Shown: piece by piece, positions 1 to 64,000 of the stretch
How positions within the stretch are numbered: the first letter of the stretch is position 1
Layout: every line of letters begins with the position of its first letter
Source: an uncultured Lachnoclostridium sp.
GTDB taxonomy: Bacteria; Bacillota; Clostridia; Lachnospirales; Lachnospiraceae
NCBI GenBank assembly: GCA_946402335.1
Contig: CAMIWE010000001.1
Coordinates: 1-64,000 of the forward strand
DNA: 64,000 bases
Direction: 5' to 3'
Program-made: the position numbers and the translations under genes
Notes under the pieces: generated by a model
Databases searched by the model: none
The model's input: only the letters and a program-made list of their open reading frames with translations
Told to the model about the DNA's origin: nothing

Positions 1-598
1 TTCCGAAAAGGTCCTTGCTGAAATCCACTTTGCCGTCCTCGGTCTTCGGCAGGTCATTCATATTGAGCGTCGTAATCTTAAACATCTGGTCGGAACCTTC
101 ACAGTCCGCGCCCGTAATCAACGGCGTATGCACGTAAACATAACCTCTGTCCTGAAAATACGTATGAATCGCCATTGCGGCCACGCTTCGAATACGGAAT
201 ACCGCACTGAAGAGATTGGTTCTGGGGCGAAGATGCGCAACGGTACGAAGGTATTCTCTTGTATGCCGCTTCGGCTGAATGGGATAGTTCTCGGGGCAGT
301 CACCGAGAAGTGTAACGGCCGTTGCCTTCACCTCGAAAGGCTGCTGGTGCTCGGGCGTAAGAACCACGGTACCGGTCACCTGTACGCTCGAACCGACCCT
401 TATCTTGGAGATGTCCTCGAAATTACTAAGTCCCTGCTCGTAAACGACCTGCAGATTCTCGAAGAACGAACCGTCATTCACGTTAAGGAATCCAAACTGT
501 GCCTGTGCGCGGTTCGTGCGGACCCATGCGCATACGGTCACTTCTTTGGAAGCATACTCGGAAGTGTTTCCGAACAGCTCTTTAATTCTCGTTCTCAT
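1..598 (-). CDS. asnS: Asparagine--tRNA ligase, N-terminal part (3' end runs off window)
   Basis: Minus-strand translation from ATG at 598: MRTRIKELFGNTSEYASKEVTVCAWVRTNRAQAQFGFLNVNDGSFFENLQVVYE... OB-fold then class II aaRS core (RTNLFSAVFRIRSVAAMAIHTYFQDRGYVYVHTPLITGADCEGSDQMF); continues past position 1. Confidence 0.9.
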   Translation of the reverse strand, partial: MRTRIKELFGNTSEYASKEVTVCAWVRTNRAQAQFGFLNVNDGSFFENLQVVYEQGLSNFEDISKIRVGSSVQVTGTVVLTPEHQQPFEVKATAVTLLGDCPENYPIQPKRHTREYLRTVAHLRPRTNLFSAVFRIRSVAAMAIHTYFQDRGYVYVHTPLITGADCEGSDQMFKITTLNMNDLPKTEDGKVDFSKDLFG

Positions 599-867
599 CT
601 TGTTTCTCCTTGAAATTGAATTGCAGGCGGAATCGGACGTTCCCGTCCGTGTATACTTATCTGCTATAATATTTGCTAATTATATGCGTTTCTTCCGTAA
701 AATGCAAGAGCGGATTTCCGAAGAAACCCTCGTGGCTGCGGGTTTTCCTTGACATATGCCCCTGCTCCCCACGAAAATGGTCTCAACATCCGGTAAATTC
801 ATATGAGTGATTATTGCAGGTGCCTGCGTATAGTATAGTGAACACCGCTTAAGAAGGGAGGACCAAG

Positions 868-1443
868 ATGGACGAACAGCAGTTACTGGACCTGCTAAAG
901 ACCGACCCGGAACAGGGCATGCAGCAAATCATCCATGTTTACGGTCCTGCCGTGCACAAAATCTGCTCCGTATTACTCGCAGGGCGCCCTCGCGAGGAAA
1001 CGGAGGAGGTTGAGGCCGACGTTTTTGTGAAGTTATGGAAGAATCGGGAGAGAGTCCGGCTGAGTGAGAAATATTCCTTAAAAAGCTACCTCTTCGCAAT
1101 CGCACGAAACGCTTCCAAAGACCGGCTCCGAAGCCTTAAGCCGGAAATGCTTTCCCTCGACGCCGTCACGGACCTCGGAATCGAACCGGAATCTCCGGTC
1201 CGCCTCGAAGATCTCGCTGCAAAACGCTGGCTTCAGGAAGCCGTGACGTCTGCCGTTTCGGAGCTCGACGAACCGGCGCGGAGCATTTTCCGGGAGCGCT
1301 TCTATGAACAACGCTCCGTAAAGGAAATCGCGGCTCATCTGGATCTCCCCGAAAAGAAAGTGGAAAATATACTTCACCGCGGCAAATCAAAGCTTCGCTC
1401 GATTCTCGCGGAGAAAGGAGTCACCTCTTATGAAGAATCTTAA
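868..1443 (+). CDS. RNA polymerase sigma factor, sigma-70/ECF family
   Basis: 191 aa; region 2 (EADVFVKLWKNRERV...SYLFAIARNASKDRLR) and region 4 (FYEQRSVKEIAAHLDLPEKKVENILHRGKSKLR); RBS aagggagg upstream. Confidence 0.9.
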   Translation: MDEQQLLDLLKTDPEQGMQQIIHVYGPAVHKICSVLLAGRPREETEEVEADVFVKLWKNRERVRLSEKYSLKSYLFAIARNASKDRLRSLKPEMLSLDAVTDLGIEPESPVRLEDLAAKRWLQEAVTSAVSELDEPARSIFRERFYEQRSVKEIAAHLDLPEKKVENILHRGKSKLRSILAEKGVTSYEES

Positions 1444-2614
1444 CAACGATAACATCGCTCAGGACCAGTCACATGAAGACTTTTTTGACCGACTGCCGAC
1501 TGCGGAGGAGGCCGAACGGATGGAGGTTGAGGCAGGCGTTACGGACACCGTGGCTTTCAACGAACAGGCGGTAACCGCTCTCGCGCTAGCCGGCATGAAG
1601 AACGATTCCGTAAAGCCGCAAACTTCATCCCCTCGAAGGAAAGGGCGACGGGTCTTTCGCACAGTCCTTATCGCTGCCGCTCTTGCCGTACTTCTCGCGA
1701 CCTCCCTTTGCGTGGCGGCTATGATTGCTTACGACGTGCGCTTCACGCAGCTGATCGGACTCGAGGGCACCATGAAAGAACTGGAGAACGGATATGTGGA
1801 ACTCGGTCTCACTTCGGAAATTGACGGCTTGAATATTTCACTTGTGGATGCTATCGGCGATTCCCGCACGCAATGGGTGGAAATCCGTACGAATTTCAAA
1901 CTTCCCGAAGGCACCCCGGACGGTTTCTTCAGCAACCTCACCTATAAACAATTTGAGTCTATGTGGATTTTAAGGGATTTTGATGTCAGCTATTACGAAG
2001 GATCTCTTCTGGAAACCTTAAAATCCGATACCGACTGCAAGGAGTACTATTACAATACTTTATTACGCAAAAAAGGCGTTCCCGCCTCATGTTCTTTCCA
2101 GATTTTCGCTCGTGACGGTTATTTATGGTATCTTGTTGAACTGACTCTTTTAGAAGATACCAACGTGAACCGCGGTTTTGTCCATATGCTACTCTACTTC
2201 AATACGGACAACCTGGAACAATGGCCGGTGGAGTTTAACTGGCGCAACAATTATACGGCCAAAGAGAAGACATTCCGGCCGAATCAGAAAGCCGACAGCG
2301 TGATAGTAAAACAGATTTCTCTGACTTCCACCAAAATGTATATTTCCTACGACGGGGTACGAAGCGGGTTCTGTCTGAATTCCGTAACCCTCTCAGACGG
2401 AACCGTTATTCCGGTCCAGACTTCCGATCAGGATCCTGACGGTTGGGACGGCTGGATTGATAACGGAATCAATTACTCCAAGGATTTATATTACCGGAAT
2501 TATTCGCTTGTTCCGGGGAAGTCCTTTAAGACTCCGGCCGATATGACCGCGCTGATTCCCGCGGACGACATCGTTTCCGTAACTATCAACGGCGTCGAGA
2601 TTAAGCTGCGGTAA
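1430..2614 (+). CDS. Membrane-anchored DUF4179-like protein, probable anti-sigma factor
   Basis: 394 aa, single TM after a cytoplasmic N-terminus, overlaps the sigma gene by 14 bp; extracytoplasmic region resembles DUF4179-type proteins. Confidence 0.65.
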   Translation: MKNLNNDNIAQDQSHEDFFDRLPTAEEAERMEVEAGVTDTVAFNEQAVTALALAGMKNDSVKPQTSSPRRKGRRVFRTVLIAAALAVLLATSLCVAAMIAYDVRFTQLIGLEGTMKELENGYVELGLTSEIDGLNISLVDAIGDSRTQWVEIRTNFKLPEGTPDGFFSNLTYKQFESMWILRDFDVSYYEGSLLETLKSDTDCKEYYYNTLLRKKGVPASCSFQIFARDGYLWYLVELTLLEDTNVNRGFVHMLLYFNTDNLEQWPVEFNWRNNYTAKEKTFRPNQKADSVIVKQISLTSTKMYISYDGVRSGFCLNSVTLSDGTVIPVQTSDQDPDGWDGWIDNGINYSKDLYYRNYSLVPGKSFKTPADMTALIPADDIVSVTINGVEIKLR

Positions 2615-2652
2615 ACCTGCGGAAAATCCCATAAAGCACGACTTAACGTAAA

Positions 2653-2684
2653 AAAGCGTCCTCCGGTAATCCGGGGGACGCTTT
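2653..2684. terminator. Rho-independent, bidirectional terminator
   Basis: AAAGCGTCCtCCGG-taat-CCGGgGGACGCTTT between convergent genes. Confidence 0.85.
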
Positions 2685-2697
2685 CTGTTGTTCTTCT

Positions 2698-5469
2698 TTA
2701 TGCAGAAGGCAGAATCTGCTTCTTCAAATATTTGTTTTCGAACTCCTCAAGCGGAATCGGACGCTCAAACAGGAATCCCTGCGCGGTCGTGAAACCGCAG
2801 TCCGAAAGGAAATCGGCCTGTTCCTTTGTTTCCACGCCTTCAAAAACCGCTTCCTTCTTTACGGAGGAAATCATATCGCACATGCAGCGGACATAGTTCT
2901 GCTCCATCTCGGAGTTGCCGATGCGCTGCAGGAAGGAACGTCCGATCTTAACAATATTGACCGGTGCATTGATCAGCATGGAAAGGGATTCCTTACCGGA
3001 ACCGAAATCATCAAGCGTGATCCGGAAACCGCGGTTCTGGAGGTCACGGATGGAATCGGCCGTGCCTTCCTTCTCCGCAAGGAGCATTTCCTCGTTTACT
3101 TCGATCTCAATGTATTTGCTCTCCACGCCGTACTGCTCGGCGAGACGGCTGATCCGCTCGTCGAACTTCTGGAAGCTCTGGTTGTTCTTGCTGAAGTTTA
3201 CGGAAATCGGTACCAGCTTCATGCCCTGCTTCTTCCAATCCTGCAAAGCCTGCAGCACATTGGTATAAATACAGAAGTCGAGGTCGGTAACATGGCCGGT
3301 CTTTTCAAGAATCGGCACGAAATCCGCCGGGTAGCGGTAAGTACCGTCGTCCGTAAGCCAGCGGGCAAGCGCTTCGGCGCCGATCAGCTCCTGGGTCTCA
3401 AGGGAGAACTTCGGCTGGAAGAATACTTCAATCCGGTTATTCTTGATTGCGTTCTGAATCTCACCGGCAATCGTCTGCTCATGGTTACGCTGTCTGCGGA
3501 GTTCCTCCGTATAGATCACATACGGATTGTCCTGGCCGTTCTTGGCCTGCTTTCTTGCAAGGTTCGCGTTATCCATCGCAAGCGGGATATCGTGGTCGTT
3601 CTTCTTTAAGAAGTACACGCCACTTGAGAGCTGGATGTCAATACCGGGATAAGCCTTCATCTGATGCTCAACGAATACCTTGGACCAGCTGCGGAGTTTC
3701 GCGATAACCTGATCCTTCGACTCGCCGTTTACATAGATAAGGAAATAGTCCGAATGGATTCTGCAGGCAAAGCACTTCTTGCCTTTGCGCTGGAACATTG
3801 CGGCAAATTCCCGGAGCATCCGGTCACCTGCCGGATAGCCGTATTTTTCGTTAATATACGAGAAATCATTGATATCGCAGTAGATAACCGCATGAACTGC
3901 GTCCATTTCCGGATCGGAGAGCGTCTCCTGCAACCGCGCGCGAAACGCGGTACGGTTATAAAGTCCGGTCAGACGGTCCGTGGAGGACAGACGGTTGATC
4001 AGCATACGGTCGTTGGTGCGCTCCTTACGGATCTTGCGCTCTTCGTCAATCTGCTCGATACGGCCGTAGATATGGGAAACCTTGCCCTGCTCGTCCTTGG
4101 CCGCCAGCAGGATCACTCTGCACCAGCGGTATTCCTTGCCGTCAATCTTCAGGCGGACTTCTCCTTTGGCGCTGTCACCGGTCGCCTGCGTATTCTCCAA
4201 AAGGGCAACGCAGGAATCGTAATCCTCTTCAAAGACGAATTTCTTTAAGAGATTCTTCTCCATGAAACGCGTGATGATGCTGTCCGTTCCGAGGGCCGTA
4301 GCCAGCTTGGTCGGCAGGTTGATGCGGTCGTCTGCGACACTGTAGCCGAACTGGATGTCATCGGAGGTTTCCTCGAGCTGACGGTAATGGTCCAGCTGAT
4401 GCTTCATCGACATCTCGGCATTAATACGCTTCGTGATTTCGGTAAATGCGCAGCTGATGATATTGGTTCCGTCTTCGCCGCGGCTTACCACAAGGGCATT
4501 GCAGTGTACCCACGTAACGCTTCCGTCGAAGCGGTTCACACGGAACTCCGCCTCATGGACGGTTTCGGGCTCTGCCTTCGGATCGAAAAGGCGGGCAACG
4601 TTCTTCACGTCGTCGGGAGCCACGATCTCGGTCAGATAATTGTTATGAATCGACGCAAACTGCTCCGCGGTATGGCCGATAATCTTATAAAAGGCTTCAT
4701 TGGCGTAATAAATCTCGGGTACGTTTTCATGGGAAACGCGGCCCTGGAACTCAAATACGGAAACACCGACCGGAAGCGTCGTAAGAAGGCTGTTCACCTG
4801 GCGCTTGCGGAGCATTTCCCCAGTCAGCTGGGTAATCGTGATATCGAACAGGCCGTTCTTCATCATCTTCTTCTGGCGGCGTACGAAGCACTGTACCGAT
4901 ACGACCTGTCCTTCGGCCGTCATGATGCGGTGCTCCATGCAGACTACCATCTGCTTGCGGATCTTCTCATCGAGGATTCTGCGAACCGTCTCCCGGTCAT
5001 CCTTATAGACAAGCGCCAGATAATCGGCCGTCGCGCCGTCCTTACGGTGTACGCCGAACATTTCCTCCACGCCGGCATCGCAGTCCACGATCGTGTACCG
5101 CGGGTCATCCTTTACTGTGCAGGTCCCGAAGTATACCTGGCGGGCATAGCCGTGTCCGGTCGGAATGCTCTTCGCGGAGCTGTCGCCCATCATCGACGTC
5201 AGGTAGGAAAGAAATTCCTCCTCTGCGGCAAATGTATTGAAAATCAGTTTCTTCGCACGTACATGCGACATGCAGATAAAAAGACATGAAAGGAAAATCG
5301 ACCACGTTAACGGATATGCCCCTCGTTCAATGGAACTGACCGTCTGTCTCGTGATTCCGATCTTCGCTCCGAATTCTTCCTGTGACTGCTTCATGGCCTT
5401 ACGGTAAACCGCCAGGTTCGCCGCAAAAATCTCAAGCAGTCTCTTCTTTTCATTTGCATCCAAATTCAT
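2698..5469 (-). CDS. XRE-type HTH + PAS + degenerate GGDEF + EAL protein (c-di-GMP phosphodiesterase-like)
   Basis: 923 aa; HTH (SQEEFGAKIGITRQTVSSIERG), PAS repeats, degenerate GGDEF (RIHSDYFLIY), intact EAL signature set (GAEALARW, VNEEM, DDFGSG, VKIGRSF, EGVET). Confidence 0.9.
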   Translation of the reverse strand: MNLDANEKKRLLEIFAANLAVYRKAMKQSQEEFGAKIGITRQTVSSIERGAYPLTWSIFLSCLFICMSHVRAKKLIFNTFAAEEEFLSYLTSMMGDSSAKSIPTGHGYARQVYFGTCTVKDDPRYTIVDCDAGVEEMFGVHRKDGATADYLALVYKDDRETVRRILDEKIRKQMVVCMEHRIMTAEGQVVSVQCFVRRQKKMMKNGLFDITITQLTGEMLRKRQVNSLLTTLPVGVSVFEFQGRVSHENVPEIYYANEAFYKIIGHTAEQFASIHNNYLTEIVAPDDVKNVARLFDPKAEPETVHEAEFRVNRFDGSVTWVHCNALVVSRGEDGTNIISCAFTEITKRINAEMSMKHQLDHYRQLEETSDDIQFGYSVADDRINLPTKLATALGTDSIITRFMEKNLLKKFVFEEDYDSCVALLENTQATGDSAKGEVRLKIDGKEYRWCRVILLAAKDEQGKVSHIYGRIEQIDEERKIRKERTNDRMLINRLSSTDRLTGLYNRTAFRARLQETLSDPEMDAVHAVIYCDINDFSYINEKYGYPAGDRMLREFAAMFQRKGKKCFACRIHSDYFLIYVNGESKDQVIAKLRSWSKVFVEHQMKAYPGIDIQLSSGVYFLKKNDHDIPLAMDNANLARKQAKNGQDNPYVIYTEELRRQRNHEQTIAGEIQNAIKNNRIEVFFQPKFSLETQELIGAEALARWLTDDGTYRYPADFVPILEKTGHVTDLDFCIYTNVLQALQDWKKQGMKLVPISVNFSKNNQSFQKFDERISRLAEQYGVESKYIEIEVNEEMLLAEKEGTADSIRDLQNRGFRITLDDFGSGKESLSMLINAPVNIVKIGRSFLQRIGNSEMEQNYVRCMCDMISSVKKEAVFEGVETKEQADFLSDCGFTTAQGFLFERPIPLEEFENKYLKKQILPSA

Positions 5470-5548
5470 CTTTCATATTCCCCTTCCGATGGTGTGGCGC
5501 CGTTGCGCCCCTGTCTTATTCTCTTTTCTTACGCATTCCCCCGTCGGG

Positions 5549-6715
5549 CTATCCGATTCTTGACGGCCCGTCGCCGGTCTCGGCGATATAAAACGTCGGC
5601 TCATAGCCGATCTTTTCGCGGTAGGTCTTTCCGATTGCATCCATCACAACCGGCAGATACTCTTCTTTTACAAGGCTGACTGCACAGCCTCCGAAGCCCG
5701 CTCCGGTCATTCTGGCGCCGATTACGCCTTCCTGCTCCCATGCGGCTTCCACCAGCGTGTCAAGCTCCGGTCCGGTAACTTCGTAATCCCGCCGAAGAGA
5801 CACATGCGACTCATTCATAAGCCTTCCGAACTCCGGAATATCCCCTGCCCGCAGTGCTTCCGCAGCGCGGATGGTACGGCGGTTCTCAAACACCGCATGT
5901 CTGGCCCGCTTCATGCAGACCTGCGACCGGATCATGTCCGAATACAGGACGAATCCTTCCTCATCGAGATCCCCGAGAGTCTTAATATCGACGGCCCTCT
6001 GCAGGTCCCGGAGAGCGCTTTCGCACTCGGCGCGCCGCTCGTTGTATTTGGAATCGCCGAGCCCGCGCTTCTTATTCGTATTCATGATCAGGATCTTAAC
6101 CCCGTCCAGTTTCAGCGGAGCATATTCGTATTGCAGAGTTGCCGTATCCAAAAAGATTGCGCTGTCCTTTCGGCCCATGGCAATCGCAAACTGGTCCATA
6201 ATTCCGCAGTTCACGCCGATGAATTCGTTCTCGGCCCGCTGTCCGATCTTCGCATTGGCAATTCCGTCAAAGTCGAAACCGAACAGGTCCTTTAAAATAT
6301 ACCCTGTCAGCACCTCGATAGAAGCCGAGGAGGACAGTCCCGAGGAATTGGGAATCGTGCCGTAGTAGAGAATATCCATTCCCTGCTCTGCCCGGTATCC
6401 CTCCTGCGCCGCCGTCAGGATCACGCCCCGCGGATAATTGGAAAATCCCAGTTCTTTTCGGTATTCCTTATCATCCAGAGTCGACTCTAAAATGCCGGCT
6501 TCCGGAAAATTCATCGAATAAAACCGCAGCCTCCGGTCCTCCCTGCGTCTCGCGCAGGCATACGTCCCGATGGTCAGGGCGCATGGAAATACATGGCCCC
6601 CGTTATAATCCGTATGTTCTCCGATCAGATTCACACGTCCGGGCGCAAAGTACTCCCGGATTTCGCCGCCTGCACCAAACACGCGGACAAATTCCTGTTT
6701 CAAATCCATATACAT
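5549..6715 (-). CDS. galK: Galactokinase
   Basis: 388 aa; GRVNLIGEHTDYNGGHVFPCAL, PNSSGLSSSASIEVL, GARMTGAGFGGCAVSLV. Confidence 0.95.
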   Translation of the reverse strand: MYMDLKQEFVRVFGAGGEIREYFAPGRVNLIGEHTDYNGGHVFPCALTIGTYACARRREDRRLRFYSMNFPEAGILESTLDDKEYRKELGFSNYPRGVILTAAQEGYRAEQGMDILYYGTIPNSSGLSSSASIEVLTGYILKDLFGFDFDGIANAKIGQRAENEFIGVNCGIMDQFAIAMGRKDSAIFLDTATLQYEYAPLKLDGVKILIMNTNKKRGLGDSKYNERRAECESALRDLQRAVDIKTLGDLDEEGFVLYSDMIRSQVCMKRARHAVFENRRTIRAAEALRAGDIPEFGRLMNESHVSLRRDYEVTGPELDTLVEAAWEQEGVIGARMTGAGFGGCAVSLVKEEYLPVVMDAIGKTYREKIGYEPTFYIAETGDGPSRIG

Positions 6716-6756
6716 TCCTTACCGCGGGCAATCATAAAAACCGCCTTATCCGCGGA

Positions 6757-8721
6757 TCACTCTTTCTTTTTCGTTTCATCCGGCATCTCACGGATGATCT
6801 TGCGCGTCGCGCGTCGCGCGTTCTTTTCTTCATACATGCGGTTGTCGCTGAGGGTCAGCCATTCGCCGAGCGAACGGTTCTCCTTCGTGTCGACAATCAC
6901 GTAGCCAACGCTGGCCTGCACAATATAAGGCCTTCCGGAACGGCGGTTGTAATCCTCCAAAAACGCCGTAAACCGGTTCCGGTATTCGATTACCATGTCC
7001 TCATCGTAATCCACCGCAAGCATCTGGAATTCGTCGCCGCCGACACGGAAACACTGTTCTCCCGCATAACAGGCCGCCGACATCGCATTGGCGATTGCCT
7101 TAAGCGCAAGATCGCCGTACATATGTCCGAACGTATCGTTGATATCCTTCAGACCGTCCATGTCAATTCCGACAATTGCCATCGGCTTATGCTTCCGAAC
7201 AGCCGTCTCGTACATGGATTCGCATTTCTGCTCAAATCCGCGACGGTTTGCAAGCCCGGTCAGAACATCGCTGACATACAGCCGGCGAAGCTCCGTGATC
7301 AGCGCTTCCTTCTTCATGTTGGAGCGGATTTCCTCGAGTGCCGTACAAATATTCGTAATGAAGCACTGGAAGAACAGATTCGGCGTATCATCGTTATAAA
7401 ACGTCATGATTCCGTAACCGAGACAGGCATCATGATAATGTAACGGCACGATATAATAGCCGCACGGATCGTCACTGACGTATTCCTCCGGCAGGATTTC
7501 GCTGATCTCAAAAACATGGTCGACATGCCCTAACAGACGGTTCTCGCTGATGGCCGTGCGAAGGTGCATCATCGGTGTAAAGCCTTTGAATTCCTCCGAA
7601 TCCTGGGCGCGCCAGTCGTAATCGTTCAGGATCACATAGAAATCCCGGATATTTTCGTTCTGGTTGGCAAAGGAATAGATGACGTTGTTCAGTTCGTCAA
7701 CGTCCTTCGCTTTCTCTGCGTTAATGCTCATGAACATCGACTGCATCAGATACCCTCTGGAACGCTGGTCGGCGTCAAAGTAGCGGCGGACGGATTTTTC
7801 AAACTGGAAGGAATTTCTGGAGCCGCATCCGCAGGATTCCCGAATCACGACATGACTCGTGATATAGGTAATCTCCGGAACCTTCTCGCCTTCTTCCAAA
7901 AGCCGCACGGCTTCCACCGCGCGCTCCGCCATCTCGCGTACATTAACACGGACCGAAGTTAACGTCGGTACCGTTGCATCGGTTTCGGAAATATCGTCAA
8001 ATCCGGTCACCGCGATATCCTGCGGCACACGGATGCCTCTTCTCTGCAATTCGTTAATGACGGAAATCGCCATATAGTCGTTGGCGCATACAATAACCTC
8101 CGGCCATTTCTGTCGGCCCGTCAGCAGATAATCAATTGCTCCGGGACCGGCATCACGCCAGAAGTTTCCGTAATAAATGTCTTCGGTGTCGATCTGCAGG
8201 CCGTGCTCTTCCATGACTCTTAAAAAGCAAGCCAGACGGGCCTGGGCGTCAACATGCTCCCGCGGGCCGTTGACGAAGCAGAAATCCTTATAACCGTGTT
8301 CCTCGATCAGATGCGTTGTGATTCCTTCCATGGAATTCTGGTCATCGATCAGAATATTGGTGAACCCTTCCACGTAACGCCGCACGCTGACAACCGGACA
8401 GGTCGCCTTTTCCCTGACCAGTTCGAGAATCCGCTCGGCAACCGAATGGGTTTCGAACGTATCGATTGCCAGAATGATTCCGTTAAATTCCGTAAAATCG
8501 GGAAGATCGATCACATATGCTTCCCCGATATCGTATGCTTCGTTGTTTCCGTATTTGCCGAAACAGGAGTATACCAGGGCATAGTAGCCGTATTCGCGCG
8601 CTTTGGCCACAAGCCGGTTGAGCAAAATATACTGATACTCCGCGGAACTTCGGGAGATGAGTATCGCAATTTTTTTCTTCTGCCCGAGATTCATTTTATC
8701 CTCCGTTTTATACCGGTTCAA
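6757..8721 (-). CDS. LacI-type periplasmic-binding-like sensor fused to GGDEF domain (diguanylate cyclase)
   Basis: 654 aa; LacI-like effector domain (DIAVTGFDDISETDATVPTLTSVRV) with no N-terminal HTH; intact GGDEF (CFRVGGDEFQML). Likely start is internal MNLGQKKK. Confidence 0.88.
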   Translation of the reverse strand: MNRYKTEDKMNLGQKKKIAILISRSSAEYQYILLNRLVAKAREYGYYALVYSCFGKYGNNEAYDIGEAYVIDLPDFTEFNGIILAIDTFETHSVAERILELVREKATCPVVSVRRYVEGFTNILIDDQNSMEGITTHLIEEHGYKDFCFVNGPREHVDAQARLACFLRVMEEHGLQIDTEDIYYGNFWRDAGPGAIDYLLTGRQKWPEVIVCANDYMAISVINELQRRGIRVPQDIAVTGFDDISETDATVPTLTSVRVNVREMAERAVEAVRLLEEGEKVPEITYITSHVVIRESCGCGSRNSFQFEKSVRRYFDADQRSRGYLMQSMFMSINAEKAKDVDELNNVIYSFANQNENIRDFYVILNDYDWRAQDSEEFKGFTPMMHLRTAISENRLLGHVDHVFEISEILPEEYVSDDPCGYYIVPLHYHDACLGYGIMTFYNDDTPNLFFQCFITNICTALEEIRSNMKKEALITELRRLYVSDVLTGLANRRGFEQKCESMYETAVRKHKPMAIVGIDMDGLKDINDTFGHMYGDLALKAIANAMSAACYAGEQCFRVGGDEFQMLAVDYDEDMVIEYRNRFTAFLEDYNRRSGRPYIVQASVGYVIVDTKENRSLGEWLTLSDNRMYEEKNARRATRKIIREMPDETKKKE

Positions 8722-8899
8722 ACAATAAATGCCGGAAAATATGCAAAACCATGCATAATCTCACAATGTATTTTACTATGGAAAGCAGCAAATTACAACT
8801 TTAAAAACATAATTTTTACAATTTTTTGCAATAAAAGTATACATTTTCATTTTCCGATGGTATACTGGGTAAAAAAAGTAGTTGACAAGAGGTATCAGA

Positions 8900-9379
8900 T
8901 TGCGAAATCAGGTTCGTGACGACGTCTATTATATGAAAAAAGCCCTGCACCAGGCGAAACGTGCGGCCGCGCTCGGAGAAGTCCCGATCGGCTGTGTAAT
9001 CCTGTATGAAGGGCGTATCATCGGGCGGGGATTCAATCGAAGAAAGACGCAGCATACGACGCTTGCGCATGCCGAGCTTACCGCGATCCGGCAGGCCTGC
9101 CGCGTGATCGGCGACTGGCGGCTCGAGGGCTGCACCATGTATGTAACGTTGGAGCCGTGCCAGATGTGTTCCGGCGCGATCGTCCAGTCCCGTCTCGACC
9201 GCGTCGTAATCGGAACCGACAACCCGAAAGCGGGCTGCGCGGGTTCCATCCTGAATCTTCTTCAGATGAAGGAATTCAACCACCAGGTCGACATTACCCG
9301 CGGCGTGCTTAGGGAAGAATGCAGCACGCTTCTGCAGGAATTCTTCCGCGACATGCGCGCAAGGGAGCACGACCGGTAA
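8900..9379 (+). CDS. tadA: tRNA-specific adenosine deaminase
   Basis: Deaminase motifs HAELTAI and PCQMC; ORF call opens at TTG 8882 but TTG 8900 has the better-spaced RBS (AGAGG). Confidence 0.92.
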   Translation: MRNQVRDDVYYMKKALHQAKRAAALGEVPIGCVILYEGRIIGRGFNRRKTQHTTLAHAELTAIRQACRVIGDWRLEGCTMYVTLEPCQMCSGAIVQSRLDRVVIGTDNPKAGCAGSILNLLQMKEFNHQVDITRGVLREECSTLLQEFFRDMRAREHDR

Positions 9380-9406
9380 TTCTATTTTTATACGGAGGCC
9401 CTGACG

Positions 9407-10105
9407 ATGCAGATTCACGGCTTACAAAAACTGACACTTTTGGATTTTCCGAAACACATTGCATGCACGGTATTCACCGGCGGATGCAACTTCCGCTGTC
9501 CTTTCTGCCACAATTCCGGCCTTGTGCTTCACCCGGAACAGGCACCCATGATCTCGGAGGACGAATTCTTTGCTTTTCTTGATAACCGCAAAGGCCGCCT
9601 GGAGGGCGTTGCGATTACCGGCGGAGAGCCTACCATTAATAAAGACCTTCCGGAGTTTATCCGAAAGGTCCGTGATAAAGGCTTTGCCGTCAAATTAGAC
9701 ACGAACGGCCAGAATCCCGACATGCTCGAAGCGCTTCTTTCCGAAGGTCTTTTGAAATATGTCGCCATGGATATAAAAAACTGCAAAGAACGTTACGGCG
9801 AAACCATCGGCATTCCGGACTTTCAGACCGACCGCGTGGAGCAGAGCGTGAAGCTTCTGATGGAAAGCGGAATCCATTATGAATTCCGCACCACTTTGAT
9901 GGCGGAGCTCCACGACGAGACTTCGATGGCTGCCATCGGCCGGTGGATCAAAGGCTGCCGGGCTTATTACCTGCAGTCCTACCGGGATTCCGACCAAATC
10001 CTCTGTCCCGGCCGTTTTCACGCCCCCGGGAAGGAAAAGGTGGAGCGGTTCCGTGAGATTCTCCTTCCGTATGTTCCCTCGGTAACCATCCGCGGGATCG
10101 ACTGA
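9407..10105 (+). CDS. Anaerobic ribonucleotide reductase activating-type radical SAM protein
   Basis: 232 aa; FTGGCNFRCPFCHNSGLVL (CxxxCxxC), GGEPT. Confidence 0.88.
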   Translation: MQIHGLQKLTLLDFPKHIACTVFTGGCNFRCPFCHNSGLVLHPEQAPMISEDEFFAFLDNRKGRLEGVAITGGEPTINKDLPEFIRKVRDKGFAVKLDTNGQNPDMLEALLSEGLLKYVAMDIKNCKERYGETIGIPDFQTDRVEQSVKLLMESGIHYEFRTTLMAELHDETSMAAIGRWIKGCRAYYLQSYRDSDQILCPGRFHAPGKEKVERFREILLPYVPSVTIRGID

Positions 10106-10210
10106 GTATTGCTGAAACACCGGCGGGCGGGTTCATCTCCCGTAAACCGCATTTCTTGCCCGGAAAGCATGGTTCTTCCCGAATGACCGGTGTCTGTTAC
10201 CGAAATCAAA

Positions 10211-10251
10211 AAAGGCTGTTGCAAGGAGCTTCCTCCATCGCAACAGCCTTT
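10211..10251. terminator. Rho-independent terminator between convergent genes
   Basis: AAAGGCTGTTGC...GCAACAGCCTTT. Confidence 0.85.
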
Positions 10252-10269
10252 GCTGTTATTCCGATTCTG

Positions 10270-11670
10270 TTATACGTTTTTGATTCCGTCCTGCTTAAGT
10301 TTTTCCTCCTCAAGAATCCGGATCGCTTCCTCGCTGTTCTGTACGATGACCGCGCCCGGCGTGGTGATATAGCTTTCGGTTTCCTTCGGGAGATTCTTCT
10401 CCTCGAGTTTCACCTCAAGGTAGGACTTCAGGATGGAATATACGAGGGCAAATGTCGGAACCGCAATCAGCATTCCGATAATTCCCCAGAGATTCGAAAA
10501 CAGGGTACATGCAAGCAGTACGTAAATCGGCTTCATGCCCACTTTCTTTCCGACAATGTGCGGATCCAGGTAGTTTCCGTCGAACTGCTGCAATACCAGT
10601 ATGAATCCGGCGAAGACCAGTCCGTGCAACGGATTCACGCAGAAGATCAGGAATGCGCACGGGATACCGCCGATGAACGGTCCGAAGAACGGAATTACGT
10701 TCGTGACACCGATGATGATGCTGACCAGTCCTTTATACTGTGCGATGCCGTCGAAGAAAAGTCCGAGAATATTCGTTCCGATAAAGCAAAGCATTCCGAT
10801 TACGGCCGAGTCAAGAATCTTTCCGAGGATTGCCGTCGAGAAGATGCCATTTGCCTTATGCAATGTCTGGACCGTAACCTTGGCGGTCTTCTTCGGGAAG
10901 ACTGCGAAAATGATCTTCTTTACAAGACCGATCAGGTATTCCTTGTCCTTCATCATGTAGATTGCAAAGATCAAACCGATCAGAAGGTTAAAGAGCACCC
11001 TGAGGATTGCCTTCAGGCTGTCCGTAACCAGCTTGGCGGAAGCCGAAATGATCGAAGTCAGACGATCCTGCAGGAAATTCTTCAAACTCTCCGTCGAACT
11101 CTCAATGATCGGCTGGAACGTTTCTTTGATCGTTTCATTTCTGGAAATCAGTTTCTCCAGTGAGTCACGCGTCGTCTCTGCATAGGAAGGAACGTTATTT
11201 AACAGGGTTTCGATACTGGCCGTAAACTCGGGGATAATGGCTACCAGCAAAAGCGTGATCATGGCAAGTACCAGGACCACCGTGATCAGAATGGCAAATC
11301 CGCGGCTGCGGTTTCGGACGCGGGTTTCCTTCTGCTCCGGCGTCTCGCCTTTCCGGCCCTTCCGGGACAGTCCCCAGCGGACGAATATCCGCTCAATCAA
11401 ACGAACAAGCGGATTCATCAAAAAGGCGATACAAAAGCCCCAGATTGCAGGTGAGACTGCTTTCAGGACGGTTTTCAGCATGTTCCCGAATACGGGAAGC
11501 AGATGAAGCAGATAATAGAAAACCAGGGCACCGATAAGCACAAGGAACGCAGCGGTTGCCTGCCCCCTGTATTGACCGGCCTCCTTCATTCCTCCGAACA
11601 GCCCCTTCTTCTTGGCCGGTTCGTCGTCCTGCACCGTCGTCTCTATGTTTTGCGTGTTCTTTTCTTCCAT
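10270..11670 (-). CDS. AI-2E family transporter
   Basis: 466 aa polytopic protein; GVTNVIPFFGPFIGGIPCAFL, QQFDGNYLDPHIVGKKVGM. Confidence 0.9.
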   Translation of the reverse strand: MEEKNTQNIETTVQDDEPAKKKGLFGGMKEAGQYRGQATAAFLVLIGALVFYYLLHLLPVFGNMLKTVLKAVSPAIWGFCIAFLMNPLVRLIERIFVRWGLSRKGRKGETPEQKETRVRNRSRGFAILITVVLVLAMITLLLVAIIPEFTASIETLLNNVPSYAETTRDSLEKLISRNETIKETFQPIIESSTESLKNFLQDRLTSIISASAKLVTDSLKAILRVLFNLLIGLIFAIYMMKDKEYLIGLVKKIIFAVFPKKTAKVTVQTLHKANGIFSTAILGKILDSAVIGMLCFIGTNILGLFFDGIAQYKGLVSIIIGVTNVIPFFGPFIGGIPCAFLIFCVNPLHGLVFAGFILVLQQFDGNYLDPHIVGKKVGMKPIYVLLACTLFSNLWGIIGMLIAVPTFALVYSILKSYLEVKLEEKNLPKETESYITTPGAVIVQNSEEAIRILEEEKLKQDGIKNV

Positions 11671-11723
11671 GATTTCCTCCCCGAAATCAGATCGAACAGG
11701 TTCCTCTTACACACTCCCCGTTA

Positions 11724-12365
11724 TTATGCCCACGGATCCGTTTCCTGTGCCGGACGGATTCCCATTAAAAGTCCCTGCCACGAATAGATGAACCATTCTC
11801 CCGTGGAGGGCTTGGTCCGAAGCGTTACTTTGCGGTCATTGTCCGCGCCGCCGCTCGGAATATAAAGACTTACATAGCCGTCTTTCATCGTGTCGTAACT
11901 GTACGGATTGTCATGAATCGTAATCGTATACGGCATGGACGGCGTATAGTTATTCTGCGGGTTTGCGCCCTTAAAGTAGGACTTAACGGTATACCGTCCG
12001 CCTTCCATGAACTGCGTCTGGATCAGCTGCAGATCACGGTTTGCCACGGCGTCGGGTCCGTTCAGGTAGTCAAGCATTGCCTTGCTTTCCTCCGGAAAAT
12101 CCGCATACACGTTAAGCGCAAGCACCGCAAGCGCCGCCGTCTCAAAGAAATCCTTCGGGTTCTTCTGAAGAGCCTTCAGGGCTTCCAGGGACAGAGGAAG
12201 CGAATCATAGGTGAATTCTCTGGTCGTCATCTTGAAGTTGGCGGCGGAATTCCGGATCTCGTTCTGCAATCCCTGCCCGACCTTTTGCTCCGTGCGGTTG
12301 ATCAGGCTGTTCGCCTCGCTTTTAATAATCTGTTCCGTTCTTTTCAGAATATCAAACAGTCCCAC
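11724..12365 (-). CDS. Hypothetical protein with PspA-like N-terminal amphipathic helix
   Basis: GTG start at 12365 with AAAGGAG RBS; VGLFDILKRTEQIIKSEANSLINRTEQ...; ORF track extends 5' to 12437 but the upstream part looks non-coding. Confidence 0.7.
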   Translation of the reverse strand: MGLFDILKRTEQIIKSEANSLINRTEQKVGQGLQNEIRNSAANFKMTTREFTYDSLPLSLEALKALQKNPKDFFETAALAVLALNVYADFPEESKAMLDYLNGPDAVANRDLQLIQTQFMEGGRYTVKSYFKGANPQNNYTPSMPYTITIHDNPYSYDTMKDGYVSLYIPSGGADNDRKVTLRTKPSTGEWFIYSWQGLLMGIRPAQETDPWA

Positions 12366-12456
12366 AGGAAATCTCCTTTCGGATATCGGGCAAATCTCCG
12401 ACCGGTTGCCCGGTCGGAGACAGATACCCGTTTTCATTCAAACAATCAAAACCGGA

Positions 12457-13758
12457 TTAAGCCATCGGCTTTCCGCACTGCGGACAGAACTTAAGGGTCG
12501 TTCCCTCCGGTGCCTCGTATCCGCATGCGCCGCAGATCTGCTTCTGTGCTGCGGGCTTCTTCGTTCCGCAGTTCGTGCAGAAGTTTCCGGTGCACTCGGT
12601 GCCGCACTCAGGGCACTTCCAGCTGCCTGCCGGAGCGGGCTTCTTAGCGCCGCAGTTCGTGCAGAAGTTTCCGGTTACGATCGTGCCGCAATCCGGGCAC
12701 TTCCAACCGTCAGCAGGAGCCTGCGGAGCTGCCTGAGGAGCTGTCTGAGGCTGCGAAGCATACAGGTTTGCAACGCCCTGTGCGCCGCCGCCGATGCCGT
12801 TTACCATGCCGACACCCATAAGACCGGCTGCTGCGCCGTTCGGGTTCTTCGCTGCTGCAACAACTGCCTCTGCCTGGGAACCTACGGTAACGGCAATACC
12901 CATCGAAGGATCGCGGTACATAGCGTTCTTCTGAGCGGTCTTGATCATCTCGGCGTCTTCCTCGGGAAGCGTAACGGTTCCGAGAGCTACGTTAACAACG
13001 GTCAAACCGCGGAAGCTGCCCCATTTGGCGGAAAGAGCCTCATTCATGGCAACCTCAAGGTCGGTATTGTGAGCGATGATCTGGTTCGGGCGAAGCTCCA
13101 TGTCGGAAAGCTTTGCAAGAGCCGGCTGAAGGGCGCTGATGAACTCGGTCTTCAGCATATTGTCAAGTTCGGAACGGCGATACTCGCCGGTAACATTTCC
13201 GCAAACGTTCGTATAGAAAAGAAGCGGGTCAGCGATACGGTAGGAATAAACGCCTGCGCAACGCAGGGATACGTCTACGTCAAGACCGATCTTGGAGTCT
13301 ACAACACGGAACGGAACCGGGTTCGGGGTACCGAATTTGTTGTCCAGGATTTCCTTGGTGTTGAAGTAGTAAACTCTCTGGTCCTTGCCGGTGTCGCCGC
13401 CGTATGCGAAACGCTTACCGATCGTCTTAAAAGTATTCAGAATGCCCTGGCCGAGGCCGCCGGTAAAGATACTGGGCTCCGTCGAGGAATCCCAGGTGAA
13501 TTCGCCGGGCTCTGCACAGAACTCAACAACCTTGCCCTGCTCCACAATGATCATGGCCTGGCCGTCTGCAACAGCGATTCCGGAACCGTTGGAAATAATG
13601 TTGTCATTACCCTTTGTATTGGAGGAACGGTTTCCGATCTGCTTCTGTCCTTTCGTTACAAGCACATCCTTGTCCATTGCCTCGCAGTAGAAGAACTCTT
13701 TCCACTGATCCGCAAGTGTCCCGCCTGCTGCACCCAATAAAGCTTTAATCAGTCCCAT
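12457..13758 (-). CDS. SPFH-domain protein with C-terminal double/triple zinc ribbons (YdjI-like)
   Basis: 433 aa; N-terminal SPFH-like region; repeated WKCPDCGTIVTGNFCTNCGAKKP / WKCPECGTECTGNFCTNCGTKKP / CGACGYEAPEGTTLKFCPQCGKPM. Confidence 0.85.
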   Translation of the reverse strand: MGLIKALLGAAGGTLADQWKEFFYCEAMDKDVLVTKGQKQIGNRSSNTKGNDNIISNGSGIAVADGQAMIIVEQGKVVEFCAEPGEFTWDSSTEPSIFTGGLGQGILNTFKTIGKRFAYGGDTGKDQRVYYFNTKEILDNKFGTPNPVPFRVVDSKIGLDVDVSLRCAGVYSYRIADPLLFYTNVCGNVTGEYRRSELDNMLKTEFISALQPALAKLSDMELRPNQIIAHNTDLEVAMNEALSAKWGSFRGLTVVNVALGTVTLPEEDAEMIKTAQKNAMYRDPSMGIAVTVGSQAEAVVAAAKNPNGAAAGLMGVGMVNGIGGGAQGVANLYASQPQTAPQAAPQAPADGWKCPDCGTIVTGNFCTNCGAKKPAPAGSWKCPECGTECTGNFCTNCGTKKPAAQKQICGACGYEAPEGTTLKFCPQCGKPMA

Positions 13759-13788
13759 AGTAAAAATCTCCTTTCAAATAATCAAACC

Positions 13789-14187
13789 TCAGTTTGATTT
13801 TCTTGTTCGTTTTCCTTCCTCTCTGAGGAAACGGTCCTCGCTCACCCGCAGGACGAAAGAGTCTTTTACGACATAGTCCTTTGCATTTGAGGATTTCCTT
13901 ATATTCTTCATGCCGCTGGTCATGATGCCGACGGTGATCGCAGCCGCGATCAGGCCGATGACTGCAGCGATGAGGAATTTCTTGATGTAAAAGCCGGCCG
14001 TCTTGTCCGGTTTCTCGTCCGTCCCCTTATCCGCGGTTGTCAGAAATACCACGGAAGTCTTGTCCTCCGTTACGGACAGACGGACGTCCGAAGCTGTTCC
14101 CGCCGCCTTCGCGGCAGGTTTGTGGAATACGAGGATTCCCGTCATAAGGAGCAGAACGGGAATCAATAATAGAATACGTTTCTTCAT
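13789..14187 (-). CDS. Small membrane protein (two TM segments)
   Basis: 132 aa; signal/TM at N-terminus and FLIAAVIGLIAAAITVGIM; adjacent to SPFH gene. Confidence 0.65.
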   Translation of the reverse strand: MKKRILLLIPVLLLMTGILVFHKPAAKAAGTASDVRLSVTEDKTSVVFLTTADKGTDEKPDKTAGFYIKKFLIAAVIGLIAAAITVGIMTSGMKNIRKSSNAKDYVVKDSFVLRVSEDRFLREEGKRTRKSN

Positions 14188-14197
14188 CCCGTGCCTC

Positions 14198-15262
14198 CTA
14201 TAGTAAACTCAAAATGGTTCCGAGGATCACCGTAACGGCTCCGAAGATTCCCCAGAAATAAGCTCTTCTGCGCTGTTTGCTGACCGGAAGTTCGCCGACC
14301 ATCTTGCCGGTCTGGCCGTTGATTGCGTAGCGGTAATCCTTCCCGCCGTACTTGCAATTGATAATGTAAACCGGCAGCAGTACGTACTTAACCGACGGAT
14401 TCGAAACAGATAACGACTTATTCTTGTCACGCACTTCGGAATAGCCTTTCGTGGTTTCGCGGAACCGCTCCACCGTACTTGCCTTCATCAATTCCTCCGC
14501 ACGCGGAACGCTGTCATCCGGATCCTGGTCGAAACGGTCTGCCAGATACCCCGAAAGATATGCCGTCTGGAAATCCGTCAGCTCTTCGAAGCGGTACGGT
14601 CCGATCGATTCCATCATCGCATCGTCCATCTTCACGGCTCCGTCCACCGGAACGTTCTTGAACGAAAGCTGTCCGCCTCGCTCAAGCGAGTAGTACTTGG
14701 TCTCTTCCACGCGGTAATTGCCGTCATCGTAACGGGATACCTTCTTTGCGTCAAATTCGACCGTGCCGTTTACGGTTCCGTCAAAAAGCCAGAACGGAAC
14801 GTAAATTCCCTGAACATCGTTCACCCTCTTGTTGGTGAAGAAATCTCTCGGCAGAAGCTTCTTGCCTTTTCCGAAGTTCGCGACGATCTGCTTCATCTGC
14901 TCTTTCGTGACTTTGAACGGGATCACGCCGTTCGGACGGAGTCCTCCGTCAAATGCGTCGTTGATCACCACTTCGCTGTCGCAGTACGGGCAGTGGGTCG
15001 CAGCCGTCGTGCCGTCGGTCAGGATCTCGGCGCCGCAGGATTTACAGATGTAAACCTTGGTCGTCGTATCCGTATTGGCCTGCAGGCCTGCCTTATAGTT
15101 TCCCCAGCTGAAGGTGGATTGCGGATCCGCGCCCCGCACGGCTGCTTCCATTTCGGCTACTTCGTAGGTGTTGCCGCAGGAAGCGCATTCAAGCTTTCCG
15201 CTGGCCGCTCCGTACTGAAGCGCTGTGCCGCATGCCGGGCACTTATAAAAAGTATTATCCAT
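14198..15262 (-). CDS. TFIIB-type zinc-ribbon membrane protein (YdjG-like)
   Basis: Start MDNTFYKCPACGTALQYGAASGKLECASCGNTYEV; second ribbon CKSCGAEI...HCPYC; C-terminal TM. Confidence 0.8.
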   Translation of the reverse strand: MDNTFYKCPACGTALQYGAASGKLECASCGNTYEVAEMEAAVRGADPQSTFSWGNYKAGLQANTDTTTKVYICKSCGAEILTDGTTAATHCPYCDSEVVINDAFDGGLRPNGVIPFKVTKEQMKQIVANFGKGKKLLPRDFFTNKRVNDVQGIYVPFWLFDGTVNGTVEFDAKKVSRYDDGNYRVEETKYYSLERGGQLSFKNVPVDGAVKMDDAMMESIGPYRFEELTDFQTAYLSGYLADRFDQDPDDSVPRAEELMKASTVERFRETTKGYSEVRDKNKSLSVSNPSVKYVLLPVYIINCKYGGKDYRYAINGQTGKMVGELPVSKQRRRAYFWGIFGAVTVILGTILSLL

Positions 15263-15401
15263 CCTCCTTCTCCCTTTTCCCGATCTTTCGCGCAATCGGG
15301 TTTATAGTAAGTCTATTTTACCAAACATCCCGTAATAATACAACAAGAAGAATGCGAAAACTCATCAAAAATTCACACTTCTGACGAAACGCCGTTTGCT
15401 C

Positions 15402-15430
15402 TTGACTGTATGCGGGGAAAATACTATAAT
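15402..15430 (+). promoter_or_regulatory. Sigma-A-type promoter for BMP lipoprotein
   Basis: TTGACT-17 bp-TATAAT. Confidence 0.8.
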
Positions 15431-15525
15431 TTCAGTAGGGTCAGGAGGCATCCCTCCGGCCTTAATTTACTTCTGCGGCACAACCGCATTTCACACATTT
15501 TCATTACCCGTAAGGAGAAAAGCTT

Positions 15526-16740
15526 ATGAAAAAACTTCTTGCTCTGCTCCTCACTGCTTTGATGATTCTTTCCCTTACCGCTTGCGGAAGCAACGATAAG
15601 AATGAAGAGGGCAGCGAAGAGTACAAAAACATCAAAGTGGGTCTCATTTGTCTTCACAATGAGCAGTCCACTTACGACCTTAACTTCATCAACGCCATGA
15701 AGGACACCTGCAAAAAGCTCGGCATTCCGGAGAGCCGTATGATCATCGTTACCGGTATTGACGAGAGCAACGCCTGCTATGAGGCTGCAAAGGACCTTGT
15801 TGACCGTGGCTGTAACATTATTTTCGCCGATTCCTTCGGCCATGAGGATTTCATGATCCAGGCTGCCAAGGAATTCCCGAAGGTTCAGTTCTGCCATGCA
15901 ACCGGTACCAAGGCTCACACCGAAGGCCTTGCAAACTACCACAATGCTTTCGCAAGCATTTATGAAGGCCGTTACGCTGCCGGTGTTGCAGCAGGTCTTA
16001 AGCTGAACGAAATGATCGAGTCCGGCAAGATTACCGCTGACAAGGCTGTTATGGGTTATGTAGGTGCTTATACCTACGCCGAAGTTATTTCCGGTTACAC
16101 CTCTTTCTATCTTGGCGCTAAGTCCGTATGCCCGAGCGTTACCATGAAGGTACAGTTCACGGGTTCCTGGTATGACGAGACCGCTGAGAAGGAAGCTGCC
16201 GAGAAGCTCATCAGCGCAGGCTGCGTACTGATCAGCCAGCATGCCGATTCCATGGGTGCTCCTACCGCATGTGAGAAGGCCGGCGTTCCGAACGTTTCCT
16301 ACAACGGTTCCACCGTTTCTTCCTGCCCGAACACCTTTATCGTTTCCTCCCGTATCAACTGGGCTCCTTATTACACCTACGCAATCAACTGCGTAAAGGA
16401 TAACAAGGCTATCGCAGCTGACTGGACCGGCGGTTTCGCAGAGGGTTCCGTAGAGCTTTCCGCAATCAACGAGAAGGCTGCAGCTGCAGGCACCAAGGAT
16501 AAGGTTGACGCTGTCGTTGCCGATCTCAAGGCAGGCAAGATCAAGGTGTTCAGCACCTCGACCTTCACCAAGGACGGCTCCGCCCTTACCTCTTACATGG
16601 CTGACATTGACAGCGATGCTGCTTACACGCCTGATACCGAAGTTATCAAGGACGGTTTCTTCCATGAATCCGAGTTCCGCAGCGCTCCTGCATTTGACAT
16701 CCAGATTGATGGTATTGAACTTCTGAACAGTAAGTTCTAA
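15526..16740 (+). CDS. BMP-family (basic membrane protein) substrate-binding lipoprotein
   Basis: 404 aa; lipobox LTACGS; FADSFGHEDFMIQAAKEFPKVQFCHATG, YEGRYAAGVAAG. Confidence 0.92.
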   Translation: MKKLLALLLTALMILSLTACGSNDKNEEGSEEYKNIKVGLICLHNEQSTYDLNFINAMKDTCKKLGIPESRMIIVTGIDESNACYEAAKDLVDRGCNIIFADSFGHEDFMIQAAKEFPKVQFCHATGTKAHTEGLANYHNAFASIYEGRYAAGVAAGLKLNEMIESGKITADKAVMGYVGAYTYAEVISGYTSFYLGAKSVCPSVTMKVQFTGSWYDETAEKEAAEKLISAGCVLISQHADSMGAPTACEKAGVPNVSYNGSTVSSCPNTFIVSSRINWAPYYTYAINCVKDNKAIAADWTGGFAEGSVELSAINEKAAAAGTKDKVDAVVADLKAGKIKVFSTSTFTKDGSALTSYMADIDSDAAYTPDTEVIKDGFFHESEFRSAPAFDIQIDGIELLNSKF

Positions 16741-16756
16741 TCCATGCAAAAGCTTG

Positions 16757-16786
16757 AAAAGCGGTCGGCATCAGCCGGCCGCTTTT
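16757..16786 (+). terminator. Terminator/attenuator after BMP lipoprotein
   Basis: AAAAGCGGtCGGC-atca-GCCGgCCGCTTTTTT. Confidence 0.85.
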
Positions 16787-16856
16787 TTGTGTCCGAATCT
16801 CCGGCCGAAGGGGTCTTTTTTATGGCTTTTTTTCTTTCGGAATCGCCCCGCCGTGC

Positions 16857-16885
16857 TTGAATCGGAAACCCTTGCATGATATAAT
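16857..16885 (+). promoter_or_regulatory. Sigma-A-type promoter for ABC transporter operon
   Basis: TTGAAT-17 bp-TATAAT. Confidence 0.75.
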
Positions 16886-16926
16886 GTTTCTATCTTTTTG
16901 ATTGTACGAAAAAGGAGGGCAACAGC

Positions 16927-18585
16927 GTGAGTGAACAGACCTCTGTTGAGACCGGCTCCGGCTCCGGCGTAAAGGCTGACGGACGGGTTCCGGCAATAGA
17001 ACTTCGAAACATCACCAAAACCTTCGGCGAGGTAATTGCCAATCAGGATATCAGTCTGAACGTGTACCGCGGCGAGATTCTTTCCGTACTCGGAGAGAAC
17101 GGCAGCGGAAAGACGACGTTGATGAACATGATCTCCGGCATTTACTATCCCGATTCCGGTGAGATATTGATTGACGGGGAGGAGGTATTGATCCGCTCTC
17201 CGAAAGACGCCTTCCGCTACAAGATCGGAATGATTCACCAGCACTTCAAGCTGATCGACGTATTTACCGCAACCGAGAACATCGTTCTCGGACTGAACGA
17301 CGGCCGCTACGACCTTCCCGCCTATGAAGTGCGCGTTAAGGAAATCTGCGACCGTTACGGCTTTGTCCTCGATCCGAAGAAGAAGGTTTATGACATGTCG
17401 GTTTCCGAGAAGCAGACGGTTGAGATCATAAAGGTTCTGTTCCGCGGCGCCGATATTCTGATTCTGGACGAACCGACTGCCGTGCTTACCCCGCAGGAGA
17501 CCGACCGCCTGTTCAACGTACTCCGCCGCATGCGGGAGGACGGCAAGGCGATCATAATCATCACACATAAGCTTCATGAGGTACTTTCCCTTTCCGACCG
17601 CGTTTCGGTTCTTTGTAAGGGCCGCTACATCGGAACGGTCATTACCGCCGAGACCAACGAGCAAAAGCTTACCGAAATGATGGTCGGGGAAAAGGTGGAC
17701 CTGAACATCCACCGCAGCGATCCGCCTAAGGATTCGGTGCCCCGTCTGGTTGTGAACAACCTGGTATGCAAAAACGAAGACGGCATCGAAGTATTGAAAA
17801 ACATCTCCTTTACCGCAATGAGCGGCGAGATTCTCGGAATTGCCGGAATCGCCGGAAGCGGCCAGAGAGAACTGCTGGAATCCATTGCCGGGCTTGAAAA
17901 GCTCGAATCCGGTGAGATCACCTATAACAATCCGGCCACCGGAGCTGCCGAGGACCTTCGAAACAAGTCCCCGCGCCAGATCCGTGAACTCGGCGTCCGG
18001 CTTTCCTTCGTTCCCGAGGACCGTCTCGGCATGGGACTTGTCGGAAACATGGACATTATCGATAACATGATGCTTCGAAGCTACCGGGGCGGACGCGGCC
18101 TGTTCTTAAACCGTACCGATCCGGCCTCGCTTGCCGAGAAGATCATAAATGACCTCGGCGTCGTAACGCCCGGTGCGAAAACGCCGGTCCGCAGACTTTC
18201 CGGCGGAAACGTTCAGAAGGTGCTTGTCGGCCGTGAAATTGCCTCCGCGCCCACCGTTTTGATGGTTGCCTATCCGGTCCGCGGCCTTGACATCAACTCC
18301 TCCTTCACCATTTACAACCTCTTGAATGAGCAGAAGGAAAAGGGCGTATCTGTCATATTTGTCGGCGAAGACCTTGATGTTCTGATCGAGCTTTGCGACC
18401 GCATCCTGGTGCTCAGCTCCGGGCAGATTTCCGGCATCGTCGATCCGCGCGTGCAGCCCGAAGGCATCACGCTCAAAGAGCAGATCGGTCTGCTGATGAC
18501 CAAGAAGGTATCCGGAACCGAAGAAACTCCGGCAGGTTCGGAAGAATCCTCTTCGGCCGAAGGAAAGGAGGCAGCGAATGACTGA
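16927..18585 (+). CDS. Nucleoside/simple-sugar ABC transporter ATP-binding protein (two ATPase domains)
   Basis: 552 aa, GTG start; GENGSGKTTLMNMISG, LDEPTAVLTPQE, second degenerate Walker A GIAGSGQRELLE, LSGGNVQKVLVGRE. Confidence 0.93.
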   Translation: MSEQTSVETGSGSGVKADGRVPAIELRNITKTFGEVIANQDISLNVYRGEILSVLGENGSGKTTLMNMISGIYYPDSGEILIDGEEVLIRSPKDAFRYKIGMIHQHFKLIDVFTATENIVLGLNDGRYDLPAYEVRVKEICDRYGFVLDPKKKVYDMSVSEKQTVEIIKVLFRGADILILDEPTAVLTPQETDRLFNVLRRMREDGKAIIIITHKLHEVLSLSDRVSVLCKGRYIGTVITAETNEQKLTEMMVGEKVDLNIHRSDPPKDSVPRLVVNNLVCKNEDGIEVLKNISFTAMSGEILGIAGIAGSGQRELLESIAGLEKLESGEITYNNPATGAAEDLRNKSPRQIRELGVRLSFVPEDRLGMGLVGNMDIIDNMMLRSYRGGRGLFLNRTDPASLAEKIINDLGVVTPGAKTPVRRLSGGNVQKVLVGREIASAPTVLMVAYPVRGLDINSSFTIYNLLNEQKEKGVSVIFVGEDLDVLIELCDRILVLSSGQISGIVDPRVQPEGITLKEQIGLLMTKKVSGTEETPAGSEESSSAEGKEAAND

Positions 18586-19693
18586 CGAGAAAAAGCATAA
18601 ACATGTCAGGGAGCCCCTTATCCATCTGGCGAAGCGGGACAATCTTCCCCGTTCCAAGGCGCTCCTGATCCGGACAATCGCCATTGCCCTCGGAATCCTG
18701 ATCACCTGTGTTTTCGGGTTCCTGATCATCGGCTGGAGCCCGAGCCGAATCGTTCATGCAATGTTAGACGGAACCTTCGGTACCGAGAACCGGCGCTGGG
18801 ATCTGTTTGAAAAGACCGCGATTCTTTTGTGTATATCCCTTGCCGTAACCCCCGCATTCCGGATGCGGTTCTGGAACATCGGTGCAGAAGGCCAGACGCT
18901 GATTGCCTGCCTTACCTCAGCGGCGTGCATGATTAAACTCGGGGATAAATTACCGAACCCCGTCCTTTTGCTGGTAATGCTTGTGCTTTCGATCACGGCC
19001 GGCATGATCTGGGCGTTGATCCCCGCGATATTCAAGGCCTTCTGGAACACCAACGAAACGCTCTTCACCCTGATGATGAACTACGTCGCCACCCAGATCA
19101 CCTCGTATTTCATTTATATCTGGTCGGTTCCGAAGGGCTCCGGGCACATCGGCATCATCAATCCGACGACCCATTCCGGCTGGCTTGTTTCGATCGGTGA
19201 TTATCCGTATCTGCTGAATATCCTGGTCACGATCGTAATGACGATCACGTCATATATTTACCTGAATCACTGCAAGCACGGTTATGAGATTTCGGTTGTC
19301 GGCGAAAGCGAGAAAACCGCACGCTACATCGGAATCAACGTTAAAGCCGTTATTCTTCGGACCATGTGCATTTCCGGTGCCATTTGCGGACTTGCCGGAT
19401 TCCTGATTGTTTCGGGCGCGGACCACACCGTTATCACCGGTTCGGTCGGCGGTCTCGGATTTACCGCAATCATGGTTTCCTGGCTCGCGAAATTCAATCC
19501 GCTGGCCATGTCCTTCTTCGCGTTTATGATTGCCTTCCTCGGCAAAGGCGCGAAAGAGATTACGACACTTTCCGGACTGGACTCCTCATTTGCCGATATC
19601 GTTACGGGATTTGTAATCTTCTGTATCATCGGCTGTGAATTCTTTATCAATTACAAGATAAAAATGCGCAGAAAGGAGGCGAAGCACGAATGA
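18578..19693 (+). CDS. ABC transporter permease (BMP-type)
   Basis: 371 aa polytopic; FWNIGAEGQTLIACL, NETLFTLMMNYVA. Confidence 0.9.
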   Translation: MTDEKKHKHVREPLIHLAKRDNLPRSKALLIRTIAIALGILITCVFGFLIIGWSPSRIVHAMLDGTFGTENRRWDLFEKTAILLCISLAVTPAFRMRFWNIGAEGQTLIACLTSAACMIKLGDKLPNPVLLLVMLVLSITAGMIWALIPAIFKAFWNTNETLFTLMMNYVATQITSYFIYIWSVPKGSGHIGIINPTTHSGWLVSIGDYPYLLNILVTIVMTITSYIYLNHCKHGYEISVVGESEKTARYIGINVKAVILRTMCISGAICGLAGFLIVSGADHTVITGSVGGLGFTAIMVSWLAKFNPLAMSFFAFMIAFLGKGAKEITTLSGLDSSFADIVTGFVIFCIIGCEFFINYKIKMRRKEAKHE

Positions 19694-20718
19694 TTTTCCA
19701 ATTCATACGACGTGCCGTTATGCAGGGCGTTCCGCTTCTGTACGGCTCCACCGGCGAGATCATCACGGAGAAATCCGGACACCTGAACCTCGGTATTCCC
19801 GGCATCATGTATATGGGCGCCATCGGCGGCGTGATCGGCGGATTCTTCTTTGAACAGTCCGGTGCGAACTTCGACCTCTGGTACATCCGGGTTCTTGCCG
19901 TACTGATCGCCTTGTTCTGCTCGCTGCTCGCCTCCTGCCTGATGGGACTTCTGTACTGCTTCCTGACGGTTAGTTTAAGAGCCAACCAGAACGTTACCGG
20001 TCTTGCCCTCACCACATTTGGCGTCGGCGCGGGAAACTTCTTCGGCGGCTCCCTGATCAAGATTTCGCACGCAGACGTGCCTACCGTCACGCTAACCAAA
20101 ACGAGCAGCTGTTTCTCTGCACACCTTAAGTTTGTGGACAAACTCGCTGCCAGCGCGGATGCCGGCAAATGCCCGAAGATTCTTGCAGACATCTGCTCGG
20201 TACTGTTTTCGTACAGCTTCCTTGCTTACTTTTCCATTGTCATCGCGCTGGTTGCCGCCCATGTTCTGATGAAGACGCGGACCGGACTCACGCTCCGTGC
20301 CGTCGGCGAGAACCCGGCAACTGCCGACGCGGCCGGCATCAATGTCAACCGCTACAAGTACATCGCCACCTGTCTCGGAAGCATGATTGCAGGTCTCGGC
20401 GGCCTGTATTACATCATGGACTACGCTTCGGGCGTATGGTCGAGTGACGGTTTCGGCGACCGCGGTTGGCTTTCCGTGGCACTCGTTATCTTCTCCCTGT
20501 GGAGACCGAACCTGGCCATCATCGGCTCGTTCCTGTTCGGCGGACTGTATATCGTCCACAATTACATTCCTGACCTGTCCATGCAGGCACAGGAACTGTT
20601 TAAGATGTCGCCTTACGTCATGACGCTTCTGGTACTGATCTTTGTAAGCATAAAAGAAAAGAAGGAAGCCCTTCCGCCCGCACATCTCGGGCAGAATTAC
20701 TTCCGAGAAGAACGGTAA
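19690..20718 (+). CDS. ABC transporter permease (BMP-type)
   Basis: 342 aa; PLLYGSTGEIITEKSGHLNLGIPGIMYMGA, GENPATADAAGINV. Confidence 0.92.
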   Translation: MIFQFIRRAVMQGVPLLYGSTGEIITEKSGHLNLGIPGIMYMGAIGGVIGGFFFEQSGANFDLWYIRVLAVLIALFCSLLASCLMGLLYCFLTVSLRANQNVTGLALTTFGVGAGNFFGGSLIKISHADVPTVTLTKTSSCFSAHLKFVDKLAASADAGKCPKILADICSVLFSYSFLAYFSIVIALVAAHVLMKTRTGLTLRAVGENPATADAAGINVNRYKYIATCLGSMIAGLGGLYYIMDYASGVWSSDGFGDRGWLSVALVIFSLWRPNLAIIGSFLFGGLYIVHNYIPDLSMQAQELFKMSPYVMTLLVLIFVSIKEKKEALPPAHLGQNYFREER

Positions 20719-20738
20719 TCCTTTCGCTTTGTAAATCC

Positions 20739-20775
20739 AAAACCCCGTGCCTGCGAAATGCAGACACGGGGTTTT
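20739..20775. terminator. Bidirectional terminator
   Basis: AAAACCCCGTGcCTGC-gaaat-GCAGaCACGGGGTTTT. Confidence 0.88.
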
Positions 20776-20800
20776 CTTTGCAGACAATTCATTCCGTTTT

Positions 20801-22219
20801 TTAGTCATAGGTGTATTCGTACTCCTCTATCACGAGGCTGTTCTCATCATCGAAGTTTCCATAAGCATGTCTGGTCAGATTTCCGTGGTCGTCGTATTCC
20901 CAAATCTCCCGGTTGCCTCTCATGCGGTCCTCAACCGTTTCCACACGGTTTCCGTCTGCGTCAAATGTGCTCCTGACCGTCTGTTCAATCGCATCGTCCT
21001 CATATACCGTTCGGCTGTACAGTTCCGCCTTCCATGTCCCATCCATTGTGACACTTGTAATCTTATCCAGCACAAATTCGGATACCTCATAGCAGGAGAG
21101 GTTTGTTCTGTCCTCAGGCTCCGGTTCCGAAAAGGTCAGCAGGTAATAGGAATCCTCCGTAACAACCGAACCCTCCGCAGTGCTTTCCGTCACGCAAAGG
21201 ACCTTCTTTCCGGGGAGCTGCGGGTCCTCCGCTTCCCAGTTAAAGACCACATTCCGATTCCATCGTTCGGAATAGATATACTTGATTCGTCCGAGTTCGT
21301 CGTACTCTACGGTATAAAGTACATTCTCCAGATAATAAGCCTTTCCGCAGTCAGGAATTCTGCTGTCGGAGTAATACTCAAAGACATACCGCGTTGGCTG
21401 GATACTGTCCCTGATTGTGGCCATTCCGTCCGAATATTGAATCAGTCTCCATTCCCCGTCATACCGGTAAGCCCCCTTTGAGAATAATTCCGATTCGCCG
21501 AATGTCCTCTCCTCCGGATCTATTTGCACTACGGTTTTCTTCTGTCCTTCTTTGTAATACTCATACCCGATCAGGTTATAGTATTCGTCATAAGTCTTCG
21601 AGGTTTCCGAAACAACGGTGCCTTTGCCGTTCTTCTTCTGCCGGAAAATCATCACGCCCTCTTTATCATATCTTGTCTCCGTGGTACTGAGGGTCTCACC
21701 TTCTTTGGTTGTCTTCGCTTCCGCCCGGGAGAGGGTTCCCTCTTTCTGCCGGTATTCATAATTCTCAACCGTTTCCGTAACGGAAGGCTGCTCGCCTTCA
21801 TAGGTCTTTGCCACAGTCGTCAGCCGGATGAGGCGGCCTTTCTTATCGTATTCGTAATATTCTTCCGTCTCGGTCTCATACGGAATTGCCGGCGAACCGC
21901 CGGGAATTCTCACATAGGTATAGGTAACCCGGCCGTATTCGTCCGCTATGACCTTCCGGTTTTCGACAAATCTCCGCTCTCCGTCTTCCGTTTTGTACAT
22001 ATCCCGGGAATAACTCTCTGCCCGCTTTCCTGCGGGAACGACCGTTACAACGGCATCGGTCGCATCGGCCTTGGGCTCCGGCTTTTTCGTAAGCATGCGA
22101 AACAGCAGAATTCCCTCAATCAGTAATGCGATTCCGCAAACAGTTGCGATTCCGCAGAAAAACTGCTTCTTCGAAAGACTCCTTCCCGATTGTTTCTTTT
22201 CTTCGCTTATGCGACTCAC
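20801..22219 (-). CDS. Membrane-anchored protein with YD/RHS-like repeats
   Basis: 472 aa; N-terminal TM; recurring YEYDKKGRL, YEYDDHGNLTRHAYG, DEYYNLIGYEYY elements. Confidence 0.6.
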   Translation of the reverse strand: MSRISEEKKQSGRSLSKKQFFCGIATVCGIALLIEGILLFRMLTKKPEPKADATDAVVTVVPAGKRAESYSRDMYKTEDGERRFVENRKVIADEYGRVTYTYVRIPGGSPAIPYETETEEYYEYDKKGRLIRLTTVAKTYEGEQPSVTETVENYEYRQKEGTLSRAEAKTTKEGETLSTTETRYDKEGVMIFRQKKNGKGTVVSETSKTYDEYYNLIGYEYYKEGQKKTVVQIDPEERTFGESELFSKGAYRYDGEWRLIQYSDGMATIRDSIQPTRYVFEYYSDSRIPDCGKAYYLENVLYTVEYDELGRIKYIYSERWNRNVVFNWEAEDPQLPGKKVLCVTESTAEGSVVTEDSYYLLTFSEPEPEDRTNLSCYEVSEFVLDKITSVTMDGTWKAELYSRTVYEDDAIEQTVRSTFDADGNRVETVEDRMRGNREIWEYDDHGNLTRHAYGNFDDENSLVIEEYEYTYD

Positions 22220-22291
22220 TCCCTCTCTCCTTCCAACCGGCCGGCCAGGATTTTTTCCCGCCGTTCTCCCGACATAGCTCTCAAAATCCTG

Positions 22292-23335
22292 TTATTTCAC
22301 ATCATACGGCACATAGCCGTTCTCTCTGGCAATACGCGCACCGTTCTCGCCCTGTACCCATGCAATAATGTCGCGGACGATACTGTCGGCAGGAAGGTCT
22401 TTTCTTGTTACGATCTGTGAAAAATTCAGGAACGGATACTGTCCCTTGGAAATCGTTTCGTCGCTCGGAATGACGCCGTCAATGCCGAGCAGCTTGATTT
22501 TTTCACTGCCGTGCATATTCGCGACATAATAGTAGTAGGAAAACGACATGGCTCCTTTGCCGTTATCATAATCCGCAACACGATCAATCGCGCCCATCAT
22601 GGCATCCACGGCATACTCCTTCTCGGCTTTCTTAACCTGCTCCTTCGGAAGCACATAGCGGTAAAGTCCGGTCTGGCTTCCGGAGCCCTCATTCCGCTGG
22701 AACAGGACAATCGGCTCATCGTTTCCGCCGACCTGCTTCCAGTTCGTAATCTTTCCGCTTACGATTCCCTTAAGCTGCTCCTGCGTAATGCTGTTCACCG
22801 GGTTCTCACGGTTTACGAAGAAGACAAATCCGCCGCTTAATATCGTGTGGTACTCAAACTCCACACCGGCATCCTCCGCGGCCTTTACCTGCTCATCGCT
22901 CGGCAGCGCGCAGAAGATCATGTCTGCTTTGCCGTTGGTCAGATTTTCATAAGCAGAAGGCGTGTTGTTGCACGGCAGAAACATCTTCGCATCCTCAACG
23001 GAAATCCCCATCAGCTCGGCAAATACGGCGTCATAGAACGGCTCAAGCGCCAGGGCTCCGTCCACTACCGGAAGCTTGTCCGCAGGCAGCGGATCCACGC
23101 CGAAACGAAATTCGGGAACCGGCGTGGGCGTCGGCGTCTCGGTCGGTTTCGGTGCCTCGGTAGGCGTCGCGGTCGGCGTCGGAGTATCCGTAACAACAGG
23201 GGTATCCGTAGGAACCTCCGTTACCGTCGCAGGATGCAGATCTTCGGGCGTCGGGGTAGTTTTCTTTCCGCATGCGAAAAGAAACAGTACCCCAAGCAGC
23301 GTTATCATAAGCAGTTTTAACTTTCTGATTGACAT
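22292..23335 (-). CDS. PstS-like phosphate-type substrate-binding lipoprotein
   Basis: Start MSIRKLKLL; lipobox LFACGK; Thr-Pro linker; GKITNWKQVGG, NEGSGSQ. Confidence 0.85.
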   Translation of the reverse strand: MSIRKLKLLMITLLGVLFLFACGKKTTPTPEDLHPATVTEVPTDTPVVTDTPTPTATPTEAPKPTETPTPTPVPEFRFGVDPLPADKLPVVDGALALEPFYDAVFAELMGISVEDAKMFLPCNNTPSAYENLTNGKADMIFCALPSDEQVKAAEDAGVEFEYHTILSGGFVFFVNRENPVNSITQEQLKGIVSGKITNWKQVGGNDEPIVLFQRNEGSGSQTGLYRYVLPKEQVKKAEKEYAVDAMMGAIDRVADYDNGKGAMSFSYYYYVANMHGSEKIKLLGIDGVIPSDETISKGQYPFLNFSQIVTRKDLPADSIVRDIIAWVQGENGARIARENGYVPYDVK

Positions 23336-23352
23336 TTTTAAATCCCCCTTTT

Positions 23353-25389
23353 TCATTCCTGCAATCCGTCAAACGGATAACCTTCATAGCAGCGGAAATG
23401 CCGCATCACATTAATCTCCGAGAAAGGTTCTTCCCATCCCTCTCCGAAAAACATCTTGTCTATGGTTCCTGTCGGGTAATGACCTTCGAGTTGCTGCATC
23501 AGTTCCTCATCAGGCACCTTCCATCCGGATTCATTCAACGGAAAATCAAAATAAAACGAGTGTTGTGTAATGTTCCATCTCGGACTAAGATCCATCGAAC
23601 CGATATGCGGTGCCAGAAGCGCTGCGCAATACCCCGCCTGTTCTTCGCTCATTCCATTTCCGGTCAGGAACAATTCCCGCAACAGGTCTTCGTAGGAACA
23701 GTCAAGGATATCCTCGGTTTCAATATACTTGCCGTCCTTCATCCAGAACACATCCTCGCCTCCGCCGATATACCAGCCGCGCCAGCCTTCGACATCCAAA
23801 TGAAGACGCACCTCGGTATATCCGTTCGGATAAATATACGCATAACTCGGAACGGCCACGAACGAATTCTGGGGGGTCTCGGAATTTCCCCGATAAATCC
23901 AATGCTTTTCCGCCCACTGTTTGGTCGCTTTCAATACGACATCCTGCGCAATCCGGTAACGTGCGTTTTCTTTCATCTTGAAATCAAACGGGTTATAGGC
24001 GCGAAGGCCGGTCTTGTCGCACAAAACCTGGATTTTGACGGTTCCGAGGTCCTTTGTTTTTACGGAAAATGTGCCCGCCACAGCCGGTATATATCCGGTT
24101 GTTTCGAGTTTTCTCCCGGTAAGACTCTCTAACGGATAGGGATCAAAACATATCTTTCCGGTCAAATTGTCCTCGCCTGCAGGTTCGGGGATTTTCTCCC
24201 ATAACGGAACTTCCAGATAGCCGTCCCGGAAATAATCCGACCAGATCCGGATTACATCAACGCCGCCACCTGTTGTATACGCAAAGCTTTCCCCGCCGGT
24301 AAGCCCGGGAAATGCGGTTCGTCCGTCATATTCCCTGGCCTCACTGTAGTCTTCATACAATCCGTTCCAATACGCATAGTTCAGCCGGCTGACGATTTCA
24401 TCATTCAGCTTTTCGAGATAGTTCTCACCCTCAGGGAACAAGTCCGACATACATACCTGTTCTCCGGTTTTCAGATTAAACGTAAGTGCCTGTTCTTCCT
24501 GAATCTGGTAAAGGATTGCCGTTGTTCCCAGAGGATCGGTGGCTTTCGGTACAAAGTGGTAGTCTTCGGTAAACTGAAAATGGTAATAGTCGTCGAACGG
24601 CCATTGTCCCTTCGCATAGTCCCAATAATCCTCATAGTTTTCAAAATACTTGATCTCTCTCCACTGAAGGGTCAGGCGTATTTCAACGGAACAGTATCCT
24701 GCCTGATTCTCACCATAAGAATAAAGATATGTCTCAACCACCCGTTCCGGCTTTTCTTTGTTCTTCAAAATTGTTTGAATGCCGGAAACATTCGGAATAT
24801 AAGAGGGATTCGCCAGTGTTTTGACTACTTCATCAATCCGGGCATTGATCTTCTTTTGAATATCCTCATCCAGCCCGGAAATATGAATGGTTTTGATTCC
24901 CTGCTCGTCGTAACGAACCAGCGACCTGCCGGAACTGCTTTCGTAATTAGCAAACATGAGTTCCCGCGTCTCAAGCGAATATCTCCGGTCAATGCCGTAC
25001 TCTATATTCAATCGGTCCTGTTCACTGTACGTCGGTCCGGTACCAAGCGCTGAATACTCCTGCTTCGGCTTTACCACCTCATGCAGCTCGCGGTTTCTTG
25101 CGAGCGCTTCCGCGGAAGAATAATCCACCGGCGTCGGCGTAGGCGTCGGTGTCGGTGTTGGTGTCGGTGCTTTGGTGGGAACCGGTGTCGACGTGGGCCG
25201 GCTTGTCGGTGTAACGGTTCCTCCCCCTTCGCCTCCCGGTGTTACCGACACGGTCAGTTCCAGTCCCCTGGATGTCCCCGGCGTAGGCCTTTTGGTCCCG
25301 CAGGCAATCACCGTTCCTGCCATAAGACAGCCGACGGCCAGCGCCGCCATCCCCTTCCGTACTCTTCTGATACGTGTCCTCTCTTTCAT
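23353..25389 (-). CDS. Lipoprotein with Thr-Pro linker and DUF3298/RsiV-like C-terminal region
   Basis: Start MKERTRIRRVRKG; lipobox GTVIACG; (TP)n linker; ALTFNLKTGEQVCMSDLFPEGENYLEKLNDEIVSRL. Confidence 0.65.
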   Translation of the reverse strand: MKERTRIRRVRKGMAALAVGCLMAGTVIACGTKRPTPGTSRGLELTVSVTPGGEGGGTVTPTSRPTSTPVPTKAPTPTPTPTPTPTPVDYSSAEALARNRELHEVVKPKQEYSALGTGPTYSEQDRLNIEYGIDRRYSLETRELMFANYESSSGRSLVRYDEQGIKTIHISGLDEDIQKKINARIDEVVKTLANPSYIPNVSGIQTILKNKEKPERVVETYLYSYGENQAGYCSVEIRLTLQWREIKYFENYEDYWDYAKGQWPFDDYYHFQFTEDYHFVPKATDPLGTTAILYQIQEEQALTFNLKTGEQVCMSDLFPEGENYLEKLNDEIVSRLNYAYWNGLYEDYSEAREYDGRTAFPGLTGGESFAYTTGGGVDVIRIWSDYFRDGYLEVPLWEKIPEPAGEDNLTGKICFDPYPLESLTGRKLETTGYIPAVAGTFSVKTKDLGTVKIQVLCDKTGLRAYNPFDFKMKENARYRIAQDVVLKATKQWAEKHWIYRGNSETPQNSFVAVPSYAYIYPNGYTEVRLHLDVEGWRGWYIGGGEDVFWMKDGKYIETEDILDCSYEDLLRELFLTGNGMSEEQAGYCAALLAPHIGSMDLSPRWNITQHSFYFDFPLNESGWKVPDEELMQQLEGHYPTGTIDKMFFGEGWEEPFSEINVMRHFRCYEGYPFDGLQE

Positions 25390-25405
25390 AACTTCTCTCC
25401 CTCTC

Positions 25406-26428
25406 TTATTTCTCTCCCAACATCCTCGCGCAACGCGGGGATTCATACAATCGGCCATGCACAAAAAAGTTATACGAACGGCACCCGCCCGCGCAGTATG
25501 CACCTAATTCGCAGGTCGCGCAGGCGCCGGTCAGCATGCTTTTATCGAATTTCCGGTTATAGGCAAATGCGTTCTCGTCCTCCCAGATTTCCCGAAGACT
25601 CCGCTCCCGCAGATTCCCTTCGTTGAAACGCTCGTCGTACATTGACTCGCAGCCCCGCACGTTTCCGACGCTGTCGATACCGATGGACGAGAGCCCCGCG
25701 CGGCAGCCCGTGTAGTAGGCGTGTCCGTTCAGATTGCCCCGAAGGCTTCCTTCGCCGGGGGTAAAGTAGCCGATATTGTCCGCGATTCCCATAAGAAACG
25801 GTGCCTTATGCATATGGCTTTCGACAAATGCAATGACCTCCCTCGGGTCAAATGCGATATCAATCCCGCCGTTGGCCGCATTGCCCATCGGCGAGCAGGC
25901 CTGCAGCTGCCAGGCGAAGATGCCGCTGTTTTTTAATATTTCGTACAGTTCGGGCAGATGCGGTGCATTGTCCGCATTCAGCGTGCTGATGACCGATACC
26001 GGGATTTTGGCACAGAGGAGTGCCTTGATCGCCCGGATGGCACGGTCGTAGCTGCCCTCCTGCCGGTATTTGTCATGGATTTCCTTCGGACCGTCCAGGG
26101 AGACCGAAACCGACTCGATCCGAAGGCTTTTCAATTCGGAAAGAAGGCTTCCCGTAAACAGAAAGCCGTTCGTAATAATGTTGACGGCAATTCCGTTTTC
26201 GATAAGCCTTCCGACGATTTCCTTCCAGTCTTTGCGCATGAAAACTTCACCGCCGATCATGGACACGCGGCGGCAGCCAAGTTCCTTAAGCTGATCGGCA
26301 ACCGACAGGCATTCCTGTGTGCCGAGCTCGTTCGCGCGGGCTCTTCCGCCCGCGGAACCGCAGTATTTGCAGGAGAAACAGCATGCAAGCGTGATCTCCC
26401 ATACGCATTGTTTTAAATGATATTTCAT
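25406..26428 (-). CDS. Radical SAM/SPASM domain peptide-modifying-type enzyme
   Basis: 340 aa from ATG 26428 (AAAGGAG RBS); WEITLACCFSCKYCGS (CxxxCxxC), GGEVF, SPASM cysteines CRAG...RGCES...CATCELGAYCAGGCRSYN...SPRC. Confidence 0.92.
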   Translation of the reverse strand: MKYHLKQCVWEITLACCFSCKYCGSAGGRARANELGTQECLSVADQLKELGCRRVSMIGGEVFMRKDWKEIVGRLIENGIAVNIITNGFLFTGSLLSELKSLRIESVSVSLDGPKEIHDKYRQEGSYDRAIRAIKALLCAKIPVSVISTLNADNAPHLPELYEILKNSGIFAWQLQACSPMGNAANGGIDIAFDPREVIAFVESHMHKAPFLMGIADNIGYFTPGEGSLRGNLNGHAYYTGCRAGLSSIGIDSVGNVRGCESMYDERFNEGNLRERSLREIWEDENAFAYNRKFDKSMLTGACATCELGAYCAGGCRSYNFFVHGRLYESPRCARMLGEK

Positions 26429-26450
26429 TGGGACTCCTTTTCGGACAATC

Positions 26451-26927
26451 CTAACAGGTTCGCGTTCCTTCCGGCCTTCCGAGCACTTTGGTGCCGCACA
26501 TAACGCAGAATTTGTACTCCGGCTTAAGCGGGTAGCCGCATTCATGGCAGAATTTCGGCGTCGGGGTTGCCTCGTCCTTCGGGACATTAATCATTCCGGG
26601 TCTCGGAAGCGGCGGTGCGGCATAAACAAGCATCATCGTCGGCCGGTTCACTTCCTCAGGCTCCTCCGGCACGGCGGGACCGGCGTAGACGTCTTCCGTC
26701 ACCGCCTGTTTGGCCTGCTCCATCATGCTGGGAAATCCGAACGGCTGCTCGGCTTTCTGTGCGAAGTATCCGGGGCCTGCATAAACGCACATGAACTGTC
26801 TCGGATCGACAGCCGGCGCCGGCTTCTCCTCTACGGGCTTTTCCTCTATGCTCTGCTCCGTGACGGTATCCTCTTCCGTGATGCTGTCCGGGTATTTCTT
26901 ATCCTTCAAATCTTCAAAATCAGCCAT
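26451..26927 (-). CDS. 158-aa protein with three VYA[G/A]P motifs and C-terminal zinc ribbon; candidate radical-SAM substrate
   Basis: FMCVYAGPGYF, EDVYAGPAVP, MLVYAAPPLP; CHECGYPLKPEYKFCVMCGTKV; 22 bp upstream of radical SAM gene. Confidence 0.75.
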   Translation of the reverse strand: MADFEDLKDKKYPDSITEEDTVTEQSIEEKPVEEKPAPAVDPRQFMCVYAGPGYFAQKAEQPFGFPSMMEQAKQAVTEDVYAGPAVPEEPEEVNRPTMMLVYAAPPLPRPGMINVPKDEATPTPKFCHECGYPLKPEYKFCVMCGTKVLGRPEGTRTC

Positions 26928-26943
26928 ATTGCACTCTCCTTTC

Positions 26944-27813
26944 TTACTGTTTCATGCTTCCGAGTGCGTCCGCCAATGCGGCGAATTCCGGGAGCGTCAA
27001 TGCTTCTCCGCGGATCGTTGCAGACATGTTAAGCCTTGCAAGCGCTTCCGCGACCTGTTCCTTCGTACAGCCTGTTTCGGGCGCGTTTCCGATGCCGTTC
27101 ACTAACGTCTTTCTGCGCTGGTTGAAGGATGCCCGGATCAGGGTGAACATGAACTTTTCGTCTTTCACCTGAACCGGCGGCTTTTCGTGAAGCGTAAGCC
27201 TTATTACCGCCGAGCCGACATTCGGTCTTGGCATGAAGCAGTTGGCGGGCACATTTGCCGCAAGATAAGGCTGTGCATAATACTGTACGGCTAAAGACAG
27301 GGCACCGTAGTCTTTCGAGCCGGGGCCGGTTTCCATGCGTTCCGCCACTTCCTTCTGGACCATGACCGTAATGCTTGCGATCGGGAGCCGGTCCTCAAGC
27401 AGTTTCATCAGAATCGGCGTCGTAATATAATACGGCAGGTTCGCCACGACCTTCACCGGACGGTTGCCGTATTCCGCAAGCAGCCCCGGGATATCGGTCT
27501 TCATGATATCGCCGTTAATGACCTTCAAATTGGTGTAATCCTTACAGGTATCCGCAGTCAGGATCGGGATCAGGTTCCGGTCGATTTCCACTGCGACCAC
27601 ATCGCCCGCGGCCTCGCACAGGTACTGCGTAAGCGTGCCGATGCCGGGCCCGATCTCAAGGACAACGTCGTCTTTGCCGATTTCGGCAGCCGCGATGATC
27701 TTTTCGATCACATGCGCGTCAATCAGAAAGTTCTGTCCGAATTTCTTCTGGAAATTAAAATGATACCGCTGCAAAACCGCTATGGTTTCCTTCGGATCGC
27801 TCAGATATGCCAT
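26944..27813 (-). CDS. rsmA: 16S rRNA (adenine1518-N6/1519-N6)-dimethyltransferase
   Basis: 289 aa; KKFGQNFLID, VLEIGPGIGTLTQYL, VVANLPYYITTPI. Confidence 0.96.
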   Translation of the reverse strand: MAYLSDPKETIAVLQRYHFNFQKKFGQNFLIDAHVIEKIIAAAEIGKDDVVLEIGPGIGTLTQYLCEAAGDVVAVEIDRNLIPILTADTCKDYTNLKVINGDIMKTDIPGLLAEYGNRPVKVVANLPYYITTPILMKLLEDRLPIASITVMVQKEVAERMETGPGSKDYGALSLAVQYYAQPYLAANVPANCFMPRPNVGSAVIRLTLHEKPPVQVKDEKFMFTLIRASFNQRRKTLVNGIGNAPETGCTKEQVAEALARLNMSATIRGEALTLPEFAALADALGSMKQ

Positions 27814-27829
27814 GAATTCCTCCGTTATG

Positions 27830-29116
27830 TTATAAGGGCTCGCCGGTTCCGCCCGGTTCTGCGTTCTTCTGCTGCTTTAACAGGATGCCGGCAACCGTCA
27901 GCACAAAAAGCGTGACGAAAACGGCCCCGAGCACAATTCCGTATGCATAGCCGGCACCGGGGATACCCTTTGCCTTAACCATGCGGTCCGTAACAAACAG
28001 GCTGACAAGAAGCCCCGTTAAATACCCGGCGATGATAAACCACTGCCGGCGCATGATCGTAAGCACGATGGCAAGGTACGAGGCCAGGGCGGCAACCGCT
28101 CCGAAGCAGAGGAACACCGCCATGGTTTTCGGATATTCCGAAAGATCCGCGTGGTAAATAACCCCGAGAACCGGACAGCCGAGGAAATATCCGCCGACGA
28201 TTACGGCTGCATTTACCGCAAGAATGATCAGTCCCTGGCGGACCGCCGTTTTCACAAACCGGGCCGTATTGCCTTCATTCCACCAGATTCCCATCTGCTT
28301 GATCATCGGCTTCGCAATCGGCTGGCAAAGCGCGTTGACAAGAAATACCGGAAGGAACAGAACGCCGAACAGCGTCTGCGCCTCCTCCCCGAGAATCCGG
28401 TCAATCGAATACTTCGGGGCATTTACGAGATAACTGTATAAGATCAGTCCCAAAAAGAGGGGAAAACAAACCACTAAAATCCGAACGATATTTTTCGAGG
28501 CAAATCCCCTTCGGATATCGTCAAACGTCTTAAGCGCCACGCTGTTGCACACAAGATACGAAAGCATTGCCGTAACAAACATCCCGGCAGACGCGAAAAC
28601 CAGGTCGGTCGTAATTATATATACGACGCAAAATACGATTGTTGCGAGCGAAACGCGTATTGTAATGGATATTGCGGCAACGTCCAGCCGTCCGCGCTTC
28701 TGGATCTCGCCGTGGTAAACGTCTTCCATGCATTCCACCACGCGGTACAGCGTCAGGAACAAAAGGATCAGCATTCTCTCCCAATTGAGTCCGCGGGCCA
28801 AGCCGTAGCCCATGCAGGCGGCAACCATCAAAACCGTTGTCAGAATTCTGGTCGTATAGTAATCCGAAAAGGAGAATTCCTCCTTGGCATCCGAAACCTG
28901 AAAATCCCGGACGTCATATCCGCCGAGGGAGATCAACATCTGCGGAACCGTAAACAGAATCATAAACACGCCGCCGGCAAAATCCCCGCCGGTACGCTTT
29001 ATGACAAGCAAAAGGAGCGCCGACTGGCAGCTGACCAGCAACCCGGCGAACAGATTCCAGAAATAGATTCTGCGGGTGAGATTGTCTCCTTTTCCGAATA
29101 AAAGCCCGTGCAGCAT
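27830..29116 (-). CDS. Polytopic membrane protein, polysaccharide flippase-like
   Basis: 428 aa with about 12 hydrophobic segments; Wzx/MATE-like topology. Confidence 0.6.
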   Translation of the reverse strand: MLHGLLFGKGDNLTRRIYFWNLFAGLLVSCQSALLLLVIKRTGGDFAGGVFMILFTVPQMLISLGGYDVRDFQVSDAKEEFSFSDYYTTRILTTVLMVAACMGYGLARGLNWERMLILLFLTLYRVVECMEDVYHGEIQKRGRLDVAAISITIRVSLATIVFCVVYIITTDLVFASAGMFVTAMLSYLVCNSVALKTFDDIRRGFASKNIVRILVVCFPLFLGLILYSYLVNAPKYSIDRILGEEAQTLFGVLFLPVFLVNALCQPIAKPMIKQMGIWWNEGNTARFVKTAVRQGLIILAVNAAVIVGGYFLGCPVLGVIYHADLSEYPKTMAVFLCFGAVAALASYLAIVLTIMRRQWFIIAGYLTGLLVSLFVTDRMVKAKGIPGAGYAYGIVLGAVFVTLFVLTVAGILLKQQKNAEPGGTGEPL

Positions 29117-29119
29117 AGG

Positions 29120-30316
29120 TTATTGTCCCTTTGCCCTTTCTCCTAAAAAGTACTCTATGATCAGCCTGTCGCCGTCGTCATAATAATTCTCCGATGCAAC
29201 GGATTCCTGCACTTCCCATCCCGAATCCGCTACCTCCGCGGCCGTTTCGGAATATTCCTGAAGCGGGTGGCTGTCCTCTTCGTATGCTTCCTGCGCGACT
29301 CTTGCCGCATCCTGCCGGTCAAGCAGGATCTGGTCAAGATCAAGGGCTGCGTCCGGGTCACTCGCCAGCTCCTCACGCATCCGCTTCATTCCTTCCTGCA
29401 TACCGTATTCCTCGATCATGGCGTTCATATAATCGGCGAGGATCGTGTAATAATAATCCGCGCAGCCGGAATAGGCCATCAGCGGGTCATCGGACAGAAG
29501 ACAAGCAAGGATTCCGATGTATTCGCCTTCATTTTCCTTATAAAAGCCCTTATAATGCGCGGTTTCATGGGCAATCAGCTCATACCAGAACAAATTGTCC
29601 ACATACTTGTTATATGTAATTTCCATCGTGTACGGGTAGGTATAGCCGCCGATTCCCATCCAGTCGAGAACGTCCGAGCAGAGTGCCGCTTTCGGGCGGC
29701 CGTAAAAGCCCTTAAGCCTCGGATACCGCTCGGAAAGGTTCTGCATGGACCGGATCACCGCTTCATAGGCGGTATCCTTATCGGGATAGATGATTCGTCC
29801 GTCCGCATCCCGGGGCACGGCTTTCATCGCTTCCATGCACTTTAAGCCGACCTGAATCCGGACATAACGGTACTCCTCCGTGGTAAAGCCTCTCCGTTCC
29901 GTCTTCTCACCGGCCACATGTCCGTTGTACGGAATCCACCAATGGAACAGGTACGCCCACAGAAACAGAACCGCCACTACAAGCACCGATTTCATGTAGA
30001 TCCGGTAAAATGCACTCTTTTTCGGGGAAAGCTTTCGGCATTTGCGCACCAGGGCGCGGATTCCGAACACAAGTGAAAGAACAGCCGTTGCAAGAACAAG
30101 CACGGCTCCGAGATACATGATGATCTCGCCGGCGGCGAAGGGAAATACGTTAAAGATCCTTCCCACCACCTGCTGAATTGCCGGGAATATATGATTCACG
30201 TACCAGTCATCGAAGCTCTTTACGAAGCTTAGGGCAAAGAAAATCGCCCAGACTGCTGCCACGATCAGGAGAATCTTCCCGTACAAACCGATTTTTTTCT
30301 TCTCTTCGTTCATCAT
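29120..30316 (-). CDS. DUF3810-like membrane protein with metalloprotease-like HExxH-type motif
   Basis: N-terminal TMs; ELIAHETAHYKGF, YSGCADYYYTILADYMNAM; start MMNEEKKK at 30316 preferred. Confidence 0.75.
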   Translation of the reverse strand: MMNEEKKKIGLYGKILLIVAAVWAIFFALSFVKSFDDWYVNHIFPAIQQVVGRIFNVFPFAAGEIIMYLGAVLVLATAVLSLVFGIRALVRKCRKLSPKKSAFYRIYMKSVLVVAVLFLWAYLFHWWIPYNGHVAGEKTERRGFTTEEYRYVRIQVGLKCMEAMKAVPRDADGRIIYPDKDTAYEAVIRSMQNLSERYPRLKGFYGRPKAALCSDVLDWMGIGGYTYPYTMEITYNKYVDNLFWYELIAHETAHYKGFYKENEGEYIGILACLLSDDPLMAYSGCADYYYTILADYMNAMIEEYGMQEGMKRMREELASDPDAALDLDQILLDRQDAARVAQEAYEEDSHPLQEYSETAAEVADSGWEVQESVASENYYDDGDRLIIEYFLGERAKGQ

Positions 30317-30332
30317 TTCCCCCGTATTCCGG

Positions 30333-31205
30333 TCAGACGGAATGTTCCGTACTGCCGCCTTCCGTAACCGGACAGATTTTGCTTCCGCCCGCTGCAACCA
30401 GCCGCTCTGCATTGGCCGTCGTCACGCGGATGACTTCCTCCTCCGGAATGCCTTTGATCTGCGCGATCTTCGAAACCACCAGCGGAAGGAACGACGAATC
30501 GTTCCGTACCCCGCGGTGGGGTACCGGCGCCAGATACGGCGAATCGGTCTCAAGAACCAGTGCCGTAAGCGGGATGCGTTCCACAACGTCCGGCAGCTTT
30601 TTCGCGTTTTTAAACGTCAGTACGCCGCCGATTCCGAGAACATATCCCATGGAAACATATTCCTCCGCCATCTCGGGGGAATAGGCGTAGCAATGGATGA
30701 TCCCGCCACGGAAGCTTCCTTCCGCCTTCGCTTTTTTTGTATGCTCCTTCATCAGAGCCATCGTATCGGCTGCGGCGTCTCTTGAATGAATAAATACCGG
30801 AAGGCAGCGCTCTCTCGCCAGCTCAAGCTGCATCGTAAAGCAGCGTTTCTGCTCTTCTTTGATGCGTGCGGCTTCCTCTTCGTCCGGTTCACTAAGATAT
30901 GCGTAATCGAGCCCTATCTCCCCGATCGCGATGATCCGCTCTCTTTTCGACAGTTCCCGCAGTTCGTTAAGACAGGCTTCGTCAAATGTGTGCGCCCCGT
31001 CGGGATGCACGCCGACCGCTCCGTATAAAAAAGGATATGCCGCAACCAGCGAAACCGTATTGCGGCAACCGTTCATCTCCGCACCGACATTGATAATATG
31101 TCCGATCCCGTGGGACGCCATGGACGTAAGCAGGGCGTCCCGGTCCTCATCAAACCGCGGATCGTCATAATGGGCATGCGTATCGAAAATCATTGTATTA
31201 ACCAT
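30333..31205 (-). CDS. tatD: TatD family hydrolase
   Basis: 290 aa; FDTHAHYDDPRFDEDRD, IGEIGLDYAY, PVFIHSRDA, LETDSPYLAP. Confidence 0.93.
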   Translation of the reverse strand: MVNTMIFDTHAHYDDPRFDEDRDALLTSMASHGIGHIINVGAEMNGCRNTVSLVAAYPFLYGAVGVHPDGAHTFDEACLNELRELSKRERIIAIGEIGLDYAYLSEPDEEEAARIKEEQKRCFTMQLELARERCLPVFIHSRDAAADTMALMKEHTKKAKAEGSFRGGIIHCYAYSPEMAEEYVSMGYVLGIGGVLTFKNAKKLPDVVERIPLTALVLETDSPYLAPVPHRGVRNDSSFLPLVVSKIAQIKGIPEEEVIRVTTANAERLVAAGGSKICPVTEGGSTEHSV

Positions 31206-31491
31206 GTAATCCGTTAGACTGGCGGATCATATCCTCTACGACAATATCATAGATTTCGCCGATGGAATTGCAGTATTCGAGCAGTTTCCAGGGCTCATTG
31301 GTATGAAAATGGATCTTGATCATATCCTCATCGCCGACGGCAATCAGGGAATTGCCCTCGAAATGCGTCGTAATGTATTCCGCAATCTCATCCTCGTCAA
31401 GGTCTTCGTCTCTGCGGTCAATCAAAAGCTGCGTGTCATAGCGGTATGCGAACGGATCGTCCTCCGCGTCAATGCTGTGAATGGGTTCCAT
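31198..31491 (-). CDS. Stand-alone domain resembling the C-terminal part of FakA/DAK-phosphatase-type kinases
   Basis: 97 aa; FEGNSLIAVGDEDMIKIHFHTNEPWKLLEYCNSIGEIYDIVVEDMIRQ. Confidence 0.7.
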   Translation of the reverse strand: MEPIHSIDAEDDPFAYRYDTQLLIDRRDEDLDEDEIAEYITTHFEGNSLIAVGDEDMIKIHFHTNEPWKLLEYCNSIGEIYDIVVEDMIRQSNGLHG

Positions 31492-31593
31492 TCCTGTGTC
31501 CTCCGTTGTTATATTTTAAAGAATAAATCATACGTTTCGTATTCGTAACCATCACGCTCTATTATAGCTTAAAAAAGCCGAAAAAACAAGAAT

Positions 31594-31626
31594 GCAGCGC
31601 ATATCCGGAAGGATACGCGCCGCATC
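31594..31626 (-). terminator. Terminator downstream of Na/Pi cotransporter
   Basis: GCGCgTATCC-ttcc-GGATAtGCGC followed by T-rich tract on minus strand. Confidence 0.6.
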
Positions 31627-31661
31627 CGCAGTTTTCTGTCTTATGACCTGCCCGGAAAATC

Positions 31662-33431
31662 CTACTCTAAACTGTATTTCCGGTCAAACGCGTCATAAAT
31701 CTGATTGAATTCCAGGTTGCCGAATTTGACGCCGCTTAAGTATTCGTGGGTGTCAAATGCGCCCCGGTCCACTTCGATTACCGCCACCGCGATGTTGCTG
31801 CAGTGGTCGGAAATTCGCTTGTAATTATTTAAAATATCCGAAAGGATGAAGCCCATCTCAATCGAGCATCCGCCCTTTTGCAGTCTGGCAATATGATTTG
31901 TCTTGATCGTATTGGTCAGCTTATCGATGACCTGCTCCAAAGGCTCTACCCGAAACGCCAGCTCCGGATTCGCGTTCACGTAGCATTCGTGTGTCATCGT
32001 TAAGATCTCGCGGATCGCTCCGGTCAGAACGCCGAGTTCCTCCTTCGCGGCGGGCGTGAAGGAAAGGCCTTTGCGGTTGATTTCGGATGCCGCATAGAAA
32101 AGGTTCACGGCATGGTCTCCGAGACGCTCGAAATCCCCGAGCGCATGAAGAATCTTCGAAATCACACGGCTGTCCTGCGCGGAAACCGACATCGTGGACA
32201 GTTTTACGAGATACGTGCCGAGGCGGTCCTCGTAACGGTCCAATTTGTCCTCGATTTCCTTAATCTTCGAAACCGCTTCCTCGTCGAAATTATCGAACAG
32301 ATCCATCGCGGCGAGCAGGTTCTCCCGCGCCAGTCTCGCCATATGTCCGGATACGTTGTTGCATTCGGTTACGGCGATGGACGGGGAGCGAAGAAGTCTT
32401 TCGTCAAGCCATTTGAGGTCGTCCTCGGTCTCTTCCTTCTTCTCGGTGTCCCGCACCAGGAATTCCGTAAGCCTTACAAGCGGCTTTGTAAACGGAATCA
32501 GAAGAACCGTTGTCAGAACGTTGAACGCCGTATGTACCGCGGCGATTCCGACACCGTTGATCGGTCTGGCCGCAAGTTCGGAGAAGAACAGCTTGGTAAG
32601 AACCACGAAAACGGCAAGCCAGAACACCGCGCCGATAATCTTGATCATGACGTGTACAACCGCCACGCGCTTTGCCTTTGTCTCCGTTCCGATACAGGAG
32701 ATTAAGGACGTTGCGCAGGTACCGATATTCAGTCCCATGATGATCGGGATCGCCATCTCAAACGTGATACCCGTACCGGCTACGGCAAAGGACATCAGGA
32801 TTGCGATCGTTGCCGCCGAGCTCTGGATCACAGCCGTCAGCAGAAGGCCGATCAGCAGACCGAACACGGGATTTTTGAACTGTACCAGAATATCCTTAAA
32901 CCACGCCGTATCCGCAAGGGGACTTACGGCATTCTTCATCATCGTCATGCCCTGCATCAATACGGCAAACCCTACGAAAACCGTTCCGATGCTGATGCGG
33001 CGGTCCTTTTTGCTGAACATGATCATCCCGATACCGAGAAATGCGAGAATCGGGGAGAATACTTCCGGCTTCAGAATCGCCAGATACCAGCGGTCCGAAC
33101 TGATTCCGGAAAGCGTCAGCAGCCAGCCCGTGAACGTCGTTCCGATGTTTGCACCGAATATAACGCTGATGGTCTGCTCGAACAGCATGATGCCCGAGTT
33201 TACAAGGCCGACCAGCATAACGGTCGTAGCCGAACTGGACTGCATCGCAATCGTAATCCCGGCGCCGAGTGCCATGGAAAGGAGCGGCCTTGAGGTAACT
33301 TTTCGAAGCATGTTTTCGAGTTTACCGCCGGCCATCTTTTCAAGGCTTCCCGACATAACGCGCATACCGAACAGGAAGAACACGAGTCCCCCGATCAGTG
33401 TAACGGATATTTCCAAAACATTGCTATTAAT
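31662..33431 (-). CDS. Na/Pi cotransporter family protein with C-terminal PhoU-like domain
   Basis: LFGMRVMSGSLEKMAGGKLENML, QSSSATTVMLVGLVNSGIM, QSSAATIAILM; PhoU-like tail. ORF track opens at 33500; likely true start is ATT at 33431 (RBS AGAGG) or TTG at 33416. Confidence 0.9.
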   Translation of the reverse strand: MNSNVLEISVTLIGGLVFFLFGMRVMSGSLEKMAGGKLENMLRKVTSRPLLSMALGAGITIAMQSSSATTVMLVGLVNSGIMLFEQTISVIFGANIGTTFTGWLLTLSGISSDRWYLAILKPEVFSPILAFLGIGMIMFSKKDRRISIGTVFVGFAVLMQGMTMMKNAVSPLADTAWFKDILVQFKNPVFGLLIGLLLTAVIQSSAATIAILMSFAVAGTGITFEMAIPIIMGLNIGTCATSLISCIGTETKAKRVAVVHVMIKIIGAVFWLAVFVVLTKLFFSELAARPINGVGIAAVHTAFNVLTTVLLIPFTKPLVRLTEFLVRDTEKKEETEDDLKWLDERLLRSPSIAVTECNNVSGHMARLARENLLAAMDLFDNFDEEAVSKIKEIEDKLDRYEDRLGTYLVKLSTMSVSAQDSRVISKILHALGDFERLGDHAVNLFYAASEINRKGLSFTPAAKEELGVLTGAIREILTMTHECYVNANPELAFRVEPLEQVIDKLTNTIKTNHIARLQKGGCSIEMGFILSDILNNYKRISDHCSNIAVAVIEVDRGAFDTHEYLSGVKFGNLEFNQIYDAFDRKYSLE

Positions 33432-33601
33432 AGCGCACCTCTCTTCCGAGCCCGCATTCCGCCGTAAAAAGGCGGCTTCAAAGGTTGGGCTCCTGCACAT
33501 TGCGTCTGTGCGGAACAGACTTGTTCCGCAATCCCTCTTTTGCTAAAGTATAGCAAACCGGAAGTAAAAAGCGCCTTCCGTTTTCCGTAAAACTTATGTA
33601 A

Positions 33602-33636
33602 AAAAGCCTTCTTTGCAGCAGCAAAGAAGGCCGTTT
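33602..33636 (-). terminator. Terminator after sensor kinase
   Basis: GCCTTCTTTGC-tgct-GCAAAGAAGGC followed by TTTTT on minus strand. Confidence 0.85.
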
Positions 33637-33637
33637 C

Positions 33638-35014
33638 TTACTGTTTTTCGGGGAAGCTGACCGTGACCGTCGTTCCCTTCCCGACTTCACTTTTCACATC
33701 CACGCTTGCACCGTGGTAGGACGCGCCGTGTTTTACAATGGACAGACCGAGACCGGTACCACCCACTTCCTTCGAGTGGCTCTTGTCCACCCGGTAAAAC
33801 CGCTCGAAGATTCGCGGAAGGTCCGCTTTCGGGATACCGATGCCGGTGTCCCTGACGCTTAAGATAACCCGGCCGTCTTCCTGCGCGGTCCGGACGGTTA
33901 CCGACCCGCCCTCGACGTTATATTTGATGGCGTTATCGATCAGATTGTAAACGATTTCGCTGATAATCTGTTCGACGCCGTGAATCTGTTCCTGCCCGCC
34001 TTCCACCGTGATTGTAACATTCCGTTTCGACGCGGGGGCGGAAAGCATTTCGGCGGTTGCCCTGCAAAGCTCCGTCAGGTCGATATCCTCGTAGACTGCC
34101 TCGATCTCACGGTCTTCGATGCGGGAAAGCCTTAAGATGTCGCCGACCAGGATAACAAGCCGGTTTGCTTCGTCGTAAATCTTTCCGGCAAATCTCCTTA
34201 CGTCCTCTTCCTGCGCGATACCGTCGCGGATAATCTCCGCATACCCGGAGATGGAAGTTAACGGCGTCTTCAGTTCATGAGAAACATTGGCCGTAAAATC
34301 CCTGCGCATCCGGTCCTGCTTCTCGTGTTCCTCCTCAATTTCGGTCATCTTGCCGTACAGTTCCCTGTTCTGCGCATTGATCTTCTGTACGAGAGGCGCG
34401 AGTTCGGGATAGGTATCCCGCTCCAAAGGACACGAAACGTCCAGCTGGTTGATCGGCTTTAAGAGATCGTCGCTGGCGCGGTTTGCGATGACAAAGGAAA
34501 GGATAAATACGACGGTCAGCAGCCCGACTGCCGGTACGAGCATGCTGACGATCATGCGCTCGATCGTTGCAGCAGCGGAGGAAAGCCGAAGGACGCTTCC
34601 GTCCTGCAGGCGTTTTGCATAATAATAGGTGGATTCGTTCTGATGCTCGGAGAAGCGGGTTGCCTCGCCTTCTCCGGTTTCGACCGCCTCACGGAATTCC
34701 TCGCGGTCCTTGTGGTTCACGGACGTATCTCCGTCCTGCAGGCTGTCATACAATACATCCCCGTCCGCGGAAAGCAGCGTCACGCGGAAATGTCCGGACT
34801 GCTTTGCGTCAAAGGACTGCCCGGGAAGAACGTCCTTTCCGTTCTCCTCGATCAGGTCGGCAAGATAATTCGCCGCGGTACGGAATTCCTGCTGCTTCTC
34901 CTTAAACGAAACGCGGTAAAGGACAATGGAAGTGACTACCATGCCCACGAGGAACACGGCCAGCGTCATTAAGAAAAATGTCAGGAACAGTCTTCTCTTC
35001 ATATTACTCCTCAT
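33638..35014 (-). CDS. Two-component sensor histidine kinase (PhoR-like)
   Basis: 458 aa; FTANVSHELKTPLTSISGYAEII, DNAIKYN, GTGLGLSIVKHGA. Confidence 0.93.
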   Translation of the reverse strand: MRSNMKRRLFLTFFLMTLAVFLVGMVVTSIVLYRVSFKEKQQEFRTAANYLADLIEENGKDVLPGQSFDAKQSGHFRVTLLSADGDVLYDSLQDGDTSVNHKDREEFREAVETGEGEATRFSEHQNESTYYYAKRLQDGSVLRLSSAAATIERMIVSMLVPAVGLLTVVFILSFVIANRASDDLLKPINQLDVSCPLERDTYPELAPLVQKINAQNRELYGKMTEIEEEHEKQDRMRRDFTANVSHELKTPLTSISGYAEIIRDGIAQEEDVRRFAGKIYDEANRLVILVGDILRLSRIEDREIEAVYEDIDLTELCRATAEMLSAPASKRNVTITVEGGQEQIHGVEQIISEIVYNLIDNAIKYNVEGGSVTVRTAQEDGRVILSVRDTGIGIPKADLPRIFERFYRVDKSHSKEVGGTGLGLSIVKHGASYHGASVDVKSEVGKGTTVTVSFPEKQ

Positions 35015-35681
35015 TCAGCCGGATGCTGTACCCGACTCCGCGGATCGTTTCCACATAACTGCCGGCCGCGCCGAGTTTCTGCCGAAGCGTTCGGATATGG
35101 ACGTCTACGGTTCGGCTCTCGCCTTCAAATGCATATCCCCATACTTCGCTCAGCAGTCTTTCCCTGGTAACGACCAGGTCCCCGCTCTTCATCAAAAGAA
35201 CGAGGATATCATATTCCTTGCGGGTCAGCTGGACCTGTTCGCCGTCTACTAAAACGCGGTGGGCGTCCGGAACGACCGTCAGCCTGCCGACCGTATATTC
35301 ATTGGGGCTTGCGTCGTCCGCGGAACGTCTTAACAGCGCGCGCACACGCGCCACCAGTTCCATCATGCCGAAGGGCTTTGAAACATAGTCGTCCGCGCCT
35401 GCATCCAGTCCCGTCACCTTATCGTATTCACTTGCTTTAGCGCTTAACATCATAATCGGAATCTTCCGGGTGTCCTTGTCCGAACGGAGCCTGCGGAGGA
35501 TGCTTAATCCGTCCTCCTCCGGAAGCATGATGTCTAAGATTACCGCCTTCGGAACGGCTTTTGCGACTTCCGCATAGAAGGCCGACGGCCGCGAAAAGCC
35601 TTTCGCTTCTATGCCGGAATGGTTCAGGGTATAGATTACCAGTTCCCGGATATTGTCATCATCTTCCACCAGATAGACCAT
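35004..35681 (-). CDS. OmpR/PhoB-type response regulator
   Basis: 225 aa; VYLVEDDDNIRELV, VILDIMLPEEDGL, winged-helix C-terminus RTVDVHIRTLRQKLG. Confidence 0.94.
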   Translation of the reverse strand: MVYLVEDDDNIRELVIYTLNHSGIEAKGFSRPSAFYAEVAKAVPKAVILDIMLPEEDGLSILRRLRSDKDTRKIPIMMLSAKASEYDKVTGLDAGADDYVSKPFGMMELVARVRALLRRSADDASPNEYTVGRLTVVPDAHRVLVDGEQVQLTRKEYDILVLLMKSGDLVVTRERLLSEVWGYAFEGESRTVDVHIRTLRQKLGAAGSYVETIRGVGYSIRLNEE

Positions 35682-35920
35682 CGTTTCCTCCGTTCCAAAC
35701 CAGGCCGATTCTATAAAGACGGTTCCGGGTTTTTGAAAAATTCACCGCCCCGTCCGTTTTGCCTGCCTAATAGGTTTATTATAACAAGAAAGCACATTGA
35801 TTTCCACTCATTTTTCCTTTTCATTTTCCGTATTATCGTCTATACTGTTAATCAGTGGAAAAGCGCCCGGGCAGGCTTTGCCCGTCCGCAGTGCTTTATC
35901 AGTATTTCTTCGGAGGAATC

Positions 35921-37654
35921 ATGCGCAAACTTCTTCGATTCATGAAGGGCTACCGCCTAAGAGCTCTGGCGGCCCCGTTCTTCAAGCTGTTGGAAGCTTC
36001 CATGGAACTGTGCGTTCCGTTAATTGTCCGCGCCATCATCGACCGCGGCATTCACGGGAACGACCGTCCGTTTATCGTAAAAATGACGCTTCTGATGATC
36101 GCATTCGGAATTCTCGGATACGCTTTTGCCATCTGCGCCCAGTATTTTGCCGCCAAAGTGGCGACCGAATTCACCGGACGCGTCCGTTATGCCTTGTTCC
36201 GGCACATCGAAACCCTTTCCTACGCCGATACCGAGAAGCTCGGCACGGCCACGCTCATCACCCGTATGACAAGCGACACGGCGCAGGTCCAAAACGGCGT
36301 CAATCTGTTTCTAAGACTCCTGCTCCGCTCTCCGTTCATCGTTTTCGGCGCCCTGATCATGGCGTTTCAGGTGGATGTAAAGGGCGCGCTCGTATTTGCC
36401 GTGATCATTCCGCTTCTTTGCATCGTCGTATTCGGCATCATGCTGATCACAATCCCGCTTTATAAAAAAGTGCAGTCCAGACTGGATGCCGTGCTCTCGA
36501 AAACAAGGGAACATCTTGCCGGCGTGCGCGTTCTGCGTGCCTTCTGCAAGGAGAAAGAGGAGAACGAAAAGTTCCGCTCCCGTCACGCGGCCCTTACGAA
36601 GGAGCAACTGCTTGTGGGCCGGATTTCCGCGCTGATGAATCCGGTTACCTATGTCATGATCAATCTGGCGCTTCTCGTGCTGATCTACGTCGGCGCGCTG
36701 CGCGTCGATTCCGGTGCGCTGTCGCAGGGCTCCGTGATCGCACTTTACAACTATATGTCGCAGATCCTCGTGGAACTGATCAAGATGGCCAATCTGATCA
36801 TCACGCTGACGAAATCCATTGCCTGCGCGAACCGCGTGCAGTCGGTCTTCGACATTCCGAATTCCATGGCGGACGGAACCGTGACCGAAGGCGTTGCCGA
36901 CGCTCCCGCGGTCGAATTCCGAAACGTTTCCTTCCGCTACGCCGGCGCCGCAGCCGACACCGTGAGCAATATCAGTTTTAAACTGATGCCCGGCGAGTCC
37001 CTCGGCATTATCGGCGGTACGGGCTCCGGCAAATCCACCGTTGTAAGCCTGCTCTCGCGCTATTATGACGCGACGGAAGGCGAAGTTCTCATAAACGGCG
37101 TTCCGGTCAAAGACTGGAGCCTTAAGAGCCTTCGAAAGCAGATCGGCGACGTTCCCCAGAAAGCCGTACTGTTCTCCGGAACGGTGCGCGACAATCTTTG
37201 CTGGGGGGATAAGAACGCCACCGACGAGCAGCTTCATGAAGCACTCCGTGCTGCCCAGGCGGACGGTTTCATCCGTGAGAAGCCCGAAGGACTGCTTGCT
37301 CCGGTAACCCCGGGCGGCACCAATTTCTCCGGCGGCCAGCGCCAGCGCCTTACGATTGCCCGCGCGCTTGTCGGCTCGCCCTCGATTCTGATCTTAGATG
37401 ACAGCGCATCCGCGCTTGACTACGCCACCGACGCAAGCCTTCGAAAGGCCATTGCGGACCTTCCGAACCGCCCGAGCCGCGTGATTGTTTCCCAGCGTAC
37501 GGTTTCCATCGCGGACTGTACGCAGATTCTCGTTCTGGATGACGGCGTTCCCGCCGGTCTCGGAACCCATGAGGAACTGCTTAAGACCTGTGCCGAATAC
37601 CGTGAGATTTACCAGTCCCAGGAGGACGGCGGGGAGAACGGAGGTGCGGCATGA
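35921..37654 (+). CDS. ABC transporter ATP-binding/permease fusion
   Basis: Start MRKLLRFMKGYR with GGAGG RBS; GGTGSGKSTVVSLLSRYYD, FSGGQRQRLTIARAL, LILDDSASALD. Confidence 0.93.
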   Translation: MRKLLRFMKGYRLRALAAPFFKLLEASMELCVPLIVRAIIDRGIHGNDRPFIVKMTLLMIAFGILGYAFAICAQYFAAKVATEFTGRVRYALFRHIETLSYADTEKLGTATLITRMTSDTAQVQNGVNLFLRLLLRSPFIVFGALIMAFQVDVKGALVFAVIIPLLCIVVFGIMLITIPLYKKVQSRLDAVLSKTREHLAGVRVLRAFCKEKEENEKFRSRHAALTKEQLLVGRISALMNPVTYVMINLALLVLIYVGALRVDSGALSQGSVIALYNYMSQILVELIKMANLIITLTKSIACANRVQSVFDIPNSMADGTVTEGVADAPAVEFRNVSFRYAGAAADTVSNISFKLMPGESLGIIGGTGSGKSTVVSLLSRYYDATEGEVLINGVPVKDWSLKSLRKQIGDVPQKAVLFSGTVRDNLCWGDKNATDEQLHEALRAAQADGFIREKPEGLLAPVTPGGTNFSGGQRQRLTIARALVGSPSILILDDSASALDYATDASLRKAIADLPNRPSRVIVSQRTVSIADCTQILVLDDGVPAGLGTHEELLKTCAEYREIYQSQEDGGENGGAA

Positions 37655-39381
37655 AGAAAGATACGATTCGCCGCGTGCTCCGCTATCTCGGGCACCAGAA
37701 ACTGTTCCTTGCCCTGTCGCTGATCCTTTCGGCGCTTTCCGTCATCTGCTCGCTTTACGTCCCGATCCTGATCGGTGACGCGATCGACGTGATCATCGGC
37801 AAAGGAAACGTTGACTTTGCCGTTCTTAGGCAGATTCTTCCGAAGGCTGCCCTCATGATCGGCATATCCGCCCTTGCGTCCTGGATCACCGCCGCGATCA
37901 ACAACGCAATCACCTTCCGCGTGGTACGGGAAGTCCGCGAGGAATTTTTCGAAAAGATCACGCAGGTTCCGGTTTCCTACATCGATTCCCGGGATAACGG
38001 CGACCTGGTAAGCCGTATGATTTCGGACGTTGACCAGTTCTCCGACGGCCTGCTGATGGGATTTTCCCAGTTCTTCACCGGTATCGTCACGATCATCGGC
38101 ACATTGTTCTGCATGCTCCTTAAGAGCCCGATGATTGCCCTGGTCGTTGTCGTTCTGACGCCCCTTTCGCTGTTCCTTGCGAAATTCATCGCAAGCCGGA
38201 CCTATCATCTGTTCCGGGCACAGGCAGCGGTCCGAAGCGAACAGACCGGCATTGTCGACGAAATGATCGGAAACCGTCGGATTGTTACCGCATTTGCCCA
38301 CGAAGAAGAGGCCCTCGAGCAGTTCGGCGAGATCAACGACCGTCTGACGAAGGCATCCCTTCGCGCCACGTTCTTCTCCTCGCTGACCAACCCGAGCACC
38401 CGTATTATCAACAATACCGTTTATGCGATCGTAACGCTGACCGGTGCATTTTCCGTACTGCGCGGAAACCTTTCGGTCGGCAGCCTGTCCGCCCTCCTCG
38501 GGTATGCCGGACAGTATGCTAAGCCTTTTAACGAGATTTCGGGCGTTATTACCGAACTGCAGAACGCGCTTGCCTGCGCGGGCCGTGTTTTCGACGTTCT
38601 TTCCTACGAGTGGGAAGAGCCCGCAGCCGAACCGGTTTCCTCGTTCGAACCGCTTGGCGGCGTTCGCGCGGAGCACGTGGCCTTCTCCTACCGTCCGGAC
38701 CGGCCTTTGATCCGCGACCTGAACATTGACGTAAAGCCCGGCGCCAAGATTGCCCTCGTCGGTCCTACCGGCTGCGGCAAAACGACGCTGATCAACCTTT
38801 TGATGCGCTTCTATGATGTCAACGCGGGCGTTCTTTCCGTTGACGGAACCGATATCCGTTCCATCCCTCGGCCGATGCTTCGCAAGCAGTTCGGCATGGT
38901 TTTGCAGGATACATGGCTTGCGGAAGGCTCCATCCGTGAAAATATCGCCATGGGCAAGCCCGACGCCACCGAGGAAGAAATCATCGCTGCTGCCAAAGCG
39001 TCTCACGCGCACAGCTTTATCCGCCGTCTTCCGAAGGGCTATGACACCGTTTTAAGCGTCGGCGGGGACGAACTGTCCGCCGGCCAGAAGCAGCTTTTGT
39101 GCATTGCGCGCGTCATGCTCTGCCTGCCGCCGATGCTGATCCTCGACGAGGCAACGTCCTCGATTGATACGCGTACCGAATTAAAGATTCAGGACGCCTT
39201 TGCAACCATGATGAAGGGGCGGACCACATTTATCGTTGCCCACCGGCTTTCCACGATCCGCAATGCCAACTGCATCCTTGTCATGAAAGACGGCGACATC
39301 ATCGAGCAGGGCAGCCACGAAGAACTGATGGAACAGGGCGGTTTCTATAAAGAACTCGTTCTGGCGGGACGAAGCCGTTAA
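37651..39381 (+). CDS. ABC transporter ATP-binding/permease fusion (partner subunit)
   Basis: 576 aa; GPTGCGKTTLINLLMRFYDV, LSAGQKQLLCIARVM, LILDEATSSIDTRTE; overlaps previous gene by 4 bp. Confidence 0.93.
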   Translation: MKKDTIRRVLRYLGHQKLFLALSLILSALSVICSLYVPILIGDAIDVIIGKGNVDFAVLRQILPKAALMIGISALASWITAAINNAITFRVVREVREEFFEKITQVPVSYIDSRDNGDLVSRMISDVDQFSDGLLMGFSQFFTGIVTIIGTLFCMLLKSPMIALVVVVLTPLSLFLAKFIASRTYHLFRAQAAVRSEQTGIVDEMIGNRRIVTAFAHEEEALEQFGEINDRLTKASLRATFFSSLTNPSTRIINNTVYAIVTLTGAFSVLRGNLSVGSLSALLGYAGQYAKPFNEISGVITELQNALACAGRVFDVLSYEWEEPAAEPVSSFEPLGGVRAEHVAFSYRPDRPLIRDLNIDVKPGAKIALVGPTGCGKTTLINLLMRFYDVNAGVLSVDGTDIRSIPRPMLRKQFGMVLQDTWLAEGSIRENIAMGKPDATEEEIIAAAKASHAHSFIRRLPKGYDTVLSVGGDELSAGQKQLLCIARVMLCLPPMLILDEATSSIDTRTELKIQDAFATMMKGRTTFIVAHRLSTIRNANCILVMKDGDIIEQGSHEELMEQGGFYKELVLAGRSR

Positions 39382-39393
39382 CGTGCGAAAGGG

Positions 39394-39422
39394 TTGCGTT
39401 TCCTTTTCTTTTCGCATATAAT
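39394..39422 (+). promoter_or_regulatory. Sigma-A-type promoter
   Basis: TTGCGT-17 bp-TATAAT upstream of GH3-like gene. Confidence 0.7.
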
Positions 39423-39502
39423 GATACAAAGCCTATGTAAGGGGCATCGGGACTGTGTCACGTGCATTTTCCGTGAGGTCCCATGCCGGGAGGAGGAATA
39501 CC

Positions 39503-40795
39503 ATGGATCCGGCTAAAAAACGAAGCGTAATCTCCTACGTTTCCCTCGCTGTGATAATCATCCTGCTGATCGTTGTACGGGAAGCAGGCTACCGTCATGC
39601 CGAGAAGCGGGAGCAGGAAGCGTCCGTAACGGTTGCTCCGACCGCCGTGCCGACACCGACCAAGCCGGCTTATCGGCCGACTGCGACGCCGACGCCTACA
39701 CCGGAGCCTACCGCAACACCGTTGCCTACTGCTACTCCGACTCCGACACCGACACCCACGCCGACTCCGGTACCGGTTCCGACCGTAGCCCCGGAAGTTC
39801 TCGAAAAAGCACAGCAGACGCTTGAAAAGATGAGCGTTGACGAGAAGATCTACCAGCTGTTCTTCATCACGCCCGAACAGCTTACCGGCGTCCGTCCGGT
39901 TGTGAATGCCTATGACAAGACCAAGACCGCTTTTGCCAAGAAACCGGTCGGCGGCCTGATTTACAGCCAGCAGAATATCAATGACCGCAGTCAGTTTACA
40001 AAACTGCTCTCAAACAGCGCCCGTTACGCCAAATACGGCACCTTCTTCGCGGTAAACGACGAAGTCGGTTCCCTGACAACGGCAGTCGGAACGCACCGGA
40101 TTGATACGCCTGCCGCAATCGGCAAGACCAACGACGCATCGAATGCGGGACGTGCGGCATCCGCCCTTGCTTCCGAGCTGAAAGCGCTCGGTCTTAACAT
40201 GAATATGGTCCCGGTTGCCAACGTTTCCTCGGAAAGCTCCGGACTTGGCAATTCTTCCTACGGTTCCGACCCGAAGACGGTAGCCGATATGGTAGCCGCC
40301 TACGTAAAAGGCAGCATGGCCTCGGGAATGCCCGGCGTGCTTTCGCATTTTCCGGTACCGGTTGCTGACACAAGCGATTTAACCAAGGCACAGCTTCTTG
40401 AGAACGATCTTGCCGGATTCCGCGCGGGAATTCAGGCCGGTGCCTCGGTTGTTATCGTCGGATATGCGGATATGACCGCGCTTTCCGATTCGAAGCTTCC
40501 GGCATGCATGTGCCCCGAAGTTCTTGCCCTTCTTCGAAAAGACCTCGGATTTAACGGCATCATCATGACGTCTGCACTGGATAACGGAGTCGTAACAAGC
40601 CGTTTTAAACCCGGAGAAGCCGCGCTCAACGCCTTTACGGCCGGCGCCGACATGCTCTACCGTCCTTCCGATCTTGACGCCGCCTTCAAAGCCCTGAAGC
40701 AGGCTGTTTCGGACGGAACCATTACCGAGAAGCGACTGAACGAGAGCGTCCTTCGGATTCTCTGCGTGAAGGCCCGATTCGGCATTTTAAAATGA
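39503..40795 (+). CDS. Glycoside hydrolase family 3-like extracytoplasmic protein with Thr-Pro linker; active site degenerate
   Basis: Start MDPAKKRSVIS; TM anchor; (TP)n linker; MSVDEKIYQLFFITPEQLTGV, VGGLIYSQQNI, SHFPVPVADT, IIMTSALDNG. Confidence 0.85.
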   Translation: MDPAKKRSVISYVSLAVIIILLIVVREAGYRHAEKREQEASVTVAPTAVPTPTKPAYRPTATPTPTPEPTATPLPTATPTPTPTPTPTPVPVPTVAPEVLEKAQQTLEKMSVDEKIYQLFFITPEQLTGVRPVVNAYDKTKTAFAKKPVGGLIYSQQNINDRSQFTKLLSNSARYAKYGTFFAVNDEVGSLTTAVGTHRIDTPAAIGKTNDASNAGRAASALASELKALGLNMNMVPVANVSSESSGLGNSSYGSDPKTVADMVAAYVKGSMASGMPGVLSHFPVPVADTSDLTKAQLLENDLAGFRAGIQAGASVVIVGYADMTALSDSKLPACMCPEVLALLRKDLGFNGIIMTSALDNGVVTSRFKPGEAALNAFTAGADMLYRPSDLDAAFKALKQAVSDGTITEKRLNESVLRILCVKARFGILK

Positions 40796-40883
40796 TAGAT
40801 TTCCCTGCCGGTCCGTTTATGGCGCACAAGGGATTCTATAGAATTACACACGAATTATGAATCATGTAAAGGAGAAAAAAGCA

Positions 40884-41540
40884 ATGGATCAGGAAATGAA
40901 CCAGAACACTTCAGAAGTTCTTGCCGTATGTCCCAGAAAGAAAAAGGACAAAAAGCCGGTCACCTTTTACAGCGACCGCATGATTTTCAATGATGAGACC
41001 ATTCCGTACAGCGAAATCGAGTCGGTCAGCACTTACAGCAGTGCCATGCGTTACAATTTCATCTTTGAGAATCTTACCACCTATATTCATTTCAAATTGA
41101 AGGACGGCCGTAAGCTGAAATGGAAGAACGGCGGAAACAGCCTGTTCGGTCTCGGCAGCGTTAAGGCAAAGTGGACGTATTACATCGCCGCTTTCACCGC
41201 TACCATGTCTACCGTTGTTAAGGTAATTGCCGCAAGATACATCGAGACGGTCCGCCAGGGCGGCACCATCAAGATCGGCGGCGTAACCATTACCCCTACC
41301 GAGATTTCCGGTAAGCGTATCATGAAGATGACGACCACGCCTCTTTCCGAGCTCGCGGGAACGAACTACGGTGTCAATTCCGTAGCGATTCTCCGCAAGG
41401 ATAATAAGACAGCCGTAAACGGCACCCCGTGCAATGTAGACAACGCTCTCTGCCTCGTATACATCATCAACACTTTGATCGGCAACCAGGAAGTTCCGGA
41501 ACTCTCCAGCGACGATGCTGTTACAGATAGCGCAGAGTAA
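40884..41540 (+). CDS. Conserved-looking hypothetical protein, possible PH-like domain
   Basis: VTFYSDRMIFNDETIPYSEIESVSTYSSAMRYNFIFENLTTYIHFKLKDGRKLKW; RBS aaaggag. Confidence 0.6.
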   Translation: MDQEMNQNTSEVLAVCPRKKKDKKPVTFYSDRMIFNDETIPYSEIESVSTYSSAMRYNFIFENLTTYIHFKLKDGRKLKWKNGGNSLFGLGSVKAKWTYYIAAFTATMSTVVKVIAARYIETVRQGGTIKIGGVTITPTEISGKRIMKMTTTPLSELAGTNYGVNSVAILRKDNKTAVNGTPCNVDNALCLVYIINTLIGNQEVPELSSDDAVTDSAE

Positions 41541-41558
41541 TTTCCGGGGTGGTTTTTT

Positions 41559-42944
41559 GTGAATAAGTTCTTCGGTGATAAGAAATTTTACCGAAAAGTC
41601 ATGACGGTCGCTGTCCCGATCATGGTCCAGAACGGCATCTCCAATTTTGTGAGTCTTTTGGACAATATCATGATCGGGCAGGTCGGCACCGAGCAGATGT
41701 CCGGCGTCAGCATTGTGAACCAGCTGCTGTTCGTCCTCTATCTCGGCATCTTCGGTGCCCTCGCCGGACCGGGAATATACGGTGCCCAGTTCTACGGCAA
41801 ATCCGACCACGAAGGCGTTCGGCATACATTTCGATTCAAACTTTACATCGGACTTGCGATCATCCTTGCGGGAATCGCGGTCTTATATTGGAACGGCAAC
41901 TCTTTGATGAGACTGTATCTGCATGATACGATCGATTCCACGCAGGATCCCGCAAGGGTTCTGCAGTTCGGTCACGAATATCTTCTGATCATGCTGATCG
42001 GTCTCGTTCCGTTTGCTATTGAGGAAATTTACGCAAGCTCGCTGCGCGAATGCGGCGAAACAAGGCTTCCGATGATTGCCGGACTCATTGCGGTATTCGT
42101 CAATCTAGGATTGAACTACGTTCTGATATTCGGACACTTCGGCGCTCCGAAACTCGGCGTGACCGGTGCCGCCATAGCAACGGTGATCAGCCGTTTCGTA
42201 CAGGCCGCCATCGTCGTAATCTGGACGCATACGCATACCGTGCGGATGGCATTTGCGAAAGGCATCTACCGGTCTTTGCGGATTCCTCTTCCCCTCGCCG
42301 GAAAGATTGCCGCCAAAGGCTTTCCGCTTACGGCCAATGAGTTGTTGTGGTCCCTCGGTATGGCGTTTCTGAACCAGTGCTACTCAAGGCGGGGCCTTGA
42401 CGCGGTTGCGGGACTGAATATCGCTTCCACGATCACAAATCTGTTCAACGTCGTATTTATCGCAATGGGAAGTGCCGTCGCGATCATGGTAGGCCAGCTG
42501 CTCGGAGCCGGAAAGCTCGAGGAAGCAAAGGAGACCGACACGAGGCTGATCACATTTTCCGTACTTTCAAGCGCCGTTTTGGGCGCGCTGCTGTTCCTGC
42601 TCGCCCCTCTGTTTCCGGAACTGTATGACACGACTGCGGAAGTAAAAGGGCTGGCAACCGGGTTTATCCGGATCGGCGCCGCATGCATGCCGATTTTCGC
42701 ATTCATGCATGCCACGTATTTCACGCTTCGTACCGGAGGCAAGACTCTCATCACCTTCTGCTTCGACAGCGTCTTTCTGTGGCTTGTGAGCGTTCCTGTG
42801 GCATTTTTCATCGCGGGATATACCGTGACTCCCGTATTGTCGTTCTATCTGTACATGCAGATGCTCGATCTGATCAAATGTGCCATCGGATTTGTCCTTG
42901 TCAAAAAGGGCGTCTGGATCCAGAACCTCGTACAGGACGAATAA
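41559..42944 (+). CDS. MATE family efflux transporter
   Basis: 461 aa, about 12 TM; VPIMVQNGISNFVSLLDNIMIGQVGTEQMSGVSIVNQL. Confidence 0.93.
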   Translation: MNKFFGDKKFYRKVMTVAVPIMVQNGISNFVSLLDNIMIGQVGTEQMSGVSIVNQLLFVLYLGIFGALAGPGIYGAQFYGKSDHEGVRHTFRFKLYIGLAIILAGIAVLYWNGNSLMRLYLHDTIDSTQDPARVLQFGHEYLLIMLIGLVPFAIEEIYASSLRECGETRLPMIAGLIAVFVNLGLNYVLIFGHFGAPKLGVTGAAIATVISRFVQAAIVVIWTHTHTVRMAFAKGIYRSLRIPLPLAGKIAAKGFPLTANELLWSLGMAFLNQCYSRRGLDAVAGLNIASTITNLFNVVFIAMGSAVAIMVGQLLGAGKLEEAKETDTRLITFSVLSSAVLGALLFLLAPLFPELYDTTAEVKGLATGFIRIGAACMPIFAFMHATYFTLRTGGKTLITFCFDSVFLWLVSVPVAFFIAGYTVTPVLSFYLYMQMLDLIKCAIGFVLVKKGVWIQNLVQDE

Positions 42945-42969
42945 CCGTCCGCATCTTTTCGGAATACAA

Positions 42970-43005
42970 AAAACTCCGTCCCGCTTTCAGGCAGGACGGA
43001 GTTTT
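42970..43005. terminator. Bidirectional terminator
   Basis: AAAACTCCGTCC...GGACGGAGTTTT. Confidence 0.87.
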
Positions 43006-43027
43006 CTTTATGTTTTACGGTTCACTA

Positions 43028-44395
43028 TTAACGGCCGCAGATAAATTCCCAGATACGCTTCGGGGAAACCTTCTGGCCCGTGTGAAGCATCAGGCCCCGG
43101 TAGATCCGTGCCGCGAAGAAAATTAACAGCAGGCCGAGCGCCATTACTTCGACGCAGATGATCAGTCCCGCAAGCAATCCGATGTTACCGGTCAGAAGAT
43201 CAACCGGAACGCAGAACGGCGCGGTGAACGGAACGTAACGGCATATGCGAAGTACGTCTTCCTTACCCGTAAGGGATGCAAAGTAGGTGATCATCCAGAA
43301 TATAATCATCGGGAAGACAAATACGCCGTTGGCCGACGCGGTTTCTTCGGGCTTCGATACAAAGCTTCCGCCGATTGCCGCAAGCGCGAAGTAGATGAAA
43401 ATACCGAAGCAGAATACGATAATGCTCATCACGATCGCAACCGGGGAAAGAGCGGTCTCGCCGATAAAGTTTCTGAGGAAATTAAGGACATCCGCAAGCT
43501 TGTTATGGAATTCGCTTCCGTGAAGGGCTTTACCGAGGATTCCGCCGGCGAAAAGACCGAGCACGCCGCCCGCTACCCAGGCAAAGAACTGCCCGAGCGC
43601 CATGGCCGTGATCGCAAGCGTCTTTCCGAGGATCAATGCGTTCGGCTCAACCGAAACAAGCATGGTCTCCATGAGTTTGGACGTCTTTTCAATGGATACT
43701 TCCTTACATACCGTCTGGCCGTGAAGAAGAATCATCGTGTACATAACAAGACCGAGAATCGCGGGAAGGAATCCCTTGATGATCATGTTCAGCATGCTGA
43801 CTTCTTCGTCGGTCGTAATGGAACTGAACGCAGGCTCCATCAGAACAAACTGAATCGCCACTTCGCTCATGTTAAGGCTTTCATATACGGCAAGTTTCAC
43901 CGCTTCCGAAATTTCGTCACCGGCTTCAATTGCCTCGCTTTTTTCAATGTCGGAATTGTCCGGAATCTTCAGTCTGGTATTAAACTGAACGTTTCCTTCC
44001 TCATCCGTTCCCTTTTCCACGATGGCAACAATCTTATCCTTTGTTCCGGAAACCTGCTTAAAGACTTCGTCTTCCGTTCCTTCTGCTGCCACGTATTTAT
44101 AAATGATACGCTTAAATTCTTCCGGATCCTCGTCGTCCTTCTTCTCCTGGGGAAGAATATCCTCCAACCCGGTTTTGTTCAGGACAAGTACCTCACATAC
44201 CTTCGCCTTCTCAGCCGGGTCCTTCTCTTTCTCCGACTTCGGCTTCGACGGCTTACCGGTAAAATAGATCAAAGCGCCTCCGCCGAGGAACAGAAGAACC
44301 GCCAGGATGATCGTCAATCTGGCAAATCCGTTTCGGGACATATACTGCTTTACGGTAAAGCGAAATACGGAACGTAAACCTTTAGTATTTCTCAT
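43028..44395 (-). CDS. ABC-2-type permease (NatB-like)
   Basis: 455 aa; large extracytoplasmic loop; VCKEVSIEKTSKLMETMLVSVEPNALILGKTLA. Confidence 0.85.
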   Translation of the reverse strand: MRNTKGLRSVFRFTVKQYMSRNGFARLTIILAVLLFLGGGALIYFTGKPSKPKSEKEKDPAEKAKVCEVLVLNKTGLEDILPQEKKDDEDPEEFKRIIYKYVAAEGTEDEVFKQVSGTKDKIVAIVEKGTDEEGNVQFNTRLKIPDNSDIEKSEAIEAGDEISEAVKLAVYESLNMSEVAIQFVLMEPAFSSITTDEEVSMLNMIIKGFLPAILGLVMYTMILLHGQTVCKEVSIEKTSKLMETMLVSVEPNALILGKTLAITAMALGQFFAWVAGGVLGLFAGGILGKALHGSEFHNKLADVLNFLRNFIGETALSPVAIVMSIIVFCFGIFIYFALAAIGGSFVSKPEETASANGVFVFPMIIFWMITYFASLTGKEDVLRICRYVPFTAPFCVPVDLLTGNIGLLAGLIICVEVMALGLLLIFFAARIYRGLMLHTGQKVSPKRIWEFICGR

Positions 44396-45789
44396 ACGGT
44401 TCTACCCCCTTTCGCCTGCTTCAGGAACTTCCCGAGGTCCTTCAGTTTGATCTTGTTTCCGTTATACATGATCAGAATCTCGTAGATACGGGCCGATACA
44501 AACAGAACGATCAGATCAAGCAAAATCAGGATTCCCAGAGAAACCAGTCTCAGCCAGAGCGCTCCGGCGCCGACGATGCATACGCCGGGAAGCAGGAACG
44601 GAGCGGAAACCGGAATAAACATAGCCGCATAGAACAGCGGGTTCGTAAGGGATTTCTGCATCGACATGGAAGCAAACATGGCAAGATATGCACCAATCAA
44701 GGTAAGGATTACAAGAAGGCTCATGCTTTCCTGCATTTCCTCCATCTTGCGTACCATGGATCCGCAAAGACCTGCAACAAATCCGTAGAACATAACGCCG
44801 CAGGCAATTCCAACGATGGCAATCAGGAAGTTCGGGATGGTAATATTATCCATAATACCGCCCGGAAGCTTCGCCTTCAGATAATCGGAACCGGTGAGCG
44901 TTTTCGTCATGACATTGGAAGCCAGTGCCAGTCCGAAGGAAACGCCGAGCTGCAGAACCGTTGAAACAACCGATGCTACAACCTTACCGAATACCAAAGC
45001 CATGGGCCGTATGCTCGTAAGCAGGTATTCCATAACCTTTGTCGACTTATCCATCGCAACGGCAGTCGCCACCTGGCTTGAGGAAGTCGTACAGATCATC
45101 ATGACGACAAAGATGATTGCATATACAACCCAGTATTTTGCCTCGGAAATATGGGGCTTCTCCGAGATAAACGTTCCGTCGTCCTGCTCCATAAGAGCAA
45201 CGACTTCGTATTTGTAATCAAGGGCCGCCATCTGCTCGTCACCCATCTCGGTAACGACATACTTGAAGCGGTTGAACTCTTCTACAAGAAGGGATCCGAT
45301 ATAATCACACTCTTTCTCGGCCACTTTTGATTCAATTGCGCGGACGATGTCAAATGTGATACCCGTAATCGGGCTGACATATACATGAACAATGACGCTG
45401 TTGGGTTCCTTGTTCACCTTTTCACAAAGGTCTTTGTATGTTTTCTCGTCCTTTTCCTGATCAAGACTCATGATCGGAACGAACGGAACTCTTTCCGTCT
45501 CGATATTTTCGAAAACGGATTTTTCTTTAAAGATATCGGTTTTCAGACCGAGATCGGTATAGCCAAGCTCATCCAGAATATAAACCTTCTCGATGGTTGC
45601 CTTCTCGATATTGTATTCCTCTTCGCCTTTATTCTTCTTGGCACCCGTAAAGGCGGAAAGAACCGGAACCGCCGCGAAACATACGATCCACATGATGATC
45701 ATGAAGATCAGAAACGAGCGGTTTTTCCAGGTTTGCGCAAGAGTGAAGCGGAATACTTCGGTCCATCCGCGAAACTCACTCTTTTTCAT
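44392..45789 (-). CDS. ABC-2-type permease
   Basis: Start MKKSEFRGW; VATAVAMDKSTKVMEYLLTSIRPMALVFGKVVA. Confidence 0.85.
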   Translation of the reverse strand: MKKSEFRGWTEVFRFTLAQTWKNRSFLIFMIIMWIVCFAAVPVLSAFTGAKKNKGEEEYNIEKATIEKVYILDELGYTDLGLKTDIFKEKSVFENIETERVPFVPIMSLDQEKDEKTYKDLCEKVNKEPNSVIVHVYVSPITGITFDIVRAIESKVAEKECDYIGSLLVEEFNRFKYVVTEMGDEQMAALDYKYEVVALMEQDDGTFISEKPHISEAKYWVVYAIIFVVMMICTTSSSQVATAVAMDKSTKVMEYLLTSIRPMALVFGKVVASVVSTVLQLGVSFGLALASNVMTKTLTGSDYLKAKLPGGIMDNITIPNFLIAIVGIACGVMFYGFVAGLCGSMVRKMEEMQESMSLLVILTLIGAYLAMFASMSMQKSLTNPLFYAAMFIPVSAPFLLPGVCIVGAGALWLRLVSLGILILLDLIVLFVSARIYEILIMYNGNKIKLKDLGKFLKQAKGGRTV

Positions 45790-46795
45790 TGTCTGCTCCT
45801 TCCTCCTCGCCGGCCGCGGCATTCAGGCCGCCGACCTTCTCAACGAAGATCTCGTGCAGGCTGGGCTCACGAAGCTCAAAACGAATGATCGTGATGTTGC
45901 GGTCAATCAGTTTTCTGAGGAATGCCATTGCCTCAGACTCGCCGGACACCCGGATGTGGTACTCGCTCGGAAGCTTCTCGACAATTCTGAGACCGGACTG
46001 TGCGATGAGCTCTTCCAGTTCGGCGTCGCATTTGCCTACTCCGTCCACAACGCCTGCCGCCTCGCATTTGACGAAAAGATTAACACGGCCGTAGCTCTTT
46101 TTGATTTCGTCCAGATTACCCTGCAGAACGGTCTTACCGTGATCGAGAATCGTGATGTCCGTACAGAACTCCTCAACGGTAGGCATCTGGTGGCTGGACA
46201 TGATAACGTATTTATCCTTGGCAATCTCTTCCCGGATAACTTCCTTGAAAAGGTCGGTGTTCACCGGATCGAGACCGCTCATCGGCTCGTCAAGGATCAG
46301 AAATTCCGGATCGGAAATCAGTGCAGCCATCAACTGAACCTTCTGCTGATTACCTTTACTGAGCTGATCCGCAAGCTTCGGCTTTGCAGCCTTACCCTTC
46401 GAATTCTTCGGAGGGAACAGATACTCGTCCAGCTCCAGACGGGTGGACCAGTGTTTGATCCGTGCCATCGCTTCCGAACGCTTAACACCCTTCAGACGGG
46501 CAAAATAAAGCAGCTGGTCGATAATCGGATATTTCGGATAAAGACCTCTCTCCTCTGCAAGATAACCGATGTTCATTTCCTTCGGCTTCATTTCGGAGCC
46601 GTTGAAGAAAACCTCACCGGAATCCTTCTGCAACATTCCCAGAATCATACGAATGGATGTCGTTTTGCCGGCACCGTTGGTTCCCAGCAGCGCATATACG
46701 CCCGGGCGGTCCATTTTCAGATTCAGGTGGTCAACTACGACCTTCTCGCCGTAAGACTTGACCAAATTACGCACTTCAAAAGACATTTTTTTCAA
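45776..46795 (-). CDS. ABC transporter ATP-binding protein (NatA-like)
   Basis: 339 aa; LLGTNGAGKTTSIRMILGML, LSKGNQQKVQLMAALI, LILDEPMSGLDPVN. Confidence 0.93.
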   Translation of the reverse strand: MKKMSFEVRNLVKSYGEKVVVDHLNLKMDRPGVYALLGTNGAGKTTSIRMILGMLQKDSGEVFFNGSEMKPKEMNIGYLAEERGLYPKYPIIDQLLYFARLKGVKRSEAMARIKHWSTRLELDEYLFPPKNSKGKAAKPKLADQLSKGNQQKVQLMAALISDPEFLILDEPMSGLDPVNTDLFKEVIREEIAKDKYVIMSSHQMPTVEEFCTDITILDHGKTVLQGNLDEIKKSYGRVNLFVKCEAAGVVDGVGKCDAELEELIAQSGLRIVEKLPSEYHIRVSGESEAMAFLRKLIDRNITIIRFELREPSLHEIFVEKVGGLNAAAGEEEGADNEKE

Positions 46796-46829
46796 CCTCC
46801 CTTTTGTTCATAGAACCCCAACTTTTGAT

Positions 46830-46858
46830 ATTATAGCACTCGTAAACCACATTTACAA
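46830..46858 (-). promoter_or_regulatory. Sigma-A-type promoter for ABC-2 operon
   Basis: Minus strand TTGTAA-17 bp-TATAAT. Confidence 0.72.
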
Positions 46859-46897
46859 TACTAAAATACCGATTTTTTATACTTTTTCCAAAAATGA

Positions 46898-46923
46898 AAG
46901 CCTTTTCCCTTAGGAAAAGGCTT
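46898..46923. terminator. Terminator
   Basis: AAGCCTTTTCC-ctta-GGAAAAGGCTT. Confidence 0.75.
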
Positions 46924-46989
46924 CTCACATTACATTTGTCCGTGTAAGTCCTTCGGACTGCGTGCAGATGACGGATTCCGGGCCTTCGT

Positions 46990-47448
46990 TCAGCCTTTTC
47001 CGAGCTCTGCCGAGTCTAACAAAACCGTGAACGGTCCGTCATTTAACAGCCGTACTTTCATGTCCGCGCCGAAACGGCCCGTCGCAACCGGAATCCCTTC
47101 CACCTCGCGAATTCTCTTTACCGCATATTCATACAGTCTTTCGGCCTCCTGCGGATTGCCGGCCTTCGTAAACGACGGACGGTTTCCGTGGCGGCAGTCC
47201 GCATAGAGCGTGAACTGCGAAACTACCAGCATCTCTCCGCCGACGTCCCGGATGGACAGGTTCGTCTTGCCGTTTTCGTCCTCAAAAATCCGAAGTCCCG
47301 CAAGCTTTTTCACCATTGCGTCGGCCACGGCTTCGGTATCGGTATCGCAGACGCCGGCCAGTACCAGAAAGCCTTTCCCGATCCGGCCGGTGACCTCGCC
47401 TTCGACCGTAACCGAGGCTTCCGTTACCCGTTGTATCAAAAATCGCAT
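46990..47448 (-). CDS. dtd: D-aminoacyl-tRNA deacylase
   Basis: 152 aa; [56 protein letters not shown]. Confidence 0.95.
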
Positions 47449-47466
47449 AATAATCCCTTTCTAAGC

Positions 47467-48048
47467 TCAGGTCCCGTCTTCGCGGAACACGAGTTCTCCG
47501 CCGTCCATGCTTTCTATGATTGCGAGGGATTCAAGCCGCACGCCCATGGCGCGGATCTTCTTTCCGCCCTCCTGAAATCCCTTCTCAATGGCAATTCCGC
47601 AGCCCACGAGCGTCGCTCCCGCTGCGCGGACGATCTCAATCAGTCCCTCTAACGCGCATCCGTTTGCGAGAAAATCATCAATGATCAGCACGCGGTCTTC
47701 GGGCCCTAGAAACTTTTTCGCTACGATTACGTCAAATACTCTTCCCTTCGTGAACGACGTGATCTGCGTTGTCAAAAGTTCTCCGTCCAGGTTCTTGCCC
47801 TGCGCCTTTTTGGCAAATACGACCTTACAGCCGAACTCCTCGGCCGCAATGCAGGCAATCCCGATTCCGGACGCTTCAATCGTCAGAATCTTATTCACGC
47901 CGGCATCCGCGAAACGGCGTTTCCACTCCTTTGCCATCTGCCGGAACAATACGACATCCATCTGGTGGTTTAAGAACATGTCCACCTTCAGAATATTGCC
48001 TTCCTTTACGACACCCTCCTCACGGATCCGGTCTTCCAAAAGTTTCAT
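47467..48048 (-). CDS. xpt: Xanthine phosphoribosyltransferase
   Basis: Start [70 protein letters not shown]. Confidence 0.94.
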
Positions 48049-48109
48049 AGGCACCTCCGTCCTGCAATCCTCTTCTGCGTGCAGGCCTTCTGCGGCCTGC
48101 GTTTTATCC

Positions 48110-48138
48110 AGTATAACACTGCGGAAAGCATTTGACAA
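48110..48138 (-). promoter_or_regulatory. xpt promoter
   Basis: Minus strand TTGTCA-17 bp-TATACT. Confidence 0.75.
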
Positions 48139-48160
48139 ATACTATCGCATGTGTTAGATT
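48132..48160 (+). promoter_or_regulatory. Promoter for lipoprotein gene 48395, divergent from xpt
   Basis: TTGACA-17 bp-TAGATT; -35 overlaps the xpt -35. Confidence 0.65.
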
Positions 48161-48394
48161 ATTGGCGAATCGAAAAGACTCTGCGGAGGAGGCCTTGCGC
48201 CGACTCTTAAGATACCTTGCAAAAGACGGTTCTGACGGGAAGGTTTTCCGACCCCGACGACGGTTTATTCTTTATGCCGCCGAAGCTTCGCGAGGGCCTG
48301 AACGACCCGCCGGCAAGGACCGGACAAAGGTGCGCGGATTCCGACTGCGAAACGTCCGCGCCGCATCATTTCAAAGTTAAGAAAGGACCATACA

Positions 48395-49468
48395 ATGAAG
48401 AAATCTCTCACACTGCTCCTTCTTCTGTGCCTCACCGCTTCCCTTTTTGCGGGCTGCGGCAGGAAGGATGAAACAACCCCGACTCCCACGGAGACGGTTA
48501 CCGCCGCTCCGACCGATACCCCGACCGATGCTCCGACCGACACGCCTACGGCAGAGCCCACCGAAACTCCTTACACCCCTGTCAAGATCAATGTGGCAGT
48601 GCTGAAGGGACCTACCGCCATCGGCATGGTAAAGCTCATGTCCGAGGCCGAGAACAAGCAGGCTAAGAACGATTACACATTTACCGTAGCCGGAACGGCC
48701 GATGAGATCACCGCTTCCATTATCAAGGGCGACATCCCGGTTGCCGCGGTTCCCTGCAACCTTGCTTCCGTTCTTTACAACAAGACCAAGGGCGGCGTTA
48801 CCATCTGTGCCGTAAACACCCTCGGCGTTTTGTATATTGTTGAAAACGGCAACAGCATCCAGTCCTTAGCAGACCTTAAAGGCAAGACCATCTACGCTAC
48901 CGGCGCGGGCACGACTCCCGAATACACGCTCCGCTACCTGTTGAAGTCCGCCGGAATCGATCCGGACAAGGACGTAACGCTTACCTTCCTTTCCGAAGCA
49001 AGCGAAGTGGCTGCCAGAATCGGCGCAAGCACCGACGGTATCATCGCCATGCTCCCGCAGCCCTATGTGGCAACCGTACAGACCAAAATCCCCGACGTGC
49101 GCGTGGCTCTTGACATCACGGCCGAGTGGGACAAATTAAACGACTCCTCTATTGTAACCGGCGTTATCGTAGCGAACACCGCCTGGCTTAAGGACAATGA
49201 CGCCGCTTTCCGCGTATTCCTTGACGAGTACAAGGCAAGCACCTCCTTTGCGACCTCTGAAGTTGATGCTGCCGCAGAACTGGTTGAGCACTTCGACATC
49301 TTTAAGGCTGCCATCGCCAAGAAAGCCATTCCGCAGTGCAACATCGTATGCTACACCGGCGCCGACATGAAGAAAGCCGTTTCTGCTTACCTGCAGATTC
49401 TTTTCGATGCCAACCCGGCTTCGGTCGGCGGATCGATGCCTGCAGACGACTTCTACTATATCCCGTAA
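48395..49468 (+). CDS. NitT/TauT-like ABC substrate-binding lipoprotein with Thr-Pro linker
   Basis: 357 aa; lipobox LFAGCG; KINVAVLKGPTAIGMVKLM, KGKTIYATGAGTTPEYTLRYLLKSAGIDPDKDV. Confidence 0.87.
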   Translation: MKKSLTLLLLLCLTASLFAGCGRKDETTPTPTETVTAAPTDTPTDAPTDTPTAEPTETPYTPVKINVAVLKGPTAIGMVKLMSEAENKQAKNDYTFTVAGTADEITASIIKGDIPVAAVPCNLASVLYNKTKGGVTICAVNTLGVLYIVENGNSIQSLADLKGKTIYATGAGTTPEYTLRYLLKSAGIDPDKDVTLTFLSEASEVAARIGASTDGIIAMLPQPYVATVQTKIPDVRVALDITAEWDKLNDSSIVTGVIVANTAWLKDNDAAFRVFLDEYKASTSFATSEVDAAAELVEHFDIFKAAIAKKAIPQCNIVCYTGADMKKAVSAYLQILFDANPASVGGSMPADDFYYIP

Positions 49469-49522
49469 CGGGAGCTTTTCGATGTAACCGTCCCATTTGT
49501 CGGGCATCATATGGAACCACAA

Positions 49523-49548
49523 AAGGCGGAGGATGAATCCTCCGCCTT
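49523..49548. terminator. Bidirectional terminator
   Basis: AAGGCGGAGGA-tgaa-TCCTCCGCCTT. Confidence 0.85.
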
Positions 49549-49636
49549 ACACGTACGGCGAGTCATCCGGAGGGTTCTCCTCTAAGATGCCTCGCCGTAA
49601 ATTGTATTTCGTTCTAAATAACCTTTTCTCCGCCGG

Positions 49637-51544
49637 TTATTGTTTTACCGGCGTCTCATTGCCTCCTGCGTTGGAAGCCATGTAATCCAGATAATCCTTT
49701 GCCGCCGAATAGTAATCAAAAATCGAAATGCACAGGTCGGTCAGTTTCGTTCCGTTGTTGCCGTTCACAACAGTATTCACATAAGACATCGGGCAGCTCT
49801 TAATGACTGCGTTACCAAATGTGAATTCCATAACATCCGTCAGCTGTGTAACACTGACCGCAACATCCTCAAGATAATAGTATCCGTTACCGGGATTCTT
49901 AATCAGTCCGTATTGTGATGCCACAGACTCATCGGCAAGTTCAAAATACAACCTGTATGCTATAGAGGAGTTCAGCACCAGGCTGGTTCCGACAAATGTA
50001 ACACCTTCCGGAAGCGTGTTCGTGATTTCCGCTTCAGGAAGATTCGAAAGATAATCTCTCACTTTGGCTTTGGTGCTGATCACTGCCTCATCCTTCGGAA
50101 GCGTCAGATTCGACGTTTCATAACCAAAGTACAACTGGGAATACGTTGCATAAGACATAAGCGAACGGACCAGTTCTTTCTCAGCCTCCGAAAAACTACT
50201 GTCTTCCAGCAATCTCATGCAATAAGCCTTTACACTGTATTTGCTCGGAACCGTCAGTGCTTCTCCGGTCTCCCGGTTCATCAACCGGACAATCACTTCA
50301 TCATTTACCGATTTCGGGGCAAGCTTGCATTCAACCACATATGCTTTGCTTCCGTCCGGCAGTGTGCAGGCAGCACTTGCTTTAATATCCTGTGTTTCCT
50401 GTGCCCCCGACTTATAAGTAATGGCTGCATAAATGTTGCCGGTTGCAACTGCTCCGTCATCCACGGCGAAATAGAACTTGAGGTTCACAATATCCGACAG
50501 ATCAACAGAGCAGCCTTTCAGGCTCGGATCCCATTCGATTACTTCAAGCGTGTGTTCACTGTTCTCCCTAAAATACTGTTCGGCGTAAGAGTCCTTATAA
50601 ACGCGGATAACCAGATCTTCGGAGCATTCATAGAACAAATCCACTTCAAGGAATGTTACGCTGCTCGGGATTGTAATACTCTTTAGGCTGATGCAATTAT
50701 CAAATGCATAACTTTCAATTCTGGTCACACTGTCCGGGATGACAACTCTTGATAATTTGTCACAACCACGAAAGGCGCAATAGCTGATTGTTGTCACACT
50801 GTCAGGAAGGATAATACTCGTTAAACTAACACAACTCCGAAATGCCGAATCCGAAATAACCTTCACGCCTTTCGAAACAGTAACGTTTGTCAGGCTGCTG
50901 CAGCCCCAAAACGCTCCATATGGAATTGTTGTCACATTTTTCGGAATGTTGATACTTGTCAAACTGCTGCAGCCTCGAAATGCCTCAGCGTTAATCTCAG
51001 AAACACTGTCCGCAATAGTGATACTCGTTAAACCGTAGCAATCCCCAAATGCATAATTTCCGATTGATGTCACTCCATCCGGGATGATGATACTCTGTAG
51101 ACTGCTGCAACCATAAAATGTATTTTGCCCTATCGAAGATACACCTGACGGAATGGTAATACCCGTCAAACTCCGGCAACTTTCAAAAGCACTGTTTCCA
51201 ATCGAGATTACTCCGTCCGGAATGTTGATACTCGCCAGATTGTGACAATTCACAAATGCCCCGAACCCAATCGAAGTCACACCGTCGGGAACCGTTACAC
51301 TCGTCAGGTTTTCAAATTCCCAAAACGCCATATCTCCGATTGCTGTCACGCCGTCCGGAATGATTACATCTCCGCCCGGTCCGTTGTATTGTACTAAAAC
51401 TCCGTTGTCATCAATGACAAATGTTTCCACCTCTACGGCAAAGGATACATTTTGTCCGAACAATAAAACAATCGTCATGCACAGGAATACGGCTGCAATG
51501 ACCATTCCCAGTACACTCAAGCATCTCTTTGTACCTTTCATCAC
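49637..51544 (-). CDS. BspA-type leucine-rich-repeat surface/secreted protein
   Basis: 635 aa; signal peptide; repeated 23-aa LRR_5 units (LTSINIPDGVTSIGxxAFxxC). Confidence 0.93.
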   Translation of the reverse strand: MMKGTKRCLSVLGMVIAAVFLCMTIVLLFGQNVSFAVEVETFVIDDNGVLVQYNGPGGDVIIPDGVTAIGDMAFWEFENLTSVTVPDGVTSIGFGAFVNCHNLASINIPDGVISIGNSAFESCRSLTGITIPSGVSSIGQNTFYGCSSLQSIIIPDGVTSIGNYAFGDCYGLTSITIADSVSEINAEAFRGCSSLTSINIPKNVTTIPYGAFWGCSSLTNVTVSKGVKVISDSAFRSCVSLTSIILPDSVTTISYCAFRGCDKLSRVVIPDSVTRIESYAFDNCISLKSITIPSSVTFLEVDLFYECSEDLVIRVYKDSYAEQYFRENSEHTLEVIEWDPSLKGCSVDLSDIVNLKFYFAVDDGAVATGNIYAAITYKSGAQETQDIKASAACTLPDGSKAYVVECKLAPKSVNDEVIVRLMNRETGEALTVPSKYSVKAYCMRLLEDSSFSEAEKELVRSLMSYATYSQLYFGYETSNLTLPKDEAVISTKAKVRDYLSNLPEAEITNTLPEGVTFVGTSLVLNSSIAYRLYFELADESVASQYGLIKNPGNGYYYLEDVAVSVTQLTDVMEFTFGNAVIKSCPMSYVNTVVNGNNGTKLTDLCISIFDYYSAAKDYLDYMASNAGGNETPVKQ

Positions 51545-51585
51545 GAAAATCCTCCTCGTGTCCGATAAGTTTATTTATACACCAG

Positions 51586-51700
51586 TCACTGTCAAGGGGC
51601 TTGTAAGCCCTCTATAGGTAGTGTAGCGGACGCTTCGCTCACTGTCAAGGGACTAGTAAGTATATCCACTATACGCAGTGTAGCGGACGCTTCGCTCACT
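51586..51700. repeat. Tandem direct repeats upstream of LRR gene
   Basis: Perfect 24-nt copies AGTGTAGCGGACGCTTCGCTCACT at 51620-51643 and 51677-51700; TCACTGTCAAGGG[G/A]CT[T/A]GTAAG at 51586 and 51639. Confidence 0.9.
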
Positions 51701-51790
51701 ATTTGACTTCCGAAAGGCCTATCCGACAGGCTACCCGCCGGTCTTTACCAGAAAATGCAAGGATCGTTTCAGGTTCCATGCGATAAAGCA

Positions 51791-51820
51791 AAAAAGCATG
51801 TCCCCCCGGACATGCTTTTT
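51791..51820. terminator. Terminator
   Basis: AAAAAGCATGTCC-cccc-GGACATGCTTTTT. Confidence 0.87.
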
Positions 51821-51864
51821 CTATATATTGCAACACTACTGAATTGTATTGGAAATCCCGTCGC

Positions 51865-52482
51865 TTACACCTGCGGACGCTTGCAGGTGATTGTCAGAAT
51901 ACCGTTCTTATATCCTGCATGGATGGAAGTCTGATCCAGCTTGCCCACACGGATCTTCTGCTCAAGCTCGCCGGCACGTACGCCGACCGCTTCTTTGAAA
52001 AGCACCGTGCCTTCCACCTCGGGCAGATTCTTCTTCGCCCGCACGATCAGCATATCCTTTTCATACTTCACGTTTACACTCGTCTTGTCACAGCCCGGAA
52101 CCTCACAGAAGATGTTCACGGTATCGGCCGTATCGGCACGGTAATAGGCAATTCCCTTCTCGCCCACCGCATTCTTAGAGCCGCCGTCGAGAATCTTATT
52201 AAACCAGTCTCCGATCGGATTGGCATTCTGCTTCTTGCCTTCGTCATTGCCGCCGGCCGCATCCTTTTCGCCTTTAGCCTCTCCGGCAGCGGTACCGGTC
52301 TTGTCTGCATCGGTCTTAGCCGCTTCCGCTTCCGCGTTCTTGGCGCTTTCCTCGGCCTGCTTCATCATTTTATCCTTCGTCGAATCCACTTCGTTCTGAA
52401 GGCCTTTTATACTCTTTTCAATGGAATCAAAGAAGCCGTTCAAAGCTTCGGATGTCTTTTTGAAAAAATCGTCATCAAACAT
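51865..52482 (-). CDS. Hsp20/alpha-crystallin-like C-terminal domain with long charged N-terminal extension
   Basis: Start MFDDDFFKKTSEAL; C-terminus NIFCEVPGCDKTSVNVKYEKDMLIVRAKK...GVRAGELEQKIRVGKLDQTSIHAGYKNGILTITCKRP. Confidence 0.75.
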   Translation of the reverse strand: MFDDDFFKKTSEALNGFFDSIEKSIKGLQNEVDSTKDKMMKQAEESAKNAEAEAAKTDADKTGTAAGEAKGEKDAAGGNDEGKKQNANPIGDWFNKILDGGSKNAVGEKGIAYYRADTADTVNIFCEVPGCDKTSVNVKYEKDMLIVRAKKNLPEVEGTVLFKEAVGVRAGELEQKIRVGKLDQTSIHAGYKNGILTITCKRPQV

Positions 52483-52612
52483 TTCTTTCTCCTCCTGTTT
52501 CTTCGCTCTCCCGCAGCCTTGCCCGGCATGGGATCGGAAAAGTGTATTACACGTCCGTATGGTAAATGTCAATTACCTTACACTATTGTTATACACAAAA
52601 GCCCGGCGCTTG

Positions 52613-54052
52613 TCAATCCTTTTTCGCAAGGATTGAAAGCAGCAGTTCCCAGGTTCTCTCTACCGAAGCAACGGAAAGCCTTTCCTTGGTCGTATGCACG
52701 TCGTACATCTGCGGACCCATGCTGATCGCGTCCAGATCCGGAATCTTATCGATCAAAAGGCCGCACTCCAGTCCCGCATGAATGGTTTCCACCTTCGGAT
52801 CGCATCCGTTCAGCTCACGGTAAGCCGCCACCGCCTTGTCACGGATTGCCGACTCCGCGCGGTACTGCCAGCCGGGATATTCGCTGTTACGGGATACTTC
52901 CGCACCGCAAAGCTTCGCCATAAGACAAATCCGATTGCAAAGTTCCTGCTTTTCGGACTCGATCAGACTACGAACGGAAACCGCGATCTCCGCCAGAGCC
53001 CCTTCCGTACGGATGATTCCCACATTGTCCGAGGTTTCCACCAGTTCGGGAAGCGTGCTCATCGCCGCAGGCCCGAACGGAAGCAGCGTCAGAAGGTTCA
53101 GAAGCTTCTCCTCGCTGTCCGCTGTGAGAATGCCTTCCGCTTCCCCGGAGCATGCCGTTACGGAAATCTTCAGTCCGTCTTCTTTACCGCTAAGCGCATT
53201 GGTCAGTTCTTTCGTGATTGCCGTAATATCCGGTTTCTTTCCGTCCGGTACCGCAATAACGACCGTTGCGGCATTCGGGATTGCATTGTCCTTCGTTCCG
53301 CCGCTTATGGATACAAGCCGTACGCCCTGCTTTTTCAGGTCCCGCACCACGCGGGCAAGAAGCAGAATCGCGTTCGAACGGTTCTTTGCGATTTCCGTGC
53401 CGGAATGGCCTCCCTGAAGACCTTCGAGGCGGATTTCGTATGTGGCGTAATCTAAGGAAGCCTTCTCGCGTACAAGCGGCATACGGAGGCGAAGCGTCAG
53501 GCCGCCGGCACATCCCGCAATAAAGATTCCTTCGTCTTCCGAGTCGAGATTGATCAGACGTCTTGCCGTCAGGAGATCGGGGTTCATTGCAATCGCGCCG
53601 TCCATGCCGGTCTCTTCATTGACCGTGGCAACCAGCACCAGTGCCGGATGCGGAATGGTCTTATCGGCAAGAATTGCCATGCCGTAAGCGATTGCGATTC
53701 CGTCGTCACCGCCGAGCGTCGTCCCGCGGGCGCCGATCAAACCGTCCTCCACAAAAAGGGAGAGCCCGTCTTTTTCGAGATCAAGGGTGCAATCCGGGTC
53801 TTTCACCGCAACCATGTCCATGTGTCCCTGCAGCGCAATTGCCGGCTCTTTCTCGTAGCCGGGCGTCGCGTCGGCATAGATGATGACGTTGCCGCAGGGC
53901 TCCTGCACATAGCGCAGTCCGTTCTCGACGGCAAATGCGGCGAGCCGGTCGCTGATCGCACGAATATTGCCGGACCCGTGCGGGATTCCGCAAAGCTCCT
54001 CAAAATACCCGAATACTGCTTTCGGCTCGATACCGTTTAATACTTTTCCCAT
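52613..54052 (-). CDS. pepD: Aminoacyl-histidine dipeptidase (beta-Ala-His dipeptidase, M20)
   Basis: 479 aa; LQGHMDMVAVKDPD, LGGDDGIAIAYGMAIL, NEETGMDGA, GLQGGHSGTEI. Confidence 0.95.
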   Translation of the reverse strand: MGKVLNGIEPKAVFGYFEELCGIPHGSGNIRAISDRLAAFAVENGLRYVQEPCGNVIIYADATPGYEKEPAIALQGHMDMVAVKDPDCTLDLEKDGLSLFVEDGLIGARGTTLGGDDGIAIAYGMAILADKTIPHPALVLVATVNEETGMDGAIAMNPDLLTARRLINLDSEDEGIFIAGCAGGLTLRLRMPLVREKASLDYATYEIRLEGLQGGHSGTEIAKNRSNAILLLARVVRDLKKQGVRLVSISGGTKDNAIPNAATVVIAVPDGKKPDITAITKELTNALSGKEDGLKISVTACSGEAEGILTADSEEKLLNLLTLLPFGPAAMSTLPELVETSDNVGIIRTEGALAEIAVSVRSLIESEKQELCNRICLMAKLCGAEVSRNSEYPGWQYRAESAIRDKAVAAYRELNGCDPKVETIHAGLECGLLIDKIPDLDAISMGPQMYDVHTTKERLSVASVERTWELLLSILAKKD

Positions 54053-54141
54053 ATTTTCTTCTCCTTCGCATGGTTTCCATTTTACGTCCCATGCCTTATC
54101 ATTTTCCTGCGCCTTAAGGCGCCCCGCTTTTGCAACAAAAA

Positions 54142-54169
54142 GGTACCCGACTGGCTAAAATCGGGTACC
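54142..54169 (-). terminator. Terminator after FHA gene
   Basis: GGTACCCGA...TCGGGTACC followed by TTTTT on minus strand. Confidence 0.75.
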
Positions 54170-54185
54170 CGGATGAATCAATATC

Positions 54186-54839
54186 TTATCTTACCTGGAA
54201 CTCTTCGTCTGCGAGACGGAACCGGTCTCCGACTTCAAGCGGAATCTTCACTCCGGCGCGAATCCGTTCGCCGTTCACGTAAGTTCCGTTCGTGGCATTT
54301 AAATCTTCAATATACAGCTTTCCGTCTTTTCTTGTCAGTTTCGCATGTGCCCGGCTGACTGCGGGGTTAGCGGTGATACAGTAATCTACGCGAACCCGTT
54401 CCTTACCCATCAGGTACTCGTCTTTACCTACGAGGAATTCCTCCTCGGTACGCATCCGCATGATTACCATGCCGTGCGGGTCAATTCCCGCGGCTGCCGA
54501 CTTTCCGTTGCCGTCATTGTCTATTACAACATCGGGATATTCACTGTGATACGGTTTCAGAAGAGAGGTCGTTCCAAACTGGGGCTTTCCGTCGAGATAC
54601 TCCGGAGGCACCGTGCCGTACTTCTGCCATGCGTTATTATCCTTTTTCTCACTGACCTTTGTCTGTCCGCGTCTTCTTCCCACGAGGAACAGAATCAAGG
54701 AAGTAATCAGCATCAAAATAAGAATGTTGACGACCAACAAAAGTAAATCAAGAACTCCCTTGTTCGGCGTCGATGTAGAACCAAAGATCAAGTGCAATGA
54801 CTGAACGATACCATTCGGCATAGAACTCTCACCCTCCAT
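54186..54839 (-). CDS. Membrane-anchored FHA-domain protein
   Basis: 217 aa; TM near N-terminus; VDYCITANPAVSRAHAKLTRKDGKLYIEDLNATNGTYVNGERI. Confidence 0.9.
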   Translation of the reverse strand: MEGESSMPNGIVQSLHLIFGSTSTPNKGVLDLLLLVVNILILMLITSLILFLVGRRRGQTKVSEKKDNNAWQKYGTVPPEYLDGKPQFGTTSLLKPYHSEYPDVVIDNDGNGKSAAAGIDPHGMVIMRMRTEEEFLVGKDEYLMGKERVRVDYCITANPAVSRAHAKLTRKDGKLYIEDLNATNGTYVNGERIRAGVKIPLEVGDRFRLADEEFQVR

Positions 54840-54925
54840 CGGTATTATGGAACAAATTCTCTTACTTTAAATATACCCTTGCTTGCAAGAAAAATCAAAC
54901 ATTTTCTCGCCGGAAACCCTCAATC

Positions 54926-56116
54926 TTACGCGAGGTATTTCTTCAAAACATCCACTTTATCGAGACGCTCCCACGTTACATCAATATCCGTGCGTCCGAA
55001 ATGGCCGTATGCAGCGGTCTGCTTATAAATCGGGCGGCGAAGATCAAGCATCTTAATGATTCCGGCAGGTCTTAAGTCGAAATTCTCGCGGATGATCTCT
55101 ACCATTCTCTCATCGGAAACCTTTCCGGTGCCGAAGGAGTCTACGGAAATCGAGGTCGGTTCTGCTACACCGATAGCATAGGAAACCTGAATTTCCACCT
55201 TATCGGCAAGTCCTGCTGCCACGATATTCTTGGCAACATAACGGGCCGCATAGGAAGCGGAACGGTCAACCTTCGTGCAGTCCTTTCCGGAAAATGCACC
55301 GCCGCCGTGACGGGCGTATCCGCCGTAGGTGTCAACGATGATCTTACGGCCGGTAAGACCGGAATCTCCGTTCGGTCCGCCGATTACGAAACGACCGGTC
55401 GGATTGATGAAAATCTTCGTTCCAGCACTCATCATCTCAGCCGGAATAACCGCATCGATAACGTACTTCTTAACATCTTTATGAATCTGCTCCTGGGTAA
55501 CGTCGGGATCATGCTGCGTCGATACTACGACTGCATTGACGCGGGACGGCTTGCCGTTCTCGTCATACTCGACGGTAACCTGGGATTTGCCGTCGGGACG
55601 AAGATACGGAAGCGTTCCGTTCTTACGAACCTCGGACAGCTTTCTGGTCAGTCTGTGTGCAAGACTGATGGGCATCGGCATATACTCGGGGGTCTCGTTG
55701 GTTGCGTAACCGAACATCAGACCCTGGTCGCCGGCACCGATGGCGGCAATATCGGAATCGCTCATCTCACCGGTCTTCGCTTCGAGCGCCTTATCAACGC
55801 CCATCGCGATATCCTTGGACTGCTCGTCCAAAGCTACGATAACGCCGCAGGTGTCGGCGTCAAATCCGTATTTGGCTCTGTCATAACCGATTTCACGGAT
55901 CGTATCGCGGACCGTCTTCTGAATATCCACATATCCCGTGCTGGTAACTTCTCCCATAACCAGAACAAGGCCGGTGGTAATACAGGTCTCGCAGGCAACA
56001 CGGCTCATGGGATCCTGACGAATCAGTTCGTCCAGAATCGCATCGCTGATCTGGTCGCAAATCTTATCGGGATGTCCCTCGGTGACGGATTCGGAGGTAA
56101 AAATTCTTTCTTCCAT
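54926..56116 (-). CDS. metK: S-adenosylmethionine synthetase
   Basis: 396 aa; [54 protein letters not shown]. Confidence 0.98.
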
Positions 56117-56191
56117 ACTGGTTCACTCCTCATAAAACGGATAAACAGTGCCGGACACGAATGCATCCGACACTGGTCATTCCCTGTATTC

Positions 56192-56211
56192 TAAAACCCT
56201 GAAGGGTTTTA
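56192..56211 (-). terminator. Hairpin overlapping murA stop codon
   Basis: Perfect inverted repeat TAAAACCCTgaAGGGTTTTA; murA TAA lies at 56209-56211. Confidence 0.6.
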
Positions 56212-57498
56212 TGCAAATTTATTCTTTCTGCGTCCTGCGGGCACCGGAGTCTTCTCGATGGAGGCGCCGAGTGCACGAAGTTTCTCGTCGAAATTCTCGT
56301 AACCGCGCTCAATGTACTCGATATCACGGATGACGCTGCGTCCTTCCGTTGCAAGCGCCGCTATGGTAAGTGCCGCGCCGGCACGAAGGTCCGGGGTGTC
56401 AAGGGTTGCTGCGGTTGCCTTCTCGATTCCTTCAATGACTGCCATCTGGGAACCTTCCACTTTAATGTTGGCTCCCATCTTACGAAGCTCGGCTACATAT
56501 TTGAAACGGTTCTCGAAAATCGTCTCGTTGATGTAACTGGTTCCTTCGCCGAACATGAGCAGTGCGGCCATCTGCGGCTGCATATCGGTGGGGAAACCGG
56601 GATATACGCGGGTCTTCACCGTGCTGGCATGCGGTCTGCGGCTGCAGCATACACGGACGGAATCATCATATTCATTGACCTCTGCACCGATTTCCACAAG
56701 CTTTGCGGTAATCGCCTCAAGGTGCTTCGGAATTACGTTTTTCAAAAGAACATCGCCTTTGGTGGCAGCGGCAACGCACATGAACGTGCCTGCCTCAATC
56801 TGGTCCGGAATGATGGAATAGCTGTTTCCGTGAAGCTTCTGAACGCCGCGGATACGGATCACATCGGTACCGGCTCCCTTAATGTTGGCTCCGAGACTGT
56901 TTAAGAAGTTGGCCACATCTACGATGTGAGGCTCCTTCGCAACGTTCTCGATGATCGTCTGGCCTTCGGCCATAACGGCTGCAAGCATAATATTGATTGT
57001 CGCTCCGACGCTTACCACGTCAAGGAAAATATGGCTTGCGCGAAGATGATCGGCCTGTGCATGAACAAATCCGTTCTCGGTCGTTACTTTCGCGCCGAGA
57101 GCACGGAATCCTTTCAAATGCTGGTCGATGGGACGGGATCCGATATCGCATCCGCCCGGCATCGCTACGGTTGCGTTTCCGCGTTTCGCAAGAAGCGCTC
57201 CCAACAGATAGTAGGATGCCCGAATCTTCTGAATGTAGTCGTAATCCACCATTTCCGTGTGGATCGTAGCTCCGTTGATACGGACCGTATGTCGGTCGAC
57301 GCGGTCAACCACGGCGCCGATGGCCGCAATCGCCTCCAAAAGGATATTGGTGTCGTTTACATCCGGCAGGTTCTCAATCGTAACGAAATCATCACAGATG
57401 ATTGCCCCGGCAAGAATACCGAGCGCAGCGTTCTTGGCACCACTGATGGTAACCTCGCCGGCAAGGGATTTGCCTCCGCTGATAACGTACTGCTCCAT
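56209..57498 (-). CDS. murA: UDP-N-acetylglucosamine 1-carboxyvinyltransferase
   Basis: Start MEQYVISGGKSLAGEVTISGAKNAALGILAGAII; MPGGCDIGSRPIDQHLKGFRALGA. Confidence 0.97.
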   Translation of the reverse strand: MEQYVISGGKSLAGEVTISGAKNAALGILAGAIICDDFVTIENLPDVNDTNILLEAIAAIGAVVDRVDRHTVRINGATIHTEMVDYDYIQKIRASYYLLGALLAKRGNATVAMPGGCDIGSRPIDQHLKGFRALGAKVTTENGFVHAQADHLRASHIFLDVVSVGATINIMLAAVMAEGQTIIENVAKEPHIVDVANFLNSLGANIKGAGTDVIRIRGVQKLHGNSYSIIPDQIEAGTFMCVAAATKGDVLLKNVIPKHLEAITAKLVEIGAEVNEYDDSVRVCCSRRPHASTVKTRVYPGFPTDMQPQMAALLMFGEGTSYINETIFENRFKYVAELRKMGANIKVEGSQMAVIEGIEKATAATLDTPDLRAGAALTIAALATEGRSVIRDIEYIERGYENFDEKLRALGASIEKTPVPAGRRKNKFA

Positions 57499-57535
57499 AA
57501 AATTTCCTCCGGTGCGGCTAAGCCGCAAAGTCTTT

Positions 57536-58099
57536 CTATTGTTTTTTTACGGAATACCCGAAGGTTCCGATTGCTTTCCCAAGGCTATAATACGTACCGT
57601 GGGAGTAGACGATAGGATTCGCTTTCATAAGGTCAAACTTTCCATGCTCGTCCATATATGCCTCATCGGCATGAACGGCAACCACTTCTGCAAGAAACAT
57701 ATCGTGGCTTCCGAGTTCTTTGATTTCCGTCACCCGGCATTCGAGATTGACCGGGGATTCCGCAATCAGCGGTGCTTTCACAATGTCGGCGAGAACCGGA
57801 GTCAGGCCGGTTCGTTTGAATTTGTCTTCTTTCCGGCCGGAACGCACGCCGCAGTAGTCCGTCGCGCGGGCAAGCGCCTCCGTCGTAAGGTTGATGACAA
57901 ATTCGCCGCTCTTTTTTATCAGTTCGTAAGAATACCGCTCTTTTCGAACCGATATGGATACCATCGGCGGATCAGAGCATACGGTACCCGTCCAGGCAAT
58001 TGTGAGGATGTTCGGCTTTCCGGCCTCATCCGCGCAAGTCACCATTACCGCCGGCAAAGGATACAGCATATTGCCGGGCTTCCAAGATTGTTTTGCCAT
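57536..58099 (-). CDS. Flavin reductase-like (FMN-binding) family protein
   Basis: 187 aa; YPLPAVMVTCADEAGKPNILTIAWTGTVCSDPPMVSISVRKERYSYELIKKSGEFVINL. Confidence 0.88.
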   Translation of the reverse strand: MAKQSWKPGNMLYPLPAVMVTCADEAGKPNILTIAWTGTVCSDPPMVSISVRKERYSYELIKKSGEFVINLTTEALARATDYCGVRSGRKEDKFKRTGLTPVLADIVKAPLIAESPVNLECRVTEIKELGSHDMFLAEVVAVHADEAYMDEHGKFDLMKANPIVYSHGTYYSLGKAIGTFGYSVKKQ

Positions 58100-58160
58100 A
58101 AGTTGATCCCAAATGCTTTATGAAATACCATCCGGCGGAATCTTTAAATCCGCGGGCTGC

Positions 58161-60242
58161 TTATTTCTCGGAAAGAAGACCGTAGAGTGCCTTCTCAATC
58201 GCATCATCATCGTCGCGAAGCGCCGCATCCAAAGCCTGCGCCGTAAAATCCTCCGCGAAACGCTTGGTCGGAGCTGCCGAAACTTCCGTTTCCTTTTCTC
58301 CGTTCTCGATATCTTCTTTTACGGTATCCGCAATGCTGTTCGAGATATCAAAGAAATCTTCGTCCTCGTCGTCCGCTTTCACGGGCTTCATGGAAACGGC
58401 GTCACTGCCGCGGTCAAAGCTGTCCGTAAAGAAGGACATCTGGCCGTCCTCTTCCTCGGCATTAACGGCGAGAATATTGTCAACCGAAGCGGAAACTCCC
58501 TTAAGGAAATCCTCTTCGCTCATTTTGGCAGGCTTTTCCGTGTTCTTTACAACCCTCTTCGCCGGTCCGGGAACACGGTCGAACAAATCGTCCGTCGCCT
58601 TAGGCTCCGCAGTAGGAGCGCTGATGGTCGGAATTCCGTCCGTACTGTCGGATGTCTTCGAAGCGAAATCCGAACCGGACAGAATCGATTCCGGCGTATT
58701 GTACTTAAGCGGCGGGATGTAGAAGGGTTTCGATGCATTGGCGGCGGCCGCGCTCTTACTCTTACGCTCTGCGGCGGCAACTGCCTCTTCCCATTCTGCT
58801 TCCTTCAGCTCTTCTTCGGTATAGTAATCGTGCAGAACGACATCGTCGTCATCGTCATCGGCTTCCTTCGCCTTTTTCATTGCTAAAGCAATGATATCGA
58901 TATCAACGGTAACATCCTCTGCAAGGGTGTCGTCTGCCGCTTTGTCTTCATCGTTATCGGAAACAACGTCTTCGGTTTCCTCTGCAGCCTCTGCTTCCTC
59001 TTCAAGTGCAGCCGGTGCTTCCTCTTTAACGGCGGCGACAACAGGAACTTCGTCGGGCTCCTTTTCAAAGAAGGTGTCCGGAACGACTTCGCCGGTCTCC
59101 TCTGCAGCCTCCGCTTCCTCAGCATTTTCTGCTGCAGTTTCTGCAACTTCTGCTTCCTCGGGCTCTTCTTCAAAGAAGGTGTCCGGAACGGCTTCCCCGG
59201 TCTCCTCTGCAGTCTCCGGTTCCTCATCCGTTTCTACTGCATTTTCAGCGGCCGCTGCTTCCTCAGTTTCTTCTTCAAAGAATGTATCGTAGGATTCCGG
59301 AGCCTCGGCCGTATCCGTTTCCTCTGCTGCTCCTTCCGCACCTTCTTCGGCAAAGGAGAATTTAATATCTTCTACTGCCTCAAGGTCAGCTTCGTCATAA
59401 GTGCTCTCATCGGCTTCGGATGCTTTCTCTGCTTCTTCGGCGGGTTCTTTTACGCTCTGTTCTTCGGCCTTGGCGTCTTCATCGATGGTTTCGGAAACCA
59501 CTTCGCCGATTGCTGCCGAAAGATCAAAGAAACCATCGTCCGCTTCTGCGGTTTCTTCTGCCTTTGCTTCCTCTTCCTCAACAGGCGCTGCTACGGATTC
59601 CGCTTCGAAAGATTCCTCCTCCGGTTCCTGTGCCTTCGGCTTTGCAACAGGCATGGAAACTTTAACGCCCTTCTCCGTGCAGGCATTCAGAAGAACGCGC
59701 GCTTTGCTTGCGGCTTCCGTACCGGAGAACCACAACAGGATGTCTTTGCATTCCTGGGCGCATTTCTCGTAGTCTTCCATCTTATAGTAGGCCTTCGCCA
59801 GTTCCAGCCCCCAGGTCTCCGTATAATCTTCGTCCTTGAGCTTGCTAAGGCTTCTTACCAGGTATTCCGGCCCTTTTCCGAGCATAACGTCTACTCGGTA
59901 ACGGTAGATCAGTCGCTCCGGATTATCCGGTTCCATTTTCCGGAACTCACGGATATAAATCTCCGCCTCCTCAGGGGAGTTGGTCTTCAGACAAAGTTCA
60001 ATCAATCCCACCAGTACTTTATGCGTCTGGGCGTGATTGTGCATCTCGATGTAAATATCCTTCGCATCTTCATAGCGTTTCTTCTTCAGGAAGGCATTCG
60101 CTATCGTTGTAAGATCACGGACCGAACTGACTTTTTCAGGCCGGATCTTCTCAGCAATTTCAACTGCTGAGTCATAGTCTCCTTCTTTCATGAATTCCTT
60201 CAACGCATTGATTTTCGACGTTGTTGTTAATAACATAGCCAT
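58161..60242 (-). CDS. TPR-like N-terminal domain followed by a long acidic low-complexity region
   Basis: 693 aa; helical repeats in first about 190 aa; Glu/Ala-rich tail with repeated PDTFFEEEPEEAE units. Confidence 0.8.
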   Translation of the reverse strand: MAMLLTTTSKINALKEFMKEGDYDSAVEIAEKIRPEKVSSVRDLTTIANAFLKKKRYEDAKDIYIEMHNHAQTHKVLVGLIELCLKTNSPEEAEIYIREFRKMEPDNPERLIYRYRVDVMLGKGPEYLVRSLSKLKDEDYTETWGLELAKAYYKMEDYEKCAQECKDILLWFSGTEAASKARVLLNACTEKGVKVSMPVAKPKAQEPEEESFEAESVAAPVEEEEAKAEETAEADDGFFDLSAAIGEVVSETIDEDAKAEEQSVKEPAEEAEKASEADESTYDEADLEAVEDIKFSFAEEGAEGAAEETDTAEAPESYDTFFEEETEEAAAAENAVETDEEPETAEETGEAVPDTFFEEEPEEAEVAETAAENAEEAEAAEETGEVVPDTFFEKEPDEVPVVAAVKEEAPAALEEEAEAAEETEDVVSDNDEDKAADDTLAEDVTVDIDIIALAMKKAKEADDDDDDVVLHDYYTEEELKEAEWEEAVAAAERKSKSAAAANASKPFYIPPLKYNTPESILSGSDFASKTSDSTDGIPTISAPTAEPKATDDLFDRVPGPAKRVVKNTEKPAKMSEEDFLKGVSASVDNILAVNAEEEDGQMSFFTDSFDRGSDAVSMKPVKADDEDEDFFDISNSIADTVKEDIENGEKETEVSAAPTKRFAEDFTAQALDAALRDDDDAIEKALYGLLSEK

Positions 60243-60424
60243 GTGAGACTCCCCTCCCGGTTCGCGTTTTTGCGATAAGAGAAAATGCCCGGATACATTT
60301 ATAGCATTATAAATACTAAATCTACTATATCATACCACCAAAACCGCATTCTATCAAGGTTTTTCTTCGTTTTTCCACATTATAGGGTATTTCCCGAAGG
60401 CTTTATCCACAATATTCCCTAATA

Positions 60425-60453
60425 TTGACAACTTTCCGAAAACAAGGTATACT
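60425..60453 (+). promoter_or_regulatory. Consensus sigma-A promoter of SRP RNA gene
   Basis: TTGACA-17 bp-TATACT. Confidence 0.88.
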
Positions 60454-60459
60454 ATGAAA

Positions 60460-60726
60460 GCCGTGCAGCCGGGGAGATAGCGGTGCCCTGAACCTGCAAT
60501 CCGCTATAGCAGGGGTGATGGCATATCGCGGGCGTACCTACGGGAAGCCGCCCAAAGTAAGTGGTAATGACGTCCGGGTCTTACGCAATGGAAATCCGTG
60601 AACCGTGTCAGGGCAGGAATGCAGCAGCACTAAGCAGAATCTTTCATGTGCCGTAAGGAAGCCTGGACCGAGCTAACTGCTTTGGTAACGTTTCCGAAAG
60701 TCGCTCAACATATGCCGCACGGTTTT
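60460..60726 (+). ncRNA. ffs: Signal recognition particle RNA, large type
   Basis: Ends pair (GCCGTGC...GCACGGT); conserved core GTGTCAGGGCAGGAATGCAGCAGCACTAAGCAGA. Confidence 0.93.
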
Positions 60727-60736
60727 TGAATGCATA

Positions 60737-60772
60737 AAAATCCCGCCGCTTCCGGGAAGCGACGGGATTTTC
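60737..60772. terminator. Bidirectional terminator
   Basis: AAATCCCGcCGCTTCCgggAAGCGaCGGGATTTT. Confidence 0.85.
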
Positions 60773-60808
60773 TATATTTTACCTTCTCACTCTTTAGAAC
60801 AAACGATG

Positions 60809-61381
60809 TTATTTCTCGTACTGATACTTGTAGGAGTCAACGCCCTCAGACCATCTCTGCGTATACTCTCTGTCGATGTAACGGGGCTTTCCGTCTTCCT
60901 TATATTCCACCTTCAAAGTAAGCTTTGCAGTAGACGTAGCCTTGTCCTCAACCATCAGGAATGTCGAAATACCGGCCGAAATCTGGGATCCGGATACACC
61001 CTGCATTTCTGCGGTTTTGGTCTTGGCCTGAGCAACCTTTTCCTCAGCGGAAAGAGAATTGGAATCGTATGTGAAGACGGTCTCAAGGATTCTGCCCATG
61101 CCGCCTTCTCTCCACATTACCTTAATCTGCGACGAGCTTACAAATACAACTGCACTGTTCGTCCGGTTAAAGAAAATGTCGATGTCAGCTTCCTGCACAT
61201 TGGCGATGAATCTGTCTCCGAGGGTTTTCGCTTTGTTCTCGGCACCCGTAAGCGCCTGCGAGGAACCGCCGGTACCGCCGGCTACACTCTTAATTACAAC
61301 CAGAATTACCAGTGTGAATACGGATATAAAGGCCGCAAGACCGGTTACCATGATTGTTGAGATTCCAGCATTCTTTTTCAT
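60809..61381 (-). CDS. Single-TM exported protein in pilin cluster
   Basis: 190 aa; MKKNAGISTIMVTGLAAFISVFTLVILVVIK; downstream of prepilin-like genes. Confidence 0.65.
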   Translation of the reverse strand: MKKNAGISTIMVTGLAAFISVFTLVILVVIKSVAGGTGGSSQALTGAENKAKTLGDRFIANVQEADIDIFFNRTNSAVVFVSSSQIKVMWREGGMGRILETVFTYDSNSLSAEEKVAQAKTKTAEMQGVSGSQISAGISTFLMVEDKATSTAKLTLKVEYKEDGKPRYIDREYTQRWSEGVDSYKYQYEK

Positions 61382-61410
61382 ACTAAAGTACTCCTTTTAT
61401 AGCTTATTTA

Positions 61411-62499
61411 TCAGGAAAGAGAGGCTTGTACATCGACTCCCATGGTGTTTTTCCACCAGTTCAGGATAGAACCGTCAACGTTGTTATAGGTTGTCTTTCC
61501 CCATTCAATCTGAGGCATTGACGAGAGGTTATATCCGGCCTGGTTAAGTCCGTGAAGAAGCCATTCATTTGAGTTACCGTCAAACTTCATATTGTAAGAA
61601 GATCCGGACTTCTCAAAGGTAACCTTCATCTTTGTACCATACCAGTCAAGATCAAAGACAACGCTGTTTCCCTGAACGGTAGGGGTCTTGACCAAAGGAG
61701 CTCCGGGTGCGGAACCGTTATATACAACCGTACCGCCACCACCGCCGCCACCGCCGCCTCCGGGACCGGGGGTAATCGGTGTAGGACTAGCCGTAAACGG
61801 TGTAGGTGATGCAGGAGCCGTACTCGGTGTAGGAGTAGGCGTATCACCGGGCAATGCCGTCGGACCTGCCTGTGTAGGGGTCGCTGCAGGTGTTCCGCCG
61901 CCGCCACCGCCGCCTCCGGGAATCGGAGAACCGCCACCGGCTAAGGTGCTGGAAACCTGAAATACTTCTGCGTTGTAATTGCGGAAGAACACGTTCTGAA
62001 CGATGCTCTTTCCTCTTTCCTGGAACTGAATGCCTACCGTAAGCACTGCAAATCCCTGTTTATCGCCCGGTAATACTTCCGGAATCGATACGGTAAAGAT
62101 TGTGATGTGATCTGCAAGAACGTTCTCCTGGTTATGGCCTACAGAGCCGCCCTTTGCTTCATCAATCTTTTCTTCATCGTCCACTGCGGACAGGTAGCGC
62201 TTCTCATCATAATAGAGGACGTTGCCCACACGCTCGAACTTGAAGTATTTGTTTCTGTTTGCAATGGTTAATGTATTTCCTGAGAAGAATACTCCGAGTT
62301 CCGCATCTTCCATTGTGTTGCTGACGGAAGCTACCGTCTGCTGAAGAATGTTTTGAACTTCCGTTTCCTTCGTTGCGTTGGAATACTGCTCCGCCGCAAG
62401 TCTCAGGAGGCCTCCGATTCCAAGTGTTACAATACTGAGTACGGCAATGGAAACAAGCAATTCAACAAGCGTAAAACCTTGGTTTTTCTTCTGTTTCAT
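61411..62499 (-). CDS. Type IV pilin-like protein with class III (N-methylation) signal and Gly/Thr-Pro linker
   Basis: 362 aa; MKQKKNQGFTLVELLVSIAVLSIVTLGIGG; GGGGGGGG and PTPTPS linkers. Confidence 0.9.
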   Translation of the reverse strand: MKQKKNQGFTLVELLVSIAVLSIVTLGIGGLLRLAAEQYSNATKETEVQNILQQTVASVSNTMEDAELGVFFSGNTLTIANRNKYFKFERVGNVLYYDEKRYLSAVDDEEKIDEAKGGSVGHNQENVLADHITIFTVSIPEVLPGDKQGFAVLTVGIQFQERGKSIVQNVFFRNYNAEVFQVSSTLAGGGSPIPGGGGGGGGTPAATPTQAGPTALPGDTPTPTPSTAPASPTPFTASPTPITPGPGGGGGGGGGGTVVYNGSAPGAPLVKTPTVQGNSVVFDLDWYGTKMKVTFEKSGSSYNMKFDGNSNEWLLHGLNQAGYNLSSMPQIEWGKTTYNNVDGSILNWWKNTMGVDVQASLS

Positions 62500-62512
62500 C
62501 AGTCTCCTCCTT

Positions 62513-62986
62513 TCAGTATGTCACTTTTCCGGTAAGTCTGGAAATCTTTAACACGATGTTTCTCTTTCCGTTGGTGATACGGATCTGCGTAACATAATCC
62601 GTACCGCCGTCGGTCTGAGGCTTAATGCCACCGGTCTGGCGATCAAAATGCACTGCGATCGGACCGGATACCGCCTGTTCGGAACCGCCGATTGTTACAT
62701 ACATCTTTACATCATGTCCCTCTGCACGGTTAATTTCCTTCCCTGCAGCAGAGTATGCAATAACAACCGCGTTATCTCCGTTCTGGCGTAATTCAACATA
62801 TGCATCGTCACGGCTAAGGGCAACAGCCTGCGTACTCTGAAATACGCTCTTTGTATCCGCAGCCATTGACTTTACTCTTTGGCCGAGTAAGATACCCATT
62901 GTGATTCCGATAATGGAAGCAAGCACTCCCATAATGGCAACGGTAACCATTACTTCAACCATTGTAAAACCATGATTCTTTTTCAT
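62513..62986 (-). CDS. Type IV pilin-like/pseudopilin protein
   Basis: 157 aa; MKKNHGFTMVEVMVTVAIMGVLASIIGITMG. Confidence 0.9.
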   Translation of the reverse strand: MKKNHGFTMVEVMVTVAIMGVLASIIGITMGILLGQRVKSMAADTKSVFQSTQAVALSRDDAYVELRQNGDNAVVIAYSAAGKEINRAEGHDVKMYVTIGGSEQAVSGPIAVHFDRQTGGIKPQTDGGTDYVTQIRITNGKRNIVLKISRLTGKVTY

Positions 62987-63021
62987 ATATATCCTCTCCT
63001 CACTGGTGGTCGCCGTTGCTG

Positions 63022-64000
63022 TTATTTCTTCTCGTAGTTACTCGTTCCAACTAAGTTCAATTCTTTGTTATGCTCTTCATCAACGATGAAACCGGATCCG
63101 CCGCCGGTATGGCTGGCGTTCGTGAATCTTGCGGTTCCGCCGTTAAAGAGGTTGTTAAATATCAGGTACTTATAATCCGACTGTGCTACGTTGTCGGTAC
63201 CGCTCATTCTCTTGCCGACCTCATCCATAAATGCCACAAGGTAGCGATGGTCGGAGGTGGGATCCAGAAGGAGAAGTGACTTACCGCTACAGTAGCCGGT
63301 ATCTTTCTTGAAGGTTACATCGCCTGCCGTAATAACAACGCCGCAATAATCAGCGCTTACGGAGTCCATGTTGATCTGTACGTGGTCATCGGTCAAAACA
63401 AACGGATGATCCGAAACGTTTACAGGGTTCTCGATTGCGGTTCCTACCGATGTAAATCCAAGCTTAAATGTCGGGTTCGCGGAACCGTTTAAGGTTACAC
63501 CGTTGTAAACGATATTTCTCTGCTGGCTGTTCGATGCCACATTACCACTTCCGGGATCAAGGGAACTACCCCATCTGTATTTACCGTTCTTAATGCTTTC
63601 ATCCTGTGAAGGGTTACCGGTAACGGTCTTCTCACATTTGCCGTTCCTCGGAGGCTCCAGCGTCAGGAATTTCTCGAAATACTCACCGTCGATCATCTCA
63701 AGGAAGAACGGATCATAATTGTGTGCCAATGTTACTACAGTGCCTTCACTGTTCTTAAACTGATTGGTTCTCGGCTTCGGATTCAGTTCTTCGTCGGTAA
63801 CCTCCCAGTTTGCATTCATTGCGATGGAAATATGACCTTCCGTGGAAATGGTCGTTCCACCGACCGTAACACGGCCGTTTGTGATGAGCGCGTCCTGAAC
63901 GCTTGTCGCAACCGGTTCGTGCGTCGTTGTATCATATCTCATCTTCGCATATACGATGGTATGAGCCTTTGCGTAATAAGGGTTGGTAGACAACGTCTTA
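63022..64000 (-). CDS. Large extracytoplasmic protein in pilin cluster, 5' end outside window
   Basis: Open frame continues upstream of the listed TTG at 63993 to the window edge (…KTLSTNPYYAKAHTIVYAKMRYD). Confidence 0.65.
   Translation of the reverse strand, partial: KTLSTNPYYAKAHTIVYAKMRYDTTTHEPVATSVQDALITNGRVTVGGTTISTEGHISIAMNANWEVTDEELNPKPRTNQFKNSEGTVVTLAHNYDPFFLEMIDGEYFEKFLTLEPPRNGKCEKTVTGNPSQDESIKNGKYRWGSSLDPGSGNVASNSQQRNIVYNGVTLNGSANPTFKLGFTSVGTAIENPVNVSDHPFVLTDDHVQINMDSVSADYCGVVITAGDVTFKKDTGYCSGKSLLLLDPTSDHRYLVAFMDEVGKRMSGTDNVAQSDYKYLIFNNLFNGGTARFTNASHTGGGSGFIVDEEHNKELNLVGTSNYEKK

Follow-up and report, generated by a model that had tools for sequence, protein, structure and literature searches.

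A splicease-like radical SAM/SPASM enzyme and an adjoining VYA[GA]P-repeat protein form a conserved gene pair of gut and rumen Clostridia

A radical SAM/SPASM enzyme and a protein with repeated VYA[GA]P motifs, encoded side by side in the window (the whole stretch of DNA that was analysed, 64,000 nucleotides from an uncultured Lachnoclostridium sp.), are a conserved two-gene pair of gut and rumen Clostridia. Spliceases are bacterial enzymes that remove most of a tyrosine from a protein backbone and reconnect the two ends. Judging from the kinship of the enzyme and the form of the motif, a likely reading of the pair is that of a stand-alone splicease module, in which tyramine would be excised at V-Y-A at several sites of the repeat protein. 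The initial annotation had proposed a peptide-modification pair with multiple core sites recognized through a zinc ribbon; the conserved pair and the multiple sites stand, while the role of the zinc ribbon does not.

Results

The gene pair in the window

The two genes fill positions 25406-26927, exactly as initially annotated, with the following features.

25406..26428, (-) strand: radical SAM/SPASM enzyme of 340 aa, assigned to the splicease-type clade (PF04055, PF13186, TIGR04103/TIGR03913 scores, trees)
25430..25705, (-) strand: SPASM domain cysteines C242-C333 (PF13186 and alignment)
26360..26383, (-) strand: CxxxCxxC radical SAM cluster motif, C16-C23, invariant in the enzyme alignment
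26451..26927, (-) strand: candidate substrate protein of 158 aa, acidic and Pro-rich, with three VYA[GA]P motifs and a C-terminal zinc ribbon (homologues)
26496..26549, (-) strand: zinc ribbon CHEC...CVMC, aa 127-144 (PF13240; in 51/63 homologues)
26613..26627, (-) strand: candidate core site 3, VYAAP, aa 101-105, Tyr102 (motif conservation)
26676..26690, (-) strand: candidate core site 2, VYAGP, aa 80-84, Tyr81 (motif conservation)
26772..26786, (-) strand: candidate core site 1, VYAGP, aa 48-52, Tyr49 (motif conservation)
26883..26900, (-) strand: candidate recognition element KKYPDS, aa 10-15 (YP motif in 61/63 homologous proteins)
26934..26940, (-) strand: ribosome-binding site AGGAGAG of the substrate gene (sequence)

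The 158-aa ORF is as first described, with three spaced motifs in the contexts CVYAGPGYF (aa 47-55), DVYAGPAVP (79-87) and LVYAAPPLP (100-108). Towards the C-terminus follows a zinc ribbon (C127/C130/C141/C144), for which PF13240 scores 28.5 bits against a cut-off of 25 bits. The rest of the chain, initially called acidic, Pro-rich and probably disordered, has low pLDDT and looks in line with disorder; the AlphaFold (AF2) model has a mean pLDDT of 65 and exceeds 80 only in the zinc-ribbon stretch. The enzyme gene starts with an ATG at 26428 on the same strand, 22 bp past the stop of the 158-aa gene, and an AGGAG-type site precedes both genes, in agreement with the strong RBS first noted for each. 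Both cysteine sets attributed to the enzyme are complete, C16/C20/C23 for the radical SAM cluster and C242, C260, C303, C306, C312, C316 and C333 for the seven-cysteine SPASM set, and all are invariant or nearly so in an alignment of relatives. The domain scores (PF04055, 81.5 bits; PF13186 SPASM, 34 bits) are both above cut-off, and the AF2 model (pLDDT 89.9) shows a plain radical SAM and SPASM fold, without further domains at either end. A structure search returns SkfB, PqqE and SuiB, a result that does not tell one SPASM reaction from another, and the PDB matches include no splicease structure.

Elsewhere in the window, two Thr-Pro-repeat lipoprotein-like genes lie downstream of the pair (22292-25389, (-) strand), one with a phosphate-binding-protein-like domain (PF12849) and the other of no known family, and a Bacterial large SRP RNA (Rfam RF01854, 192 bits) is found at 60461-60722 on the (+) strand.

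Conservation of the pair

A scan of genome contigs yielded 57 close relatives of the enzyme, at 59-95% identity and almost all of them in assemblies of ruminant or gut Clostridia, and at 56 of these 57 loci an adjacent motif-bearing frame ends within ~100 bp of the enzyme start; the gap between the two genes has a median of 8 bp in this set, and they often overlap. The exception is L057, where the neighbors of the enzyme are unrelated and no motif protein is adjacent. Whole-genome searches added loci L122, L125-L129, L165 and L166, all with an adjacent motif protein, which at L128 lies downstream of the enzyme gene and converges on it; at L165 there is one motif protein on each side of the enzyme gene, and two are also present at L049 and L086. 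Altogether, the motif protein adjoins the SPASM enzyme gene in 65 of 66 loci (56/57, 6, 2 and the window), as the initial pairing of the two would predict. Clustering of all neighbors across loci revealed no third conserved gene, and no conserved protease, transporter or RRE gene near the pair. A wider conserved gene cluster was rejected, as the neighboring ksgA recurs in only 7 loci.

Ten of 299 genomes of the bacterial family, that of the window included, carry a VYAGP-type enzyme. Because a search with the 158-aa protein retrieves mostly other zinc ribbons, the protein query was replaced by a double-motif DNA pattern. The sensitivity of this pattern is limited: it would recover 43 of the 67 loci known, and the window escapes it. 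In-frame double VYAGP-type matches to the pattern fall in four of the 299 genomes, all of them enzyme-positive. In genomes without the enzyme, the pattern matched a CRISPR-like repeat array, a coincidence that is frame-shifted, a stop-interrupted pair and repeats of an unrelated protein. The repeat of the CRISPR-like array (G084:C12 ~76459-77264; L174, L176-L186) holds TATGCGGGGCC, a mimic of YAGP codons, and the unrelated protein (L171) is RDD-like, with RYAGPLQGG repeats.

The VYA[GA]P motif

The 63 homologous proteins contain 301 motifs, 1-10 per protein, collected with a search expression that fixes Y, P and the allowed residue class at positions -1 and +2 and leaves the frequencies at -1, +1 and +2 free. 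Position -1 is V in 85% (A 6, L 6, I 2), the position after the Tyr is A in 87% (G 3, M 3, N 2) and +2 is G in 86% (A 10), with P at +3; the residues that follow are often E/G/D, then Y/F/M-F/M. These 301 relaxed motifs compare with 7.4 in per-protein shuffles (maximum 17 in 1000), and the 223 of strict form, VYA[GA]P, with 0.06 in composition shuffles. Half of all tyrosines in the 63 proteins (301/599) lie within a motif, and most of the remaining sequence is not conserved. For the window protein, which has three, at least one VYA[GA]P arises in only 159 of 200,000 composition shuffles. Across its own genome, a draft of 2.42 Mb in 116 contigs that is 86% complete, a loose DNA pattern for the motif stays at background level once the pair is set aside (60 matches vs 120 for a reversed control). 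The YA[GA]P positions are conserved and multiplied, as would be expected of the multiple core sites initially proposed. A 2022 splicease survey by Scott et al. (Chem 8, 2659) reportedly speaks of peptides and proteins in its title; the literature searched here, which did not extend to that survey, contained no mention of VYAGP.

A candidate recognition element

A Tyr-Pro motif (KKYPDS, KPYPENY and KYPWIKS types) is present in 61 of the 63 proteins, against an average of 40 and at most 51 in shuffles. In KKYPDS of the 158-aa protein, Y12 and P13 are invariant among 14 aligned homologues. The two proteins lacking a YP motif belong to L053, where a contig end cuts the protein, and L086, where the second motif protein starts GKKYPD. 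Its location varies within the proteins, which sets the motif apart from a classical N-terminal leader. A zinc ribbon, mostly C-terminal, is found in 51 of the 63 and is missing or degenerate in the other 12; we rejected it on this count as a universal recognition domain, and the leader-like role first assigned to it finds no support. In one case (L129/L162) the carrier has Ser/Thr kinase and FHA domains, and TTTVYAAP and RPYPYSF lie in the linker that joins the two; at L162 (8105-9370 and 7114-8136) the carrier gene immediately precedes that of a VYAGP-clade enzyme, and SPFH/zinc-ribbon genes belong to the same run. Considering the wider distribution of the YP motif and its occurrence in this kinase-FHA carrier, we propose that the short motif is a better candidate recognition element than the zinc ribbon.

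Kinship of the enzyme

Among curated models the enzyme scores highest with TIGR04103 (241 bits), then TIGR03913 (215 bits), the next being TIGR04133, WgkB and MftC at no more than 142 bits; the TIGR04103 score is ~100 bits above every family except TIGR03913. We take the subclass IPR026482 to be TIGR04103, and hence TIGR04103 to be the splicease family of PlpX. Because 241 bits is below the equivalog cut-off of 725, we call the enzyme splicease-like and not a member of the TIGR04103 family. PlpX, which belongs to IPR026482 (PMC11002830), is the founding splicease and excises tyramine at X-Y-G (Morinaka et al. 2018, as cited in PMC11002830 and PMC10533398); the published PlpXY tag, PIRPLYGLPI (PMC10533398), has the same Y-x-x-P spacing as VYAGP. 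The Nostoc C057 plasmid enzyme, a full member at 853 bits with TIGR04103, is 35% identical to the window enzyme and adjoins a Nif11 precursor that ends SIALYGLPPELF, with ALYGLPPELF as its last residues, and a 71-residue downstream protein in the position of PlpY. The peptides associated with TIGR03913, a family for which our literature search found no paper establishing the function, carry LYAAG, MYAAS, PYGAG, MLYGGA, KPYGVA and PMYMAT, so that here too G, A or M is tolerated after the Tyr.

Enzymes of a sister clade (38% identity), TPR fusions from Butyrivibrio, Kineothrix, Fibrobacter and others, adjoin KYGYP or KYGVP repeat proteins with up to ~ten KYGYP(C) repeats (L096-L107, L131, L132, L134; e.g. 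L099:2078-2947 and 2992-4428), and these KYGYP-repeat proteins are likely multi-site splicease substrates. We do not claim a Chagasin-like inhibitor domain in them, as Inhibitor_I42 matches one of eight members at E 0.15. Next to other members of the clade, peptides containing AYGIARP or IAYAVVP are encoded. At L130 (331-2814), small peptides with VAYAVTTTP and IAYAVVP, possibly exported X-Y-A peptides, have a clade enzyme and a C39-peptidase-like gene as neighbors, and at L135 (2687-2950) an 87-aa protein with five YGVP repeats (KYGVP, EYGVP, MYGVP) is divergent from a clade enzyme. VYAGP and KYGYP systems occur together in one genome of the window's genus (G189; L121 and L134).

Maximum-likelihood trees place the VYAGP, TIGR04103, TIGR03913 and sister-clade enzymes in one group (SH-aLRT 98), with MftC, NirJ, AhbD-like, TIGR04347 and TIGR04133-like enzymes as outgroups; the trees were built by quick search, and long branches between the three clades leave their joining order unfixed. 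The signatures WQxQ(x4)[PA]MG and xIGY[YF] are shared by nearly all splicease-type members and by none of nine outgroup sequences. By grouping and shared signatures, the enzyme is assigned to the splicease-type clade, outside the TIGR04103 equivalog. The initial annotation, which could tie the pair to no named RiPP class, is corrected here: the enzyme clades with the TIGR04103 splicease and the motif resembles X-Y-[G/A]-x-P. To our knowledge, no member of the VYAGP-type enzyme clade has been tested. A second radical SAM/SPASM enzyme of the window genome (L160, G000:C33:23581-24597) is TIGR04133-like, at 280 bits vs a cut-off of 425.

Discussion

We consider the following scenario for the pair. 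The enzyme would be recruited to the 158-aa protein, probably by KKYP, the short motif close to the N-terminus of that protein. From the Tyr of each V-Y-A-[G/A]-P site, the tyramine part (C8H9NO) would be removed and the Val carbonyl joined to the leftover Tyr carbonyl, leaving an alpha-keto-beta-valine (a ketoamide) before Ala-Gly-Pro; up to three ketoamides might form per molecule, ~-405.2 Da in all. Given the lack of a conserved peptidase, transporter or RRE gene alongside, the product would probably be a full-length cytoplasmic protein with several electrophilic ketoamides, not a secreted small peptide. Among the points against the splicease reading are the enzyme's TIGR04103 score, which falls far short of the cut-off, and the motif, which is mostly Y-A while PlpX has been shown to act on Y-G; the missing match to a PlpY-like partner and the long branches between the clades also count against it.

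Comparison with PlpXY of Pleurocapsa PCC 7319 illustrates both sides. The two systems share an enzyme of the same clade, a substrate encoded next door, and an X-Y-small-x-P site (LYGLP and VYAGP) of which a precursor may hold several. Unlike the PlpXY site, the motif of the present family is mostly Y-A instead of Y-G (X-Y-A in 87% of the 301 motifs, X-Y-G in 3%), and the substrate is neither Nif11 nor NHLP but has a zinc ribbon and a YP motif; no PlpY gene is seen and no RiPP cluster surrounds the pair. The single short query that found no PlpY-like protein in the window's own, 86%-complete genome is a weak test. The second-best model, TIGR03913 (GDL-motif peptide/DUF1843-associated maturase), shares the WQxQ signature, and its peptides have an X-Y-[G/A/M] site near the N-terminus, but they are small paralogous DUF1843 peptides in threes, with one site each and no zinc ribbon. 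The KYGYP-repeat system is also a two-gene module with a multi-site protein upstream of an enzyme 38% identical to ours, differing in the C-terminal TPR part of its enzyme and in a substrate with a folded-looking N-terminal domain and no zinc ribbon.

The chief alternative has the enzyme acting on these sites by a different radical reaction centred on Tyr, for example one that joins Val to Tyr through a C-C or ether bond (cyclophane-like, -2 Da per site). SPASM enzymes are chemically varied, MftC (~30% identity) carries out an oxidative decarboxylation of Tyr and links this residue to the Val next to it (PMC8326336), and the strong preference for Val at -1 differs from splicease sites elsewhere, which have M, L or K. 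We nevertheless think such chemistry rather unlikely: clade placement and signatures side with TIGR04103 and not with MftC, position -1 also accepts A, L and I, and all motif sites are internal, which makes MftC-type decarboxylation impossible. The mycofactocin parallel drawn initially is weakened in the same way; MftC is a SPASM enzyme that does act on Val-Tyr, but only as a C-terminal dipeptide and with an MftB partner, and it lies outside the splicease-type clade and lacks its signatures. The window enzyme scores 137 bits with the MftC model vs a cut-off of 265, and no MftB-like gene is adjacent to the pair. Mycofactocin-like chemistry is disfavoured by the tree position and the signatures.

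Less probable still is a role of the repeat protein as partner or scaffold of the enzyme (RRE-like or for delivery), with VYAGP as a binding motif and the true substrate elsewhere. Zinc ribbons are common interaction modules and neither a separate RRE nor a PlpY gene is conserved; against this, motif number ranges from 1 to 10 while most of the remaining protein is not conserved, some loci have two motif proteins (L049, L086, L165), the L129 motif sits in a kinase-FHA protein, and a related system reacts at X-Y-G. A chance neighborhood, in which the motifs would be structural low-complexity repeats without a tie to the enzyme, might be suspected from the Pro/Glu-rich, disordered-looking protein and from the RYAGPLQGG repeats of the RDD-like protein, but is hardly credible, since the two genes lie side by side at 65 of 66 loci across Clostridia and no further neighbor is conserved.

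If the pair is indeed a splicease module, few splicease substrates having been characterised in the literature searched, the 301 natural sites in 63 proteins would provide a V-Y-A-G-P substrate profile, and the family would extend the splicease site from Y-G to Y-A. It suggests single-gene enzymes that work without PlpY and with a short recognition tag, and may provide new means to introduce ketoamide handles into proteins. In a broader view, which we hold tentatively and regard as somewhat doubtful, backbone splicing would be a protein modification of gut and rumen Clostridia, carried out by stand-alone two-gene modules with a YP tag, making up to ten ketoamide beta-residues per cytoplasmic protein, in one case in a kinase-FHA linker, and dispensing with leader, RRE and export. 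The question this raises is what an anaerobe would gain from a cytoplasmic protein that bears many electrophiles resembling those of protease inhibitors.
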